A stretch of 64,000 nt of DNA. Source: Gautieria morchelliformis. Lineage: Eukaryota > Basidiomycota > Agaricomycetes > Gomphales > Gomphaceae. Below the pieces are notes generated by a model. That model searched no databases. It had not been told where the DNA came from and was given only the letters and a program-made list of their open reading frames with translations. Within the stretch, counting starts at the first letter, position 1. Every line of letters begins with the position of its first letter. Made by a program: the position numbers and the translations under genes. The stretch is taken from NCBI GenBank assembly GCA_015179125.1, contig WHVA01000037.1, positions 186,001 to 250,000 of the forward strand, written 5' to 3'. This document shows positions 1 to 64,000 of the stretch, one piece after another.

Positions 1-1136
1 ATAATATTCCATACCCATATCTGACAAAGCCTTATCTGAAATTAGTGATATGGCCATATATATATGCAATATGTTGTATGCTCACCCTGGTAAATCACTA
101 GACTAATGAGAGATTTCCTATCCCAAATCTCACCTTTCCGCCAAAGCCTCAGGATTTGAATTGAGCTCAGAATGGTTACTATCACAACTCCAGTGTCAAA
201 AAGGATTACAGTAACATTATTGATAGTGTCCACTGTCAAAGGTATTCATATCCAAATCAGGCAAATACAGACCCCTAGATCTTACCCCTGAAGAATTTGT
301 TAGTATAAATCTAGGCAGAAAGCCCTATTCAGTACTGAAAAAGTGAATCTATTGACTTGTGAACTAGTGATATTGCAGTTGTTCCACACAGACGCGTACT
401 ATATCCAGTGAAATCAATTTATGTTATTTATATGAACTCTACACAGGGACATACCACAACGGTGATAATAGCACCAAGAATAAGCAGCCCAAGAACACCC
501 AAAACTCGTTGATTCTGAAGGGAAACAGCATAGGTGTGAGCTAGCAGTAGGCCTAGACAAGTAAATTGCGTCAATCTTTCTACTTGAGCAATACATGGGT
601 ATAATCCCTCACCCTGTACTCCAATGAGAGAAAGAACACTGCAAGCATGGCTGAGGTGATTGATAGTATTACAATTCCTCCAAATATATGAGACTCTAGG
701 TTGCTTTTGCATGATAAATGAAAGGCATACTAGATGCTCATTCAAATCAGCAGGGGCGTTACACATGAGATCCCTATATGTAATGCACCTCAGCAGAAAT
801 GTTAGATAAGTTATCATATCTCTCAACAAGAAGCAAAGCCAAGGGCATGTAACGAGCAAGTAAATAGAGAATCGTGCCGAGCCTAACGGTCTTGGACCAA
901 ACGTGGCTGATCTCAGAGGGCAGTGTGAGAAGCGTGTCCAAGAAGAGTAGTGCTGTGTAACAAGGTATGGAACTCATGGAATTAGACGAGACATGTACAC
1001 ATACCAATCCCTGCGAAGGAGGCATAGTTGAGCGCAAAGCTAGTTCAGGTAAGTTGTTTTGCATTGCACTCGATGTAGTATGTACGGACCTATCTGATAG
1101 TACCTGGATAACAGCCAAGGCGTCTGCCTGAGACAT
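1..1136 (-). CDS. DUF6533-type seven-helix membrane protein, copy 1 (3' part off window)
   Basis: Minus-strand gene whose exons I read at about 1136-774, 690-428 and 239-42; the last exons lie left of the window. The first exon starts MSQADA and holds the family signature, an ALLFLDTLLTLPSEI stretch followed by a second hydrophobic helix. Later exons encode hydrophobic helices (a LLLAHTYAVSLQNQRVLGVLG block, then an FDTGVVIVTIL block). This organisation matches the basidiomycete DUF6533 family of predicted membrane proteins of unknown function. The same exons recur at 51927-53740 and 58070-59826, so this is one member of a local tandem family. I chose the start because all three copies share it and a TATA element lies about 85 bp upstream. 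The family call is from motif recognition; function is unknown. Confidence 0.6.
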
Positions 1137-1220
1137 GGTATAAGAAAGAACTGGGATGCAGAGGAGGGACTAAGTTTTGCGTAGCAATGTCAGGTTGGAG
1201 TAGGAAATTGCAGAAGGTGT

Positions 1221-1231
1221 CTATATATAAG
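1221..1231 (-). promoter_or_regulatory. TATA element of DUF6533 copy 1
   Basis: CTATATATAAG lies about 85 bp upstream of the minus-strand start. The same motif sits at equivalent positions upstream of the other copies (about 43139, 53825 and 59899), so it is probably the core promoter. Confidence 0.5.
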
Positions 1232-1308
1232 ATTCTGTCTATGGGTGCTGCCAGGACAACAGATATTCACGCCATCACTGAAGCATGCCACAATTTGTAA
1301 TACGGATG

Positions 1309-1780
1309 CACTGGAGGCATGGCAAAATTTCTCAAGTCAGGAAACCCCTTGAAAATTCTATGGAAATTCCATGTTTCTTGAGAGTTTCCTAGGATGGGAA
1401 ATTTAGAGGAAATTTAATGTTTTACAAGGGTTTCCAAAGTTCAGGAAATTGTATAAAAATTGTAAAAATATGGTCCAGGAAATCGGGAGGAAACTGAGTC
1501 CAGAAACTGACAGTTTAACCATCATTTCCTGTCTAAAGAAATCATGAGTAAATTCTAAATTTCCTCAGAGTTTTTTGGTACAGGAAAATATTAGGAAATT
1601 CTGCAAATCTTGGCAGGAAATCTTGTGAAAATCTTATATTTCTCTATGATTTCCTGACTCTGGAAATTATAGTAAATATTCAGTTTCTAGGAGGAGGAAA
1701 TTCACAATATCTCAAAGATTTCCTGAGGATTTCCTGGGTTGGGGAATTGTCTAGAAATTGGAATAGTGTGTTGACCATGC
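1309..1780. repeat. Left terminal region of the 18.7 kb element with subterminal motifs
   Basis: AT-rich stretch with many copies of an AGGAAAT-like motif in both orientations (for example TCAGGAAACC, AGGAAATTTA, CAGGAAATC). Its reverse complement forms the right end (about 19546-20017). Dense short subterminal repeats are typical transposase-binding regions of CACTA elements. No gene is seen here. Confidence 0.6.
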
Positions 1781-2583
1781 GCTGGACGGTGCGCTGGTAC
1801 CGGCGCTGCCAGCGCACACGGTCGCTGGTACCTAGCGCTTATGGCAGTTGGTTTCCACAAATATTATCCCATGCCCACACCAAAGGGAAAAACTCCCGTT
1901 CGTGTGGCATTGCATTTTGCGCGCACGTGAAATTGACCGCAAAGTGTTGCTGGTGCTTTCTGGCACAGTCACGTGACCTGGCCTCGTCTTAAATCATGGT
2001 TTGCTAGCCTTTGAAGGCATGGAATTATATTTTTTTTGGCTAGTATGATGGATGGGTTCTGATCATCATTATTTTCAACATTCGAGTCGTTGATCAGTTG
2101 TAACTGCGCAGGATGAGTCACCCTTCCCCAGGCTGAGGTGCAGTGAACTGCGGAGGTCATGTGATGCGTCTACAACCACCCATGTTGTGTAAGTATTTCC
2201 CACATTGAGTTTGTTCGGACATCTATTTGGCTTTCACCGTAACTCAGCGTGGGAAATACTTACACAACATGGGTGGTTGTAGACACATCACATGACCTAC
2301 GGAGTCCACTGCACCACAGCCTGGGAAAGGGTGACTCATCCTGTGCAGTTACAACCGATTGACGGCTCGAATGTTGAAAATAATGATGATCAGAATCTTA
2401 TGTAGGGCCAGAAAATCTACCTAGAATCATTTATAAGGGTCCCATCCATCATACTAGCCAAAATAAAATAAAATTCCCTGCCTTCAAAGACTAGCAAATC
2501 ATGATGTAAGACGAGGGCAGGTGACGTGATTGTGCCAGAAAGCACCAGCGCGCGCAGGAACACTTTGCGGTGAATTGCACGTG
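1781..2583. repeat. Large imperfect palindrome, left copy (right arm continues at 9190)
   Basis: Two arms of about 400 bp are inverted copies around a short centre at about 2204-2247. For instance CATGTTGTGTAAGTATTTCC near 2182 is mirrored near 2250. The right arm is split by the Gypsy element and resumes at 9190-9290. Both outer edges run into satellite monomers (CGCTGGTACC type). The same palindrome occurs inverted at about 18671-19550. No coding capacity is apparent. Confidence 0.65.
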
Positions 2584-2985
2584 TGTGAGGGCAACACTAA
2601 TGACGAAGCCACAACCAAAGATACTCAAGGAGATAAGAGCCGATACAAGGACAATGACCAACTGTGTAGTGGGTATCCTCAGTTTATAACTCTACCAACG
2701 ATAGATACATGGGGACTTGCCTGTGTAGTGGGTATCCTCAGAGATCAAGCTGAGGAAACGCCATCACACGGGCTACAGTCTTATAGCGCTGGCAAGGCTT
2801 ACATAATAGGGGAGACGGAAACTTGTAGGAGGTTACGGAATGTGACATGTGATGGAAGGTGACAGAATGTGACATGTGATGGAATGTGATGGAATGTGAT
2901 GGAAGGTTATGGAAACTGACGGAAGGTAACGGAAACTCATGGAAGGAAATAGAAACTTGTGGAAGGAAATGCGTGAACCCTGACA
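2584..2985 (-). repeat. Gypsy 3' LTR
   Basis: 402 bp, TGTGAGGGCAAC to CCCTGACA. It matches the LTR at 8778-9189 closely; the length difference comes from short GGAAGGTGAC-type internal repeats. It is the 3' LTR because the element is on the minus strand. Confidence 0.9.
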
Positions 2986-2998
2986 TCACCCCCCTCTC
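2986..2998 (-). other. Gypsy polypurine tract
   Basis: Read on the minus strand, GAGAGGGGGGTGA abuts the 3' LTR. This is the expected plus-strand primer site and confirms the element's orientation. Confidence 0.75.
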
Positions 2999-3038
2999 AA
3001 TGCTTGTCGTCCCGACAAGCACAGCTGCCACCTAGCCC

Positions 3039-3593
3039 TCAACATCCACCGAGACATCGTTTCCAAGTATGCCACAGGTGGGACCACCATCTCTCCTGGC
3101 CCTTCCCTTCCTGGTAACGCAGGTCAATGATGAGCTCAGGGGGATTGGGGTCCATGGGCAAGTGCGGCCCTTGGAACCTTGCTCGACGTATTCGCTCTCC
3201 TGCCATGTTACGGAAACGCCGCCCCACCCAGCCTTCGAAAGTGTAGGGAGTTCCACAAGGGGGGGTTCCATCGTTGAGGAAGACAGGGTCGCCGACGTAG
3301 TACGTGTTCTCTTGTCTGTGTCGGGGTCTGAGGAATGCGAGTGCAGGGCGAGTGGGCGCCTGACTCTCTGCTGGTGTGGGGTCCTCAGAGCTGACGGACC
3401 ACTTTGAAGACCATGCGATGTCGAGATCACGGCAGTCAAGCATCCTTTGTAGCTTGGCTTCACTGGCTGCTCTGGATGACGAGAAGCCGGAGAGGTGCAG
3501 GAGGGTGGGATCGACACGTGACATGTTTGGCAGGTCAGAGAGGTTTTGGGTGAAGCTGGGGAGGGCAACAAGCTCAATGGTGGGCGAGGACAT
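3039..3593 (-). CDS. Extra sense-strand ORF between Gypsy pol and 3' LTR
   Basis: An uninterrupted 184-residue frame starting MSSPTIELV lies about 110 bp downstream of the pol stop, on the same strand, and ends about 50 bp before the 3' LTR. The middle is rich in charged residues and prolines. The second half has a compact block around YYVGDPVFLNDG and a WVGRRFRN motif. I do not recognise the family. There is no signal peptide or membrane helix, so an envelope role is unlikely. An overlapping frame (3032-3577) is also open, so coding status rests on this frame looking more protein-like. It could be a third element gene or a captured fragment. Confidence 0.4.
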   Translation of the reverse strand: MSSPTIELVALPSFTQNLSDLPNMSRVDPTLLHLSGFSSSRAASEAKLQRMLDCRDLDIAWSSKWSVSSEDPTPAESQAPTRPALAFLRPRHRQENTYYVGDPVFLNDGTPPCGTPYTFEGWVGRRFRNMAGERIRRARFQGPHLPMDPNPPELIIDLRYQEGKGQERWWSHLWHTWKRCLGGC

Positions 3594-3699
3594 GGTTGAT
3601 GGATGTGGTGGGGTCGATGCAGTGGAAGTGAGCGGTCACAGGTGGAGAGGGGATATATAGCTTATCGGAATGAATTGGTTAGGCGGAGGCCAATATCGC

Positions 3700-4677
3700 T
3701 TATCTTTGGGGTTCTGGACCCTTGACATCATAAGTAGAAGCCCTGCATGCTGTCCAGTCGAAGAGAGTTTGCCTGGAAGGTTCTGTGAAGTTCTGAAATC
3801 TCTGGAAGGGGAGGGACATATATGTGGCTGCTGAGATACGTTGAGGTGCCTCTGGGTTCTGCCGGTGAAATTCTTTAACGAGTCGCTTTGCCCCAGAGAC
3901 ATCTTTCGCTGGTAGCCAGAGATCGTCGGCAGCTCCATAGCCCTTCCAGCGCACGAGATACTCCAACCTTCCACGGAACATCCTGCTGTCTAGAATCCTT
4001 TCAACTTCATATTCTTCGGCTCCATCCCGTATGACAGGGGGGGGTGGTGGAGGGGCATGACATTCAAGGATTGGGTCATCTTCATATGGCCGAAGCAGGA
4101 CGACAGAGAACACTGGATGTGTGCGACCAAAGTATGTAGGAAGATTTAGACCATAGGCATTTCGTGAGACCACCTTATTAACAGTGTAGGGGCCTAGCCA
4201 CTTGTGGTCTAGCTTCTTCATTGGGTGAGTGGTTGTGATGTTTTGTGCATTGAGCCAGACCTTGTCACCAAGCTTATAAACTGGGGCTGCTTTATGGTGC
4301 ACGTCATAGAAGCGTGCCATGTCCTCTGCTGCCTTGGACAGGGCCGAACGAGCTTCTCTTGTGGCCGCTTCCATCCGTGTTGTGAACTCATCCAGGGCCT
4401 CAAGTCGAGTTTCCCGGACTGGTTCCAGTCCCAGCCTTGGATGTTGGCCACTGTCCAACATGAAGGGTGTAGTCTGGGTTGAGGCATGGATTCGGTTGTT
4501 ATAGGCAAACTCGGCCAAGGATATCCATTCAAACCAATCATCCTGATGCTGGTTGACGAATAGTCGAAGGTATTGCTCAATCTCCTGATTAACCCTTTCA
4601 GTCTGTCCATCAGTTTGGGGGTGATAAGCAGTAGAGGCAGCGACTTTGACACCAAGAAGTTTGTTCAGTTCACGCAT
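3700..4677 (-). CDS. Gypsy integrase C-terminal half with chromodomain (pol 3' part)
   Basis: Begins in the integrase catalytic core, with the AYHPQTDGQTERVNQEI block carrying the third acidic residue of the DDE triad. The GPF/GPY-like region follows (HKWLGPYTVNKVV). A chromodomain follows at about residues 218-270 (YEVERILDSR, YLVRWKGYG, LWLPAKDV). Chromodomains steer integration toward modified chromatin in chromoviruses. It continues the frame of the upstream pol block after a 1-base frameshift near 4754-4761, so it is the detached 3' part of one polyprotein and is unlikely to be translated alone. Confidence 0.85.
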   Translation of the reverse strand: MRELNKLLGVKVAASTAYHPQTDGQTERVNQEIEQYLRLFVNQHQDDWFEWISLAEFAYNNRIHASTQTTPFMLDSGQHPRLGLEPVRETRLEALDEFTTRMEAATREARSALSKAAEDMARFYDVHHKAAPVYKLGDKVWLNAQNITTTHPMKKLDHKWLGPYTVNKVVSRNAYGLNLPTYFGRTHPVFSVVLLRPYEDDPILECHAPPPPPPVIRDGAEEYEVERILDSRMFRGRLEYLVRWKGYGAADDLWLPAKDVSGAKRLVKEFHRQNPEAPQRISAATYMSLPFQRFQNFTEPSRQTLFDWTACRASTYDVKGPEPQR

Positions 4678-7600
4678 GAACTGGGAGATGAACTGTGTGC
4701 CTCGATCACTGATGATTTCTTCAGGGAGCCCATGAAGTTTCCAAACATGATCACGGAGAGTCGGGCAACTCCCACCGAAGTTACATCTGAAGTGGTGGGA
4801 ATGACATGTGCACGCTTTGAGAGGCGATCGACGACAACAAGGAGAGCATCATAGCCATGACTGGTAGGCAGTTCTACGATCAAGTCAACAGACATAACCT
4901 GCCATCTACGGTCTGGGATACGGTTTGGTAGAAGCTTGCCAATGGGAGAAGCAGGGAAGGTTTTTGTCCGGTTGCACAGGTCACAGGCCTTCACGTATTT
5001 TGCAATGTAACGTCCCATCCCAGGCCACCAGTAACTCTGAGCAACTAGTTCAGTGGTTCTCCAACGACCAGGGTGACCGGTGAGAGGTATGTCATGGTGC
5101 GCTTTCACTATGTCATGTCGTAGTTTTGCATCAAGGGGCACGTACACTTTGTTGTGATAGAGGACAAGCCCATCCTGTTCAGACCACTCTTCTCCTCGCA
5201 AATTTCCAGAGGAGCCCAGTTCTTTGAGAGCCTTGACAACCTTTTCATCCCGGTCTACATAGTTCCTTACTCGATTGAGGAAAGCATCACCTTCACCTGG
5301 GACTAACTGCGCGCCAGCCTCTGGAGGATTCGCCTTGATGTGGAACAAGTCAGGGGTAAGTAAGACTTGATTTTGGTTGTCTTCCTCCCCCCGCTTATGA
5401 TCCACACATCGTGAGAGTGCATCAGGATTGGCTGAATGACGACCAGGACGATGGATCAGCTCAAAATCAAAGCGAGAGAGGTAGAGTGACCAGCGTGCTT
5501 GACGACGGTTCAGGTTTTGTGCAGTGCGGAAGTAGGTGAGATTCTGATGGTCATTGAGAATCTCAATCTTGTGCTTTGTTCCCTCTAAGATGTGGCGCCA
5601 TTCCTCTAATCCCCGAATCACAGAAAGAAGCTCCTTGTCATGGATGGCATAGTTGCGTTCAGCATCATTGAGGCTTTTGGAAACAAACCCCACAGGCCAC
5701 CATTTGCCATCATCACATAGCTGGGACAGTACTGCTCCTGTGGCATAGGCTGAGGCATCTGTTTCAAGACGGAAATGTTTGTCTTGATCAGGGAGGACAA
5801 GGATTGGTGTTGAGGTGATGAGGAGTTTGAGCTTGTCGAAGGACATTTTCTCTGGGCCATTTGGATCCCAAGACCATTGGGCATCCTGTTTTGTCAACTG
5901 GTTGAGGGGCTTTGCAATGTGTGAGAAGTCTTCCACAAATCTACGGTAGAAGTTGATGAAACCAAGGAATGATTTGACTTCAGTGACGTTACGTGGTATT
6001 GGCCAGTCCCGCACCCCTGCAACCTTGACTGGGTCCATGGCAACCTGTCCTTGAGAGAGGATGAGGCCGAGATACTCCACCTCTAGTTGCTCAAATAGGC
6101 ATTTTTCAGGTTTGAGGTACAGGTTGTTGGCCCGGAGGATTTCAAGGACACGTCGTACAACCCTACGATGTTCTTCAAGCGACTCTGTGAAGATGAGAAT
6201 GTCGTCCATGAACACCACCACAACCCCTTCATCGATGAGACTCTTGAAGATGTCATTCATCATCGTCTGGAAGGTTGCTGGGCTGTTCGTGAGTCCAAAG
6301 AACATGACTAGAGGTTCATACAGGCCCCTATTTGTCCGAAAGGCTGCCTTCCACTCATCTCCCTCTTTTATGCGTACATTATTATATCCCCAGCGAATGT
6401 CAAGCTTTGTGAAGTATTTAGCCCTTCCAGCAGCAATCTTATTCATGATGTCTGGAACAAGGGGCAAAGGATAGGCATTCTTGATTGTTATATCATTGAG
6501 CTTCCGGTAGTCTTGCACAAATATAAGACTGCCGTCCGTTTTCTTCACAAAGAAGACTGGAGATGCCATAGGTGACTTGGAAGGACGGATACGATGGCTC
6601 TTCAGGTTCTCCTCAAGGAAGTTATCCAGTTCCCTTTGCTCAACCGGTGACATTGGGTAAACCTTTGTGCTGAAGGGTTGTGCACCTGGAGTGAGCTCAA
6701 TTGCATGGTCCCAGGGCTTTCGAGGAGGCAGTTGGTCAAATGACTCCTTAGAAAACACATCCTTGAACTCCTGGTATGGTTTGGGGACAAGGTCCTCGAA
6801 GGATCTGACTGGTGCAGACTTGCTGGCCCGTTCAGCAAGCTGTTGGGAGACAGTCCAGCCTGCGCCAATCATTTCAGGACTCTCATTCACAAAGATGACA
6901 AAGGTCCTGTCTCCTTCCTCAAGTAGGGAGCGGGTGTGCTGTACGGGAACCTCCTCTTGATCTACACTCTCTTCTGGAACAGTTTCGACTGTGGGCCCTC
7001 TGACAACAGGTCCGCCCCCACATGACTTGGGACAGCGTGTCATCTTCACATCTCCTGTACGCCAGTCAACTTCTGGGTTGTGTTCAACAAGCCATGTGTG
7101 ACCAAGAATGATGGCAAGTCGTCCAAGGCTCGTGACGGAGAATGTGGCACGTTCCATATGATCCCCAAAGGTGCAAATGAGGTCAACTTCTTCCTTGATT
7201 GAGCCAGCCTCATTTGGGGTACCATCAATATTGTAGACGGGGATGGCACGGGGTAGGGGACGGGTCCGAAGTCTGTGTTCCCTTACAAACTCCACATCGA
7301 TGAACATCCCTGTAGCACCACTGTCAAGGAGGGAGTCAATTGCAAGTGGATGCCCTGTGTCAACGGAGTGGACCTTGAGAGGTACTTTGGTGCATCGGCG
7401 GAGGTCAGCAGTACGGACATATAGAGGGACTGGAAGGTTTGCATTAGCAACTGGAGCGATGGGTTGGGTTTTTGGCATGGCTGGTTTGGTTTCAGTTCGA
7501 GCAGGGATAGGAGAAGGATGCATCATATCGCCTGTGATCCCTATTGTACATGTTTCGAGAACTGAAAACCGATTCGTCGAGCGGGGCATGTCTTTCACCG

Positions 7601-7718
7601 CTGACTGGCCTAAAAAACCCTTCCCTTCATCTTGGACAGGGGCTTCCACCTTCTGTTTGCGTTCCTCCATCGCTGCTGCCACAGATTTAGAGACAATTGC
7701 TGCAATGTCCGCCTCCAT
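4665..7718 (-). CDS. pol: Gypsy pol: protease, reverse transcriptase, RNase H, integrase N-terminal part
   Basis: A 1017-residue frame. Domains in order: aspartic protease with DSGATGMFID (about residues 130-140); reverse transcriptase with the catalytic FMDDILIF box; RNase H with LETDASAYATGAVL; integrase zinc finger HHCC (HHDIPLTGHPG, CDLCNRTK); and the first integrase aspartate (MSVDLIVEL). The last ~30 residues are out of frame: the correct continuation lies in the neighbouring frame after an indel at about 4754-4761, so the integrase is split. The first ATG (7718) is in the same frame as gag, 16 bp after the gag TGA. Expression by readthrough or reinitiation is therefore possible. Confidence 0.9.
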   Translation of the reverse strand: MEADIAAIVSKSVAAAMEERKQKVEAPVQDEGKGFLGQSAVKDMPRSTNRFSVLETCTIGITGDMMHPSPIPARTETKPAMPKTQPIAPVANANLPVPLYVRTADLRRCTKVPLKVHSVDTGHPLAIDSLLDSGATGMFIDVEFVREHRLRTRPLPRAIPVYNIDGTPNEAGSIKEEVDLICTFGDHMERATFSVTSLGRLAIILGHTWLVEHNPEVDWRTGDVKMTRCPKSCGGGPVVRGPTVETVPEESVDQEEVPVQHTRSLLEEGDRTFVIFVNESPEMIGAGWTVSQQLAERASKSAPVRSFEDLVPKPYQEFKDVFSKESFDQLPPRKPWDHAIELTPGAQPFSTKVYPMSPVEQRELDNFLEENLKSHRIRPSKSPMASPVFFVKKTDGSLIFVQDYRKLNDITIKNAYPLPLVPDIMNKIAAGRAKYFTKLDIRWGYNNVRIKEGDEWKAAFRTNRGLYEPLVMFFGLTNSPATFQTMMNDIFKSLIDEGVVVVFMDDILIFTESLEEHRRVVRRVLEILRANNLYLKPEKCLFEQLEVEYLGLILSQGQVAMDPVKVAGVRDWPIPRNVTEVKSFLGFINFYRRFVEDFSHIAKPLNQLTKQDAQWSWDPNGPEKMSFDKLKLLITSTPILVLPDQDKHFRLETDASAYATGAVLSQLCDDGKWWPVGFVSKSLNDAERNYAIHDKELLSVIRGLEEWRHILEGTKHKIEILNDHQNLTYFRTAQNLNRRQARWSLYLSRFDFELIHRPGRHSANPDALSRCVDHKRGEEDNQNQVLLTPDLFHIKANPPEAGAQLVPGEGDAFLNRVRNYVDRDEKVVKALKELGSSGNLRGEEWSEQDGLVLYHNKVYVPLDAKLRHDIVKAHHDIPLTGHPGRWRTTELVAQSYWWPGMGRYIAKYVKACDLCNRTKTFPASPIGKLLPNRIPDRRWQVMSVDLIVELPTSHGYDALLVVVDRLSKRAHVIPTTSDVTSVGVARLSVIMFGNFMGSLKKSSVIEAHSSSPSSCVN

Positions 7719-7733
7719 GAGGTTTGTGCGGAT

Positions 7734-8717
7734 TCATGGCTTGCGAGGTTCAGGACAGTCTGGTGAAATGTGACCAGGTCTCTTACAGTTGTAGCAGGTC
7801 CATGTTTCGGTGCGGCGGCGGGATGAGTCAATGTCCATAGGTGTCGCATTACTGGGTGGTGCTGTGACAACAGGAGTCGTAGCAGGAGTGTGGAGTGGAC
7901 GGGCAGGAGGAGGGCGATTAGGGACATGAGGTGTCTGTGCCTTCCTGACCTCTAACAGACGGCGATGATTGCGGTCAATCTGACAGGCTGCTTCCTTCCA
8001 GGCTTTGAGGTTGGATGGAAGAAAGGGCTGGGCGTGGATCTTATCAAGGATACCTGCTGGAAGGCCACGAGCATAGGCATCCTCGAGTGCCTCATCATTA
8101 AAGCCTGTCCTGCCTGCCAGGATCTCAAATTGAGCCGTGTATTCATCTGCCGACATTCCTGACGCCATCCTAAGGTCATGCAGTTTAGTGCGAGCCGTTC
8201 TGGCACGATCTGGGTCACCAAAGGCCTCCTCCACACGTTTAATGAACCCCTCCAGAGTGGATATAGAGGAGGTGCCATCAATGACAGCCTGTGTCTCGTT
8301 GTGTGCCCATATCTCCGCAGAGCCTCCTGTCATGAAGGAAAGAGCATATAGGATCTTTGTGCGCTCATCTGGGAAGGATGCCGGCTGGACAGCGATGGAC
8401 AATCTGATAGACCTGATAAACCCTTTAGTCTCTGCACGGTCTCCATTGAACTTCTCCGGTTCCGCTGCTTTGATAGAGCGAGTAGATGGAGGGACACTGT
8501 GAGGTACTGAGGGCGCAAGGGCTTGAGCAGCAGCAACAGCAGCGTTGGTGGCAGCATTGGCTAAGTGGTCGTGAACGTTAACAATCTGACTGTGCAGTTC
8601 CTTATTCTGCAGTTGAAGTTGCTGCAGCTGCTGTGCTTGGCTGGAAAGGAGGCCTCGAAGAAATGGCCCATGGTCACCCAGGGAGTCCCACTATGCGTCT
8701 GGGAGTTGGTCTGCCAT
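7734..8717 (-). CDS. gag: Gypsy gag with CCHC zinc knuckle, early stop codon
   Basis: The frame starts MADQLPDA at 8717 but meets a TAG at 8691-8693 after eight codons. It then stays open to a TGA at 7734-7736. The body has a glutamine-rich coiled segment, the retrotransposon gag core (PEKFNGDRAETKGF, RTARTKLHDLRM) and a zinc knuckle CYNCKRPGHISPDC near the C terminus. Translation could restart downstream, for example at 8402, giving 222 residues. The TGA is in frame with pol. The TAG looks like a point mutation. Confidence 0.8.
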
Positions 8718-8777
8718 AGGCTGAGATGAAGGCTGGTTAAGAAAAGTGTGTGGGGTCGTCCTATGAGCTTGATCTTC

Positions 8778-9189
8778 TGTGAGGGCAACACTAATGACGA
8801 AGCCACAACCAAAGATACTCAAGGAGATAAGAGCCGATACAAGGACAATGACCAACTGTGTAGTGGGTATCCTCAGTTTATAACTCTACCAACGATAGAT
8901 ACATGGGGACTTGCCTGTGTAGTGGGTATCCTCAGAGATCAAGCTGAGGAAACGCCATCACACGGGCTACAGTCTTATAGCGCTGGCAAGGCTTACATAA
9001 TAGGGGAGATGGAAACTTGTAGAAGGTTATGGAAGGTGACGGAATGTGACATGTGATGGAAGGTGACAGAATGTGACATGTGATGGAATGTGACGGAATG
9101 TGATGGAAGGTTATGGAAACTGACGGAAGGTAACGGAAACTCATGGAAGGAAATGGAAACTTGTGGAAGGAAATGCGTGAACCCTGACA
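8778..9189 (-). repeat. Gypsy 5' LTR
   Basis: 412 bp copy of the LTR at 2584-2985, with the same termini. I did not recognise a tRNA-type primer binding site in the bases next to it (8765-8777). Confidence 0.9.
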
Positions 9190-9270
9190 GCATGCGCGCA
9201 AAATGCAATGCCGCGCGAACGGTAATTTTTCCCTTTGGCGTGGAGTCGGGATAATATTTGTGCACACCGA
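9190..9270. repeat. Continuation of the palindrome right arm
   Basis: GCATGCGCGCAAAATGCAAT picks up exactly where the arm was broken by the Gypsy insertion. It is the mirror of about 1850-1930 and is repeated at 18690-18760. Confidence 0.65.
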
Positions 9271-9483
9271 CCGCCGTAGGCACTGTCAGCGCAGCGTGCG
9301 CTGGTGCACGTCGCTGTCAGCGCAGGCTTGCGCTGGTACCGGCGCTGTCAGTGCAGGCTTGCGCTGGTACCAGTGCTGTCAGCGCAGGCATGCGCTGGTA
9401 CCCGGCGCTGTCAGCGCAGCGTGCGCTGGTGCACGTCGCTGTCAGTGCGGGCTTGCGCTGGTACCGGCGCTGTCAGCGCATGC
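9271..9483. repeat. Palindromic 31-32 bp satellite array, segment A
   Basis: Tandem monomers built from GGTACC, GGCGCTGTCAGCGC and a GCGC..GCGC core; each monomer contains short self-complementary blocks. The array resumes at 13558 after the LINE. Open frames through it are by-products of the repeat. Confidence 0.85.
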
Positions 9484-9511
9484 TTTTTTTTTTTTTTTTC
9501 TTTTTTTTTTC

Positions 9512-10048
9512 CTCATCATTTTATTCGACCACAGGCGTCCAGCCTATGGTGGTCGTTGTACTGTCTCTACCTAGGGTAACCGCGGGCCTTTCCCCTCTCT
9601 CCATGGGACTCCCGGCTTCCTGTGTCCTGCATTGGCGACTGCACTGACGACGGGTCCTTCCCCCCGCCGGCCCAACCCCCTGGGGAGTGTTTGTCGCCCC
9701 ATGCCACTGATCAGGTAGTTTCTCTCCTCGGTTCGTTCATGTCGTGTGAGATGGTCAGGCTTGGTAAGTGCTCGGCCACCAAAGTGGGCTAGCACGACAA
9801 AGGAGAGCGTCACAGGTGTAGGTGAGAGGATGGGTCGTCCAGTGTCGTTCTTGTACCGCCGGTGGTGTGGCTGTCTGTTCCCGCCTTGCTGAGCCGAGTC
9901 TTGCCTATGTCGATGCGCGAGCATCGTGTGTCATAGGGAAGTGGAGTGAGCATCGTGTGTTCGTATCGATGGGTGAAATGGTCTTGTAGTCGGATTTGCT
10001 TGTGTATGGGCCTCATGTGGTCTAACAGAGTGATGCTTGAATTCTTTT
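9512..10048 (-). other. LINE 3' untranslated region
   Basis: No conserved frame. It lies between the end of the C-terminal Cys/His block and the poly-A tract and is best read as the LINE 3' UTR. Confidence 0.5.
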
Positions 10049-10429
10049 TTAAGCCTGAGAGGGTTGTACGTCACCGAATGTTGCTTGTAGCCTCTTTGTC
10101 GCTGCTACATATGCCAGTGTCGCTGTCATAGCCTTGCGTGATCCTAAGAGCTCCTTCAGCGATTTCAACCTTCGTTCCAGTCTCCTTCTCAGCGTTACTC
10201 TCGCATGTTCGTGTGCCCTGCAGTCGAAGAGGTAGTGGTGGATGGTCTCTTTCGCCCCAGTGCAGCCTGGGCATAGCGGGGACTGGGATTTTCGTATGCG
10301 GTATAGGTGGCTGTTGAGTAGGATGTGCACGGTGTGGAGCTGCGTTATGAGGCTGGTCTGCGCGGTTGTAAAACCTGCTACTTCTTTGTGATAGCTCTTG
10401 GTCGGGAGACTGTCACTGATCGTTGCCAT
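10049..10429 (-). pseudogene. LINE ORF2 C-terminal Cys/His segment
   Basis: Contains CPGCTGAKETIHHYLFDC, the CCHC-like motif found after RNase H in many fungal non-LTR elements. It is separated from the RNase H block by a frame change near 10565 and a TGA near 10433, so the ORF is decayed. The frame ends before the 3' UTR and poly-A tract. Confidence 0.75.
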
Positions 10430-10557
10430 CCGTGCATATCACGGCAATGTCATCCATCTCACCCTCCATAGGTCCCTTAGGGCCGCTCTGAAGCATTGGC
10501 TTGTAGCGGCTATGCTGCAGGGCAGGGGGTCTGAGGCGAGGAAAGCCGATAGTTCAC

Positions 10558-11889
10558 TCACCTGGGTGCAGTCTCCCTTTGCGCCTTCTTCGCCTCTGCA
10601 TCTGCTCTTTCATTCCCACTCACATCGTCATGGCCCGAGATCCACGTGACTCTTAGCTTGGTCTTCTGTCGTCTGGATGGCACAGCGGTCCTGTTGGCCA
10701 GCTCGTGCACATGATTGAGGATGTGTTGGGCCGGCTGTGGCTTGATGTGGCTGAGGGACTGGATGACTGCCTGGCTATCTAGGAGGATTGTCGCCATGCC
10801 GATACCCCTTTCTTTCGACAGCAGCTCAAGTGCTAGGATGACTCCCGTGGCCTCTGCTTCATACGTAGTGTGGTCAGCTAGCGTTCCTAGGCAGTACCTT
10901 GATATTCTGATGCCACCCCCTTTCCTGTATAGGACTGCCGACGCAGCCGCATTCCCGTCTATGCCTGAGCCGTCCGTGTAGACCCTGGCGTCAGAGGTGT
11001 CAGCTGATTCGGCCTCTTTGGACTCCTCTCTCGAGTCATATAGGTCAGTCTTGAAGAGTGGGGGCTGGTTCTGCGGCTGGAGCACTGGCATGATGGTCTC
11101 ATAGTCGGTCGGTCGCAGGTCGAACGTGCGCATCAGGTTGTGGAGGGGGGATGGGTGACGGCGGATGTGCCTGCTGGTGCAGGTTTTGATGGGTTTGTAC
11201 AGAGGGTGGGATGCTGGAAGGGTGACCAGGCATAGTGCGGCCCGATAGCAGGTGTAAAGCAGGAGGAGTTCTACTGGCAGGACGTTGGCATGGATTTCTA
11301 GTGTGTCGGTCGCCATGGTTTTCATGGCTCCCGTGATAGCTATGGTCGCTATTCGCTGCACAGGTGTCAGCTTTCGTACCACCCCTACCGATCCGGTTGC
11401 CTTCTTTCTCCCTGCGTGTCTCCGGATTGGGGTGAACCAGATGTCTGCGGCGTAGGTGAATTTCGGTATCGCCACAGCGGAGTACAGTTGTCGCATGTAT
11501 TTTGCACATACACCTGTCGAGGGATTAGATAGTCTGCGGAATAACAGGGTCCACTTAGCGGCTTTGGCTACGGCTTTTTCTGCCTGTATTTTCCAGCGTA
11601 GTTCTTCGTCTAGAAGGACCCCTAGGAACTTGTGCAATACCTGGGGCTGGACCATCACCCCCTCGTATACGATGTCCGGTTTGACATCAGGTAGGGTTTT
11701 ACCCGGCCGCGCCGGGTCAGGGATCCTGCGGCGAGAGAAGCATACCATGGCGAATTTGCTCTTCTCACATATCGAGTGGTGTGTCTCTGTCCACTCTTTC
11801 GCTCCTCCAGGTTTGAGTAGCATCTCTCTCAGACTGTCGTATGCCTCCACGTAGCTGTCGCCCTCCACGTAGAGGTTGGCGTCGTCCAC
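10558..11889 (-). pseudogene. LINE reverse transcriptase C-terminal part plus RNase H
   Basis: Begins at MDDANLY, which belongs to the catalytic (F/Y)xDD motif: the preceding codons TTCGTGGAC lie just upstream at the insertion border. The thumb and connection region follows, then an RNase H domain with YTDGSGIDGN (first catalytic Asp), a YEAEATGVILAL segment (Glu), LLDSQAVIQSL (Asp) and WISGHDDVSGNERADAEA. It was one ORF with the RT core at 13200-13556 before the LTR-like insertion. Confidence 0.85.
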
Positions 11890-11894
11890 GAAAG

Positions 11895-13162
11895 TGTCAA
11901 GATTGGTTTTTAGGCATTAGTATCGTGTATTAGTGAACACAGCGAATGCCCCAATAGCTTGTGCGAATAAGTATGCCATTTGGCGAATTTGTGAACCAAT
12001 GAATGTTCACAAGATAAGAGGGTTGCCCGGATGGGGCTCGCCCTATCTACAGTCGTAGCGAAATGGCCCGTGGCACTTGACGATCTAGCGTGCAAGGTAT
12101 CACGGAAGGGCTGTCTAAGTAGCGACAATCCCTTTGCCGGCGAAGGTGCTCCTTCGGAGCCCTTCGCCAACAGCACAGAAAATAGTTCGAAGGCTAAGGT
12201 AACGAAGATGAAGTATGAGAACTCACCAGTGATGCCTAAGTCCTCTGCTGGTCGAAGATAGAAATCTCCCAAAGAAGGCTTAAGATGATGATCACAGCGA
12301 GGTCAAGTTTGCACAAGATGGACGACATATGATAATTGAACTGGAGAATATACATGCGAATGTAAACTACTTATATCGAATGCTCGTAAGGCATCAGCGA
12401 ATAGGAAAGAGGCCGTCGCGAGTCAGGGTTGGATAGGGGTGCGCAGTCATGATACTAAGTAGATGGAATAAACATACAATAGAGTGAGGGAAGAGTGCGA
12501 ACATGAAACGACGGAGAGTAAAGGTGGCGAAGGCATCCATGTACAAAACCATGTCTTGGGACCCGCATACATGCTGCCCTGCACGGACTCTTCGTCTACT
12601 GGGTTGATCCCGCACGACCTATGGAAGGGATGTCCTGCGAACACACTTTGGCCATATGAACACCCAAAGGGGTTGGATTAAGAAGATGATGGGGTTAGTG
12701 ATGAACCATCGTGCCGGGTAAATGGTATTGATCGTACTTGATGGCGTGCCTGCTGGCAAAATGCGCGAGCAGCGAATAGCGGTTCGGAGAAATGCGAGGA
12801 AGGGCGAACGGGAATGACATAGGGGAGAAGTGGTTGAAGTGGAGGGCAAAGCTGAGCGAACAAGGGGGAGGAGTGGCGAAAGGGGAAATGGGGATAACAA
12901 GGTCCAGGAAATACACAAGTCATGACAGTCCGATCATAAGAACACCATCGAAAGAGCGTTGAGCAGAGGTGATAGGCCCAGCGATGACTGCTAAGTTAGT
13001 TCAGGGACGTCGATCGTGCTTCGACGGTGTGGCCATGGTAAATGGCGCGAACAGCGAGGATCGGTTGCCGAACACGGCAAGGGCGATCGGAACGAACACG
13101 AAGGTGGAGTGAGAAATAGGAGAACAGAGCATCTGAGTATGGGAAATAAACGCATCATGACA
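11895..13162. mobile_element. 1268 bp LTR-like insertion (probable solo LTR) in the LINE RT
   Basis: Starts TGTCAAGA and ends TCATGACA, with a perfect 5 bp TSD GAAAG at 11890-11894 and 13163-13167. Removing it restores the RT frame from ...GQAVVAF to VDDANLY. No coding region is recognisable. Its right half contains two diverged tandem copies of about 200 bp (about 12690-12928 and 12990-13162), each ending in a TCATGACAG-like sequence. TG..CA ends and a 5 bp TSD fit a long solo LTR. Confidence 0.8.
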
Positions 13163-13556
13163 GAAAGCTACCACGGCCTGTCCCTTCGCTGAGGCTATGT
13201 CAACGAGGTCTGCGTTGTAGAATAGGTATAGTATCATGGAGAGGGGGTTCTCCTTGACCTATCCCATTGTCGATGGGTACCCAGTCCAATAGGTAGCCGT
13301 CAAACCTCAGCCATGTGCGTCGGTCTGTTAGCATCCTTTCAATGAAAAGTACGTACTCTTCCGGTACCCGTCGTTTCTGCATATTGTGTAGTAGGCGATC
13401 CGTGACGGCGTGGGGGAAGGCACCTTCTATGTCCAAGAATAGCATGACAGCAACCTTCTTGCGTCTCCATGCACCCTTGATCTTGTTGACCACCAGGTGG
13501 AACGAGTCTGTGGTTGTTCTGCCGGGCCTGCCCCTGAAGTGGTTGGTCGCTGCCAC
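13163..13556 (-). pseudogene. LINE reverse transcriptase core (5'-truncated)
   Basis: Contains FRGRPGRTTTDSFHL, the FLDIEGAFPHA motif with the first catalytic aspartate, and a GIGQGE motif. A 1-base frame change near 13243 then leads to MILYLFYNADLVDIA. It joins to 11889 once the 11895-13162 insertion is removed. Everything upstream of the RT (ORF1, endonuclease) is absent. Confidence 0.8.
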
Positions 13557-13557
13557 C

Positions 13558-14042
13558 CGGCGCTGTCAGCGCAGCGTGCGCTGGTGCACGTCACTGTCAG
13601 CGCACGCTTGCGCTGGTACCGGCGCTGTCAGCGCAGGCATGCGCTGGTACCCGGCGTTGTCAGCGCAGCATGCGCTGGTGCACGTCGCAGTCAGCGCACT
13701 CTTGCGCTGGTACTGCCGCTGTCAGCGCAGCGTGCGCTGGTACCCGGTGCTGTCAGCCCAGGTGTCCGCTGGTACTTGGTGCTGTCAGTGCACGCTTGCG
13801 CTGGTACCGGCGCTGTCAGTGCACGCGTGCGCTGGTACCCGGCGCTGTCAGCGCATGCGTGCGCTGGTACCGGCGCTGCCAGCACACGCGGTCGCTGGTA
13901 CCCGGCACTGGTACTCGGCGCTGTCAGAGCACGCTTACGCTGGTACCGGTGCTGTCACCGCAGGCGTGCGCTGGTACCCGGCGCTGTCAGCGCAGGCGTG
14001 CGCTGGTACCCGGCGCTGTCAGCGTACACTTGCGCTGGTAGT
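13558..14042. repeat. Palindromic 31-32 bp satellite array, segment B
   Basis: About 15 diverged tandem monomers of the CGCTGTCAGCGCA..TGCGCTGGTACC type. It is continuous in sequence with segment A once the LINE is removed. Confidence 0.9.
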
Positions 14043-14390
14043 CCAGCAGCGAGGAATAAATTGGTCCCACTCAGAGCTAAATCAGACGAGTTACAAAGCA
14101 AAAATATGGCATAAGTCATCCTTACGACCCACTAGTACGTTGTTGCAGAATGAATTGAACGAGACGGTGCTGGGCTGGATACCTAGTTGCCTGGCATAAT
14201 AAATCCACATTGAGTAGAACAAATAAAAATTTAGCGAGTCACTTACGCGGGCGAAGGAATCATACTATCTGTTGAGTTGGTGATGCCACCAGCAGGGTCA
14301 TCACTGGGCAACTTGAAATTGCTGATAGTGACACCGGGAAAGCCATTGAAATCCTTGAATGTGACCACCTTTGACAATCTCTCCTGACAG
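14043..14390 (-). pseudogene. DUF3712-like gene fragment (minus strand)
   Basis: Read on the minus strand, an exon has the block FNGFPGVTISNFKLPSDDP. An intron follows (GTAAGTGACT to TTATGCCAG), then an exon QLGIQPSTVSFNSF. It then enters a stretch that is duplicated, inverted, at about 14690-14745. Blocks like these are typical of DUF3712 proteins, fungal secreted or membrane-anchored proteins of unknown function. The fragment is bounded on both sides by satellite sequence and is non-functional. Confidence 0.55.
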
Positions 14391-14560
14391 CACCAGCCGT
14401 CAGCGCACCGTGCGCTGTCAGTGCCAGCCGCCAGTCCACGGTTCCCTGACCGCACGCTGATACCGCCAGCCCCCAACGCCCTGTGCACTGACCGTGCGCT
14501 GACCGTACGCTGTCAACGCCAGTCGCCAGCGCACGGTGCGCTGACTGACACTGTTTCCAT
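14391..14560. repeat. Diverged satellite block C
   Basis: Short monomers rich in GCGCACGGTGCGCTGTCAGT-type blocks, more diverged than A and B, separating two inverted gene fragments. Confidence 0.6.
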
Positions 14561-15505
14561 TTGATGCCAATTGCAATTATCCATCCCGCTTCATAGAAAT
14601 ATTTCTGATGAAGGCTTCGATTTGTCCCTTCATGGTCAACTTACTGGAACAGGGCCTCTGGATGCAGAGATTACCTTTGTCGAGCCTGCTTTCTAACTCC
14701 TCTGATTTAGCTCTGAGTGGGACCAATTTATTCCTTGCTGCTGGGGCAACAACTACAGAACACCTTAATCGCTGCATTGTTCCGAAGAGCGGCGACGATC
14801 TCGATGTCATTGGTGTCCTCCTCTCTAACTTCCTAGCGGGAAAGAACCAAACACTCAAGGTCCTGGGCGATACAGTTGATCCTAGCGGTCAGGGTCAAAC
14901 AGTGTCTTGGCTGAGCACAGCGTCCAAGACACTGACTTTGGATGTTACCTTACCTGGTCAAGTATTCAAGGTAAGCTAATAGATCTATTTTCGTGCACCT
15001 ACTCCCGCTTATCGCCAACGTGTCGCTAGATTATAGACTCGATCACAATCGAAGACCTGGTACTTGATTTGACCCAACAAAGCGAAGACTTCAACCCACT
15101 AACAAGCTCCAAAACAACTTTGGCAACCTTCCAAAATCCATCTGGATTCTCTCCTCAAGTAGTGCAAGCGAGCAAAGATATTATCATCAAATTCAACGGA
15201 GCTGACGCTGCAGCGGTATGTTTGCACTCATGCATTCGACCCGCAATTTTGTATCTACTGCTGACCACTCCTCGTGTAGTTGAACGTCCCAACGGCAATG
15301 ACAAACAGCGGTGTCTCGACGGGAAATGTGGCTGACTTGCCCATTCACTTCAGCAACCAGACTTTTCTGTTATGGAGTTGAGCTAGTATGGCACGGTAAG
15401 GATGGAAGTCATACATACTCGAACATCAAGGTGAAAGCGACATCTCCCATGGAAATGGTCAGATTGCTAAGGGAACAGGTGATTATTTGGCCCAAAAGGC
15501 AATGA
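14561..15505 (+). pseudogene. DUF3712-like gene fragment (plus strand)
   Basis: At least three exon blocks with plausible introns. Block one has SGDDLDVIGVLLSNFLAGKN up to GQVFK, then GTAAGC. Block two has IIDSITIEDLVLDL through FNGADAAA, then GTATGT. Block three has LNVPTAMTNSGVSTGNVADL and then loses frame. The order matches repeated modules of the same family on the opposite strand at 15600-18420. No start or end is preserved. The 14690-14745 stretch is an inverted copy of 14050-14105. Confidence 0.55.
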
Positions 15506-15599
15506 GGGGTATGTCAACATGCTGACCTAGGATTTGTGAGTGTTTTTGTGACCTTGATAAGAGGGAAGTTGGAGAAACCATGGTTCACATCAAGGTTTG

Positions 15600-18420
15600 A
15601 TACTACAGCTGGTTTAGTGTTCAGCCCTTGTAGACCAGCAATTGTGGTGGAGACATCAAAATTGATGCCGGTGAGCTAAGCAAGATCAGCATCAAACAGT
15701 GTGGCTGAATAATGAAGGGGTGACATACCGATAGAGTACCAATGGCCGTACTTGCCTCAATATTAGCCGCCCCCGATAATTCAATTTTTTCCAAAGAAGA
15801 TATGGTGGTTTGCGTCAAAAATTGCTCGAAGACTGCAAATTTATCACTGAAGACTGCAAAAGGAATATCACTGAATGTCAGGTGGATAACACATGTGTTC
15901 ACATCTGTCTGGCTGGGACCCTTGGGAATAACAAGCTCAGCAAATGATTGACCTTGCGAGGTCGCCGTAATGTTCTGCTCAAGCGCAACAATATCGATAG
16001 GGAATGCAAACGGAATCTGGAAGGTGGCGGTTGCTGCGTTGGAGCTCGTTTAAGGCCTGAATGCAGTGCCAGGTGTGAAGTCTAGCTCGAGTTGTTCAAG
16101 GGTAATTGACTTGATGGCCTGCAGGGGTCCTTGAGAAGGCAACACTGTGGACATTTGTAAGCTCTTGATTGCACTGTTCAGCCAAGTTACCTGTATGTCG
16201 CAAATCACAAATCGACGTAAGCATTGGGAATACAACAACGGCGAAGCACGTACATCGCTTGGAGCAGCAGAATTCCCCACGACGGTGACAACAGTTGATT
16301 TGCCATGGATGAAGCCCGTGAACACCTGTGAGACTAAATAATGTGCCTTTGGTTCGAAGATATTGTTGTACAATGACGCGCATCACACACCTGTGGCCAA
16401 TCCAGAAGCTGAATCCTGGTGGATTAAATGGCCCACTAAAGGTAGGTTGAAAGTAGCTATGACTATGAATGTATATTAGCATGCGACGATCTCTGGGCAA
16501 CGGTATACACAGACATTGGGGGGCGAGGGTAAAACCACTGCTAGACGCTGCAGGCCCTAACAGTGTTTCTCCCACGAAGTTGTTGAAGCCGATAGAGCTC
16601 AGCTGCACGCCCACCTGAGATGGCTAGGAACACAGGGACATCAATGCACTCTCTCAGATCGAGTGTGCTACTACTTACATTGGTAACCGTAGTCTGGAGG
16701 GTAAGGTAATTCCTGGTATGGTGATGCCTAGTAGAGATTAGTGGGATGTGGTAAGATGGGAAGCGAACTCACCCAGGGCTGAAATGGACAAATTCTCTCC
16801 TGTGATGTCCCACACAAAGTCTTCTTGTGTCAAGAGGGCCTGTGCGTTGATGAGTACTAGTGCATTTCCTGAAATGAATAGCCATTATACCTGGGTGAAA
16901 GACGTGAGCCGGCCAACATCTGCGACGTGGAATGACGCAGAAAGATTGAGCTGGGCACCAATGTCACCTTGAAGATGTTCAGAACATGATTTAGTTATAT
17001 ACCTATACTGAATATACACACCAATAACTTGAACCTTCGGCATCGCAATGCTATCCAACGGCTGTCCCTGCCAGGAGATAGTGAGTCCTGCGCCAAATTC
17101 GATCTCAGCATCGACTAATCAAATATGTTAGTTTCCCGCAATAGGTATAAAGCATTGTCACACACATGGTCCAGCAGGACAAGCAAGTCTCGAGCTTGAA
17201 AACAAACTTACCGAAAGCAGTCTCCTGCAGGGTGCTGATGAAGACAGTATTGATCCTGCCTGAGCCAGTTTTAGTACAAAACGGAGTGCAGGTCATATGA
17301 AACTCACGCCAAGACAGCGCCAGTAATAATTTTTTGAACAATAGGTTGCGCCAGAATGGGCAGCAGCAAGTTAAGGCTGTCATCAGTGGCCACCGGCACG
17401 GCAAGCTGAGTGAAGTCCAGCGTTGTGGGATAGTCACCTGACAACCATCAGATGCTGACTGCCCCACAGGCCGAGATTAAACTCACTAATAGACACCGCA
17501 GAACTCAAAACGATGTCAGACTGTAGCTATTTGAATGCTGCGTCAACAAAGCTTGGGAGATTGAATCACCTACACGACGTGGCATCAGTACGGAACTATG
17601 AGGGACTGATGGAAGCCCACGTGAATATGTTGGTATTGTTCCCCTGCTACTTTTGCAAGACCGTGGTTCCATCAGCGTCCGAGCTAGAAATATACTGAAT
17701 CCCTCCCAGTGAAACGATCACATCTATTTGATCCGTCCTCTGGCCTGCCTGGGCAGTTAAACGGCGGAGAGGGGTAAAGATAGTTGGAGGCTCGAGGTTC
17801 ATATTCAGGTCGAGCATCGGTGACGTAGTCGTCGATTTTCCGCTCGCAGGGAAGTTCGTGGAGGTCTGGATGGTGCCTAGGCTGAGCCTGTGTGACATCA
17901 CCATTGAATTGATGCTCGTGATGGTCAATCCTGCGCTGAAGGGGTTCTTGAGGTTGACATTTACGTGAGCCATGTTGTTCTGCTTCCCAGTAGTGTTAAG
18001 AACTGATATCCATGGGTAAGTCGGGGAAGAATCGCATATAGGATGAACATGGACTCGTGAGAGCGGCGCTTTGCAGAAGGGTAGAGTTCAGTGCAGGGAG
18101 CAAGGTGCTGATACTGAGACTCTCAAAGGCTTGAAGCAGGGAAGGAACCACCGTACTCCCGTTGAATCCCATGATCTGAAGCAATAGGTCTGTGCCGCCT
18201 ACAAATTCATTGAGTGTCTGCAGACCCTGCAGACTGTTGTTGGGCTGGAAGCAACCAGGTCAGCTGATGAAAGCACGAGCCAACAGTTTCCAGAGCGCAC
18301 CTGGAAGGCGCTTGTAGCTGCCATTGTGTTGTTTCCCATGGCCAACGAGAGATTTGGGAGCAAAGCTGTTCCAGGAACAGCACCATCCTGTATTAATTGC
18401 AATTGCAAGGCTGAAAGGTG
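15600..18420 (-). pseudogene. DUF3712-like multi-exon gene fragment (minus strand)
   Basis: Reading from 18408 leftward there are about ten exon blocks split by short introns. Examples: PNLSLAMGNNTMAATSAFQ, then an intron GTGCGC..TTCCAG; FVGGTDLLLQIMGFNGSTVV; NPFSAGLTITSINSMV; FTGFIHGKSTVVTVVGNSAA near 16320. The repeated GxxT..NPF and VxGDSAxPSDV-like modules are characteristic of DUF3712 proteins. An in-frame TAG at 17527-17529, frame changes near 16690 and a missing start show that it is broken. It ends abruptly against satellite at 18421, so it is a captured fragment within the 18.7 kb element. Confidence 0.6.
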
Positions 18421-18670
18421 ATGTTCAACTCAGGCTGTCAGCGCACCAGCGCAAGCCTGAGCTGACAGCGACGTGCACCAGCGCACGCGTGCGCTGACAG
18501 CGCTGGTACACGCGCAAGCCTGCGCTGACAGCGACGTGCACCAGCGCACGCATGCGCTGACAGCGCCGGGTACCAGCGCATGCCTGCGCTGACAGCGCCG
18601 GTACCAGCGCAAGAGTGCGCTGACTGCGATGTGCACCAGCGCACGCTGCGCTGACAGTGCCTACGGCGGT
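18421..18670. repeat. Palindromic satellite array, segment D (inverted)
   Basis: Same monomer as segments A and B but in reverse complement. It forms part of the right inverted repeat of the 18.7 kb element. Confidence 0.85.
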
Positions 18671-19550
18671 CGGTGTGCACAAATATTATCCCAACTCCAC
18701 GCCAAAGGGAAAAATTCCCGTTCGTGTGGCATTGCATTTTGCGCGCACGCGCAATTCACTGCAAAGTGTTCCTGCGCGCGCTGGTGCTTTCTGGCACAGT
18801 CACGTCACCTGCCCTCGTCTTACATCATGATTTGCTAGTCTTTGAAGGCAGGGAATTTATTTTATTTTGGCTAGTATGATGGATGGGACCCTTATAAATG
18901 ATTCTAGGTAGATTTTCTGGCCCTACATAAGATTCTGATCATCATTATTTTCAACATTCGAGCCGTCAATCGGTTGTAACTGCACAGGATGAGTCACCCT
19001 TTCCCAGGCTGTGGTGCAGTGGACTCCGTAGGTCATGTGATGTGTCTACAACCACCCATGTTGTGTAAGTATTTCCCACGCTGAGTTACGGTGAAAGCCA
19101 AATAGATGTCCGAACAAACTCAATGTGGGAAATACTTACACAACATGGGTGGTTGTAGACGCATCACATGACCTCCGCAGTTCACTGCACCTCAGCCTGG
19201 GGAAGGGTGACTCATCCTGCGCAGTTACAACTGATCAACGACTCGAATGTTGAAAATAATGATGATCAGAACCCATCCATCATACTAGCCAAAAAAAATA
19301 TAATTCCATGCCTTCAAAGGCTAGCAAACCATGATTTAAGACGAGGCCAGGTCACGTGACTGTGCCAGAAAGCACCAGCAACACTTTGCGGTCAATTTCA
19401 CGTGCGCGCAAAATGCAATGCCACACGAACGGGAGTTTTTCCCTTTGGTGTGGGCGTGGGATAATATTTGTGGAAACCAACTGCCATAAGCGCTAGGTAC
19501 CAGCGACCGTGTGCGCTGGCAGCGCCGGTACCAGCGCACCGTCCAGCGCA
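18671..19550. repeat. Large imperfect palindrome, right copy
   Basis: Reverse complement of the 1781-2583 / 9190-9270 palindrome. It is uninterrupted here and so shows what the left copy looked like before the Gypsy insertion. The centre is at about 19080-19125. No gene. Confidence 0.7.
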
Positions 19551-20017
19551 TGGTCAACACACTATTCCAATTTCTAGACAATTCCCCAACCCAGGAAATC
19601 CTCAGGAAATCTTGAGATATTGTGAATTTCCTCCTCCTAAAAACTGAATATTTACTATAATTTCCAGAGTCAGGAAATCATAGAGAAATATAAGATTTTC
19701 ACAAGATTTCCTGCCAAGATTTGCAGAATTTCCTAATATTTTCCTGTACCAAAAAACTCTGAGGAAATTTAGAATTTACTCATGATTTCTTTAGACAGGA
19801 AATGATGGTTAAACTGTCAGTTTCTGGACTCAGTTTCCTCACGATTTCTTGGACCATATTTTTACAATTTTTATACAATTTCCTGAACTTTGGAAACCCT
19901 TGTAAAACATTAAATTTCCTCTAAATTCCCATCCTAGGAAACTCTCAAGAAACGTGGAATTTCCATAGAATTTTCAAGGGGTTTCCTGACTTGAGAAATT
20001 TTGCCATGCCTCCAGTG
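19551..20017. repeat. Right terminal region of the 18.7 kb element
   Basis: Inverted copy of 1309-1776 ending CCTCCAGTG, followed by the ATG target duplication. Confidence 0.8.
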
Positions 20018-21424
20018 ATGGGCCAATAGAAGAACTTCACATGTAAAATAATTAAAGTTAGTAATACAACAAAAACGCATCGTAGCAATTCAGGCTTGGC
20101 TTCTCGTCAGGAGTTGGTTACTAGCCTGGATTTGCCTGGGCAGAATGCATTTAAAACTTGTCCTGTAACACTTGGCACTCATTGTCGACTCGTTGTGTGG
20201 TATCAGCATAACAACACATGATAACCAACTGCGACAAAGCTCACTGATGTGCATTAATATCACACATCTCCAATGGTTACCTAGGATGGGAACACGAGGA
20301 AGTGAGACGGTATGAGAGATCTAGCTCAGTCGCCACAGTTTTCATGTTTCTGTAATTCTATAGCGACGTTAGATGGTCTCTGCAGACATACCAGCTGGTC
20401 AATGCTGCAAATATCTCAGTTGTCGGTATGTCCTGTACGACGTGGGAAGACGTTGTATAAAGAAACCATCAGAGATCGACACGGGGAACAACGACATGGT
20501 AACCGAGATATTGTGCATTCGGTGTATCGGCTGTGACGGCGATGGAGTGCTGTGCCTGGAGGAAAGCCCAGGAAGCTACTGAGGTGATCTGCGACATGTT
20601 TGCAGTTTTGCTTAGGATGATATTATGAGAATGACAACAGTGCGACCTAGCAAGAATAAACGGTATTGGACGTCTGGCATGTTTTTGCAGTTGATAATTC
20701 AGATTGGCAAAAAGGGTAGTACGTCAGCCCCTTGGAACACCGGTAACAAGCTAACCTGGTTGGATCCAGAGGAAAACAAAAACGACATTATCTGGATACA
20801 CGACACATTCCCATCGAATTTCAAACACTTATCGACCAGATACTGATAATTCTGAGCAAAGAGCGTGCCTCCCCCCACCAAACAAAGACAAACATGCACA
20901 CCGACGCACGACCCGGCAGTTACAACGAGCAGTGCGACACGGACACGGACACAGACAACCTCATCTTTCATGGCATTACCACGCATTTTACCCCTCCGCC
21001 CCTTACACAACGCTACCAGCCTCCCCTCCCAGGCTTCATATCTCCCACCGCCCTCTCCCGCCCAAGGCCATGAAATTATAGTGATTCCGGTATGCCTTCC
21101 AGTGGAGGGGAGGGTGGGGTGGGTGTATATGTGCCAGGTGTAGATAAGGCAAGCAAGGCGAACGAGCGCAGTTCACGCTATTTCCCTTTGCATATAAAGA
21201 GCCCGTCCATCCTGCATGACGCGTTTGCTGCCTTCTCCACCATGTCGCCATCCATCCATCCGCCAGCATGATCCAGACACAGACACAAGCACAGGCTCTG
21301 GAGACACAACCCCACCTTAGGCAATGGTACGTCCCGTCGCCCAGTCCCGCGGGTCTCATACCGAACACCACTCGCTGCTCCCTAAGATGCTACGCGCCCG
21401 GTCCTTCCCAGCACCGGCCACCGG
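20018..21424. repeat. Host repeat: DUF6533 upstream spacer and start of the GC-rich module (copy 4)
   Basis: Direct continuation of the 1-1308 unit across the 18.7 kb insertion. It is homologous to 43180-44700, 53900-55400 and 59984-61390. It includes a TATA-like CATATAAAGAG near 21195 ahead of the GC-rich module start. Homology stops at about 21424, where a CACTGTAG sequence begins. Confidence 0.6.
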
Positions 21425-22021
21425 CACTGTAGAAAACTCCAACATTAAATTTCGGTACCTTTTACACAAACGGCAATAATCAGTACCTTTGAGCACTGAC
21501 AAATCAGTGCTCAAAAATGACATTAAATGAGCACCAAAAACAAGTGCTTTTGAGCACTGATTTTCAGATACTAAAAAACATGCAAGTATCTGAATAAAAA
21601 AAAAGTGTGATTGCTGCCCTCTTCACTCGCTGTCATAATCCCACTCATACGTCGAAGGACAAGGATTTTTAAAAAATACCTTGTTAGGTTCCAATTTTGG
21701 ATTTTATAAAATTGGATTTAATTGCGGTTTAAATCTACAATTTTCATGCATCTAACCATAGAGGGACCTTCCAGCCTGCGCTCCCTTCTCTCTTTGCCTT
21801 GAACCGTCCGTGGTTGGCTAGGTACCAGCTCATGTGTTGACAGCCTCAGGGCAGCCTGCAGAGCAGAATCGACTGTATTAGTAATGCGTGTCTCTCCTGC
21901 CCCTGTCATTGGCGAAACCGGAATTCCCTAATACCACTGTATAAGCACTTGCCGCTTTGGTAAGCCTGCGAGCGCCTCATACTCACTTGTAATAGCCGTA
22001 ATACAAGGCCGATGTAAGCCT
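21425..22021. other. Possible DNA-transposon terminus with subterminal hairpin motifs
   Basis: Starts CACTGTAGAAAAC exactly where host-repeat homology ends. It contains several TTTGAGCACTGA motifs, two forming a 12 bp stem hairpin at about 21497-21524. These look like CACTA-type subterminal repeats. A second CACTGTATAAGCACTTG occurs at 21935. It may be the left end of the Plavaka-bearing element; no mirrored right end was found. No gene is seen here. Confidence 0.3.
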
Positions 22022-22030
22022 TGTTAGAAT

Positions 22031-22255
22031 TGTGGAACAAAGGAGTTATAATAAACTGTTATATTCTACGATCTGTACAAGATCGTCTGTCCTTATATAC
22101 TAAATATGATGTTCCTATATTACTAATCCTTCGAGCTGATGCTGTGCCGATGGCGTGCCGGTGCACCAGCATCCCGGAGTCAAGAGCGATCTTGAACTTC
22201 CTGCTAAGTACGTGCCGGCTCTGCCTTGGCCGTATCATCATCCCAATTACTAACA
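22031..22255 (-). repeat. Copia 3' LTR
   Basis: 225 bp. About nine differences from the 5' LTR, mostly C/T or G/A at CpG positions. Confidence 0.9.
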
Positions 22256-22264
22256 CTCCCCCTC
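22256..22264 (-). other. Copia polypurine tract
   Basis: GAGGGGGAG on the minus strand, immediately before the 3' LTR. Confidence 0.7.
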
Positions 22265-22803
22265 AGAGAGAAGTCCCTTCGACAAAATCCTAATTTCCCT
22301 AATAAATACCTATGTTGGTGCAAGTCCAGTCCCTTCGTAAATATGTCCGCTACGTTCTCCTTCGTCGGTACGTACATAAGTGATGCCTCGTGAGAGGCCA
22401 CTTTCTCACGGATGAAATGATATGCGACATTGATATGTTTGGTACGCGCATGACATGTTGCGTCATGTGACAGTGTAATGGCGCCTAGATTGTCTGATCG
22501 AAGTGACGTGGGCTGGGCTTGATCTATTCCTAGCTCCTCAATGAAGCGCCTCAGCCAGATCAATTGCTTGGCGCCCTCGGTGAGTGCCATGTATTCGGCC
22601 TCCGTAGTAGATAATGCGATCGTTCGCTGCTTCTTTGAACTCCATGCAATGGCTCCCCCTCCTAGTATAGCTACATAGCAACTAATAGACAGTGCGTCGT
22701 TTCTATTAGCATAATCCGAGTCAACAAATATTTCGAGGTCGAGACCAGCATCTCGTAGGAAGGTTACGCCGTCGTCACGTGACCCCTTGAGGTACCTGAG
22801 CAC
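22265..22803 (-). pseudogene. Copia RNase H segment
   Basis: Contains FVDSDYANR (first catalytic Asp), STTEAEYMAL (Glu), SDNLGAI (Asp) and KHINVAYHFIR, the classical Copia RNase H blocks. Upstream it is cut from the RT by a TGA at 22895-22897 and by a TAC-repeat expansion that shifts the frame. Confidence 0.85.
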
Positions 22804-22894
22804 ATGCTTGATCGCCGTCCAGTGCTCGGCTCCGTAAGTAGTAGTAAGTAGTAGTGAATTGGCTCAGATGTTGTACAGTAAAAGCCAACTCAGG

Positions 22895-23905
22895 TCACGT
22901 GCTGAGTGCTGCATACATTAGCGATCTGATTGCTTTAGCATAGGGTACTTCAGCAGTTGGACCTGTTGAGTCCATAGGCATTGTGAGTTTGATCATTTTG
23001 TGTAGAGGTGTAGATACGGAATGACCCATAGCCATGTTGAATTGATCGAGTATGATGTCGATGTAATGTCCTTGAGACATGATCAGTGTTCCCTCATCCC
23101 TATTCATCTCAACCCTAATTCCCAAGATTTTCTTCATTTCTCCTAAATCTGTTAAAGGGAATTTTCCATGAAGCTCCCCCTTGAGCTTAACCATCCCTCC
23201 TTTGGAATCAGCAAATAGTCTGAAGTCATCCACGTATACTGATATGACTTTGATTGAGTCCTTATCTTGCCTGATGTAGACGCATTCATCGGCTGTGCTT
23301 TGGTGGAAGCCGAGATCGAGTAGTAATTTGCGTAAGCGCTGATGCCGAGCTCGTCCCGATTGCTTGAGTCCGTAGAGCGCTCTGCATATTCTTAGAACGC
23401 GTCCAGATCCATCATCAAAACCGTCGGGCTGACGCATGTAGATCTCCTCATCTATGGTTGAATTGAGATAGGCGCCTTTGACATCCATCATTTCAATTTC
23501 CCAATCGAGTGTGTTTGCTATGGCTAATAGAACACGTAGTGAATCGAACTTGACCACAGGTGAAGTTATCTCATAATAATCCATCCCTGGCCTCTGTGTG
23601 AATCCTTGAGCTACAACCCTTGCTTTAGCCTTATCGAATTGTCCATCTGGTTGTGTTTTGACAGCGTATACTCATCGGCAACCGATAGCTACTCGTCCGG
23701 GCGGTATCTCTGTTAATTCCCATGTTCCTAACGTCTTGTGTTGATCCATTTCAATTTCCATCGCTTTCTCCCAGATCGGCGCATCATCACGTGATACCGC
23801 CGCTCTGGAATTCTCAGGTTCAGTAACAATTTCTCTCGTTATGTAAACCTGCTCGGTGCGTCCTGAATCATTCAGTTTCCGTAATCCGGTCTTTGAGTGA
23901 TACAC
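22895..23905 (-). pseudogene. Copia reverse transcriptase
   Basis: Contains IWEKAMEIEMDQH at the N terminus, MDVKGAYLN, the LYGLKQSGR motif and the catalytic YVDDFRLF. An in-frame TGA at 23670-23672 replaces the tryptophan of the usual GCRWVY motif, and a TGA at 22895-22897 ends the block. Both fit single transitions in an otherwise continuous frame. Confidence 0.85.
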
Positions 23906-24017
23906 GCGCTCCGTCGAATCTGTGGAGCTGGCGCTTGTTCAGGTGGATCAGGGACGGGCGTTGTCTGGGGTGATGACATCTGCAGGGTAGATGGGATCGG
24001 GTCCGGCACATGCTCGC

Positions 24018-24506
24018 TGTAAGGGCAACCCTGGCTGGTTGTGGAGATCACACTACCACACAACTGACAAGGGGAAATCCAAAGTATGTATAAATTAACA
24101 GAGTATACAGAGAGGGGATTCTCACCTGACAAGGGGAAATCCAAAGAGAAAAGTCTAAGGACCCCCAATGTCAGCGAGCCCGTATTATACTACGCTGCGC
24201 AGCCAGGGACAACACTTGGCACTCTCCATCAACCCTGCATCTCCCTGACCACCCTGACCCTTGGTCAACCCTTGATGCCACCTATTACGCGAGTCACTTG
24301 ATTTCCGACACTGTTCTGAGAGTAGAAGTTGGAAATTGGAGTGGAACTGGCAAGGCGAACAGAACTGGTGGAAGTTCTCCCAGAAGCGGAATCATTTCCG
24401 AAAGCGGAGGCGGAGATGGAATCGGAACCGGAAGCGGAGTCGGAAATGGAGTCGGAACTGGGTGTGGTGTCGGAACTGGAAATGGAAAACAGGGTGTCCC
24501 CTGACA
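24018..24506. mobile_element. 489 bp solo LTR between Copia integrase and RT
   Basis: TGTAAGGGCAACC...GTCCCCTGACA with a perfect TSD CTCGC at 24013-24017 and 24507-24511. It is an inverted relative of the solo LTR at 39971-40433. It contains degenerate GGAATCGGAACC-type hexamer repeats and two copies of a GGGGAAATCCAAAG motif. Its termini resemble the Gypsy LTR (TGTGAGGGCAAC...CCCTGACA), suggesting a related family. Confidence 0.85.
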
Positions 24507-24511
24507 CTCGC

Positions 24512-25412
24512 GCGGTGAGTGCTCCCCCTCGAGCGGTGCCGTGGTAGTGTCATCGTCATCGTTATCCAGGACAGGATAGAGTTTATTGTCACTTTCATCG
24601 AATGTGATATTTCTTGAGATTCGAACGTGCTTTGAGGCTTTGTTGTAATACCTCCAGGCTTTTGCATGTTCAGCTACTCCGACGAATATATGTTCTTCTG
24701 CTTTTGGATCAAGTTTAGCTCGACGTTGATCCGGCACCATAACCCAGCAGTTTCTCCCGAATTCTTCTAGACGTGCTATGTTCGGCTTCTTGCCGAATAG
24801 TGCCTGGAACGGCGTTGCATCATCTCCAAGCGCTCGCGTGGGTGATCGGTTTTTGATATAACACGCGTAAGCCACGGCTTCAGGCCAGAGTATTTTTGGC
24901 AGGTTCTTGGCAAATATCATTGCCCATGCGTGCTCGAGTAAGGTCCGATTGAGTCGTTCTGCAATTCCATTCTGGGCTGGGGAGTATGGAGCTCTGGTCT
25001 CCATGATAATGCCATATTTTGCACAAAATTCCTTGAAATTTTTATTGACATATTCCCCTCCATTATCCAAGCAAAATCTCTTCAGTTTCTGACCTGTTTG
25101 GGTCTCAAGGAATGCTTTGTACGTCTCGAAGTGCTTGAGTGCTTCATTTTTGGCGCTCCCGAAATAAATGGCCGTGTACCTAGATTTGATGTCCGTGAAA
25201 GAATAGAAGTACTTTTCACGTGATGGTCCCTCGGTCTGGGCAGGCCCCCATACATCGGATACTGTTAGGTCACCGACCTGTTCTACAGTGTCCTCGGCTC
25301 TTTTGGGGAACAGCTCCACATGTCGTTTGCCTTGTATGCATGCCTTGCACTGGCTCAGCTCGTTTGACTCGTCGATCTCAAGTCCAGTAACTAGATCATT
25401 AGATTTCAACAT
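24512..25412 (-). pseudogene. Copia integrase
   Basis: Contains the zinc-finger end (CKACIQGK), a DVWGPA motif with the first catalytic Asp, the CLDNGGEY block (second Asp), and YSPAQNGIAERLNRTLLE (Glu). It is separated from gag-protease by an in-frame TAG at about 25452-25454 where the family has a tryptophan. Its 3' end is interrupted by the solo LTR. Confidence 0.85.
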
Positions 25413-25451
25413 CTTTATAGAATTTATGTTGACGTGCCCGAGTATCCTGTG

Positions 25452-26734
25452 CTATTTGTCCCATGACTGTCCCTTTGCCGCTGTGGCAAAGTCCCATGCC
25501 TCAACTGATCGAGTGACCTGTGCCTTCATACAGAATAGCCTCCCGCGCTTCTGTCCCTGTGCAAAAATAACTCTGGCGCGTGTTTTGAATTCGACGCCGG
25601 TGCCTGTACATGTGGCCGTGTTGCCCTTATCAGTTAGACGCCCTACACTGATAAGGTTGTTCGGCGCATCTCGTGCATGCTTGACGTCACATAGTTCGAT
25701 CGTGTTCATCTCGGCGCCAACCTTGAATTCCATGTATATAGTGCCTCGGCCTTGTGTATGTAGTACCGCATCAGGTGAAATTCCTTCAATTTCTGATGGG
25801 TCCTCGGCATAGCTAGCGAAATCATTTTGGCTTCGGGCTATGTGTGTTGTTGCCACTGAATCGGCTAGCCAGTCGGATGCCGATATAGCACTGTATGCTA
25901 CCTCCTTAGATACAAATGCGAAGTCCTTTTCTTCTGCTTGTTTAACTGTCTCTTTGTTCCCTGATTTGAACCACTTTGGTGCTTGGCCTTCCTTGCCGCC
26001 ACCTTTCGCCCAGCAGTCCTTCACGTAATGACCCTTCTTGCCGCAATTTTGGCACTTTCCCTTTGTTGCTCCTGAGTCATCTTTCCTGGGCCTGTGACGT
26101 TGTTGCGCCTTAAGCGCCATCTGCTGTGCCGATCCAGCTTTCCATGCTCGATCCTCATCGAGGACTTGAGCTATTAATATATCAGCTGTCGTCCCGGCTC
26201 CACTGGTGTTTACTGCCGTAATAAACACCGACCAAGAATCTGGTAATGATGTCAGAAACGTGTTCGAGAATTCGGTGTCACTGATGTAATGTCCTCGTGA
26301 ATTGAGTTCCTGTTGAATGCCGCGGAGCTTGCATACATGCTCCTCCATGTTCGCGCCATCCTCGGCAAGTGTCCGGAGGAAATCTCTTCGGAGATTTATG
26401 ATCCCCATGGCTCCCTTAGATTCAAATATCGCTTGTAAACTAGTCCATACAGCAAATGCAGACATTGTCTGATTGATGTAAACTAGTTGTTCATCGGCGA
26501 CTCTGAGGCAAATCTCTTTTTGGCTTTCTTGTCCTTCCTTCTCCAATCATTGATTTCCTGCTGCTCGGTTGCAGTGACATTGTCGGCATCTGCCGGTCTC
26601 GGTTCCATCTCCCTGCCGATAGCCACGTCCCATAGATCTAAATCGTTGAGTATCCACTCGAGCCGCCAGCGCCACGCCGCGTAATTGTCCCCGTTCAAGG
26701 GGTCGATCTTGTACGTGTTGTTGCTATTTGACAT
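25452..26734 (-). pseudogene. Copia gag and protease (frameshifted)
   Basis: The N-terminal gag starts MSNSNNTYKIDPLNGDNY at 26734, with the YAAWRWRLEW core. A 1-base indel in an A-run near 26515-26530 moves the frame into the block ending at 25452. That block carries gag helices, a zinc knuckle CQNCGKKGHYVKDC and a degenerate protease site WLADSVATTHI, where the family's DSGA reads DSVA. A protease without the glycine is probably inactive. Confidence 0.85.
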
Positions 26735-26811
26735 CGTCGATCGGTATTGAGTCGGTGGAGTATAGAGTGTAGTTGGAGTAAGTTAGATTTGTAGTAGTTT
26801 AGTTATGCACG

Positions 26812-26823
26812 GGGCCCATAACC
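26812..26823 (-). other. Copia primer binding site matching the initiator tRNA-Met anticodon arm
   Basis: Minus-strand GGTTATGGGCCC abuts the 5' LTR. It is complementary to the GGGCCCAUAACC anticodon arm of eukaryotic initiator tRNA-Met as I recall it. Drosophila copia primes from a half-tRNA in this way. Confidence 0.65.
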
Positions 26824-27048
26824 TGTGGAACGAAGGAGTTATAATAAACTGTTATATTCTACGATCTGTACAAGATTGTCTGTCCTTATATACTAAATAT
26901 GATGTTCCTATATTACTAATCCTTCGAGCTGATGCTGTGCCGATGGCGTGCCGGTGCACCAGCATCCCGGAGTCGAGAGCGATCTCGAACTTCTGGCTAA
27001 GTACGTGCCGGCTCTGCCTCGGCCGTATCATCGTCCCGATTACTAACA
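26824..27048 (-). repeat. Copia 5' LTR
   Basis: 225 bp partner of 22031-22255. Confidence 0.9.
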
Positions 27049-27053
27049 ACAAT

Positions 27054-27288
27054 AAGAGAAGCGCGAGTAAGAACGATGCAAGAGTGTATATGGGGCATTT
27101 GTCCTGTGAGCGCTTTGGGGCAAATGGATGGTTACATACATGGAGTGTAAAGACTTATAAATGTTTTAGGAACAAAAGGAAGGTAGAACAATAAGAAAAG
27201 CGAGAACAAAGGGCTTGACAATGGTACGCGCAAGCCTTTGATTACATAAGCGTAAACAACGCGTAACCCGCTTGTTATAATTCCAACA
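27054..27288 (-). repeat. Outer element 3' LTR (main part)
   Basis: Continues from TGTTAGAAT at 22022-22030. Together they equal the 244 bp right LTR. A purine-rich GCGGAGGAG (27289-27297, minus strand) abuts it as polypurine tract. Confidence 0.85.
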
Positions 27289-27328
27289 CTCCTCCGCAAG
27301 CTGTGAAGTGTGATAATAAAATATGCAA

Positions 27329-28210
27329 TCAAAAGGCTACCTCTTCAGCAGTGAAAGCAACTTCCTCTTCATCTTCAAGAGCGGCATTGGCAACACTGTC
27401 TGAGTCATTAGTAGGGCAGACCGAGCGAAAATGTCCGACTCCTCCGCATTTATGACAGGCGACCTTGGATATGTCCCCTGAGGCGGTGGACTTCGATGGT
27501 TTGCCTTTCCATCGGGTGGATCCTCCGGGCGTAACAGCAGCGGCTGCATCGGAAGTAGCGTGTGAAATGGTGTTACGAAGGCGACCTTCTTCGTTCATGA
27601 GATGAGTGACCACATTTTCAAAAGTAAGAGAGGCAAGGGGAATGCCAGTGATGTTGACAATAACAGGTTGATAGGCAGAGGGGAGGCCATTTAAAAGAAC
27701 GCTGATTTTGTCGAGATCGGAAATAATGGGGGGGTGGCTAGTAGAAGGATCGGAAGGAGAATTGATAGAGGTGGAAGGAGCGTCGTATTTTTCCGCCTGA
27801 TAACATTCCTCCAAGCGATAAGCAGCATGACGAATATTGGCTACATACTGAGCAATGGTGGATTCTGAAGGCATGGACATTTTGAGGAAATCCATACGCA
27901 TGGCGAGCAAGACACCCAAGCCACGCGCGCGGTGAATTTGGGTGAGATTCTGCCAAATAACGAAAGGGTCCTCCTCATTTCTGACGTGGGGAAGCTGCGA
28001 AGGTTCTATTGCAAGGATAATTTTGGAGCAAGCGAGGTGTTGCTTTTCCAAGAAGGCTCTGGCGCCTTTGGAGTTTGGTCCAGTGGTTGGCATGACATCT
28101 CGGCCACACACAACCCCAAATAGTCCTTTTTCCTCCAGGAGGGCTTCCATTTGAATTTTCCAGTCATCGTAGTTGACTTCGTTGAGCTTGTCAAAAGGTA
28201 ATGAAGGCAT
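27329..28210 (-). CDS. Gag-like protein of the non-autonomous outer element
   Basis: About 293 residues from MPSLPFDKLNEVNYDDW. The frame is open upstream to 28339, but this start matches the usual Copia gag beginning. It has the gag core (WKIQMEALLEEKGLFG, LARGLGV-like helix region, LLNGLPSAYQPVI) and a C-terminal CCHC knuckle CHKCGGVGHFRSVC followed by an acidic tail. The frame is intact while no enzymatic domains follow. This suggests that the element keeps its own particle protein and borrows enzymes from an autonomous Copia. Confidence 0.75.
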   Translation of the reverse strand: MPSLPFDKLNEVNYDDWKIQMEALLEEKGLFGVVCGRDVMPTTGPNSKGARAFLEKQHLACSKIILAIEPSQLPHVRNEEDPFVIWQNLTQIHRARGLGVLLAMRMDFLKMSMPSESTIAQYVANIRHAAYRLEECYQAEKYDAPSTSINSPSDPSTSHPPIISDLDKISVLLNGLPSAYQPVIVNITGIPLASLTFENVVTHLMNEEGRLRNTISHATSDAAAAVTPGGSTRWKGKPSKSTASGDISKVACHKCGGVGHFRSVCPTNDSDSVANAALEDEEEVAFTAEEVAF

Positions 28211-28388
28211 GATCTGATAAGATTTCCAGTGTACTATCCGAGTAGGGACCGTGACAAAATTCCAGTGTGCCGCAGCAGTGGCTGTGAGCTCACAAGCTAT
28301 TCCGGTGTGTCCAAGACAGAGGCCGTGAGGGGGTACCAATTTGTGTCTGGTGACAGTTGCGGTGATCCGGCAATGGGAGATCCGTTTG

Positions 28389-28632
28389 TGTTAGAATAAG
28401 AGAAGCGCGAGTAAGAACGATGCAAGAGTGTATATGGGGCGTTTGTCCTGTGAGCTCTTTGGGGCAAATGGATGGTTACATACATGGAGTGTAAAGACTT
28501 ATAAATGTTTTAGGAACAAAAGGAAGGTAGAACAATAAGAAAAGTGAGAACAAAGGGCTTGACAATGGTACGCGCAAGCCTTTGATTACATAAGTGGAAA
28601 CAACGCGTAACCAGCTTGTTATAATTCCAACA
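28389..28632 (-). repeat. Outer element 5' LTR
   Basis: 244 bp, TGTTAGAATAAGAG...CCAACA, followed by the AGCCT duplication. Confidence 0.9.
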
Positions 28633-28845
28633 AGCCTTACATCGCCCCATAATGTACAGGCAGGGTTTAAGGTGATTACAACACGATATAAACATTGTAC
28701 ACCATCGTAAGTGAGGAGTAAGGATTATAAGGCCTCGTAAGTGGTCAGTCAGCCTCGATCCAACTTACATGGTGGAAGTAACCCTCGCCGGTCATTCAAT
28801 GCCTGCAACTCGGGCTCGGAGGGTCTGCGGCGGCAGCTCAGGAGC
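28633..28845. other. Downstream flank of the Plavaka gene
   Basis: Short CGTAAGT and GCCTTAC motifs recur here and continue into 21960-22021 across the LTR element. They may be subterminal repeats of the DNA transposon. No gene. Confidence 0.3.
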
Positions 28846-30506
28846 TCAAGCGGAATCATACTCATCTCCACCGTCTTCCCCCTCATCTCTGGCCTCATCG
28901 TCATCCTTGGCATCCTGATCGTCATCCTCATCATCTTGAATGTCTTCATCCTCGCTGTCTGACAGAGCATCGGACTCCAAGTCACCACCCTCCAATTCTT
29001 CGTCCAACTCAGCCATCGCCATGTCTTCTGCATCACCAAGAGTGTGGTTCCTAGGGCTGTTGTGTGTGGGATCCATCGGTTCATCCAGATCGGCGCTCTC
29101 CTCAGGACGACTCACGCTGGTCTCCGTAGCGTAGTGAATAGAATGGCCAATCCCTCCGCCAAGGAATCACATGAGCATGTCGCGGTCAGCCCATCTGTAT
29201 ACCTTCATTAAAGAATGACAGTCGAATAGCATGTAAATGGAATATTTACCTGTTTACATAGTAATACTGCCATTCGTCATGGCGCATATTGTCACCTTCA
29301 TGCGCAATTGAAGGTGCTGACAGCAGTTCATCAGTCTTCCCGTGTGCAAAAGCAGGTATGAGATGGGCTGCTCGGATGATGTTGGCAGGATCTAGGAATC
29401 CAAAGGGTTCCATGTCATCGGTTTCAGTGACGAATCTGATTTGGTCCAGTTGACGGGCTTGGGGACCAGAACGCTATGTCGTATCCTTCCCAAACCATCG
29501 GACCCAAAGGAAATGCATGACCTGAGGGGGAGCAAGCATGCCATTGGCTTGTTCATAGATGACATGTGTGTGGTACACCCCGATGATGCAAGCATACCAA
29601 TATGGATGATACTGAGAGCTGCTCGGATCATCCTGCGCATGCACCATTATGTCACAATGCTCTGTCCGTGGGTTGAAGGAGTCTTGACTGCAACGAAGGT
29701 CATAGGTGGTAAAGTTGATGCGAACAATGTAGTGATGGTAAATACGATGGTTGGCAAAAATGACACGGATGCGTTCAGCAGCGGTGAATGTCACCTCATC
29801 TCCATCATATTCTTGGCCCAACAGACGTGTGAGCAAGTGGTCCTGAAGCCTGGGGTAAAAGTCCTGGGAGTGATGTGTGACATGAGGCAATGCACCTCGA
29901 AGTATATAGCCAAACAAGACGAACCTTCACTGACGGATCGCCTTCACGTTCCTGCAGGAATGCACCGATGTCCATGGGGTATTGGCAGCCATCAGAGATG
30001 TGGTGATGGAGTTGGGGGTTTGTATAAGGTAAATATTCTTCGACAGGATGTCCTTGCAGTTCTCCAGATTTGTGTGTTTGGTCAACCCGGCTACGGATGG
30101 CCTGCATGTGCAGTTATTGACGATCGAGGTTGGTCATGCTCAAGGCCGGTGTGCTCTTGGAGGCACGAGGGTAGCGTCGCTTTGAAATTCTATGTTCCTG
30201 CTCACCCTAATTGGTGCATGAGCTATCAAACTAGTCAAGTCATTGTGGGAGAATCTGACCACTTGAGTAGAAAATGAATCCGTGGTCCCATACTGGCGTA
30301 TGGTCGTGACATAATCTCCCATGGCGTGTAATTTGTAGGTGGACAAGTTAAATGTTTTGATCTTTTTGTCTGCAGGCAGGCGACCAACTGACCTTTGTGC
30401 AACTGTGCTAGAAGCGCACTCAGCGGAATTTTTGGCACGTCGGCGAGCCTGAGCAGCTGCTTCCCAAGGCAGAGCATATGTCTCAAATGACGCAGCAGTC
30501 TGCGTA
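28846..30506 (-). pseudogene. Plavaka-type transposase, C-terminal part
   Basis: Reading leftward from the LTR border: the block TAASFETYALPWEAAAQARR, then LSTYKLHAMGDYVTTIRQYG followed by STQ, then HHHISDGCQYPMDIGAFLQ. A long block with INFTTYDLRCSQDSFNPR, FLWVRWF and FGFLDPANIIRAAHLIPAFA follows, then the tail with an aspartate/glutamate-rich C terminus. This is the known C-terminal order of basidiomycete Plavaka transposases (KDZ/CACTA-related DNA transposons). Several exon junctions and at least one frame change occur between blocks. It belongs with 31127-31983 and 32599-34382. Confidence 0.75.
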
Positions 30507-30511
30507 GAAAA

Positions 30512-31126
30512 TAATATAAATCAGAGTAAGGGGTTGGGGTCGAGTGAATAATGATGTGATAAAGATCTCAAGCAGTGTTCTGGTGAGAGATAAGAGCAAT
30601 GTTCTAGAGTTCTAGAATTAAGCAATGTTCTTAGTGCAATAAGAGTTGAGGAGGAAACAATAATAGTCCAAAGAAGCTTATAACTCGAAGCTCTAGCGAA
30701 AAAGATTGTTAAGTCACTTGTTTATTCGTATCTAGAGTCCAAGTATTTAAGCAGTGTAGGATAGGGGGAAATAATCATGTGTAAGTGTAATAATCATGTG
30801 AAATATGATGTTACTTAGGGGATAGGAGCATAATGATGTCAACAGTGATGCAACAGCTCCTATATGGCTAATCTCTTCATAAATGATGGAGATGATGCAA
30901 TAAATGATGTCAGACCAGTGGAATGACGACTCGACTCGATAATAGGCATGAAAATGAACTCTTAACTCAATGGTACGCATGTCTGCGCCTCGACTCGATG
31001 TTTGACTCATGGTACGCATGTATGCGCCTCGACTCGACTTGGAATGATGGGAAAATAAGGTGAGTGATAAGAGAAATTAGAAGTGAGATTGTCCTGATTG
31101 AAACTGTCCTTCCTCCTCCAATAACA
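30512..31126 (+). mobile_element. 615 bp solo LTR, left inverted copy
   Basis: TAATATAAATC...CCAATAACA in this orientation, the inverse of 31984-32598 and of equal length. Its left flank GAAAA and right flank CTGTT do not match each other; each matches a flank of the other copy. It contains GTCGAGTCGAGGCGC-type repeats. No ORF. Confidence 0.85.
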
Positions 31127-31983
31127 CTGTTAGCCTCTTTGCGTGACAAGGGGAATTGCCCATGCCCACGCTGCCTCGTTATTAAGAGCCAAATCTCACA
31201 TGTGGGGACTCGGAATGACCAGAGCCGCCGTCAAACTCAAAGACGCGAGGATAACCATCAGCTTCGTCATACAGTAGCACGGGCTCGATCATTTGTATAT
31301 GACAAGGGTTGTGTGGTAAACAGTAAGGCAGTGGACAGCTTACTCAAACCACAATCACTGGTCCCCACCATTGTCAGTCTACTTTCTCTCTGCTGCTGTC
31401 TGCATACTGAACTGGGATGGACACACAGAATGCATTCTCTGACAAACTTGCGTCAACGGGTTTCCAGTTTTACCAGGTCTTTGTCGTAGATTTTCTGCAT
31501 GAAATTGAGCTCGGGGTATGGAAGGCCATGTTCACCCACTTCATTCGTCTGTTATACGCACATGACGCCGAGACCGTCCATGAACTCAACCGATGGTATG
31601 TTCTATATCTATGATAAGGTCTGTCACTAACTACTGTGACCTCAGCTACCGGATGATTCCAACATTCGGACGTGACACCATACGTCGGTTTGCAAACAAT
31701 GTCTCAGAGATGAAAAAATTGGCAGCACGAGATTTTGAAGACATTCTGCAGGTATACCATTGAACTAACCACGTCATTCATGATGCTATGGCCCACTCGC
31801 ACAGTGTGCTATGCCAGTTTTTGAAGGGCTCCTACCTCCACCATTTGACGACCAGCTCCAAGACCTCCTCTTTGTGTTCTCAAGCTGGCATGGCCTTGCC
31901 AAACTGCGATTGCACACAGATACCACTCTCCACAACCTTGAGGAACTCACAGCTATTTTTGGGACTCTACTACGTCGTTTTTC
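31127..31983 (+). pseudogene. Plavaka transposase middle part, inverted
   Basis: Plus-strand exons with LLASLRDKGNCPCPRCLV, an intron GTCAGT..ACACAG, then VVDFLHEIELGVWKAMFTH. An intron GTATGT..CCTCAG follows, then TFGRDTIRRFANNVSEMKKL. An intron GTATAC..CGCACAG follows, then PVFEGLLPPPFDDQLQDLLF. This is the central portion of the transposase whose N- and C-terminal parts lie on the minus strand. The frame joins both neighbours perfectly if the segment is flipped. Confidence 0.8.
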
Positions 31984-32598
31984 TGTTATTGGAGGAGGAA
32001 GGACAGTTTCAATCAGGACAATCTCACTTCTAATTTCTCTTATCACTCACCTTATTTTCCCATCATTCCAAGTCGAGTCGAGGCGCATACATGCGTACCA
32101 TGAGTCAAACATCGAGTCGAGGCGCAGACATGCGTACCATTGAGTTAAGAGTTCATTTTCATGCCTATTATCGAGTCGAGTCGTCATTCCACTGGTCTGA
32201 CATCATTTATTGCATCATCTCCATCATTTATGAAGAGATTAGCCATATAGGAGCTGTTGCATCACTGTTGACATCATTATGCTCCTATCCCCTAAGTAAC
32301 ATCATATTTCACATGATTATTACACTTACACATGATTATTTCCCCCTATCCTACACTGCTTAAATACTTGGACTCTAGATACGAATAAACAAGTGACTTA
32401 ACAATCTTTTTCGCTAGAGCTTCGAGTTATAAGCTTCTTTGGACTATTATTGTTTCCTCCTCAACTCTTATTGCACTAAGAACATTGCTTAATTCTAGAA
32501 CTCTAGAACATTGCTCTTATCTCTCACCAGAACACTGCTTGAGATCTTTATCACATCATTATTCACTCGACCCCAACCCCTTACTCTGATTTATATTA
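31984..32598 (-). mobile_element. 615 bp solo LTR, right inverted copy
   Basis: TGTTATTGGAGG...TTATATTA. The left flank TTTTC (31979-31983) matches the flank GAAAA of the other copy in reverse complement. The right flank AACAG (32599-32603) matches CTGTT at 31127-31131. The two TSDs have therefore been exchanged. Confidence 0.85.
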
Positions 32599-34382
32599 AA
32601 CAGTACCCTGTGCTGATACATGAGTATTCAGAGAACAACAATAGGAGTCTAGTACTTGCTTTTCAGGATAATCTGCCGAATAAGTAAATATCCTGGGGTA
32701 GACCCGCCGAGTGATGCCATCTGCACACTTGATCACAATGCCATGTTTGTATGCATCCACAAATTCGTTGTCCAGTAGCAGTTGCCAGAGAGCATGCATG
32801 AGTTCATGCCGGCAGTGGGTCAGCAATGGGGGGCGGGCCGCATGCCCTCCCGTCAGGTTTCGAATGAAGTCCTGGATTGAGTCGGGAAGCTAAAAAGCTG
32901 TTAGTCAGTGAAGATGCATACAGATAGGGACATACCAATGGAATGTCTGCCACATGGTGAGAGAGGTGTGCACTTCGTGAGTATTTGCTTTGAGAGCCAA
33001 AGAACATGTAAATCGGCCATAGTTTGGCGGTGCCAAAACTAGTCAGATGTGTCAAGTCAGACCAAAACATCAGTGGAGCAATGACTTGTTCCAGTTTGCA
33101 TCCCGGCTCCTGCGGAAGCTGTTTGTGCTCCTGATTCCAAGCCTCCGAGCAAAATAATTCCCCCCACAGTCTTTCCCGTTGGGCAGAGTCACCTGTTCCC
33201 TGGTGGTACCATTCAAAGGGGGTGAAATGAAGATCCCGGGCGGTCGAGAATACCTTTTTTATGATGGCACAGATGGAGCGACAATACAAGTCAGGGATAT
33301 GGAAGTCCCGCCCCCCAGGTGAATGGCCCCGGTGCTTTTTTGCCTCGGGTATACTTATTGAAACGGAAACATTCCATTTCCAGCCATCGGCCCCATTGGG
33401 TTCTCCAGGGAGGATGTCAGGCATCGTATCAATGCCATCTAAGACCTGGGACAACTTGCGATGTGAGAAATGCTCTAGTTCTCCCGGGTCAAACCATTTG
33501 TCCTGAAGGACATGGATGAGATTGTCAAAGTCTCTTCCGGAATGTTCCCCTGAAGGAGAGTTAATATACCAGTCACCAAGTAGAAATTGGGAGATGTTTG
33601 GGAATGGCCAGAAAGCCGCGCGAGCAGTGGGATGGATTGACTCGGTGGCACCTGATGAAGTATTCACTTGCGGCACCCATTCATCCATAGGCAACACAGA
33701 GTCTGGATCGTACGAGGGTCGACCAATGTACTCCCCCACAGGCCAAACACATTCGGGGCTGTACAAACCCTTTCCCAAACCCGCAAGATCACATGAGGGA
33801 GGCAGTGATCTGTGACAGGGGCTGGCGGCGGTGGGGCTGGCGGACTGGAAGGAGATCACGATACCTGTGAGGCAGTCTAGTCGTCCGTCTGGGACATGTG
33901 CCCTCACTGTCAATCTGTACCTGAGAATCATGGCCCACGGAGTCCATCGTGCTGACACCCAAGTCATGGGTTTGAGCGCAGTGTCCTTCATTGCTTGAAA
34001 TGTCCTACAATGCCATTAGCACTACCATCTTTACCATGCCAGGTAAGGATCCTGACCAGCTCACCTGTGAGATGCTCGCTGGCCACATGGCAGTGGACCC
34101 ACCCGCTACTTCAGGGCTAGCATGGCCCTCTTGAACGGAACATGGCGGGCTTCGTATGCAACGCCTTTTCGAGGGCCTATCCTGTTGGCGCAGGACATGC
34201 TGCGCTGTGGCAATTGTGTCACTTAGGTGACTCGCATATGTTGCGCACCCATTCTGGTGGAGAGACAGCCCCTCCTCTGTTGCGACCCTGTGGCCACAGT
34301 CGCATTGCCACCCTGAACCTCCCATAATCAGGAGTATCACACAGAATGTGAGCCTCCTAGTCCACATGCAAACCAACTGCAT
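32599..34382 (-). pseudogene. Plavaka-type transposase, N-terminal part
   Basis: Starts with a Cys/His finger (CDCGHRVATEEGLSLHQNGC), an intron (about 34007-34065, GTGAGC..TTGTAG), then a long block with YSPECVWPVGEYI, FWPFPNISQFLLGDWY, CRSICAIIKKVF and APLMFWSDLTHLTSFGTAKL. An intron near 32890-32935 leads to HCRHELMHALWQLLLDNEF and YPRIFTYSADYPEK. The last intron (32608-32659) is GC-AG (GCAAGT..GCACAG). The frame then breaks at the solo LTR and continues, inverted, at 31127. Confidence 0.75.
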
Positions 34383-34821
34383 GCGCAGGTATCAGCACAG
34401 GAGCACACAGGATCGCAGTCACCTTGAATGCCAGCGCAGGCCCACTTAGTAATTAGGCCTAATTAGTGTGACAACACGCCCAGCCCAACTCTGCTGTCAC
34501 AGAGCCGGGCGTAGTCAGCTTTGGGCATACGCCATCTTGAACTTCTTGAGCCAACATGAGATCAATGGCTTGCTCTTATATTGTCCCACTCTCAACATAA
34601 TACATGCACTGAATACCAGGCAAACCTAGTTGAGGTCAGCTCACTATTCAGCAAGGTCATGAGCGGCAGGTAGGAGAATTGTCTCACCGGCATCTATTTT
34701 TGCACCTCCGATCTAGTTGAACTAGTCGACGGTCATGTTTGACGGTCACGTGAGTCCAGTTATAAAATGACTGTTGATGGCTTGGAACATACCTGCCAGT
34801 ATCTAACCTGGACTTATTCCC
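34383..34821. promoter_or_regulatory. Shared divergent promoter region
   Basis: 440 bp between the divergent transposase and DUF6698-like starts. TTATAAAATG at about 34760 lies 60 bp upstream of the plus-strand ATG. A CACGTG E-box sits at about 34747. Confidence 0.4.
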
Positions 34822-36318
34822 ATGCCTGCGCCATTTGTCTCTGCTTCATCCTCGCTGCCGCCTTCATCCTCACCACCCTCCCGGTCTTCGTCCCCCAGGG
34901 ATGACACCCATGCCAACAAACGCATCGGTTCCCCTATTGACGATGAGGATGTCGGCCCGAACAGTCGCAAGAGAAGGTACATGCCGCTCACCTTATAACC
35001 ACCTCTAACAATCATGGTGCAGGACAAACCCTACTACACCATGGCGCGAGTGGGGGAGGACTTGTGCACGTGTGGTCGACGCATACACAGACCCCAAGTC
35101 TATCATCAACACGTACCTCAGGTCCGTTGTACCAGGGGCCTGTGACGCATTTTCAGAAAGGTTAGTGTTCCATTATGCCGCAGACTGACTCACCCGCTTG
35201 CAATGACAGCCAAAAGCGCGTCCTCACATCCTATGAGCTTCTAGTCAAACATAACCCGGCCCTCGGAGAGTATATTACTGATGCGCCTGTAGCTGATTTC
35301 AAGGAGGTATTTAAAGAGGTACGTGCACATCAGGACATCAGGAGTACACACCACACAAAGTAAACTGCACGACCCTTTCAGCTCAAGGAAGGCCAGAACT
35401 CCGCACGCCAAGCTGACACTAACAGTCTGAAATACGCGGTTGTGGACATGCTGCGCTTACACTATCCTGATTCCCTTGCTCTCCCCACGCTGGATCGCAA
35501 GACCAAGACCCTGGGAGGTTTTCGCAATGAACTCACTGGAGAGCTCCTATGTCCTACCACCCTGGATTGGACAGATGACAGGTGAGTTGCTATAATCGAC
35601 AGCCAGTAAGTGATACCACGCACCTGCAGCGTCAAAGAGAAACTGCGAGAGACCCCTAATCTGGCCTCAGCCTCCGCCTGGCCATTATTCTTCTACCCAA
35701 AGAGCGAGTATGACCCTGCGGACTTGGCCAAGGGTCTACTCCGAGGAGAACTGCTACTTTGTGTGAGTTCATAACAGTTTCAAGGTTATGGGGCTAATAG
35801 ACTGACATCTTCATAGGCTTACAAATTGATATATACCGGTCCCAGTAGTTGGGACAAAGCTCAGGGCGTGTCATGGCACACACACTACTGCAACGCGCGG
35901 CTGGCCGAGATGCAAGAAGTCACGCGCCGATCTCTGGCATATGTCGTGACTCAGGTATATGATTAGTGAACTCACATTGTACATATTAGGTATTCACCAT
36001 TCACCATGCATGTTTCCATCAGACACAGTTTGCATTGTCATCGGGGGAGACGAATCAGAAAGTTGGTGGTACATTCAACACAACAGTTTTTCTTCCACCT
36101 TGTGCAATTTTTAGAAGACCCGGACTTTGAGGAAGAGGTGCAAGACTTACTGCTCTGGTGGAATAGGTATGAAATATGCCACCGTGTTATACTGGCTGAC
36201 CGTCAACATGCGCAGTCACCTATTCCCGGGTGAAGAGCAGTCAGGTGACAAGAACAAAATGATGGACTCACTAGCGCTGATGAAAGCCCAGAAAGCGGCC
36301 AAATGGGCAGCTCTCTAG
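34822..36318 (+). CDS. DUF6698-like protein, eight exons, one frameshift
   Basis: Exons at 34822-34976, 35023-35160, 35210-35318, 35382-35581, 35630-35762, 35817-35954, 36023-36166 and 36216-36318, all with GT-AG introns of 46-68 bp. The N terminus is Ser/Pro-rich. The conserved core has VDMLRLHYPDSLALP, LLCPTTLDW, FFYPKSEYDPADLAKGLLR and RSLAYVVTQTQFALSS. The C terminus has FLEDPDFEEEVQDLLLWWN. I recognise this as the DUF6698 family of basidiomycetes, function unknown. Exon 7 needs a 1-base correction near 36083 to link its two conserved halves. It lies head-to-head with the Plavaka gene, so it may be an accessory transposon gene. Confidence 0.65.
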
Positions 36319-36732
36319 AGTGCTACCCGCGGTGCGATATATGGGTTCACATCGATGACGGCTTGGAGGAGCTGGTCCAGGTCATTGATTGAGAACTCTG
36401 TGTGTGCTTGCACAGGTTTTGAGAATTTCTGGGGCACAGGGGGGGTGGCAGCCAGGGGGTGGGATGAAGCCGCTGTGCTGGACCCGGTCTGGCTCAGACC
36501 GACAGGGATGTTTGCGAGCCATGCACCGATGCCTGGCATTGATGCCTCAGGTGCTGCGGCAGTTGTGATGCTAGGAGAAGGCGGTGGGAGCCTGCTGAAT
36601 GTGTTGAAGTGAAGGGGGGGAACTGTTCATGGCACTGTGGGGGGTGCTGTGGGGGTTACGACCGTCGGTACCCCCATAGAAGATGCTGGGAGGAATTGTG
36701 GGGTAGCTGGAAGCGTCATGGGGGAGTGGCAT
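36315..36732 (-). pseudogene. Small Pro/Ser-rich protein with Myb/SANT-like C-terminal start
   Basis: Convergent with the DUF6698-like gene; the stop codons overlap by 4 bp. From MPLPHDASSYPTIPPSIFYG it runs to a C-run near 36620 that shifts frame, then LPPPSPSITTAAAPEASMPG. It ends with FSINDLDQLLQAVIDVNPYI and stops seven residues later. That ending resembles the first helix of a Myb/SANT-like DNA-binding domain, here cut short. Function is uncertain. It may be a truncated transposon-associated DNA-binding protein. Confidence 0.35.
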
Positions 36733-38359
36733 ATCATGGTGGTGTTAGTTAGGTTCACGGTGCATGTCGCGTCAACTGTCAGTCACGTGTCACGTGTGTT
36801 AGCAACTTGGGGCTATGGCAGGGAAGGTTCGGTAGAGTTCTTAGAAAGTTAAAATCAAATGCACTCTCTCAGTGAATTTATTGTCACTGATGTATTAGTA
36901 CAATACCTAAAATCAAATGCACTACATGATTTTCAGTCAACATACTATGAAAATACAAGGAATACTACTCGCCTCTCTCAGTGAATTTATTGTCACTGAG
37001 AGAGGAGTACAATCCTGTCTCAGAACGCATATACCTGCACCCGGCCCTTTAGCGCCCAAGGGCTCGCGCGTCGAAGTCGTTTCAAACTCCGCTGGGTGCA
37101 GCCGCTTGTGAAAATAGGAATAACAGAATGAAATGGAGAGGTAGGGAGTGACTAGAAATTTTTGAAAAATAAGCAGAGAAGTGAATGCATGGTACAAGAA
37201 CAATCTGAGAATAGATTGAAACACCATACAGTAAATCGAATATATTATGCTTGATTTTGGTGCAGGAGCATATATGCACCCAACAACGTGCGCTTGTGGA
37301 CGCGACTGACTCTTAATGATAATGTTCCCACGACATTAGTTGATATCCTTTTTTGAGTCTGGCATAGGCCGAACAGACCCAAAACCCCCCAGCGAAAATA
37401 CAGTGCGCACGTACAAATTGTTCCCAAGTGATTTGAATCGCCGACCCAATTGAATTCCAACTCCTTTCCTGCCACCATGATCACGGCCAAAGGAAAACAC
37501 ACTATAACACTTACTCTCATCAATTTTTTCGATCATGTCCACGCGCAATGAGGTTATGTTGGAGGATTCCAGGAAGAGTATGTGAGTAATTGTGATGTTT
37601 TCCCGTAATCACCGCTCAACACCATATCAAAAAGCTCTTCCTACATGCAAATGATATCGCAAGATTGGATAAAAATGCGGTGGTTCAGAGGGTGCCCCCT
37701 GGTAAGGTACTCTTTGATTGAAAATATACTCACTGATATTACTGCTGTATGTCCCTTTGCTGCTCTCGTTCTCGCACTCGACTCAACTCTCGCTCTTGCA
37801 CTCAGGGTCTGGCTCTCGCAATGTCCCCTTGGCTGCTCGTTCTCCCAATAGACCGCCCCTGCCCTCGCTCTCATGATATGTCCCCTCGGCTCCCCTCACT
37901 CTTGCAACGCTCCCGCTCTTGCACTCATGTGGAGGTTGTGAGAGGTGAGTGTGGGGGCTGGGCTGTCCCAGGTATCGGGAACCATGCTACATGCCTCGCT
38001 CGCATGCTCACATTCCGATCCTTCCACCATGCGAAGTACTGTCAGGTCCCCAGGTGCGCCCATGAGCATCTCTACTATTCCTTAACTCAACACCGTAGTT
38101 CTTGTTTTGGACAGAAACACGGTGTTTATGATCCACATGGGGAGGTACGTGTTGCAATTCGCACTTGCCATTGTTCTTCGCGCTCCCTTTCCTTTATTTT
38201 CTCTCTCACTTATCGATTTATACTTTCCTGGATGTGAGCTGACAAATATTACCCTTCCTCCTCATCCAGGAAGGCCTGCGACTCAATATGATACTTTGCC
38301 GTATAATAACTCCTCATACTCATTGTGGGCCCGCGGCAGGCTTCCTGTTGTTTGGCTGC
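36733..38359. other. Non-coding stretch with short inverted repeats
   Basis: No convincing gene. It contains duplicated AAAATCAAATGCACT (about 36849 and 36910), a perfect 13 bp stem hairpin at 36972-37005 (CCTCTCTCAGTGA, 8 bp loop), and a degenerate CTCGCACTC/GCTCTTGCAC-rich stretch at 37750-37930. The sequence ends at the solo Gypsy LTR. Confidence 0.4.
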
Positions 38360-38791
38360 TGTGAGGGCAACACTAATGACGAAGCCACAACCAAAGATAC
38401 TCAAGGAGATAAGAGCCGATACTAGGACAATGACCAACTGTGTAGTGGGTATCCTCAGTTTATAACTCTACCAACGATAGATACATGGGGACTTGCCTGT
38501 GTAGTGGGTATCCTCAGAGATCAAGCTGAGGAAACGCCACCACACGGGCTACAGTCTTATAGCGCTGGCAAGGCTTACATAATAGGGGAGACGGAAACTT
38601 GTAGAAGGTTACGGAAGGTGACGGAAAGTGATGGAAGGTCGCGGAAAGTGACGGAATGTGACATGTGATGGAGTGTGACATGTGATGGAAGGTTATGGAA
38701 ACTGACGGAAGGTTATGGAAACTGACGGAAGGTGACGGAAACTCATGGAAGGAAATAGAAACTTGTGGAAGGAAATGCGTGAACCCTGACA
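38360..38791 (-). mobile_element. Solo LTR of the Gypsy family
   Basis: 432 bp, TGTGAGGGCAAC...CCCTGACA, closely matching 2584-2985 and 8778-9189 but with more GGAAGGTGACGG units. A perfect TSD GCTGC lies at 38355-38359 and 38792-38796. Confidence 0.9.
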
Positions 38792-38833
38792 GCTGCAGTG
38801 TCACGGGATCACAAGTGCCATGAATGATATGGC

Positions 38834-39282
38834 AGAGGAAACCAAACCGCGCACGTTCTCCCGCCCAACGCGTAATCCCTGCCGCACAGCGGCGCAAGCA
38901 AAATTGACACTCGTAAGTCACTTGTGAACTTGTGAACCGCCTGCTCGTCTGGTGGACGACCAGGGCCATGGGATCACTCATGAGTCGAGTGCCGGAGGTA
39001 CAGCGGCAGGCACCAAATTGCATCGTGCAGTCGAGGTGACGATGGCTTCAAATATCACGCCTTGAGACTTGAAGACAGACACGCGGACACGCAGGGAGCC
39101 TATCGCTTTTGGCATATTGCTTTTGGTGTATCTGTGTATACGTATGCGCATCAACACCGTACGGTGCTCGCGTGGAGTTTAAATACACTCCTGCTCGTGC
39201 CACTGCAATATCAACATCCATCATATGGATCGGGTACGTCATGGTCTCCCACAGTGTAAACTCATTTTAATGTGATGCCAGA
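38834..39282. repeat. Unit-end repeat (Repeat A), copy interrupted by LINE 2
   Basis: Homologous to 46610-47575, 50190-51640 and 57220-57720 (shared GAAACCGCGCACGTTCTC, ATGGCTTCAAGTATCAC, AACACCGTACGGTGCTCGCG). It breaks at TTTTAATGTGATGCCAGA, where the LINE begins. Possible non-coding 3' portion of the GC-rich module. Confidence 0.6.
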
Positions 39283-39430
39283 ACATTCTCACGCCCACCA
39301 TAACACCCCAAAACGCAAAAACGCCTTTTCACACACACACAACTGATAGAACGCATGCACAGTATCGTGGATGCACCTACGAGTCTGTAAAAATCACTTC
39401 TACAAAAAGAAGCGAACCAAAAGGGTCATG

Positions 39431-41580
39431 CCACAGAGTGCAGACCCGCTGACGCACACCACGTCCCAACACAAGACACGAGCCAGCAACCAACAGGGTG
39501 GGAACAAGTCCAGAGCAGAGCTCCTTGCGGACCCCTACATGGCTGTACGGACCAAGGAAGGGGCACACAACTTCCTGGACAAGCAAGGATTCTGCACGAA
39601 AGAAGATGGACTGTCGACCGGGCTGCTCAGCTATGTACTCCTGTCACTGGCGCACAGTACGACGGGGAATACTCTGCAGGAGGGCATAAGATCGGTCGCG
39701 GTGCTCATGGTTGACAAGGCGGCCAAGGGGGTAGGAGAGGCGGCCCTGCAGTACGTTGAAGACAGGCTGGGGCCGGCCATAGAGAACATCGAGGCAGTGA
39801 CAGAGACGGCGAGGAATCTGACAGAGTTTGCTCAAGAGCTGGTGAAAGGGGCAAACAGGCGAGTGGAAGAAACAAGTGAAGAGCAAGAAGGGACAGGGGC
39901 TGGGGGAGGAGCACGAAGGACGACGTACGCGGTGGCATTACGAGGCAACGTGCCGCTATCACACCCCAACTGTCAGGGGACACCCTGTTTTCCATTCCCA
40001 GTTCCGACTCCATTTCCGACTCCGCTTCCAGTTCCGATTCCTTCTCCGCCTCCGCTTTCGGAAATGATTCCGCTCCTGGGAGAACTTCCACCAGTTCTGT
40101 TCGCCTTGCCAGTTCCACTCCAATTTCCGACTTCCACTCCCGGAACAGTGTCAGAAATCAAGCGACTTGCATAATAGGTGCCATCAAGGGTCGATCAAGG
40201 GTCAGGGGGATGCAGGGTTGATGGCGGGTGCCAAGTGTTGTCCCTGGCTGCGCAACGTAGTATAATACGGGCTTGCTGACATTGGGGGTCCTTAGACTTT
40301 TCTCTTTGGATTTCCCCTTGTCAGGTGAGAATCCCCTCTCTTGTATACTCCGTTCATTTATACATACTTTGGATTTCCCCTTGTCAGTTGTGTGGTAGTG
40401 TGATCTCCACAACCAGCCAGGGTTGCCCTTACACCAACAACCTCGCCAGAGCAAAGGCACGACAACGCCAAATCCTGATCAATAGCGACCCGAGAGCAGA
40501 GCAAAATACCCTGGTCACTCTATCGGAACAAGAGCTGGTAGCAAAGGCTAACGAGGCCATGGACCAGATAGACCACACAGACGACATGACAGGGATAAGT
40601 TTTGTAGGGGGCAAAAAGCTCGCAAACGGAGGGATAGTCCTCGAGTTGCGCACGGCGGACGTGGCGACGTGGGTGCAAAACCACAAGAAGGAGTTCCTCG
40701 AAAATTTCAGCGGAACGGCCATCATCAAGGACAGAGCAGTATCGGTCATAGTGGAATACGTGCCGCTCACCCATTCCCCAGAAGCCCTCGCCGAATTGCA
40801 AAAGATAGAACGCGATTCAATGTTGCCAGACAATACCCTCATATCGACAAGTGGATCAAGCCCATACACCGAAGGACAGAGGGACAAAGATCGGCGCACA
40901 TCATCGCAAGACTTGCAACCACGGAAGCAGCAAATCAGTGCATCAGAGATGGGATGATAATAGTGGGCAAACGCACCTGGGCGAGAAGAATGAAAAAGGA
41001 GCCTAGGCGGTGCTTGAAATGCCAGAGGCACAACGCCAGGCATATGGCCACAGAGTGCACGGAACAGGAAAAATGCGGCACATGCGGCAAGCCCCACAGG
41101 ACAGCGGAATGCAAGGAGATGGATCCTAGCAAGTTCAAGTGTGTAAACTGCAATCAATATGGCCACGCAGCATGGGACCAAACATGCCCTACCTTCAAAG
41201 CGGCGTGTCAAGCGGCGGAAAGGATGGATGCAGAACACACCTACAAGTACTTCCCTGGAGACAGCCCCTGGACCTGGGAGCAACAGGGAGACGCGGGACA
41301 AGTGGAAGACGCGGGAGAGCTGTTAAAGAAGCTTCAGGCGCAAGAAACGACCAGGGGACAGAATGTAGAAATGCAACAGCAGGGAGGGTGGACTGTGGAG
41401 AAGAGGGGAAGGAGGCAATCAGAGGGAAACAGAGGGGGTAACCCGCCGAGAGGACATCGCGACGCTGGCTGGGAGAGCAGGGAACGCCGGCAGACAAGGC
41501 TAGATGAATATGGAATAAGGGGCGAACCATCTGAACGACAACAACAGGGAGACAACGACTCGGACCTATACCGCGGATGA
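39431..41580 (+). pseudogene. LINE 2 ORF1 (gag-like, CCHC knuckles), interrupted
   Basis: N-terminal part at 39431-39970 (MPQSADPLTHTTSQHK, then a helical LGPAIENIEAVTETARNLTE). The solo LTR insertion follows, then 40439 onward (NLARAKARQRQILINSDPRA). A frame change near 40840 leads to HIIARLATTEAANQCI and three zinc knuckles at about 41010-41190 (CLKCQRHNARHMATEC, CGTCGKPHRTAEC, CVNCNQYGHAAWDQTC). This is the RNA-binding protein of non-LTR elements. Its stop overlaps the ORF2 start as ATGA. Confidence 0.8.
39971..40433. mobile_element. 463 bp solo LTR in LINE 2 ORF1
   Basis: TGTCAGGGGACACC...TTGCCCTTACA with a perfect TSD CCAAC at 39966-39970 and 40434-40438. It is an inverted relative of 24018-24506. 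It contains TTCCGATTCC-type hexamer repeats and two copies of GGATTTCCCCTTGTCAG. Confidence 0.9.
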
Positions 41581-43034
41581 GTGAAGACAACACTCCCAGA
41601 AAACACTTGCGAGTCAGACAACAGAACGTCAACAAGTGGCTCACAGTGACCGCGGATCTCCTAGCTAAGTGCAATCCCAATATATTTGACATAGTGGCAA
41701 TACAAGAGCCCTACATTGACTTCCTCGGAAACGCCAGAGCCACACCGCAGTGGTACATGATATACCTAAGCATGCACTACAAAGACAAAACCAAACGAAC
41801 GAGGTCCATGATACTGATCAACAAGAATACAATAACGAATGACTGGGCGGCAGTGGACGTAGAATCGCCAGACATAACAGGGGTCAGAATAAAGACCAGA
41901 GCCGGTAACGTACTATTATACAACATATATTGTGACTGCACCCACTCTAACAGCATAAGAGACCTACAAAGACACATAAGAGACAGCGAGAAAAGAGACC
42001 GGGGACAGGACGAAGACATTTGCGGGAGCGTATGGCTAGGGGACTTCAATAGACACCATCCGATGTGGGACGAAAACAGGAACTCGCACCTATTTACTCG
42101 CAACAACTTAGATGAGGCGCAACTGCTGCTAAACGCGATCGCGGACCATGACATGCAGATGGCTTTACCGAAAGAGACACCAACGCTAAGAGCCATGTCC
42201 ACTGGAAATTACACACGAACTGACAACGTCTTTATCTCCACAGAAATGATGGAACAACTTGTTAGCTGCAGAAGCGTGCCAGAGGATCAACCAGCCAAGA
42301 GCGACCACTTCCCCGTTGACACGAGGATAGATATCTCACTAAGGAAGATCGAATACGCCCCCAAATACAACTTCAGACAAGCCGACTGGAAGGAGTTCAA
42401 CAAGGAACTCGAAGCCAGCCTGAAAAGCAGGATTAGCGACCCAGCACCAGGGAACAAGGCGCACTTCCAAAGGAACCTCGAGATACTCACGGAAGTCATC
42501 GTTGAGACAGTGGAGGAACTGGTACCCAAAACTAAGTCCTCTCCGTACATGAAGCGATGGTGGTCGCTGGAACTGACCAAAACCAGAGCGGAAACCAGGA
42601 GAACGGGGAGGAAAGCATACGCCAGACGACACGATCTCACAGACCGGGTGCACGAGAAATACAGAAGCGCGAGAAGTGACTACGCGAACAAAATAGAAAA
42701 AGCAAAACGAGAGCATTGGGAGGCGTTTCTAGAAGAAGTTGACCAAAAGACAGTCTGGACGGCCCACAAGTACGCCTCAGCAGACCCAACTGACGGAGCA
42801 CGGACGCGTATACCAACCCTAACGGCAAAAAGAGACGACGGGTCCAAGTGGGTAGCAGAAACCAACGAGCAGAAGGCGGACATGCTTTTCAGCACGTTCT
42901 TCCCAGAGGCGAGAGCAGACACTGAAGCAATACAGGAGGACTACCGATACCCACAACCGGCCTTCGACTACGCTCCGATAACAGACGACCAAATTGGGAG
43001 AGAAGTAGACAGACTCAACCCTTTCAAGGCCCCC
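41577..43034 (+). pseudogene. LINE 2 ORF2: AP endonuclease and start of RT (truncated)
   Basis: N-terminal exonuclease-endonuclease-phosphatase domain: RQQNVNKWLT, VAIQEPYIDFLG (catalytic Glu), WLGDFNRHHPMWDE (Asp/Asn/His) and SDHFPVDTRI (terminal Asp-His). A linker follows, then the RT entry DRLNPFKAPG. It stops at the fusion with DUF6533 sequence. The ATG overlaps the ORF1 stop (ATGA), consistent with termination-coupled reinitiation. Confidence 0.85.
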
Positions 43035-43065
43035 GGATAACAGCCGAGGTGTCCGTCTGAGACAT
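43035..43065 (-). pseudogene. Remnant of DUF6533 first exon (copy 5)
   Basis: Minus-strand ATGTCTCAGACGG (M-S-Q-T-D-T-S-A-V-I) matches the starts at 53740 and 59826, then is lost at the LINE junction. Its TATA element at about 43139-43148 is preserved. Confidence 0.7.
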
Positions 43066-44508
43066 GATATAAGAAAGAAAACCTGATGGACTAAGTTTTG
43101 GGTAGCGGTGTGGGGTTGGAGTAGCAGATGCGAAGGGCTATATATAAGATTCTGGCCATGGCTGCTGCCAGGTCAACAGACATTCACAGCATCCTATACC
43201 AGTACCGAAGCATCGCACAACGGTGGGTAGTCTGATGAGTGAACATTCTATGTAAAAGAATTAACGTTAGCAATACAACGTCGACGCATGATGGCATCAG
43301 ATGGGCACTGGCGAGTAATTGACGCTTGGGGTCTTGCCAGGAATTGGTCATTACATCCGATTTGCCTGGGCGGAATGGTCCCCAAGGTCCATATAAACCT
43401 GTGGGCACACTGGGGACTCACTGACGACTCACAGTGCAGTGTCAGCATAACACCACATGAAAACCAAGTGCGACACAGCTCATTGATGTGTATCAAGATG
43501 TTGCATCTCCAGTGTGTCACTTATGATGGGAACACGAGGAAGCGAGATGATATGAAAGATCTAGGCTGTCTAGTTCAAAGCCCCAGGTTGGCGCGTGGGT
43601 GTAATTATATAGCGGCGCTGGATAAACTCAGCAGAGATATCAGCGCGTGTCAATGTTGCTGGAAATGGGGACACGAGACGTTTCTCGTCTTGGCGTCGTG
43701 TCCTGTACGAAGAGACTATCGAATTTAAACATGGAGCACAAGGACATGGTAACCGCGATATCGTACATTCTGTTTACCGGATGAGATGACGGTGTAGAGC
43801 TCAGGAAGCTACTGCGGTGATCTGCGAGGTGTTTGCAGTCTTGTTGTATGATATATTTTTAGAATGGGGACCATGCGACCTAGCGAGAATAAACGGTATT
43901 GGACGTCGGGCATGGTTTTGCCGTCATTCGATAATTCAGAGGGGAAAAATTTGTAGCTGTCGTGAATCATGTCAGCTCCTTTGGCACACCGGTAACAAGC
44001 TGACCTGGTTGGATCGAAAGTAAAACATAAACGATATTATCTATATGTACAATGCATTCCGATCGAATTTCACTTATCGACCAGATGCTGATAATTCTGA
44101 GCGAAGAGAGCTTTCGTTTGGTGTGGCGCTCCCATCCACGGTGACCCACCAAACAAAGACAAACATGCACGCCGACGCCCGAGTCGGAAGTTACAACGTG
44201 ACACAGACACGGACACGGATACGGACACCGACAACCTCATCTTTCATGGCATTACCACGCATTTTACCCGTCCCATTACATAACGCTACCAGCCTTCTCT
44301 CCCAGGCTTCATAACTCCCACCGCCATCTCCCGCCCACGGCCATGAACTTGTATGATGTTTCCGGTATGCCTCTCAGTGGAGGGGACGGTGGGGTGGGTG
44401 TGTATGTGCCGGGTGGTCAGCAAGGGGAACGAGCGGAGTATCCGGCATTTCCCATTGCACATAAACAGCCCATCCATCCTACATGACGGGTTTGCTGCCC
44501 TCTCCACC
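43066..44508. repeat. Upstream spacer of DUF6533 unit (copy 5)
   Basis: Homologous to 53760-55200 and 59850-61200. It contains the DUF6533 TATA element and, near the right end, short GACACGGACACG direct repeats. No conserved ORF. Confidence 0.5.
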
Positions 44509-46600
44509 ATGTCTCGCCATCCATCCATCCGCCACCATGACCCAGACCCAGACACAAGGACGGGCCCTGGAGACACAACCCCACCCAGCCGATGGTACGT
44601 CCCGTTGCCGAGTCCCGCGTGTCTCGTACCGAACGCTGCACGCTGCTCGCTAGACTCCAACCTCCCGCCCCTCACGTCCCACACCGCCCTCCCGCCCCGC
44701 GGCTGGCCCTTCCCGCCCCCGCCCACCGGTCACGAGCTCATGAAGCTCTCTTCCCCACCTGTCCCTCCAGGGGCGGCCCCTTCCCCCACGACCCACGCCT
44801 ACCACGACCTGGGGGGCTTCCCCGCGAAGGACGCGCGCTACCCGTGCTAGATGTGTGCCCGGAGAGCTCCAGAAGAATAGGCAGCTGGAGTGCGGCCGTG
44901 GCGCATGGCGCGGGACGTCCCCGTGGTTCGGCGTGCAGGAGCGCACGATTTTCGGGGGCGGGGGCGGGGGCGGTGGCGGGGGCGGGGGCGGAGACATGGC
45001 CGGCGCATGTTCAAAGGCGGGCGCGTCCACAATGACGCCGACGCCCCCAGACGTCGGGAGTTCTTCAAGACGGCGCCGGCACCGGAGTTCGTCGCGGCCG
45101 AGCCCGACTTGCATGTCGGCGGGCAGCGCGTGCGCGCGATTGGCGACGCGGGGCCCGGGGACGACCCCCCCGCGAGGCGGCGCAGGGGTGGGGCTGGAGA
45201 GCGCTCTCGCCTTCCTTGGTCAGCTCTTCCAGAGGGTGTTGATGTCCAAATTGGGCGGGATGTGATGCCAGCTGTCAGACCTGTCAGTTATAGACGTTTT
45301 ATGGCTAGAAAGGCGATGGGACGAGGATCGGGCGGAGCTTTACATAATGTGCTTCCCTGTCACCGGCTCGCTGTTCCGAGGAAAGGAATTGGGATTTTGA
45401 CGGAAAGTCATCGAGTCGCAGGTTCCCGGTCTTCCTCCATTGCCAATGTTGGCCTTGTCCAACCCACACGCGCACATCCTGATCAATGCTACTTCTAACT
45501 AGTGTTTTGCAAAGCCCGGCTCGGCTCACCCGGGCTGTGCCCGACTTTTGTCAGGGCTCGTGAGTGCGCACATCATTTGAGATGCAATGCCGAACTGAAA
45601 ATTATACATACTTTCATGTAGCTAGTTGTATTCTACCGCACCCAACTTCATGGCACATCCCATTCGACAGTGTCTCCTCCCTTTTGCCCAACGCCCCTGG
45701 TCTCCTTAGACTCGGCCTCAGCCTTCACGCCCCTCACGTCCCCCATCGCACTCCCCGGGCCCTCCCCGCCCCTCCCACGAGCACGAGCTCATGAAGACGT
45801 TTTCTACCAAGCAGTGGCTCCTTCCCGCGTGATCCGCACGCGGTTCGCCGCGGAGGGCACGCCGTGCCCGTGCGAGGCATGTGTGTGAGAGAGCTGGAGA
45901 GGAATGTGCACCTGGGGCGCATGGCGCGGCACATCCGTATGGTTCCGCGTGCAGGAGCGCGCATTTCTGAGGGTAGGGGGCGCGTGCGGCGCCTGAACAG
46001 GGCGCGGTTTGGAGGCAGGGACGGGGCACGCTGAAAGGCGGGCGCGAAGACACCCCAGACGAGGTGAGTCCTTCAAGACGGCCTGGCAAGGGGGTTTAGC
46101 GGAGCGGGCGATCACGAGTTTTATGTCGGCTGGGAGCGGGTACATGCGATTGACGTGACGGTGGACGAACCTCCGTGAAGCCGCGCAGGGGTCTGGAGAG
46201 CGCTGGCCCCGCGGGTGACGTCGATACGTCGCGGGCGCGTGGAGGTGAGCCATGTGCGGGCGTCGCCCCCACTGGGGCGGTCCTGCTCCCGGGGGCTTGG
46301 CACGGCTATGGGCAACAGTACACCCCCCCCCCCCCCCTCGGGCTGGCACGCTGCCACGTCGCACATCCACCCACCCCAGCACACACGCGCCACCGCCGAC
46401 GAAAGCAACAACCGCTCCCACATCAGCTCCATCGCCACGAGCGCTCACACGCGCCCGCACCTAACCCTCGCTCCACCCCGCCCGCACCCAACGTTGCACC
46501 TACATGCTTCCCCGCCCCCACACTCGCCGCACCGCCTTAACCCCGCGCCGCCGCGCGGGAAAATAGATGCAACGCATCTTCGTGAACCCACCACCCACCA
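44509..46600 (+). pseudogene. GC-rich degenerate coding modules (copy 5)
   Basis: Starts MSRHPSIRHHDP, followed by a GTACGT splice donor and then frames that shift repeatedly. Recognisable blocks shared with the other copies are HELMKL, a WFGVQERTIF-like WFxxQERxFF block and RVRAIGDAGPGD (about 45120). A second diverged module at 45800-46200 has ERVHAIDVTVDEP. A (GGGGGC)n run at 44957-44990 and a ~15 C run near 46325 lie within. I do not recognise the family. Repeated conservation suggests it once encoded a protein. Confidence 0.35.
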
Positions 46601-46609
46601 CCACCTTTC

Positions 46610-47575
46610 CTCCCCGCGGAAATGAAACCGCGCACGTTCTCCCGCCCAACGCGCAACCCTGCCGCACGGCGGCGCAAGTGACGCCCATAAGTCATTTTGT
46701 GAACCACCTGCTCGGCTGGCGTTCGACCAGGACCACGGGATGACTCATGAGCCGAGTGCCGGAGGCACAACAGGCAGCAAATCGCATCCCGCAGTCGTCA
46801 CGATGGCTTCAAGTATCAGTTCATGCTTGAAGACAGACACGCGGACACGCAGCGAGCCTATCGCTTTTGGCATATCCGTGTATACTTATGCGCATCGACA
46901 CTGTACGGTGCTCGCGTGCAGTTAAATACACTCTGCTCGTGCGACTGGAATATGAACGTCCATCATGTGGACCGGGTACGTCGTGGTCTCCCTCAGTTTA
47001 AACTTGTTTTAATGTGATGCCAGACTCCACCCAGGCCAGGCACTGCTGATATGCGTGTGCATTACAATATGATCCTGCGTACTCGCGTCTGGCAGGGTGT
47101 TTGAGGCAGTCATGGGCTTATGACCTTCGCACTACGGGGCCTATGCATGGGCCAACTCAGAACACAGCCCAAGTGTGGGCGGGAGAGCCTTCATCATCAT
47201 ACTTCTCTTCGCGTGCTGTGACAGCACTCCACCGGAGGAACAAAGTGCATTCCTCAATGATGGTGCGGCGTGGGCCAGATACTTTCATATCAGATCAGGA
47301 ACTGGCATTGGGAGTATACTTCTGCCGAACAGAATTGTATATCAGACACTGACACCCATATCCTGGACCATAGGACAGCCTGTGATGCATGGTGACCATT
47401 ATTATTGATGCTATATTTGCGAATGTGCATGTTGGAGTGTTGGCACTGATGCATCCTGAGCCCTGATGTAAGATGGCCTGGCACATAAGAATGTGATGAT
47501 GGTATGGTATGCCTCATAGTGTTTACAAATAACACAACTGAACATATCCTTCAGACGAGGTCAGGAGTGAATCCC
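46610..47575. repeat. Unit-end repeat (Repeat A), copy 2
   Basis: Homologous to 57220-57720 and 50190-51640. It contains the empty site (GCACTACGG, ACT at 47131-47133) for the MITE found at 50700. Confidence 0.6.
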
Positions 47576-48356
47576 GGAGGATTCCCGTGCAAGAACTATA
47601 CAGTGGGTCCTCACAGACCCACTGGTGCTATGTAAGCTACCAGCCATTATGTATTGCCGTGAGGCAATACAGGTAAATATATGTATTTACACTCGGCCAG
47701 CACCAATAACTCGGTGCCAGGGTGCGGGTTGGACTGATGGGGGGTTGGAATACCGGTGACAGAATGGGGGGGTTTTCTGGAACGCTCGAAGCACCTCGTG
47801 CACACCAAGCTTCGATCGTCGGTGTTATGCAGCTGCCTTCGGCATGGGTGTAAGAATGGGTGATTGCCATTCTGAACAATGAGTGTAGAGAGTTCAGATA
47901 TACTGTTAAGACTATGATTTGTACTGTAGTTCAGCTTTACCAAGGCCAAACTCAGGTCTCAGGTCAGAGGGCTTGGATTCAACCTCGTGGGTTGCACCCA
48001 CTCAGTGTTCCACCCTAATTTCGGGAGTGGTCTCGGTTATAAGCCGAGGATTGGATTTGATATCAAGCAGAGGGTCTAATGTACAAGAAGCTGATCCGAT
48101 ATCTGAACTGAGGAGCTATGATACATTGACTGGGGGTCTATATAGTAAAGTAGCGTGCAGGGTCGAGAGGGGTCAATGATCGGATCAATGGACAGGGGAA
48201 CAAAGGGTCAGGCAAACGGGGAACTAACTAGAAAAGGAAGTCAAGGGTGATGGAAGGTACGAAGAGAAACCTGAAGGAAGCCAAGTGAAACCTGAGGTTC
48301 CCAAATGAATACTGAAGCTGAGGCTTCGGGACTGGAGTCAGGAACAGATCGTAACA
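47576..48356. other. Unidentified insertion between repeat units
   Basis: About 780 bp with no counterpart in the other units. It includes two neat hairpins, CAGTGGGTC..GACCCACTG (47601-47624) and TGTATTGCC..GGCAATACA (about 47649-47670). Its right border is CGTAACAGTAACA against GC-rich module sequence. LTR-like in feel, but I could not confirm termini or a TSD. No gene. Confidence 0.35.
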
Positions 48357-48427
48357 GTAACAGCACACCATCCCCGCACGATCCTGGCATGCTGCCACGG
48401 TGCACATCCACCCACCCCAGCCCACAC
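48357..48427. repeat. Fragment of the GC-rich module left of the hAT-like element
   Basis: CATGCTGCCACGGTGCACAT matches 56891 and 46350; it continues at 49916 after the insertion. Confidence 0.6.
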
Positions 48428-49915
48428 AGGATTATTCTATTTGGAAACCACTCAAAACCCTATGAAACCCTCCAAACCGCCCTGGGTTTCAGTGACATCA
48501 CCAGAAACCCAGTGCAGTTGTTTTCTAATGTCCTCTAAGAGTCCGAAGCACTGGCATCTAGCCAAGTGCCGCCTACAATTCCAGGGAGTTGGTGCCGCCA
48601 CATCTCAGATCTGGAGTAATTATCTTTCACAACTCACCAGATGTAACTATGTCCTAAGCTTTTTCTCAGCTACTGCAGCTATGCTTTGCACTCATTAATG
48701 TCAAACATGCATTGGCTATTCAAACAGGTTTGAGCTGACTTTGAGCTGAGAAAAAATGCAGAGAACACACAGAACACAGAGCACAGATCAAGAGCAGCAG
48801 TAAGATGGCGTGGCAGATGTAGAGACTAGTGTTGCCATGACTCAGGTTTTAGGCTGAGGTAGGAGTCAAGTCCGGTGCTTCTTCAAGTCAAACTGGGACT
48901 AGTTGAGGGGTCTCTCCCAGAGACCCCGGTGCAGACAACACAATGCAGGACTGGCAACACAGGGCAGGGGTCGCACAGAGCTAGTTTGTGTTGTAACTCT
49001 CCCATCTTGGCATCCATCCTTTTACCCACATCCACTGCCTGGAGACTGTCATGTCAACATCACCACACACCCACCCCCACACCTGTCCCTAAGTGCAGGA
49101 CCCTCTGACTTGGTGCCATGAACCCTGTCCTACCAGGCCATGTATGTGCTCCAACCAACTTCTAGTCTATCAGTGTCCATCCCCTCTGACACACAGCAAG
49201 CATGCGCATCAGCTCTGGGTAGATATTGGGTCGTCCACTAAACAGCAGGTGGCCTTGGTATGTGGCTAGTGTCAGCCCAATGGGAGGATCAAGTTGATGG
49301 CCAGTGAACACCTCAGAGCCCACTTCCAGGCTAACATCACATGCAGCAGCATGGCGAAGAGAGACTCCAACTGCCACAAGAGCTGTGAGCTGACAGGGGG
49401 TGAGTGAAGGGTGCTGGAGGTGGAGACAAGGTGCTCACAGAGAGAGCTGATGACACACACTAGGAAGATAGAAGTGAGGACTCATAGGTAGGTGAGACAA
49501 GGTGGTAAACAGTGAGCAGAGAATACAGGAGCTGAAGATAGAGGTAAGAACGCATAGTCAGCCTGACACTTAGGTGCCAGCACTTCCTGCAGTGATGGCA
49601 GAGTCATCACCAGTGTTAGCTTGAAATAGTATGCAGTGGTAGCACACAAAGGGCCTCCAGAAACATACCTAATTGCCACAAGATTCTCGACTAGCACCCC
49701 ACAGGCCACTGGTTGTCATATGATACAGCTCAGCATGAGTCCAGAAAACCTGTGGAGGGTGAGAACACAGGATAGTTAGGTAGGACCAGGAATTTGGCTG
49801 AATCCTGACAACAGTTGAGAATCCTTGCAACCCACATTTCCAAAGGGCCAACTACTTTGGAGGTAGGGTTTCTATTCCCATGGGGGTTTCGAGGGGTTTC
49901 CAAATAGAATAATCT
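48428..49915. mobile_element. 1.5 kb non-autonomous hAT-like element
   Basis: Terminal inverted repeats of about 45 bp start AGGATTATTCTATTTGGAAA (the right end reads AGATTATTC in reverse complement). The 8 bp flanks are GCCCACAC (48420-48427) and GCACACAC (49916-49923), one mismatch. The unoccupied site GCACACAC is at 56923-56930 in a paralogous unit. An 8 bp TSD fits hAT elements. No transposase or other convincing gene lies inside. Confidence 0.7.
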
Positions 49916-50189
49916 GCACACACACCCCACCGCAGATGATGAAAGCAACAACCGCACCCACACCAGCTCCAGTGCCCCAAGCCCCCCATGCTGCCTGCAT
50001 CCCCCACTCACTCCACTTCACCCACACCCAACAATGGACCTACAAGCGTCCCCTCCCCTTCACTTGCCACATTGCCCATCCTGCACTGCCACACCCCCTT
50101 AACCCTGCCCGCCCCCCCTGCGATGGAACCAGAAAATACACACAACACCCACCACCACCATTCCTCCCGCCCTCCCCATGGAAACGAAA
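49916..50189. repeat. GC-rich module remnant
   Basis: Resumes the CCACCGC..GATGAAAGCAAC sequence homologous to 46390-46600 and 56930-57220. Frames are degenerate. Confidence 0.5.
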
Positions 50190-51640
50190 CCACACACCTT
50201 CTCCCACCCAATGTGTTACCCCTGTGGCATGGTGGCGCCAGCAAAAAGTGATGCCCATAAGTTATAAACTGCCTGCTTGGCGGGCATCAGACCGAGACCA
50301 TGGGATGACCCATGAGTCGAGTGCCGGAAGTACAGCAGCAGGCAGCAAATCGCATCAGGCAGTCATGGTGATGATGGCTATAAGTATCACAACTTGGGAC
50401 TTAAAGACTGATCCACGGACACTCAGCAAGCCTATCACTTTTGCATATCCATGTATACTTATGCGCATAAACACTGTACGGTGGTTGCATGGAGTTTAAA
50501 TATGCTCTGCTTGTGCAACTGGAATATCAGCATCCATCAGGTGGATTGGGTACGTCGCAATCTCCATAAGCTTAATCTCATTTTAATGTGCTCCACCCAG
50601 GCCAAACGCTGCTGATATTCACACGCATTACAATAGGGTCTTGCATACTCATGTGTGGCAGGGTGTTCATTGCAGTCATGGGCTTATAGCCTTCATACTC
50701 ACTGCAGGCATATAAAAGTTTTTTTGTCTGAAAAACTGTTGAAAAAACTGTAAATATTTTCCAAATATTTTTAGTGTTTTTTATGTAAAAAAAACTATAA
50801 TAAAATTTTGTGTTTTTATTAGAATTTGTTGAGCAAGAAAATTGTAAAAAAATTCAAAGTTTTTTTCAGGGTTTTTTATGGGTTTCTTTGTGTTTTCACA
50901 GAGAAACTTATAAAAAGACATAAAAAACCCTGCAAAAAACTTTAAACTTTTTTACAATTTTCTTGCTCAACAAATTCTAACAAAAACACAAAATTTTGTT
51001 AAAGTTTTTTTACATTAAAAACACTAAAAAATTTTGGAATATCTTTACAGTTTTTTGAACAGTTTTTCAGACCAGAAAATCTTCATATGCCTCTAGTGAC
51101 TATGGGGCCCATGCATGGGCTAAGTCAGCACACAGCCCAGATGTTGGCATGAGAGCCTTTCTCATCATGCTTCTTGTGACAGCCCTCCACCGGAGGAACA
51201 AAGTACATTCCTCAATGATGGTGTGGCGTGTGCCAGGCACTTTCATATCGGATCAGGGAACTGGGATTGGGAGTATACTTCTGCCGAACAGAATAGCATC
51301 TCAGACACCGACACCTATATTGACCATCAAACAGGCTGCTGCCCGGGATGAACAGTGACCATTATTATCAATGCTATGGTTGTGAATGTGCATGTTAGAC
51401 TGTTAGTTGGCACTGATGCATCCTGAACCCTGGTGTAAGATGGCCAGTTGTGTAAGAATGCGATGATGGTATGGCATGCCTCATAGCTTTACAAATAACA
51501 TAACCTTCAGAAATGGTCAGGATCCCAGGCATGTGCATGCACACACACCATATGCAGTTCCTTTCCATGTGCCCAGCCAAGCCCATGCCACCATATTTCT
51601 CAAGATGCAATTCTCTGATCAGTACACAGTAGACTGACGC
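50190..51640. repeat. Unit-end repeat (Repeat A), copy 3, with MITE inserted
   Basis: Homologous to 46610-47575, split by 50700-51098. More diverged than the others (many C-to-T changes). Confidence 0.6.
50700..51098. mobile_element. 399 bp palindromic CACTA-type MITE
   Basis: Ends CACTGCAGGCATAT and (reverse complement) CACTAGAGGCATAT, with a TSD ACT at 50697-50699 and 51099-51101. The empty site is at 47131-47133. The whole element is one AT-rich inverted repeat (two arms of about 190 bp) around 50895. The termini share the CACTRNAGGCAT pattern with the 18.7 kb element. Confidence 0.85.
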
Positions 51641-51926
51641 CCAGCATCAATGGATGAGCAGTACATTCATGAAGCAAAGTAATGAAAAATTACAAATAAG
51701 GGCAAATTCAAAGCCTCGCAGCATATATCTATGTCTATGTTTACTATTTTTGAGGGTATAGGATGGCCAGAGTGAGCATATAGCCACAACCTCTATGGTG
51801 TCCGACTGCAAAGCGCTGCAATAGATTGGAAAGGTTGGGAATTGGATGGTTAATGTAAGTCGCTGTATCTTGATTGCTGTGGGGTTTGATAATTGCAGCT
51901 ATGATGCATCAGCTTGCATGGTATCC
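51641..51926. repeat. Intergenic stretch downstream of DUF6533 copy 2
   Basis: Shared with 57720-58069 (AAGCAAAGTAAT, GGTTGGGAATTGGATGGTTA-like). Probably 3' flank of the gene; nothing else seen. Confidence 0.4.
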
Positions 51927-53740
51927 TTAAGCCTCTGCTGTTCTCACAGATCCTATTGAGCTATTAATCAGCACCTCATGGAGACTCAAATCACTCACAC
52001 TGGACATAACAGGCCCCACCAGTCCTGCATCTCCGGAATATCCAGTCACCCAGGGAAACCCCGCTAACTCTATGCCAGCAGACCTAGCCTCTTCCAACTG
52101 CTGGCTTTCCTGATCAGCCACATTGTGTTGCAAGGTCTCAGCACTAAAAGCCTGTAGGTTGCCAAATTCAGCCACTATGGCATTGTGAACACTTTGTCTG
52201 ACCACTTGGATGGTAGAGAATAAAGAGTGGATGATGAGGGGGTGTTAAGTTGAGCGTGTCTCTCTCTCAGAGCTAGGTGAAAATGGCAGATGATAATTGC
52301 TGACAAGCTGTATGTGCACTGTTAGTACAATCACAGGGCTTTCTCAATGAAAATATGCCTGTTCTGAAGAGGGGTTAAGATGCCACACAGGCTTGGCTTT
52401 ATACAACAAAGGAACTGAAATTAGCCATTTTTATTATCAAGATCAATGTCTTACATACCCTCAATACCTGAAATGCAAAAGGAGACAGAGTAAGCTCTCA
52501 AAGCTTAACACATTTGGTAACAAGGCCTTAGATATGATAGCATTAGCTACAGTAATGGTAAGCACGAATCTGAATATAAATCAGACATAGGAAATATAAT
52601 AGGAATAATATTCCATACCCATATCTGACAAAGCCTTATCTGAGATTAGTGATATGACCATATATATGCAATATGTTGTATGCTCACCTTGGTAAATCGC
52701 TAGACTAATGAGAGATTTCTTGTCCCAAATCTCACCTTTCCACCGATGCCTCAGGGTTTGAATTGAGCTCAGAATGGTGACTATCACAACTCCAGTGTCA
52801 AAAAGGATTACAATGACATTATTGATAGTGGACACTGTCAAAGGTATTCAGGGCGGTTTGGCAAATGCTGGCCTAGGTCTTACACCTGAAGAAATTGTTA
52901 GTATATCTCTAGGCAGAAAGTCCTAGTCAGTACTGACAAAGTGAATCTATGAAGTTGTGATTGTGAACTAGTGATATTGCAGTTGTCCAAAACAGACTGG
53001 TACTATATACAATGGAATGAGTTTAGGCTATTTATACAAAGTCTACACAGGGACATACCACTTGATTGATAATAGCACCAAGAATGAGCAGCCCAAGAAC
53101 ACCCAAAGCTCTTTGATTCTGAAGGGAAATAGCATAGGTGCGAGCTAGCAGTAGGCCTAGACAAGTAAAGTGTGTTGATATTTCTACTTGAGAAATATAT
53201 GGGTATAATCCCTCACCCTGTATTCCAATGACAGAAAGAACAGCACAAGTACCACTGAGGTGATTGAGAGCATTACATTTCCTCCAAATATATGAGTCTA
53301 TAGGTTGCTTTTGCATGGGGAATAAAAGTCATACTAGATGCTTATTCAAATCAGTAGGAGCATTACACATGAAAACCATAGATGTAATGCACCTTAGCAG
53401 AAAAGTTAGATAAGTCAACATATATCTCAACAAGATATAAAACCAAGGGCATGTAACGAGCAAGTAAATACAGAATGGTGCCGAGCCTGACGGTCTTGCA
53501 CCAAATGTGGCTGATCTCAGATGGCAGTGTGAGAAGCGTGTCGAAGAAGAGTAGTGCTGTGTAACAAGGTATGGAACTGGTGGAATTACACGGGACATGT
53601 ACACATACCAAGCCCTGCGAAGACGGCAGAGTTGATCGCAAAGCAAGTTGAGGTAAGTTGCTTTGCATCGCACTCAATGTAGTAAGTACGGACCTATCTG
53701 ATAGTACTTGGATAACAGCCGAGGTGTCCGGCTGAGACAT
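51927..53740 (-). CDS. DUF6533-type seven-helix membrane protein, copy 2
   Basis: Exon blocks at 53740-53363 (MSQPDTSAVIQVL, then ALLFFDTLLTLPSEISHIW and YLLARYMPLVLYLV), 53316-53032 (HLSGTCAVLSVIGIQG, LLLARTYAISLQNQRALGVL), 52841-52581 (FDTGVVIVTILSSIQTL, then KKSLISLAIYQG with a following GTGAGC donor) and 52205-51927 (hydrophilic tail with EEARSAGIELAGFPW). The first two blocks give the DUF6533 domain and following helices; the last is a cytoplasmic-looking tail. All blocks are open, so this is the best candidate for a working copy. Exact splice sites between blocks are inferred. Confidence 0.65.
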
Positions 53741-53824
53741 GATATAAGAAAGAAAAACTAGGATGCAGACGAGGGACCAAGTTCTGCGTAGCGATGTGGG
53801 CGATGGAGTAGTAGATTGCGAAGG

Positions 53825-53835
53825 TCTATATATAA
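53825..53835 (-). promoter_or_regulatory. TATA element of DUF6533 copy 2
   Basis: CTATATATAAG about 85 bp upstream of the ATG, conserved in position in the other copies. Confidence 0.5.
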
Positions 53836-55241
53836 GATTCTGGCCATGGGTGCTGCCGGGTCAACAGATATTCACAGCATCCGATATCAGTGCCGAAGCA
53901 AGGCACAATTTGGAAGGTGGGTAGTCTGATGAACGAACATTCTATGTAGAAGTATTAACGTTAGCAATACAGTGTCGAGGCATGATGGCATCAGACGGGC
54001 GCGGGCGAGTAATTGACGCTTGGGTTCTTGCCCGGAATTGGTCATTACATCCGATTTGCCTGGGCGGAACGGCCCTCAAGGTCTGCATAAACTTGTCATG
54101 TAGGCACGCTGGGCACTCATTGACGATTCACAGTGCAATGTTAGCGTAACACTACAGAAACCAACTGCGACACAGCTCACTGATGTGTATCAAGATGTCG
54201 CATCTTCAACGTGTTACTCATGAAGATGAGAACACGAGGAAGCGAGATGATATGAGATCTAGGCTGTCGAGTTCGATGCCCAGAGTTGGCACGTGTTTGT
54301 ATTTCTATCGCGATGCTGGATAATCTCAGCAGAGACACCAGCTTGTGTCAATGTTGCTGGATATTGGGACACGAGACCCTCATTTTGGTGGCATGTCCTG
54401 TAAGACGTGAGAAGAGGTCGTATGAACAGACTATCGAATTAAACTGGGAGCACAATGCCACCGCGACATTGTGCATTCGGTGTATCAGTGATGTAGAGCT
54501 CAGGAAGCTATTGAGGTGATCTGCGACGTGTTTGAAGTTTTGTTGAGTATGATATTATTATAACGAGGAACGTGCGACCTAGCGAGAATAAAAGGTATTG
54601 GACGCCTGGCATGTTTTCGGAGTCATTCGATAATTCAGATTGGAAAAATTTGTCGCTGTCGTGAATGATGTCGGCTCCCTTGGAACACCAGTAACAAGCT
54701 AACCTGGTTGGATCCAGAGTCAAACATAAACTACATTATCTAGATATAAACGGCATTCCCATCGAATCTCACTTATCGACCGGATACTGATAATTCTGAG
54801 CGAAGAGAGCTTTCGTCGTGTGCGGGCCGCCCATGCACGAAAAAAGACAAACATGCACACCGACGCCCGACTCGGCTGCAGTTACAACGTGCAGCGTGAC
54901 ACAGACACCGACACGGATACGGACACAGACAAACTCTTCTTTCATAGCATTACCACGTATTTTACCCGTCCACTTACACAACGCTACCAGCCTTCCCTCC
55001 CAGGCTTCATATCCCCCACCGGCCTCTCCCGCCCACGGCCATGAACTTATAGTGATGTTTCCGGTATACCTTCCAGTGGAGGGGACGGTGGGGTGGGTGT
55101 GTATGTGCCAGGTGTAGATAAGGCAAGGAAGGGGAACGAGCGCAGTTTACGGTATTTCCCTTTGCATATAAAGAGCCCGTCCATCCTGCATGACGCGTTT
55201 GCTGCCTTCTCCACCACGTCGCCATCCATCCGTCCGCCAGC
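53836..55241. repeat. Upstream spacer of DUF6533 unit (copy 2)
   Basis: Homologous to 20018-21300, 43180-44508 and 59910-61216. A CATATAAAGAG box at about 55166 precedes the GC-rich module. GACACCGACACGGATACGG-like direct repeats lie near 54905. No conserved ORF. Confidence 0.5.
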
Positions 55242-57140
55242 ATGACCCAGACACAGGCACAAGCACAGGCTCTGGAGACACAATCCCACCTTAGGCAATG
55301 GTACGTCCCGTCGCCCAGTCCCGCGCGTCTCGTACCAAACGCCACTCGCTGCTCCCTAAGACCCTACCCTCCCGCCCCGCGCCCGGCCCTTCCCAGCACC
55401 GGCCACCGGCCACGAGCTCATGACGCTATTCCCAACCAGTCCCCGAGCGGCTGCTCCTTCCCCCACGACCCACGCCCACCGCGACGCGAGGGGCTTCCTC
55501 GCGCAGGACGCACGCTGCCTGTGGGAGACGTATGATGCCCGGGACGAGCTCCAGCAGAATAGGTAGCTGGAGTGCGGCAGCGGCGCGTGGCGCGGGACGT
55601 CCGCGTGGTTTGGCACGCAGGAGCGCGCGTTTTTCGGGGCGGCGGGGGCAGAGATGCGGGCGGGGGCATGCTCAAAGGCGGGCGCGCCCGTGACAACATC
55701 GACGCCCAGACAGCCGGAGTTCGTCAAGACGGCGCCGGCACCGGAGTTCAGCGGCGCGGCCGAGCCCGACTTTCATGTCGGCAGGGAGCGCGCCGCGATT
55801 GGCGACGCGAGGCCCGGGGACGAACCCCCCGGGAAGCGGCGCTGGGGGCTGGGGCTGGGGCTGGAGCGGCGCTCTCGCCTTCCTGGGCCAGCAGTTGTAG
55901 AGGGTGTTGATGTCCAGATTGGGCAGGATGTGATGCCCGCTGTCAGACCTGTCAGTTATGAACTTTGATTATGGCTAGAAAGGCGATGGACGAGGATCGG
56001 GCGGAGCTTTTAGCTTCAATGTGCTTCCCTGTCCCCAGCTCGATGTTCCGAGGAAAGGCATTGGGATTTTGACGGAAGTTATCGAGTCGCAGGTTCCCGG
56101 TCTTCCTCGATTCGATCATTGTTCCAATGCTGGCCTTGCCCACGCGCACATCCTGATCAAATGCTACTTCTAACTTGTTCTGCAGCGGCTCACCCGGGCC
56201 TCACATAATTGTATTTTATGTAGTTAGTTGTATTCTACCGCGCCCCAGTTCATGGTACGTCGCATTCGCCAGTGCCTCCTCCCTTTTACCCAACGCCCTT
56301 CTTCTCCTTAGACTCAAACTCTACGCCCATCATGTCCCACGCCCACGAGCATGAGCCATGAGGATGTGTCCTACCTGTCCCCCCAGCAGCGGCTCCTTCC
56401 CAGACGATTCGCACCCGGAGGACGCGCCGTGCCTGTGCGAGGCGTGTGCGCGGGAGAGCTGGAGAGGAATGCGCAGCTGAAGCGCGTGGCACGGGATGTC
56501 CGCGTGGTTCCGTGTGCGGGAGCGTGTGTTTCTGAGGGCAGGGGGCGCGTGCAAGGACTGAACAGGGAGCAGTTTGGGGCAGGGACGGGGCACGCTGGAA
56601 GGCTGGCGCGAGGCTACCCCCGACGACATTAGTACTTCAAGATGGCCTGGAAAGGGAGTTTAGCGGCGCGGGCGACCGCGAGTTTTATGTCGGCTGGGAA
56701 GAGATACGTGCGATTGATGTGGCGGTGGACGATCCTCCGTGAAGCGGGAAGGGGTCTGGAGAGCGCTGCCCCCCGCGGCTGGCGCGTGGAGGTGAGCCAT
56801 TGTGCGGGCGTCGCCCCCACCGGGGCTATCCGGCTCGCCGCGGCTGGGAATGGCGGTGGGTAACAGCACACCACACTCGCCCTCTCCTGGCATGCTGCCA
56901 CGGCGCACATCCACCCACCCCAGCACACACGCCACCGCCGTCGACGAAAGCAACACCGGCACCCACATCAGCTTCAGCGCCCCCAGGGCCTCACACGCTG
57001 CCTGCACCTCCCCCTCACTCCGCCGCGCCTGCACTCAACGCTGCCCCTACAAGCTTCCCCGCCGCTGCACTCGCCACATCGCCCGTCCCGCACCGCCGCA
57101 CCCCCTTAACTCCCCCGCCGGGGAAAATACACACATGACG
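55242..57140 (+). pseudogene. GC-rich degenerate coding modules (copy 2)
   Basis: First module: MTQTQAQAQALETQSHLRQW then a GTACGT donor; later one frame holds ELMTLFPTSP, DARDELQQNR, a TAG, and WFGTQERAFFGAAG, followed by DFHVGRERAAIGDARPGD. Second module (56340-56800): ELERNAQLKRVARDVRVV, SEGRGRVQGLNREQFGAG and EEIRAIDVAVDDP-like blocks. The two modules resemble each other, so the unit contains an internal duplication. Stops and frame changes make both non-functional as read. The family is not recognised. Confidence 0.4.
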
Positions 57141-57219
57141 CAAGGCGGGTTCGTGAACCCACCACCCACGGCGCACCACCCACCACGACCATTCCTCCCG
57201 GCCCTCCCCCGAGGAAACG

Positions 57220-57720
57220 AAACCGCGCCCGCTCTCCCGCTCAACGCGTAACCCCTGCCGCACAGCGGCACAAGTAAAAGTGACACTCCTAAGCCACTTT
57301 GTGAACTGCCTGCTTGGCTGGTGGTGGAGCCACGGGATCACTCATGAGGCGAGTGCCGGAGGTACAGCAGCAGGCACCAAATCACATTGCGCAGTCAAGG
57401 TGACGATGGCTTCAAGTATCACGCCTTGAGACTTGAAGACAGACACGCGGACACGCAGCAAGGCTATCGCTTGTGGCATATCCGTGTATACTTATGCGCA
57501 TCAACACCGTACGGTGCTCGCGTGGAGTTTAAATACACTCCTGCTCGTGCCACTGCAATATCAGCGTCCATCATATGGATCGGGTACGTCTCCCACAGTT
57601 TAAACTCATTTTAATGTGATGCCAGACTTCACCTGGGCCAAGCGCTGCTGATATTCGTGCGTATTACAATGGGGTTTTGCATACTCTCGTGTGGCAGGGT
57701 GTTCGGCGCAGTCATGGGCT
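57220..57720. repeat. Unit-end repeat (Repeat A), copy 4
   Basis: Homologous to 38834-39282 and 46610-47100; truncated at CATGGGCTTAGTGG relative to copy 2. Confidence 0.6.
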
Positions 57721-58069
57721 TAGTGGACAAGCGGTAGATACATAAAGCAAAGTAATAACAAATTACGAACAAAGGCAAATTTGAAGCGCCGCAGCATTTA
57801 TATATATGCATATGTATCACTCTCTTTGACAGTATGGAGTGGCCAGAGTGAGCAGATCACCGTGACTTCTAAGGCGACCAATTGCAAAGTGCTGCAATAG
57901 ATTGGAAAGGGGAGAATGGGATGGTTACGGTAAGTTGCTGCATCTTGATTGCTGTGGGGTTTGTATTTGAATTGTGTCTATGATGCATTAGTTTGCATGC
58001 TATCCTTAAGCCTCTGCTGTTCTTCCAGATCCTACCAAGCTATTAATCAGTGCCTGATGGAGACCCAAA
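57721..58069. repeat. Intergenic stretch downstream of DUF6533 copy 3
   Basis: Homologous to 51641-51926. No gene. Confidence 0.4.
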
Positions 58070-59826
58070 TCACTCACTGGACACAACAGGGCCTACCAGT
58101 TCTACATCTCCAGAATATCCAATTGCCCAAGGGCACTCCTCTAACTCTATCCCAGCTGACCTAGCTTCTTCGGACAGATAGAATTCCTGATCAGCCACAT
58201 TGTTTTGCAAGGTCTGGGCATGAAAAGCCTGTGGATTCCCAAATTCAGCCACTATGGCATTGTGAACACTTTGTCTGGCTGATTTGAAGGTGGAGAATGA
58301 AAGAGTGGGTAGTGAGGGGCTGATAAGTTGAGTGTGTCTCTCTTTGAGAGCTAGGTGAAAACGGCAGATGATAATTGTTGACAAGCTGTACATGCACTGT
58401 TAGCACAATCACATGTATTTGTCACCGGAAATATACCTGTACTGAAGAGGGGTTAAGATGCCATAAAGGCTTGGCTTTATACAACAAATTAAAGGCGCTA
58501 AAATTAACCATTTTTATTATCAAGATCAATGTCTTACGTACTCTCAATACCTGAAATGTAAAAGAAGACAGAGTAAGCTCTCAAAGCTTAACAGGTTTAT
58601 AAGTAACCAGACCTCATATGTGACAGTATTAGCTACAGTAATGGTAAGCACGAATCTGAATACGAATCAGACATATGAAATATCATGGGAATAATATTCC
58701 ATACCCATATCTGACAAAGCCTTACCTGAGATTAGTGATATGTCTATATATATGCACAATATGTTGTATGCTCATCTTGGTAAATAATTAGACTAATGAG
58801 TGATTTCTTATCCCAAATATCACCTTTCCGCCAAAGGCTCAGGGTTTTAATTGAGCTCAGAATGGTTACTATCACAACTCCAGTGTCAAAAATGATTACA
58901 GTAACACCACTGATGGTGACCACTGTCAAAGGGATTGAGAGACAAATCAGGCAAATACAGACCCCTAGATCTTACCCCTGAAGAAATTGTTAGTATAAAT
59001 TTTAGCAGAAAGCCCTAGTCAGTACTGACAAAGCCAATCTATTCAATTGTGAACTAGTCATATTGCAGTTGTCCCACCCAGTGATATACTATATCCCGTG
59101 AAATCAATTTATGCTATTTATACAAAGTCTACACAGGGACATACCACTTCACTGATAATAGCACCAAGAAGAAGCAGCCCAATAACACCCAAAACCTTTT
59201 GATTCTGAAGGGAAATAGCATAGGTGCGAGCTAGCAGTAGGCCTAGACAAGTAAATTGTGTTGATCTTTCTACTTGAGAAATATATGGCTATAATCACTC
59301 ACCCTGTACTCCAATGAGAGAAAGAACAGCAAAAGCATAACTGAGGTGAATGATAGCATTACATTTCCTCCAAATATGTGAGTCTCTAGGTTGCTTTTGC
59401 ATGGGGAATGAAAGTCATACTAGATACTCATTCAAGTCAGCAGGGGGTTTACATATGAGAACCATAGATGTAATTCACCTCAGCGGAAATGTTAGACAAG
59501 TGGACATATATCCAAACAAGAAACGAAACCAAGGGCATGTAACGAGCAAGTAAATACAGAATGGTGCCGAGCCTGACGGTCTTGCACCAAATGTGGCTGA
59601 TCTCAGATGGCAGTGTGAGAAGCGTGTCGAAGAAGAGTAGTGCTGTGTAACAAGGTATGGAACTCGTGGAATTAGAAGGGACATGTACACTTACTAAGCC
59701 CTGCGAAGCTGGCAGAGTTGATCGCAAAGCTAGTTCAGGTAAGTTGTTTTGCATCGCACTCAATGTAGTAAGTACGGACCTGTCTGATATCACCTGGATA
59801 ACAGCCGAGGCGTCCACCTGAGACAT
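58070..59826 (-). CDS. DUF6533-type seven-helix membrane protein, copy 3
   Basis: Same exon order as copy 2. 59826-59449 (MSQVDASAVIQVI, ALLFFDTLLTLPSEISHIW, YLLARYMPLVSFLVW), about 59330-59150 (LLLARTYAISLQNQ region; helices continue), 58929-58744 (FDTGVVIVTILSSIKTL, KKSLISLIIYQ) and 58393-58070 (tail with EEARSAGIELEECPW). It carries several differences from copy 2 but the main blocks remain open. Predicted multi-pass membrane protein of unknown function. Confidence 0.6.
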
Positions 59827-59898
59827 GATACAAGAAAGAGCTGGGATGCAGAGGAGGGACTAAGTTTTGCGTAGCGATGTGGAAACCGCGGAGGGTGT

Positions 59899-59909
59899 CT
59901 ATATATAAG
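59899..59909 (-). promoter_or_regulatory. TATA element of DUF6533 copy 3
   Basis: CTATATATAAG about 75 bp upstream of the start, conserved across copies. Confidence 0.5.
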
Positions 59910-59983
59910 ATTCTGTCTATGGGTGCTGCCAGACCAACAGATATTCACGCCATCGCTGAAGCATGCCACAATTTGCAATGCGG

Positions 59984-59986
59984 ATG
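59984..59986. other. Unoccupied paralogous target site of the 18.7 kb element
   Basis: GCGG-ATG-GGGCTGATAGAAG: single ATG flanked by sequence matching the left flank (to 1308) and right flank (from 20018) of the element. Confidence 0.8.
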
Positions 59987-59989
59987 GGG

Positions 59990-61216
59990 CTGATAGAAGA
60001 ACATCATATAAAAGAATTAAAGTTAGTAATACAGCAAGAAGCATCATCCAGCGAGTACTTGGCTTCTCGTCAGGAGTTGGTTACTACCCTGGATTTGCCT
60101 GATGCATTTAAAACTTGTTGTCCTGTAAGGACACTTGGCACTCATTATGGACTCGTTGTGCAGTGTCAGCATAACGACACATGAAAACCAACTCCGGCAA
60201 AGCTCACTGTTGTGCATTAAGATCACGCATCTCCAATGGGTTACGATGGGAACACGAGGAAGTGAGACGGTATGACAGATCTAGCTCAATCGTCAGACTT
60301 CATGTATCTGTAATTCTGTAGCGACGTTGGATGGTCCCTGCAGACATATCAGCTCGTGTCAATGGTGGTGGACATAGCGACCAGAGAAATTTCTCATTTG
60401 GCGGCATGTCCTGCACGACGTGGGAAGAGGTCGTATAAAGAGACCATCAGATATCGACATGGGGAACAACGACATGGTAACCGAGATATTGTGCAGTCGG
60501 TGTATCGGCTGTGACGGCGATGTAGTGCTGTGCCTTGTGTCTCAGGAAAGCTCGGGAAGCTATTGCGATCTGTTTGCAGTTTTGTCTAGTGTGATATTAT
60601 TAGAATAGCGAGCACAAACGCTACCTGGCATGTTTTTGCAGTCATTCGATTATTCAGATTGGAAAAAATTGTAGCTGTCGTGAATCATGTCAGCTCCCTT
60701 GGAACACCGGTAACTGGTGGGATCCAGAGTAAAACATAAACGACGTCACCTAGATACACGACGCATTGCCATCGAATTTCATAAACACTTATCGACCGGA
60801 TACTGATAATTCTGAGCCAAGAGAGCTTTCGTCGCGTGTGGGCACTCACCCACCAAACAAAGACAAACATGCACACCGACGCCCGACTCAGAGTAGCGTG
60901 ACACAGACACGGACACGGATACGGACCTCATCTTTGATGTCATTACCACGCATTTTACCGGTCTACACTGCTACCAGCCTTCCCTCCCAGGCTTCATCTC
61001 TCTCACCGCCTTCTCCCGCCCACGGCCATGAACTTGTATGATGTTTCCGGTATGCCTTCCGGTGGAGGGGACGGCGGGTGTGTATGTGCTGGTTGGACAG
61101 CAAGGGGAACGCGGGGAGTATCCGGTATCTCCCTTCGCATATAAACAGCTCGTCCATCCTGCATGACGCGTTTGCTGCCCTCTCCACCACGTCTCGCCAT
61201 CCATCCATCCGTCAGC
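59990..61216. repeat. Upstream spacer of DUF6533 unit (copy 3)
   Basis: Homologous to the spacers at 20018, 43180 and 53900. CATATAAACAG near 61138 precedes the GC-rich module. Confidence 0.5.
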
Positions 61217-61960
61217 ATGACCCAGGCACAGGCACCGACCCTGGAGACACAACCCCACCCAGCCGATGGGACGCCCTGTTGCCCAGTCCCGCGTGTCTCG
61301 TACCGAACGTCACTCGCTGCTCCCTAGACTCCACCCTCCCGCCCCTCACATCCCCCCCGCCCTCCCGCCCTGCGGCCGGCCCTTCTCGCCCCCGTCCACC
61401 GGCCACGACCTCATGAAGTTCTTCCGAACCCGTACCCCGAGTGGCGGCTCCTTCCCCCACGACCCACACGCCCACGGCGACGCGCTTCCCCGTGGAGGAC
61501 GCGCGCTACCCGTGCTAGATGTGTGCCCGGGGCGAGCTCCAGAACAATAGGCAGCTGGAGTGCGGCCGGGGCTCATGGCGCGGGACGTCCGCGTGGTTCG
61601 GCGTGCAGGAGCGCACGTTTTTCGAGGGCGGGGGCGGAGACAGGGCCGGGCACATGCTCAAAGGCGGGCGCGCCCACAATGACACCGACGCCTCCAGATG
61701 GCGGGAGTTCTTCAAGATGGCGCCGGCACCGGAGTTCAGCGTCGCGACCGAGCCCGACTTGCATGTCAGCGGGCAGCGGGTGCGCGCGATTGGCGACGCG
61801 GGGCCCGGGGATGAGCCTCCGGCGAAGCGGCGCATGGGCTGGAGCGCGCTCTCGCCTTCCTGGGCCAGCAGTAGAGGGTGTTGATGTCCAGATTGGGCGG
61901 GATGTGATGCCAGCTGTCAGACCTGTCACTGATAGACGTTGATTATGGCTAGAAAGGCGC
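61217..61960 (+). pseudogene. GC-rich degenerate coding module (copy 3, first module only)
   Basis: One frame (61519-61884) retains ELQNNRQLECGRGSWRG, WFGVQERTFFEGG, HMLKGGRAHND, EFFKMAPAPEFS and RVRAIGDAGPGDEP, the longest intact stretch of this family in the window. The second module and Repeat A seen in copy 2 are absent, and unit homology ends at about 61960. Confidence 0.4.
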
Positions 61961-62276
61961 AAAAATACCGCGATGCGGGGAAAACGGCCATGGCCGTTCG
62001 ATTAGTAATGTGATCACGTGACCTACGGGCCAAATAGTTACCGAGCACCAACACCCACATGTACACCTTATGTACCAAGACTAAAACATTACATCACGTG
62101 CGAGTCACAGTATACGTCCACAACACGTCCACAACCACCTCGAGCTTGCTGCGTGCCGCAGCAACCCCAACGCGTCCCTACGTGCCCCAGAGCGTGTGAA
62201 CTTGGGTAAGTCAATGCCACGACTTCCCACCTTCAAGACATATATAAGACTCGAAGTCTCTCCAGCTCCAGACGCC
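61961..62276. promoter_or_regulatory. Upstream region of the proline/cysteine-rich gene
   Basis: Single-copy-looking sequence after the last tandem unit. It contains two CACGTG E-box-like motifs (about 62015 and 62096) and a TATATAAG box at 62241-62248. Confidence 0.4.
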
Positions 62277-64000
62277 ATGGACCGCAGTAGTTCTATCTTC
62301 TCTCCTCCCTCTATCGACCCCGAACCACCACCACCCTTGTTGTACAACATCGACGCCTCTCTCATTCCTAAACCACCACTGCCCCACACCATGCCCCTGT
62401 TTGTTGATATGCACAACTCCAGTCCTCTTATCGCTTCTCTCCAGAAACTCCACTGCGATGCAAACTTGCCTGGTTTCACAGTCTCTTACGTCCTGTCCAC
62501 TGTGTGGTGCGTGATACTTAATTCCAAGGTAATATCAGTTCTCTTCGCTATCATTCATACCTGTCCAGCTTGCTGACTTAAGCTGTCATCAGCTCAACCG
62601 TGTTAACTCCCGTTTACTTTCTCTACCATTCTCTCTGTTGCTCTTTTTTCCCCTCACTTTCTATTCCACTGCTATGCCTATGCCTATGCCTATGCCAGTT
62701 CACCTTCAAAGATGCGCTATATGTGGTAATCCGATGAGAGACTTTGCAGCCTGCAAAGGCTTGAGAACGGTGGCGAATCGCGGAAAGGTTATGCAGCAGG
62801 TAAGCAAGTTTATCTGCGTCTCTCCTAGAGGATACTAATCGCTCTGTAGTGCTCCAATCACAACTGCAATTCCACCATCTTTTATACAAATGCTTACCCC
62901 ACCTATGACAGCGCCGTTGAAGTGGCTCGATCCTGGAACGAGTACTATGCATCCTTGGCAGCGCAAGCTTTGCCGCAGCCTAACTACATCACCCAGCCAG
63001 TTCCATTGGCAGCGCCACCGGTTGCCGTCCCTTTCGTTCCTCACAGTCCCCCATCTTTTCCGACACCTCCTCTACCACCTCTGCGTCCCCCGCCTCTTCT
63101 GCTACCTCTGCATCCCGCACCTCCCTTACCGCCTGCTCCTCCTTACATACCCCCACTTGCACAGGCGAAAGGTCCATTCACATGTACCGGGTTCTGGTGT
63201 CTGCTGAAGATTGGCAAAGCATCGAGGGGAGCCCAAAACTGTCGCTTTAGACGGTGTTCTGGATGCTGTAACAAAGAGTTTGAACAGGCGGAGAAGCAGA
63301 ATCAATCACGTCTCGAATGTCCCGCTCACAACCAACGGAAATCGACCGCTTCAGGCATACCCCCAGTCCTGTCTGCTCCTAATCTGTCTGCCACAGCCCC
63401 CATGCCTAATATTCCTGTCGCATCTCCACTTTCTGAACCATCACCAGCCGTGGTTGCACCTGCGCACGGCAGCAAACACCTCAAAGCAGACGCGATTGGG
63501 CCGTACTGGAATATCAACGCTCTAAATGCTAACACAGTGGCAGCCGTGAAGATGTCTCAAAAGGCGGAGATACGCTTGCTGAAGTTGGCTCAGCATCGCT
63601 CGGTCATGCCTATTATATGGTACAAGGTTCGATATTTTTATTATATTAATAATTATATACACTTAACAATACCGGATTAGAACAATAAACAACCTATGCG
63701 CTTTCCTGTCGTTGTGGAGTCATATCCAAATTTTGTTCTCTCTTCCGCTACGGCCGTCGTCGATTTCTTGAAACTCTCGCCCTCTGATCACCTCGAGATG
63801 TGGAATAACGTACATAATCAGTGGGAGATGCATCAACTGGGCACTCCACGTCGCGTTACAGAGGATCAATGCCTCCTTTATAGAATTGCCCCCGATATAT
63901 CATCAACTTTGGAAGATGATGAATGTCCAGGATTGGCAGCCGAAATCGCCCTGCAGCCAGTGATGGGCAAACGAAAAGGCACGGGAGAGGCCTATATTTT
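62277..64000 (+). CDS. Proline-rich protein with cysteine clusters (3' end off window)
   Basis: Exons read as 62277-62528, 62593-62799, 62850-63626 and 63681 onward, all in phase. Introns have GTAATA, GTAAGC and GTTCGA donors. Exon 2 carries CAICGNPMRDFAACKG and exon 3 begins CSNHNCNSTIFY, a possible zinc-binding module. A long proline-rich linker follows, then a second cluster CRFRRCSGCCNKEFEQA with C-P-A-H downstream. Exon 4 (RFPVVVESYPNFVLSS) runs off the window. A TATATAAG box lies only 36 bp upstream of the ATG, so a start in the ATGCCT repeat near 62672 is a reasonable alternative. The layout resembles uncharacterised cysteine-rich agaricomycete proteins; function unknown. Confidence 0.55.

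Follow-up and report, generated by a model that had tools for sequence, protein, structure and literature searches.

Probable LTR-mediated inversion within a Plavaka-type transposase gene of Gautieria morchelliformis, with target-site duplications exchanged between two solo LTRs

How does the middle of a transposase gene come to lie on the wrong strand, enclosed by two LTRs whose flanks do not match? The question is raised by a stretch of 64,000 nt of Gautieria morchelliformis, hereafter the window (WHVA01000037.1, 186,001-250,000 forward; contig C415 of the 122-Mb assembly). It contains an inverted repeat whose arms, of 615 nt each, are 100% complementary and are separated by a spacer of 857 nt (Table 1). 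A preliminary description of the locus had presented these arms as two LTRs of opposite orientation around a piece of a Plavaka gene, and the arms are indeed found as described. At the level of the sequence, the LTRs occupy two distinct target sites, the middle of the gene is inverted with respect to its paralogues, and the flanks of the two LTRs are reciprocal. The best explanation, which we consider very probable, is that two Ty1/copia insertions, now solo LTRs, were followed by a homology-driven inversion between them.

Table 1. Coordinates of the features of the locus, in positions of the window (TSD, target-site duplication).
Feature	Position	Strand	Remarks
3' portion of the Plavaka-type gene, left of LTR 1	29099-30511	-	Aligns with paralogues
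GAAAA, half of TSD 1	30507-30511	+	Partner at 31979-31983
LTR 1, lone Ty1/copia LTR	30512-31126	-	Element sense: TGTTAT at 31126, ATATTA at 30512
Private base, LTR 1	30697	-	LTR-sense position 430
Inverted middle of the Plavaka-type transposase gene	31127-31983	+	857 bp; remaining gene on the minus strand
CTGTT, half of TSD 2	31127-31131	+	Partner at 32599-32603
TTTTC, second half of TSD 1	31979-31983	+	
LTR 2, identical to LTR 1, opposite orientation	31984-32598	+	
Private base, LTR 2	32413	+	LTR-sense position 430
AACAG, second half of TSD 2	32599-32603	+	
5' portion of the Plavaka-type gene, right of LTR 2	32599-33991	-	Pfam PF18759; traced as far as 33991

The right part of the gene matches the Plavaka profile PF18759 in a Pfam scan (32804-33991, minus strand, 40.6 bits for a cut-off of 26.3), and the exon nearer LTR 2 (32656-32844, minus) extends this match with 32.7 bits. 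The four exon pieces of the inverted middle and the three pieces of the left part, each scanned alone, give no Pfam match. In comparisons with paralogues, the left and right pieces lie on one common strand and the middle lies on the other. Seven paralogues that match the middle were examined (L030, L031, L032, L033, L036, L037 and L046); both neighbouring parts of the gene could be aligned in L030-L033, and blastn aligned one neighbour in the others (the left one in L036 and L037, the right one in L046). In all seven, which rank high among the matches, the middle and the neighbouring part of the gene share a strand, whereas in the window the middle has the opposite orientation, as the preliminary description had claimed. 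In total, parts of the middle are found at 25 loci besides this one, adjacent matches being grouped; the surroundings were read for six of these (C750, C132, C532, C347, C133 and C578), which leaves 19 with partial matches, and, in addition, for C296.

The paralogues that keep the middle are only 66-72% alike to the window. The strand comparison rests on these copies because the copy on C881 (L038), which is about 95% alike in three pieces across 28632-36326, has lost the middle. The C881 copy was considered as a close paralogue bearing the middle and was dropped: the middle and the neighbouring parts are gone, and about 750 bp stand in their place (C881:233712-234462). These 750 bp are bounded by the complementary sequences CTAGTGTTGTTTA and TAAACAACACTAG, and the replacement is apparently another inserted element accompanied by a deletion. 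The ends of the Plavaka element were not recognised, either as terminal inverted repeats or by a target duplication. The contigs C605, C408, C1113 and C398 each carry, at 96-97%, an end piece of 716 bp (window 28632-29347), the rest of the gene being absent among the matches listed for the stretches compared; these copies may be short derivatives of the Plavaka element. For all these element copies (C881, L046 and the four end-piece contigs), the comparison covers matches over 120 or 150 bp.

The two LTRs begin with TGTTAT and end with ATATTA in the sense of the element, and so do all 36 other copies of the family that were compared. One family copy, on C176 (L079), has an interior in which Pfam recognizes, successively along the minus strand, Retrotran_gag_2, gag_pre-integrs, rve and RVT_2. 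Since this copy has a copia-type gag and an integrase that precedes the reverse transcriptase, LTR 1 and LTR 2 are assigned to Ty1/copia. All four of their borders meet gene or intron sequence that can be aligned with the paralogues. With none of the element's interior beside them, both are solo LTRs.

On the forward strand, the junctions read GAAAA-LTR 1-CTGTT and TTTTC-LTR 2-AACAG. In the sense of the element, LTR 1 has AACAG at its 5' side and TTTTC at its 3' side, and LTR 2 has TTTTC at its 5' side and AACAG at its 3' side. Neither LTR has the same duplication on both sides; the flanks are reciprocal across the pair instead. Re-reading the junctions thus bears out the pairing of GAAAA with TTTTC and of CTGTT with AACAG that had been pointed out before, and the ends of the inversion coincide with both LTR borders, where the flanks are exchanged.

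The paralogues show what the target sites were like. In the closest three, L030-L032, the two junctions read GGGTA-CTATT-AGC and CGG-TTTTC-TAC in the sense of the gene, with a single copy of each site. Read in the same sense, the window has GGGTA-CTGTT beside LTR 2 and CTGTT-AGC beside LTR 1, and of its two copies of TTTTC one ends the middle and the other begins the left piece. The site reads CTATT in the closest three paralogues where the window has CTGTT, and TTTTC is unchanged; in the more distant L033 and L046 the letters at both sites have diverged. Because the window holds twice each site that the closest paralogues carry once, each target site appears duplicated as a 5-bp duplication predicts, its two halves being split between different LTRs. 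The claim that turning the middle back restores the duplications agrees with this comparison. The paralogues had also been proposed beforehand as a refuting test of the inversion: none of the seven shows a strand switch, and the junction stretches of the five in which they were read (L030-L033 and L046) contain no 20-mer of the LTR.

The reading frame is consistent with the same arrangement. When L030 and L033 are compared at the protein level, a single subject frame accommodates both the end of the middle (frame +1) and the beginning of the left piece (frame -1), with an overlap of one codon. This is the frame that flipping was said to restore around LRRFS/TQTAAS. At the other junction (ADYPEK/VLLAS), the statement on the frame holds, but an intron had gone unmentioned and the passage reads as exon-intron-exon: from the reading of the sequence, a short intron appears to lie a few bases before the site in the paralogues and in the window, and the LTR insertion point is a few bases inside the following exon.

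The weight of the mismatched flanks depends on how regularly the LTRs of this family are flanked by duplications. Of 153 candidates, 40 were scored, and 36 of these lie outside the locus and contig C1010; with 30 further copies added, the sample comprises 66. Twenty-six of the 66 copies belong to 13 elements with paired LTRs, and 18 are solo LTRs with both ends readable, a solo LTR being one that is bordered on neither side by the first or last internal bases usual for the element. Because C382 and C402 have identical flanks and count as one, these solo LTRs represent 17 distinct loci. The other 22 copies are excluded from the duplication counts (eight that are one LTR of an element whose other LTR lies outside the sample, and 14 that are truncated or whose end was not found). 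The 5-bp flanks match in all 13 sampled paired-LTR elements and in 14 of the 17 solo loci; at C604, four of the five bases agree, and C174 and C380 are mismatched. When the 5' flank of one locus is compared with the 3' flank of another, the 30 control loci give three matches in 870 comparisons, and the sole reciprocal pair is formed by C996 and C395, each of which has the same matched flank, GTTTC.

The chance of the two 5-mer cross matches is about 9.6e-7 (of the order of 1e-6), assuming independent bases; the true value is somewhat higher, because target sites may be non-uniform, GTTTC being found at two of the 30 control loci. The observation could in principle be fortuitous, the flanks of the two LTRs having decayed or recombined and the inversion nearby being unrelated. 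Such flanks do occur, as C174 and C380 illustrate (2 of 17 other distinct solo LTRs), but here the inversion ends at both LTR borders and both 5-mers pair across; this reading is extremely improbable.

Two of the control loci deserve a mention of their own. The solo LTR at C174:202865-203479 (L053), of the same family as LTR 1 and LTR 2, has the mismatched flanks AACAT and AGATA and is a candidate for another LTR-mediated rearrangement; a search by its 3' flank, with one exact pattern, gives no reciprocal partner. The solo LTRs at C380:111606-112221 and C487:84229-84844 (L110, L111, L120, L121) have a common 3' flank and different 5' flanks. The C487 LTR has a matching duplication; the C380 LTR has none, which would fit a recombinant origin of C380 or a switch of contig inside the LTR.

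An alignment of LTR 1 and LTR 2 had been suggested as a way to look for gene conversion. The two are identical over 615 bp, and both carry at position 430 a base that is absent from the 36 other aligned copies, the nearest of which differs from them by 3 of 615 bases. The 22-mer that includes this private base is found at four places in the genome, namely the two LTRs of the locus and their two counterparts on C1010, and the usual base is found at 57; these counts are of exact matches, so that copies with further changes inside the 22-mer are outside them. Insertions at different loci are usually several bases apart: only 7 of 655 between-locus pairs of LTRs are identical, and these come from three locus pairs. 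Within paired-LTR elements, the LTRs are identical in 8 of the 11 elements compared and differ by one base in the other three. The shared private base fits an exchange, and conversion or crossover between LTR 1 and LTR 2 would explain it simply. LTR 1 and LTR 2 could also be sister insertions from a single source that has been lost. This would also account for the private base, and the three locus pairs demonstrate that identical LTRs at different loci exist in the family.

The same identity, including the base not found elsewhere, would also result from an aberrant integration in one step, in which two cDNAs of one element are joined crosswise to two staggered target sites 857 bp apart and the segment is inverted upon insertion. 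The reciprocal 5-mers would be those observed. LTR elements are not known to integrate in this way. The opposite orientation of the LTRs is merely one of its possible outcomes, whereas the recombination model requires the orientation that is observed; moreover, both elements would still have to become solo LTRs later. One-step integration is very improbable compared with two insertions followed by inversion.

The main rival is an error of assembly, because it gives the same reciprocal flanks. The insertions would be real, the assembler would have turned the middle between identical inverted repeats, and the real gene would be uninverted. Indeed, reads that fail to span a perfect inverted repeat of 615 bp leave the orientation ambiguous, and a flip made by the assembler would produce exactly the flanks seen here. 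Against this, the same assembly resolves the 13 paired-LTR elements, each about 5.7 kb long and flanked by a matching duplication, even though the LTRs are identical in 8 of the 11 compared. An error is disfavoured since the resolution of elements of about 5.7 kb implies reads longer than the 2.1-kb structure.

A second version of the locus is found on C1010, a contig of 22 kb which matches window 16155-33549 at 98.9% and has the same arrangement and orientation. Between 28700 and 33549, its differences from the window amount to two substitutions beside an indel and two further small indels, none of them in the LTRs. Almost all of the substitutions (119 of 123) are in 16155-17500 and 24500-27000, where they reach about 1-6% per 500 bp, perhaps as a result of mis-joined repeat copies. 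The possibility that C1010 is an independent second allele was set aside, as the contig is near-identical around the LTRs and its substitutions are clustered. It is probably a redundant contig, the same locus assembled twice, and lends weak support to the orientation. With respect to an assembly error, the agreement of C1010 in orientation speaks against a flip, though both contigs may derive from the same reads; its differences near the locus, mainly small indels, resemble residual long-read errors. An artefact is very unlikely. A point against the inversion itself is that no uninverted allele bearing the LTRs was found, C1010 being in the same state as the window.

The history proposed for the locus is thus as follows. 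Two copies of one Ty1/copia-type element would have inserted in opposite orientation, 857 bp apart, into the Plavaka transposase gene, each creating a 5-bp target-site duplication. Both are now solo LTRs, their interiors presumably lost by ordinary LTR-LTR recombination. Recombination through the 615 bp of inverted identity, most likely a crossover, would have turned the intervening DNA around after both insertions, thereby moving the inner half of each duplication to the other LTR and leaving the gene as two minus-strand parts with a plus-strand middle. The shared private base may have arisen by exchange between the two LTRs.

The preliminary description had called the locus direct evidence for homologous recombination between two solo LTRs after both had inserted. 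An inversion between the LTRs is supported by the present analysis, but the homologous route and the order of events are deductions. Crossover, single-strand annealing and template switching between inverted repeats all yield the same product. Likewise, both LTRs are solo now, but nothing indicates that they were so at the time of the flip: solo formation before or after the inversion is compatible with the data, and the inversion could have taken place between complete elements, which LTR-LTR deletion then reduced, with the same result.

If inverted LTRs keep flipping the middle, the nuclei would carry a mix of gene-broken and gene-restored orientations, and the two LTR insertions would have placed a transposase gene under a natural switch that works by recombination. 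We regard this as very unlikely; the middle has a single orientation on both contigs, C415 and C1010, with no sign of a mixture.

LTR-mediated rearrangement marked by mismatched duplications is already known, and the locus is a clean new example. Hughes and Coffin reportedly described, in 2001, LTR rearrangements of endogenous retroviruses in primates. In maize centromere 10, chimeric CR elements with mismatched duplications result from ectopic recombination between LTR elements (PMC4806543). There as here, an exchange of flanks between LTR copies at two sites leaves a copy with halves of two different duplications. The maize elements reported are chimeric or deleted and inversions are inferred from synteny, whereas here both reciprocal products are found together and the inverted 857 bp are a readable piece of a gene (PMC4806543). 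In yeast, the Ty1-mediated rearrangements listed in PMC3102749 include inversions. Ty1/copia repeats direct the rearrangement through recombination between copies in both systems, but the yeast cases are gross chromosomal rearrangements selected in the laboratory, whereas the present inversion is natural, spans less than 1 kb and lies between solo LTRs. Insertion sequences reportedly also invert DNA by recombination between terminal inverted repeats (PMC3004938). Inverted repeats flip the intervening DNA in both situations; those of insertion sequences are the ends of one transposon, whereas the present ones derive from two insertions at two target sites. According to PMC2672092, duplications are kept in solo formation and LTR dating is invalidated by LTR recombination between elements; PMC3024322 and PMC10085805 are loosely relevant to LTR-mediated rearrangement. 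Among open-licence papers, as judged from search listings and passages, there are related cases and none with reciprocal duplications of two solo LTRs exactly as here.

The interest of the locus is that it is a compact natural record: it preserves the two reciprocal products, the two target sites and, in the private base, a possible mark of the exchange, and the paralogues supply the ancestral order. If LTR 1 and LTR 2 have truly exchanged sequence, their identity gives no date for the insertions. At this small locus, PCR could also serve to measure how often short inverted LTRs flip the DNA between them.

To the left in the window, minus-strand open frames at 24294-28339 have, from their translations, a zinc-knuckle gag-like and integrase-like look. 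This region is probably another LTR element, which adjoins the locus.
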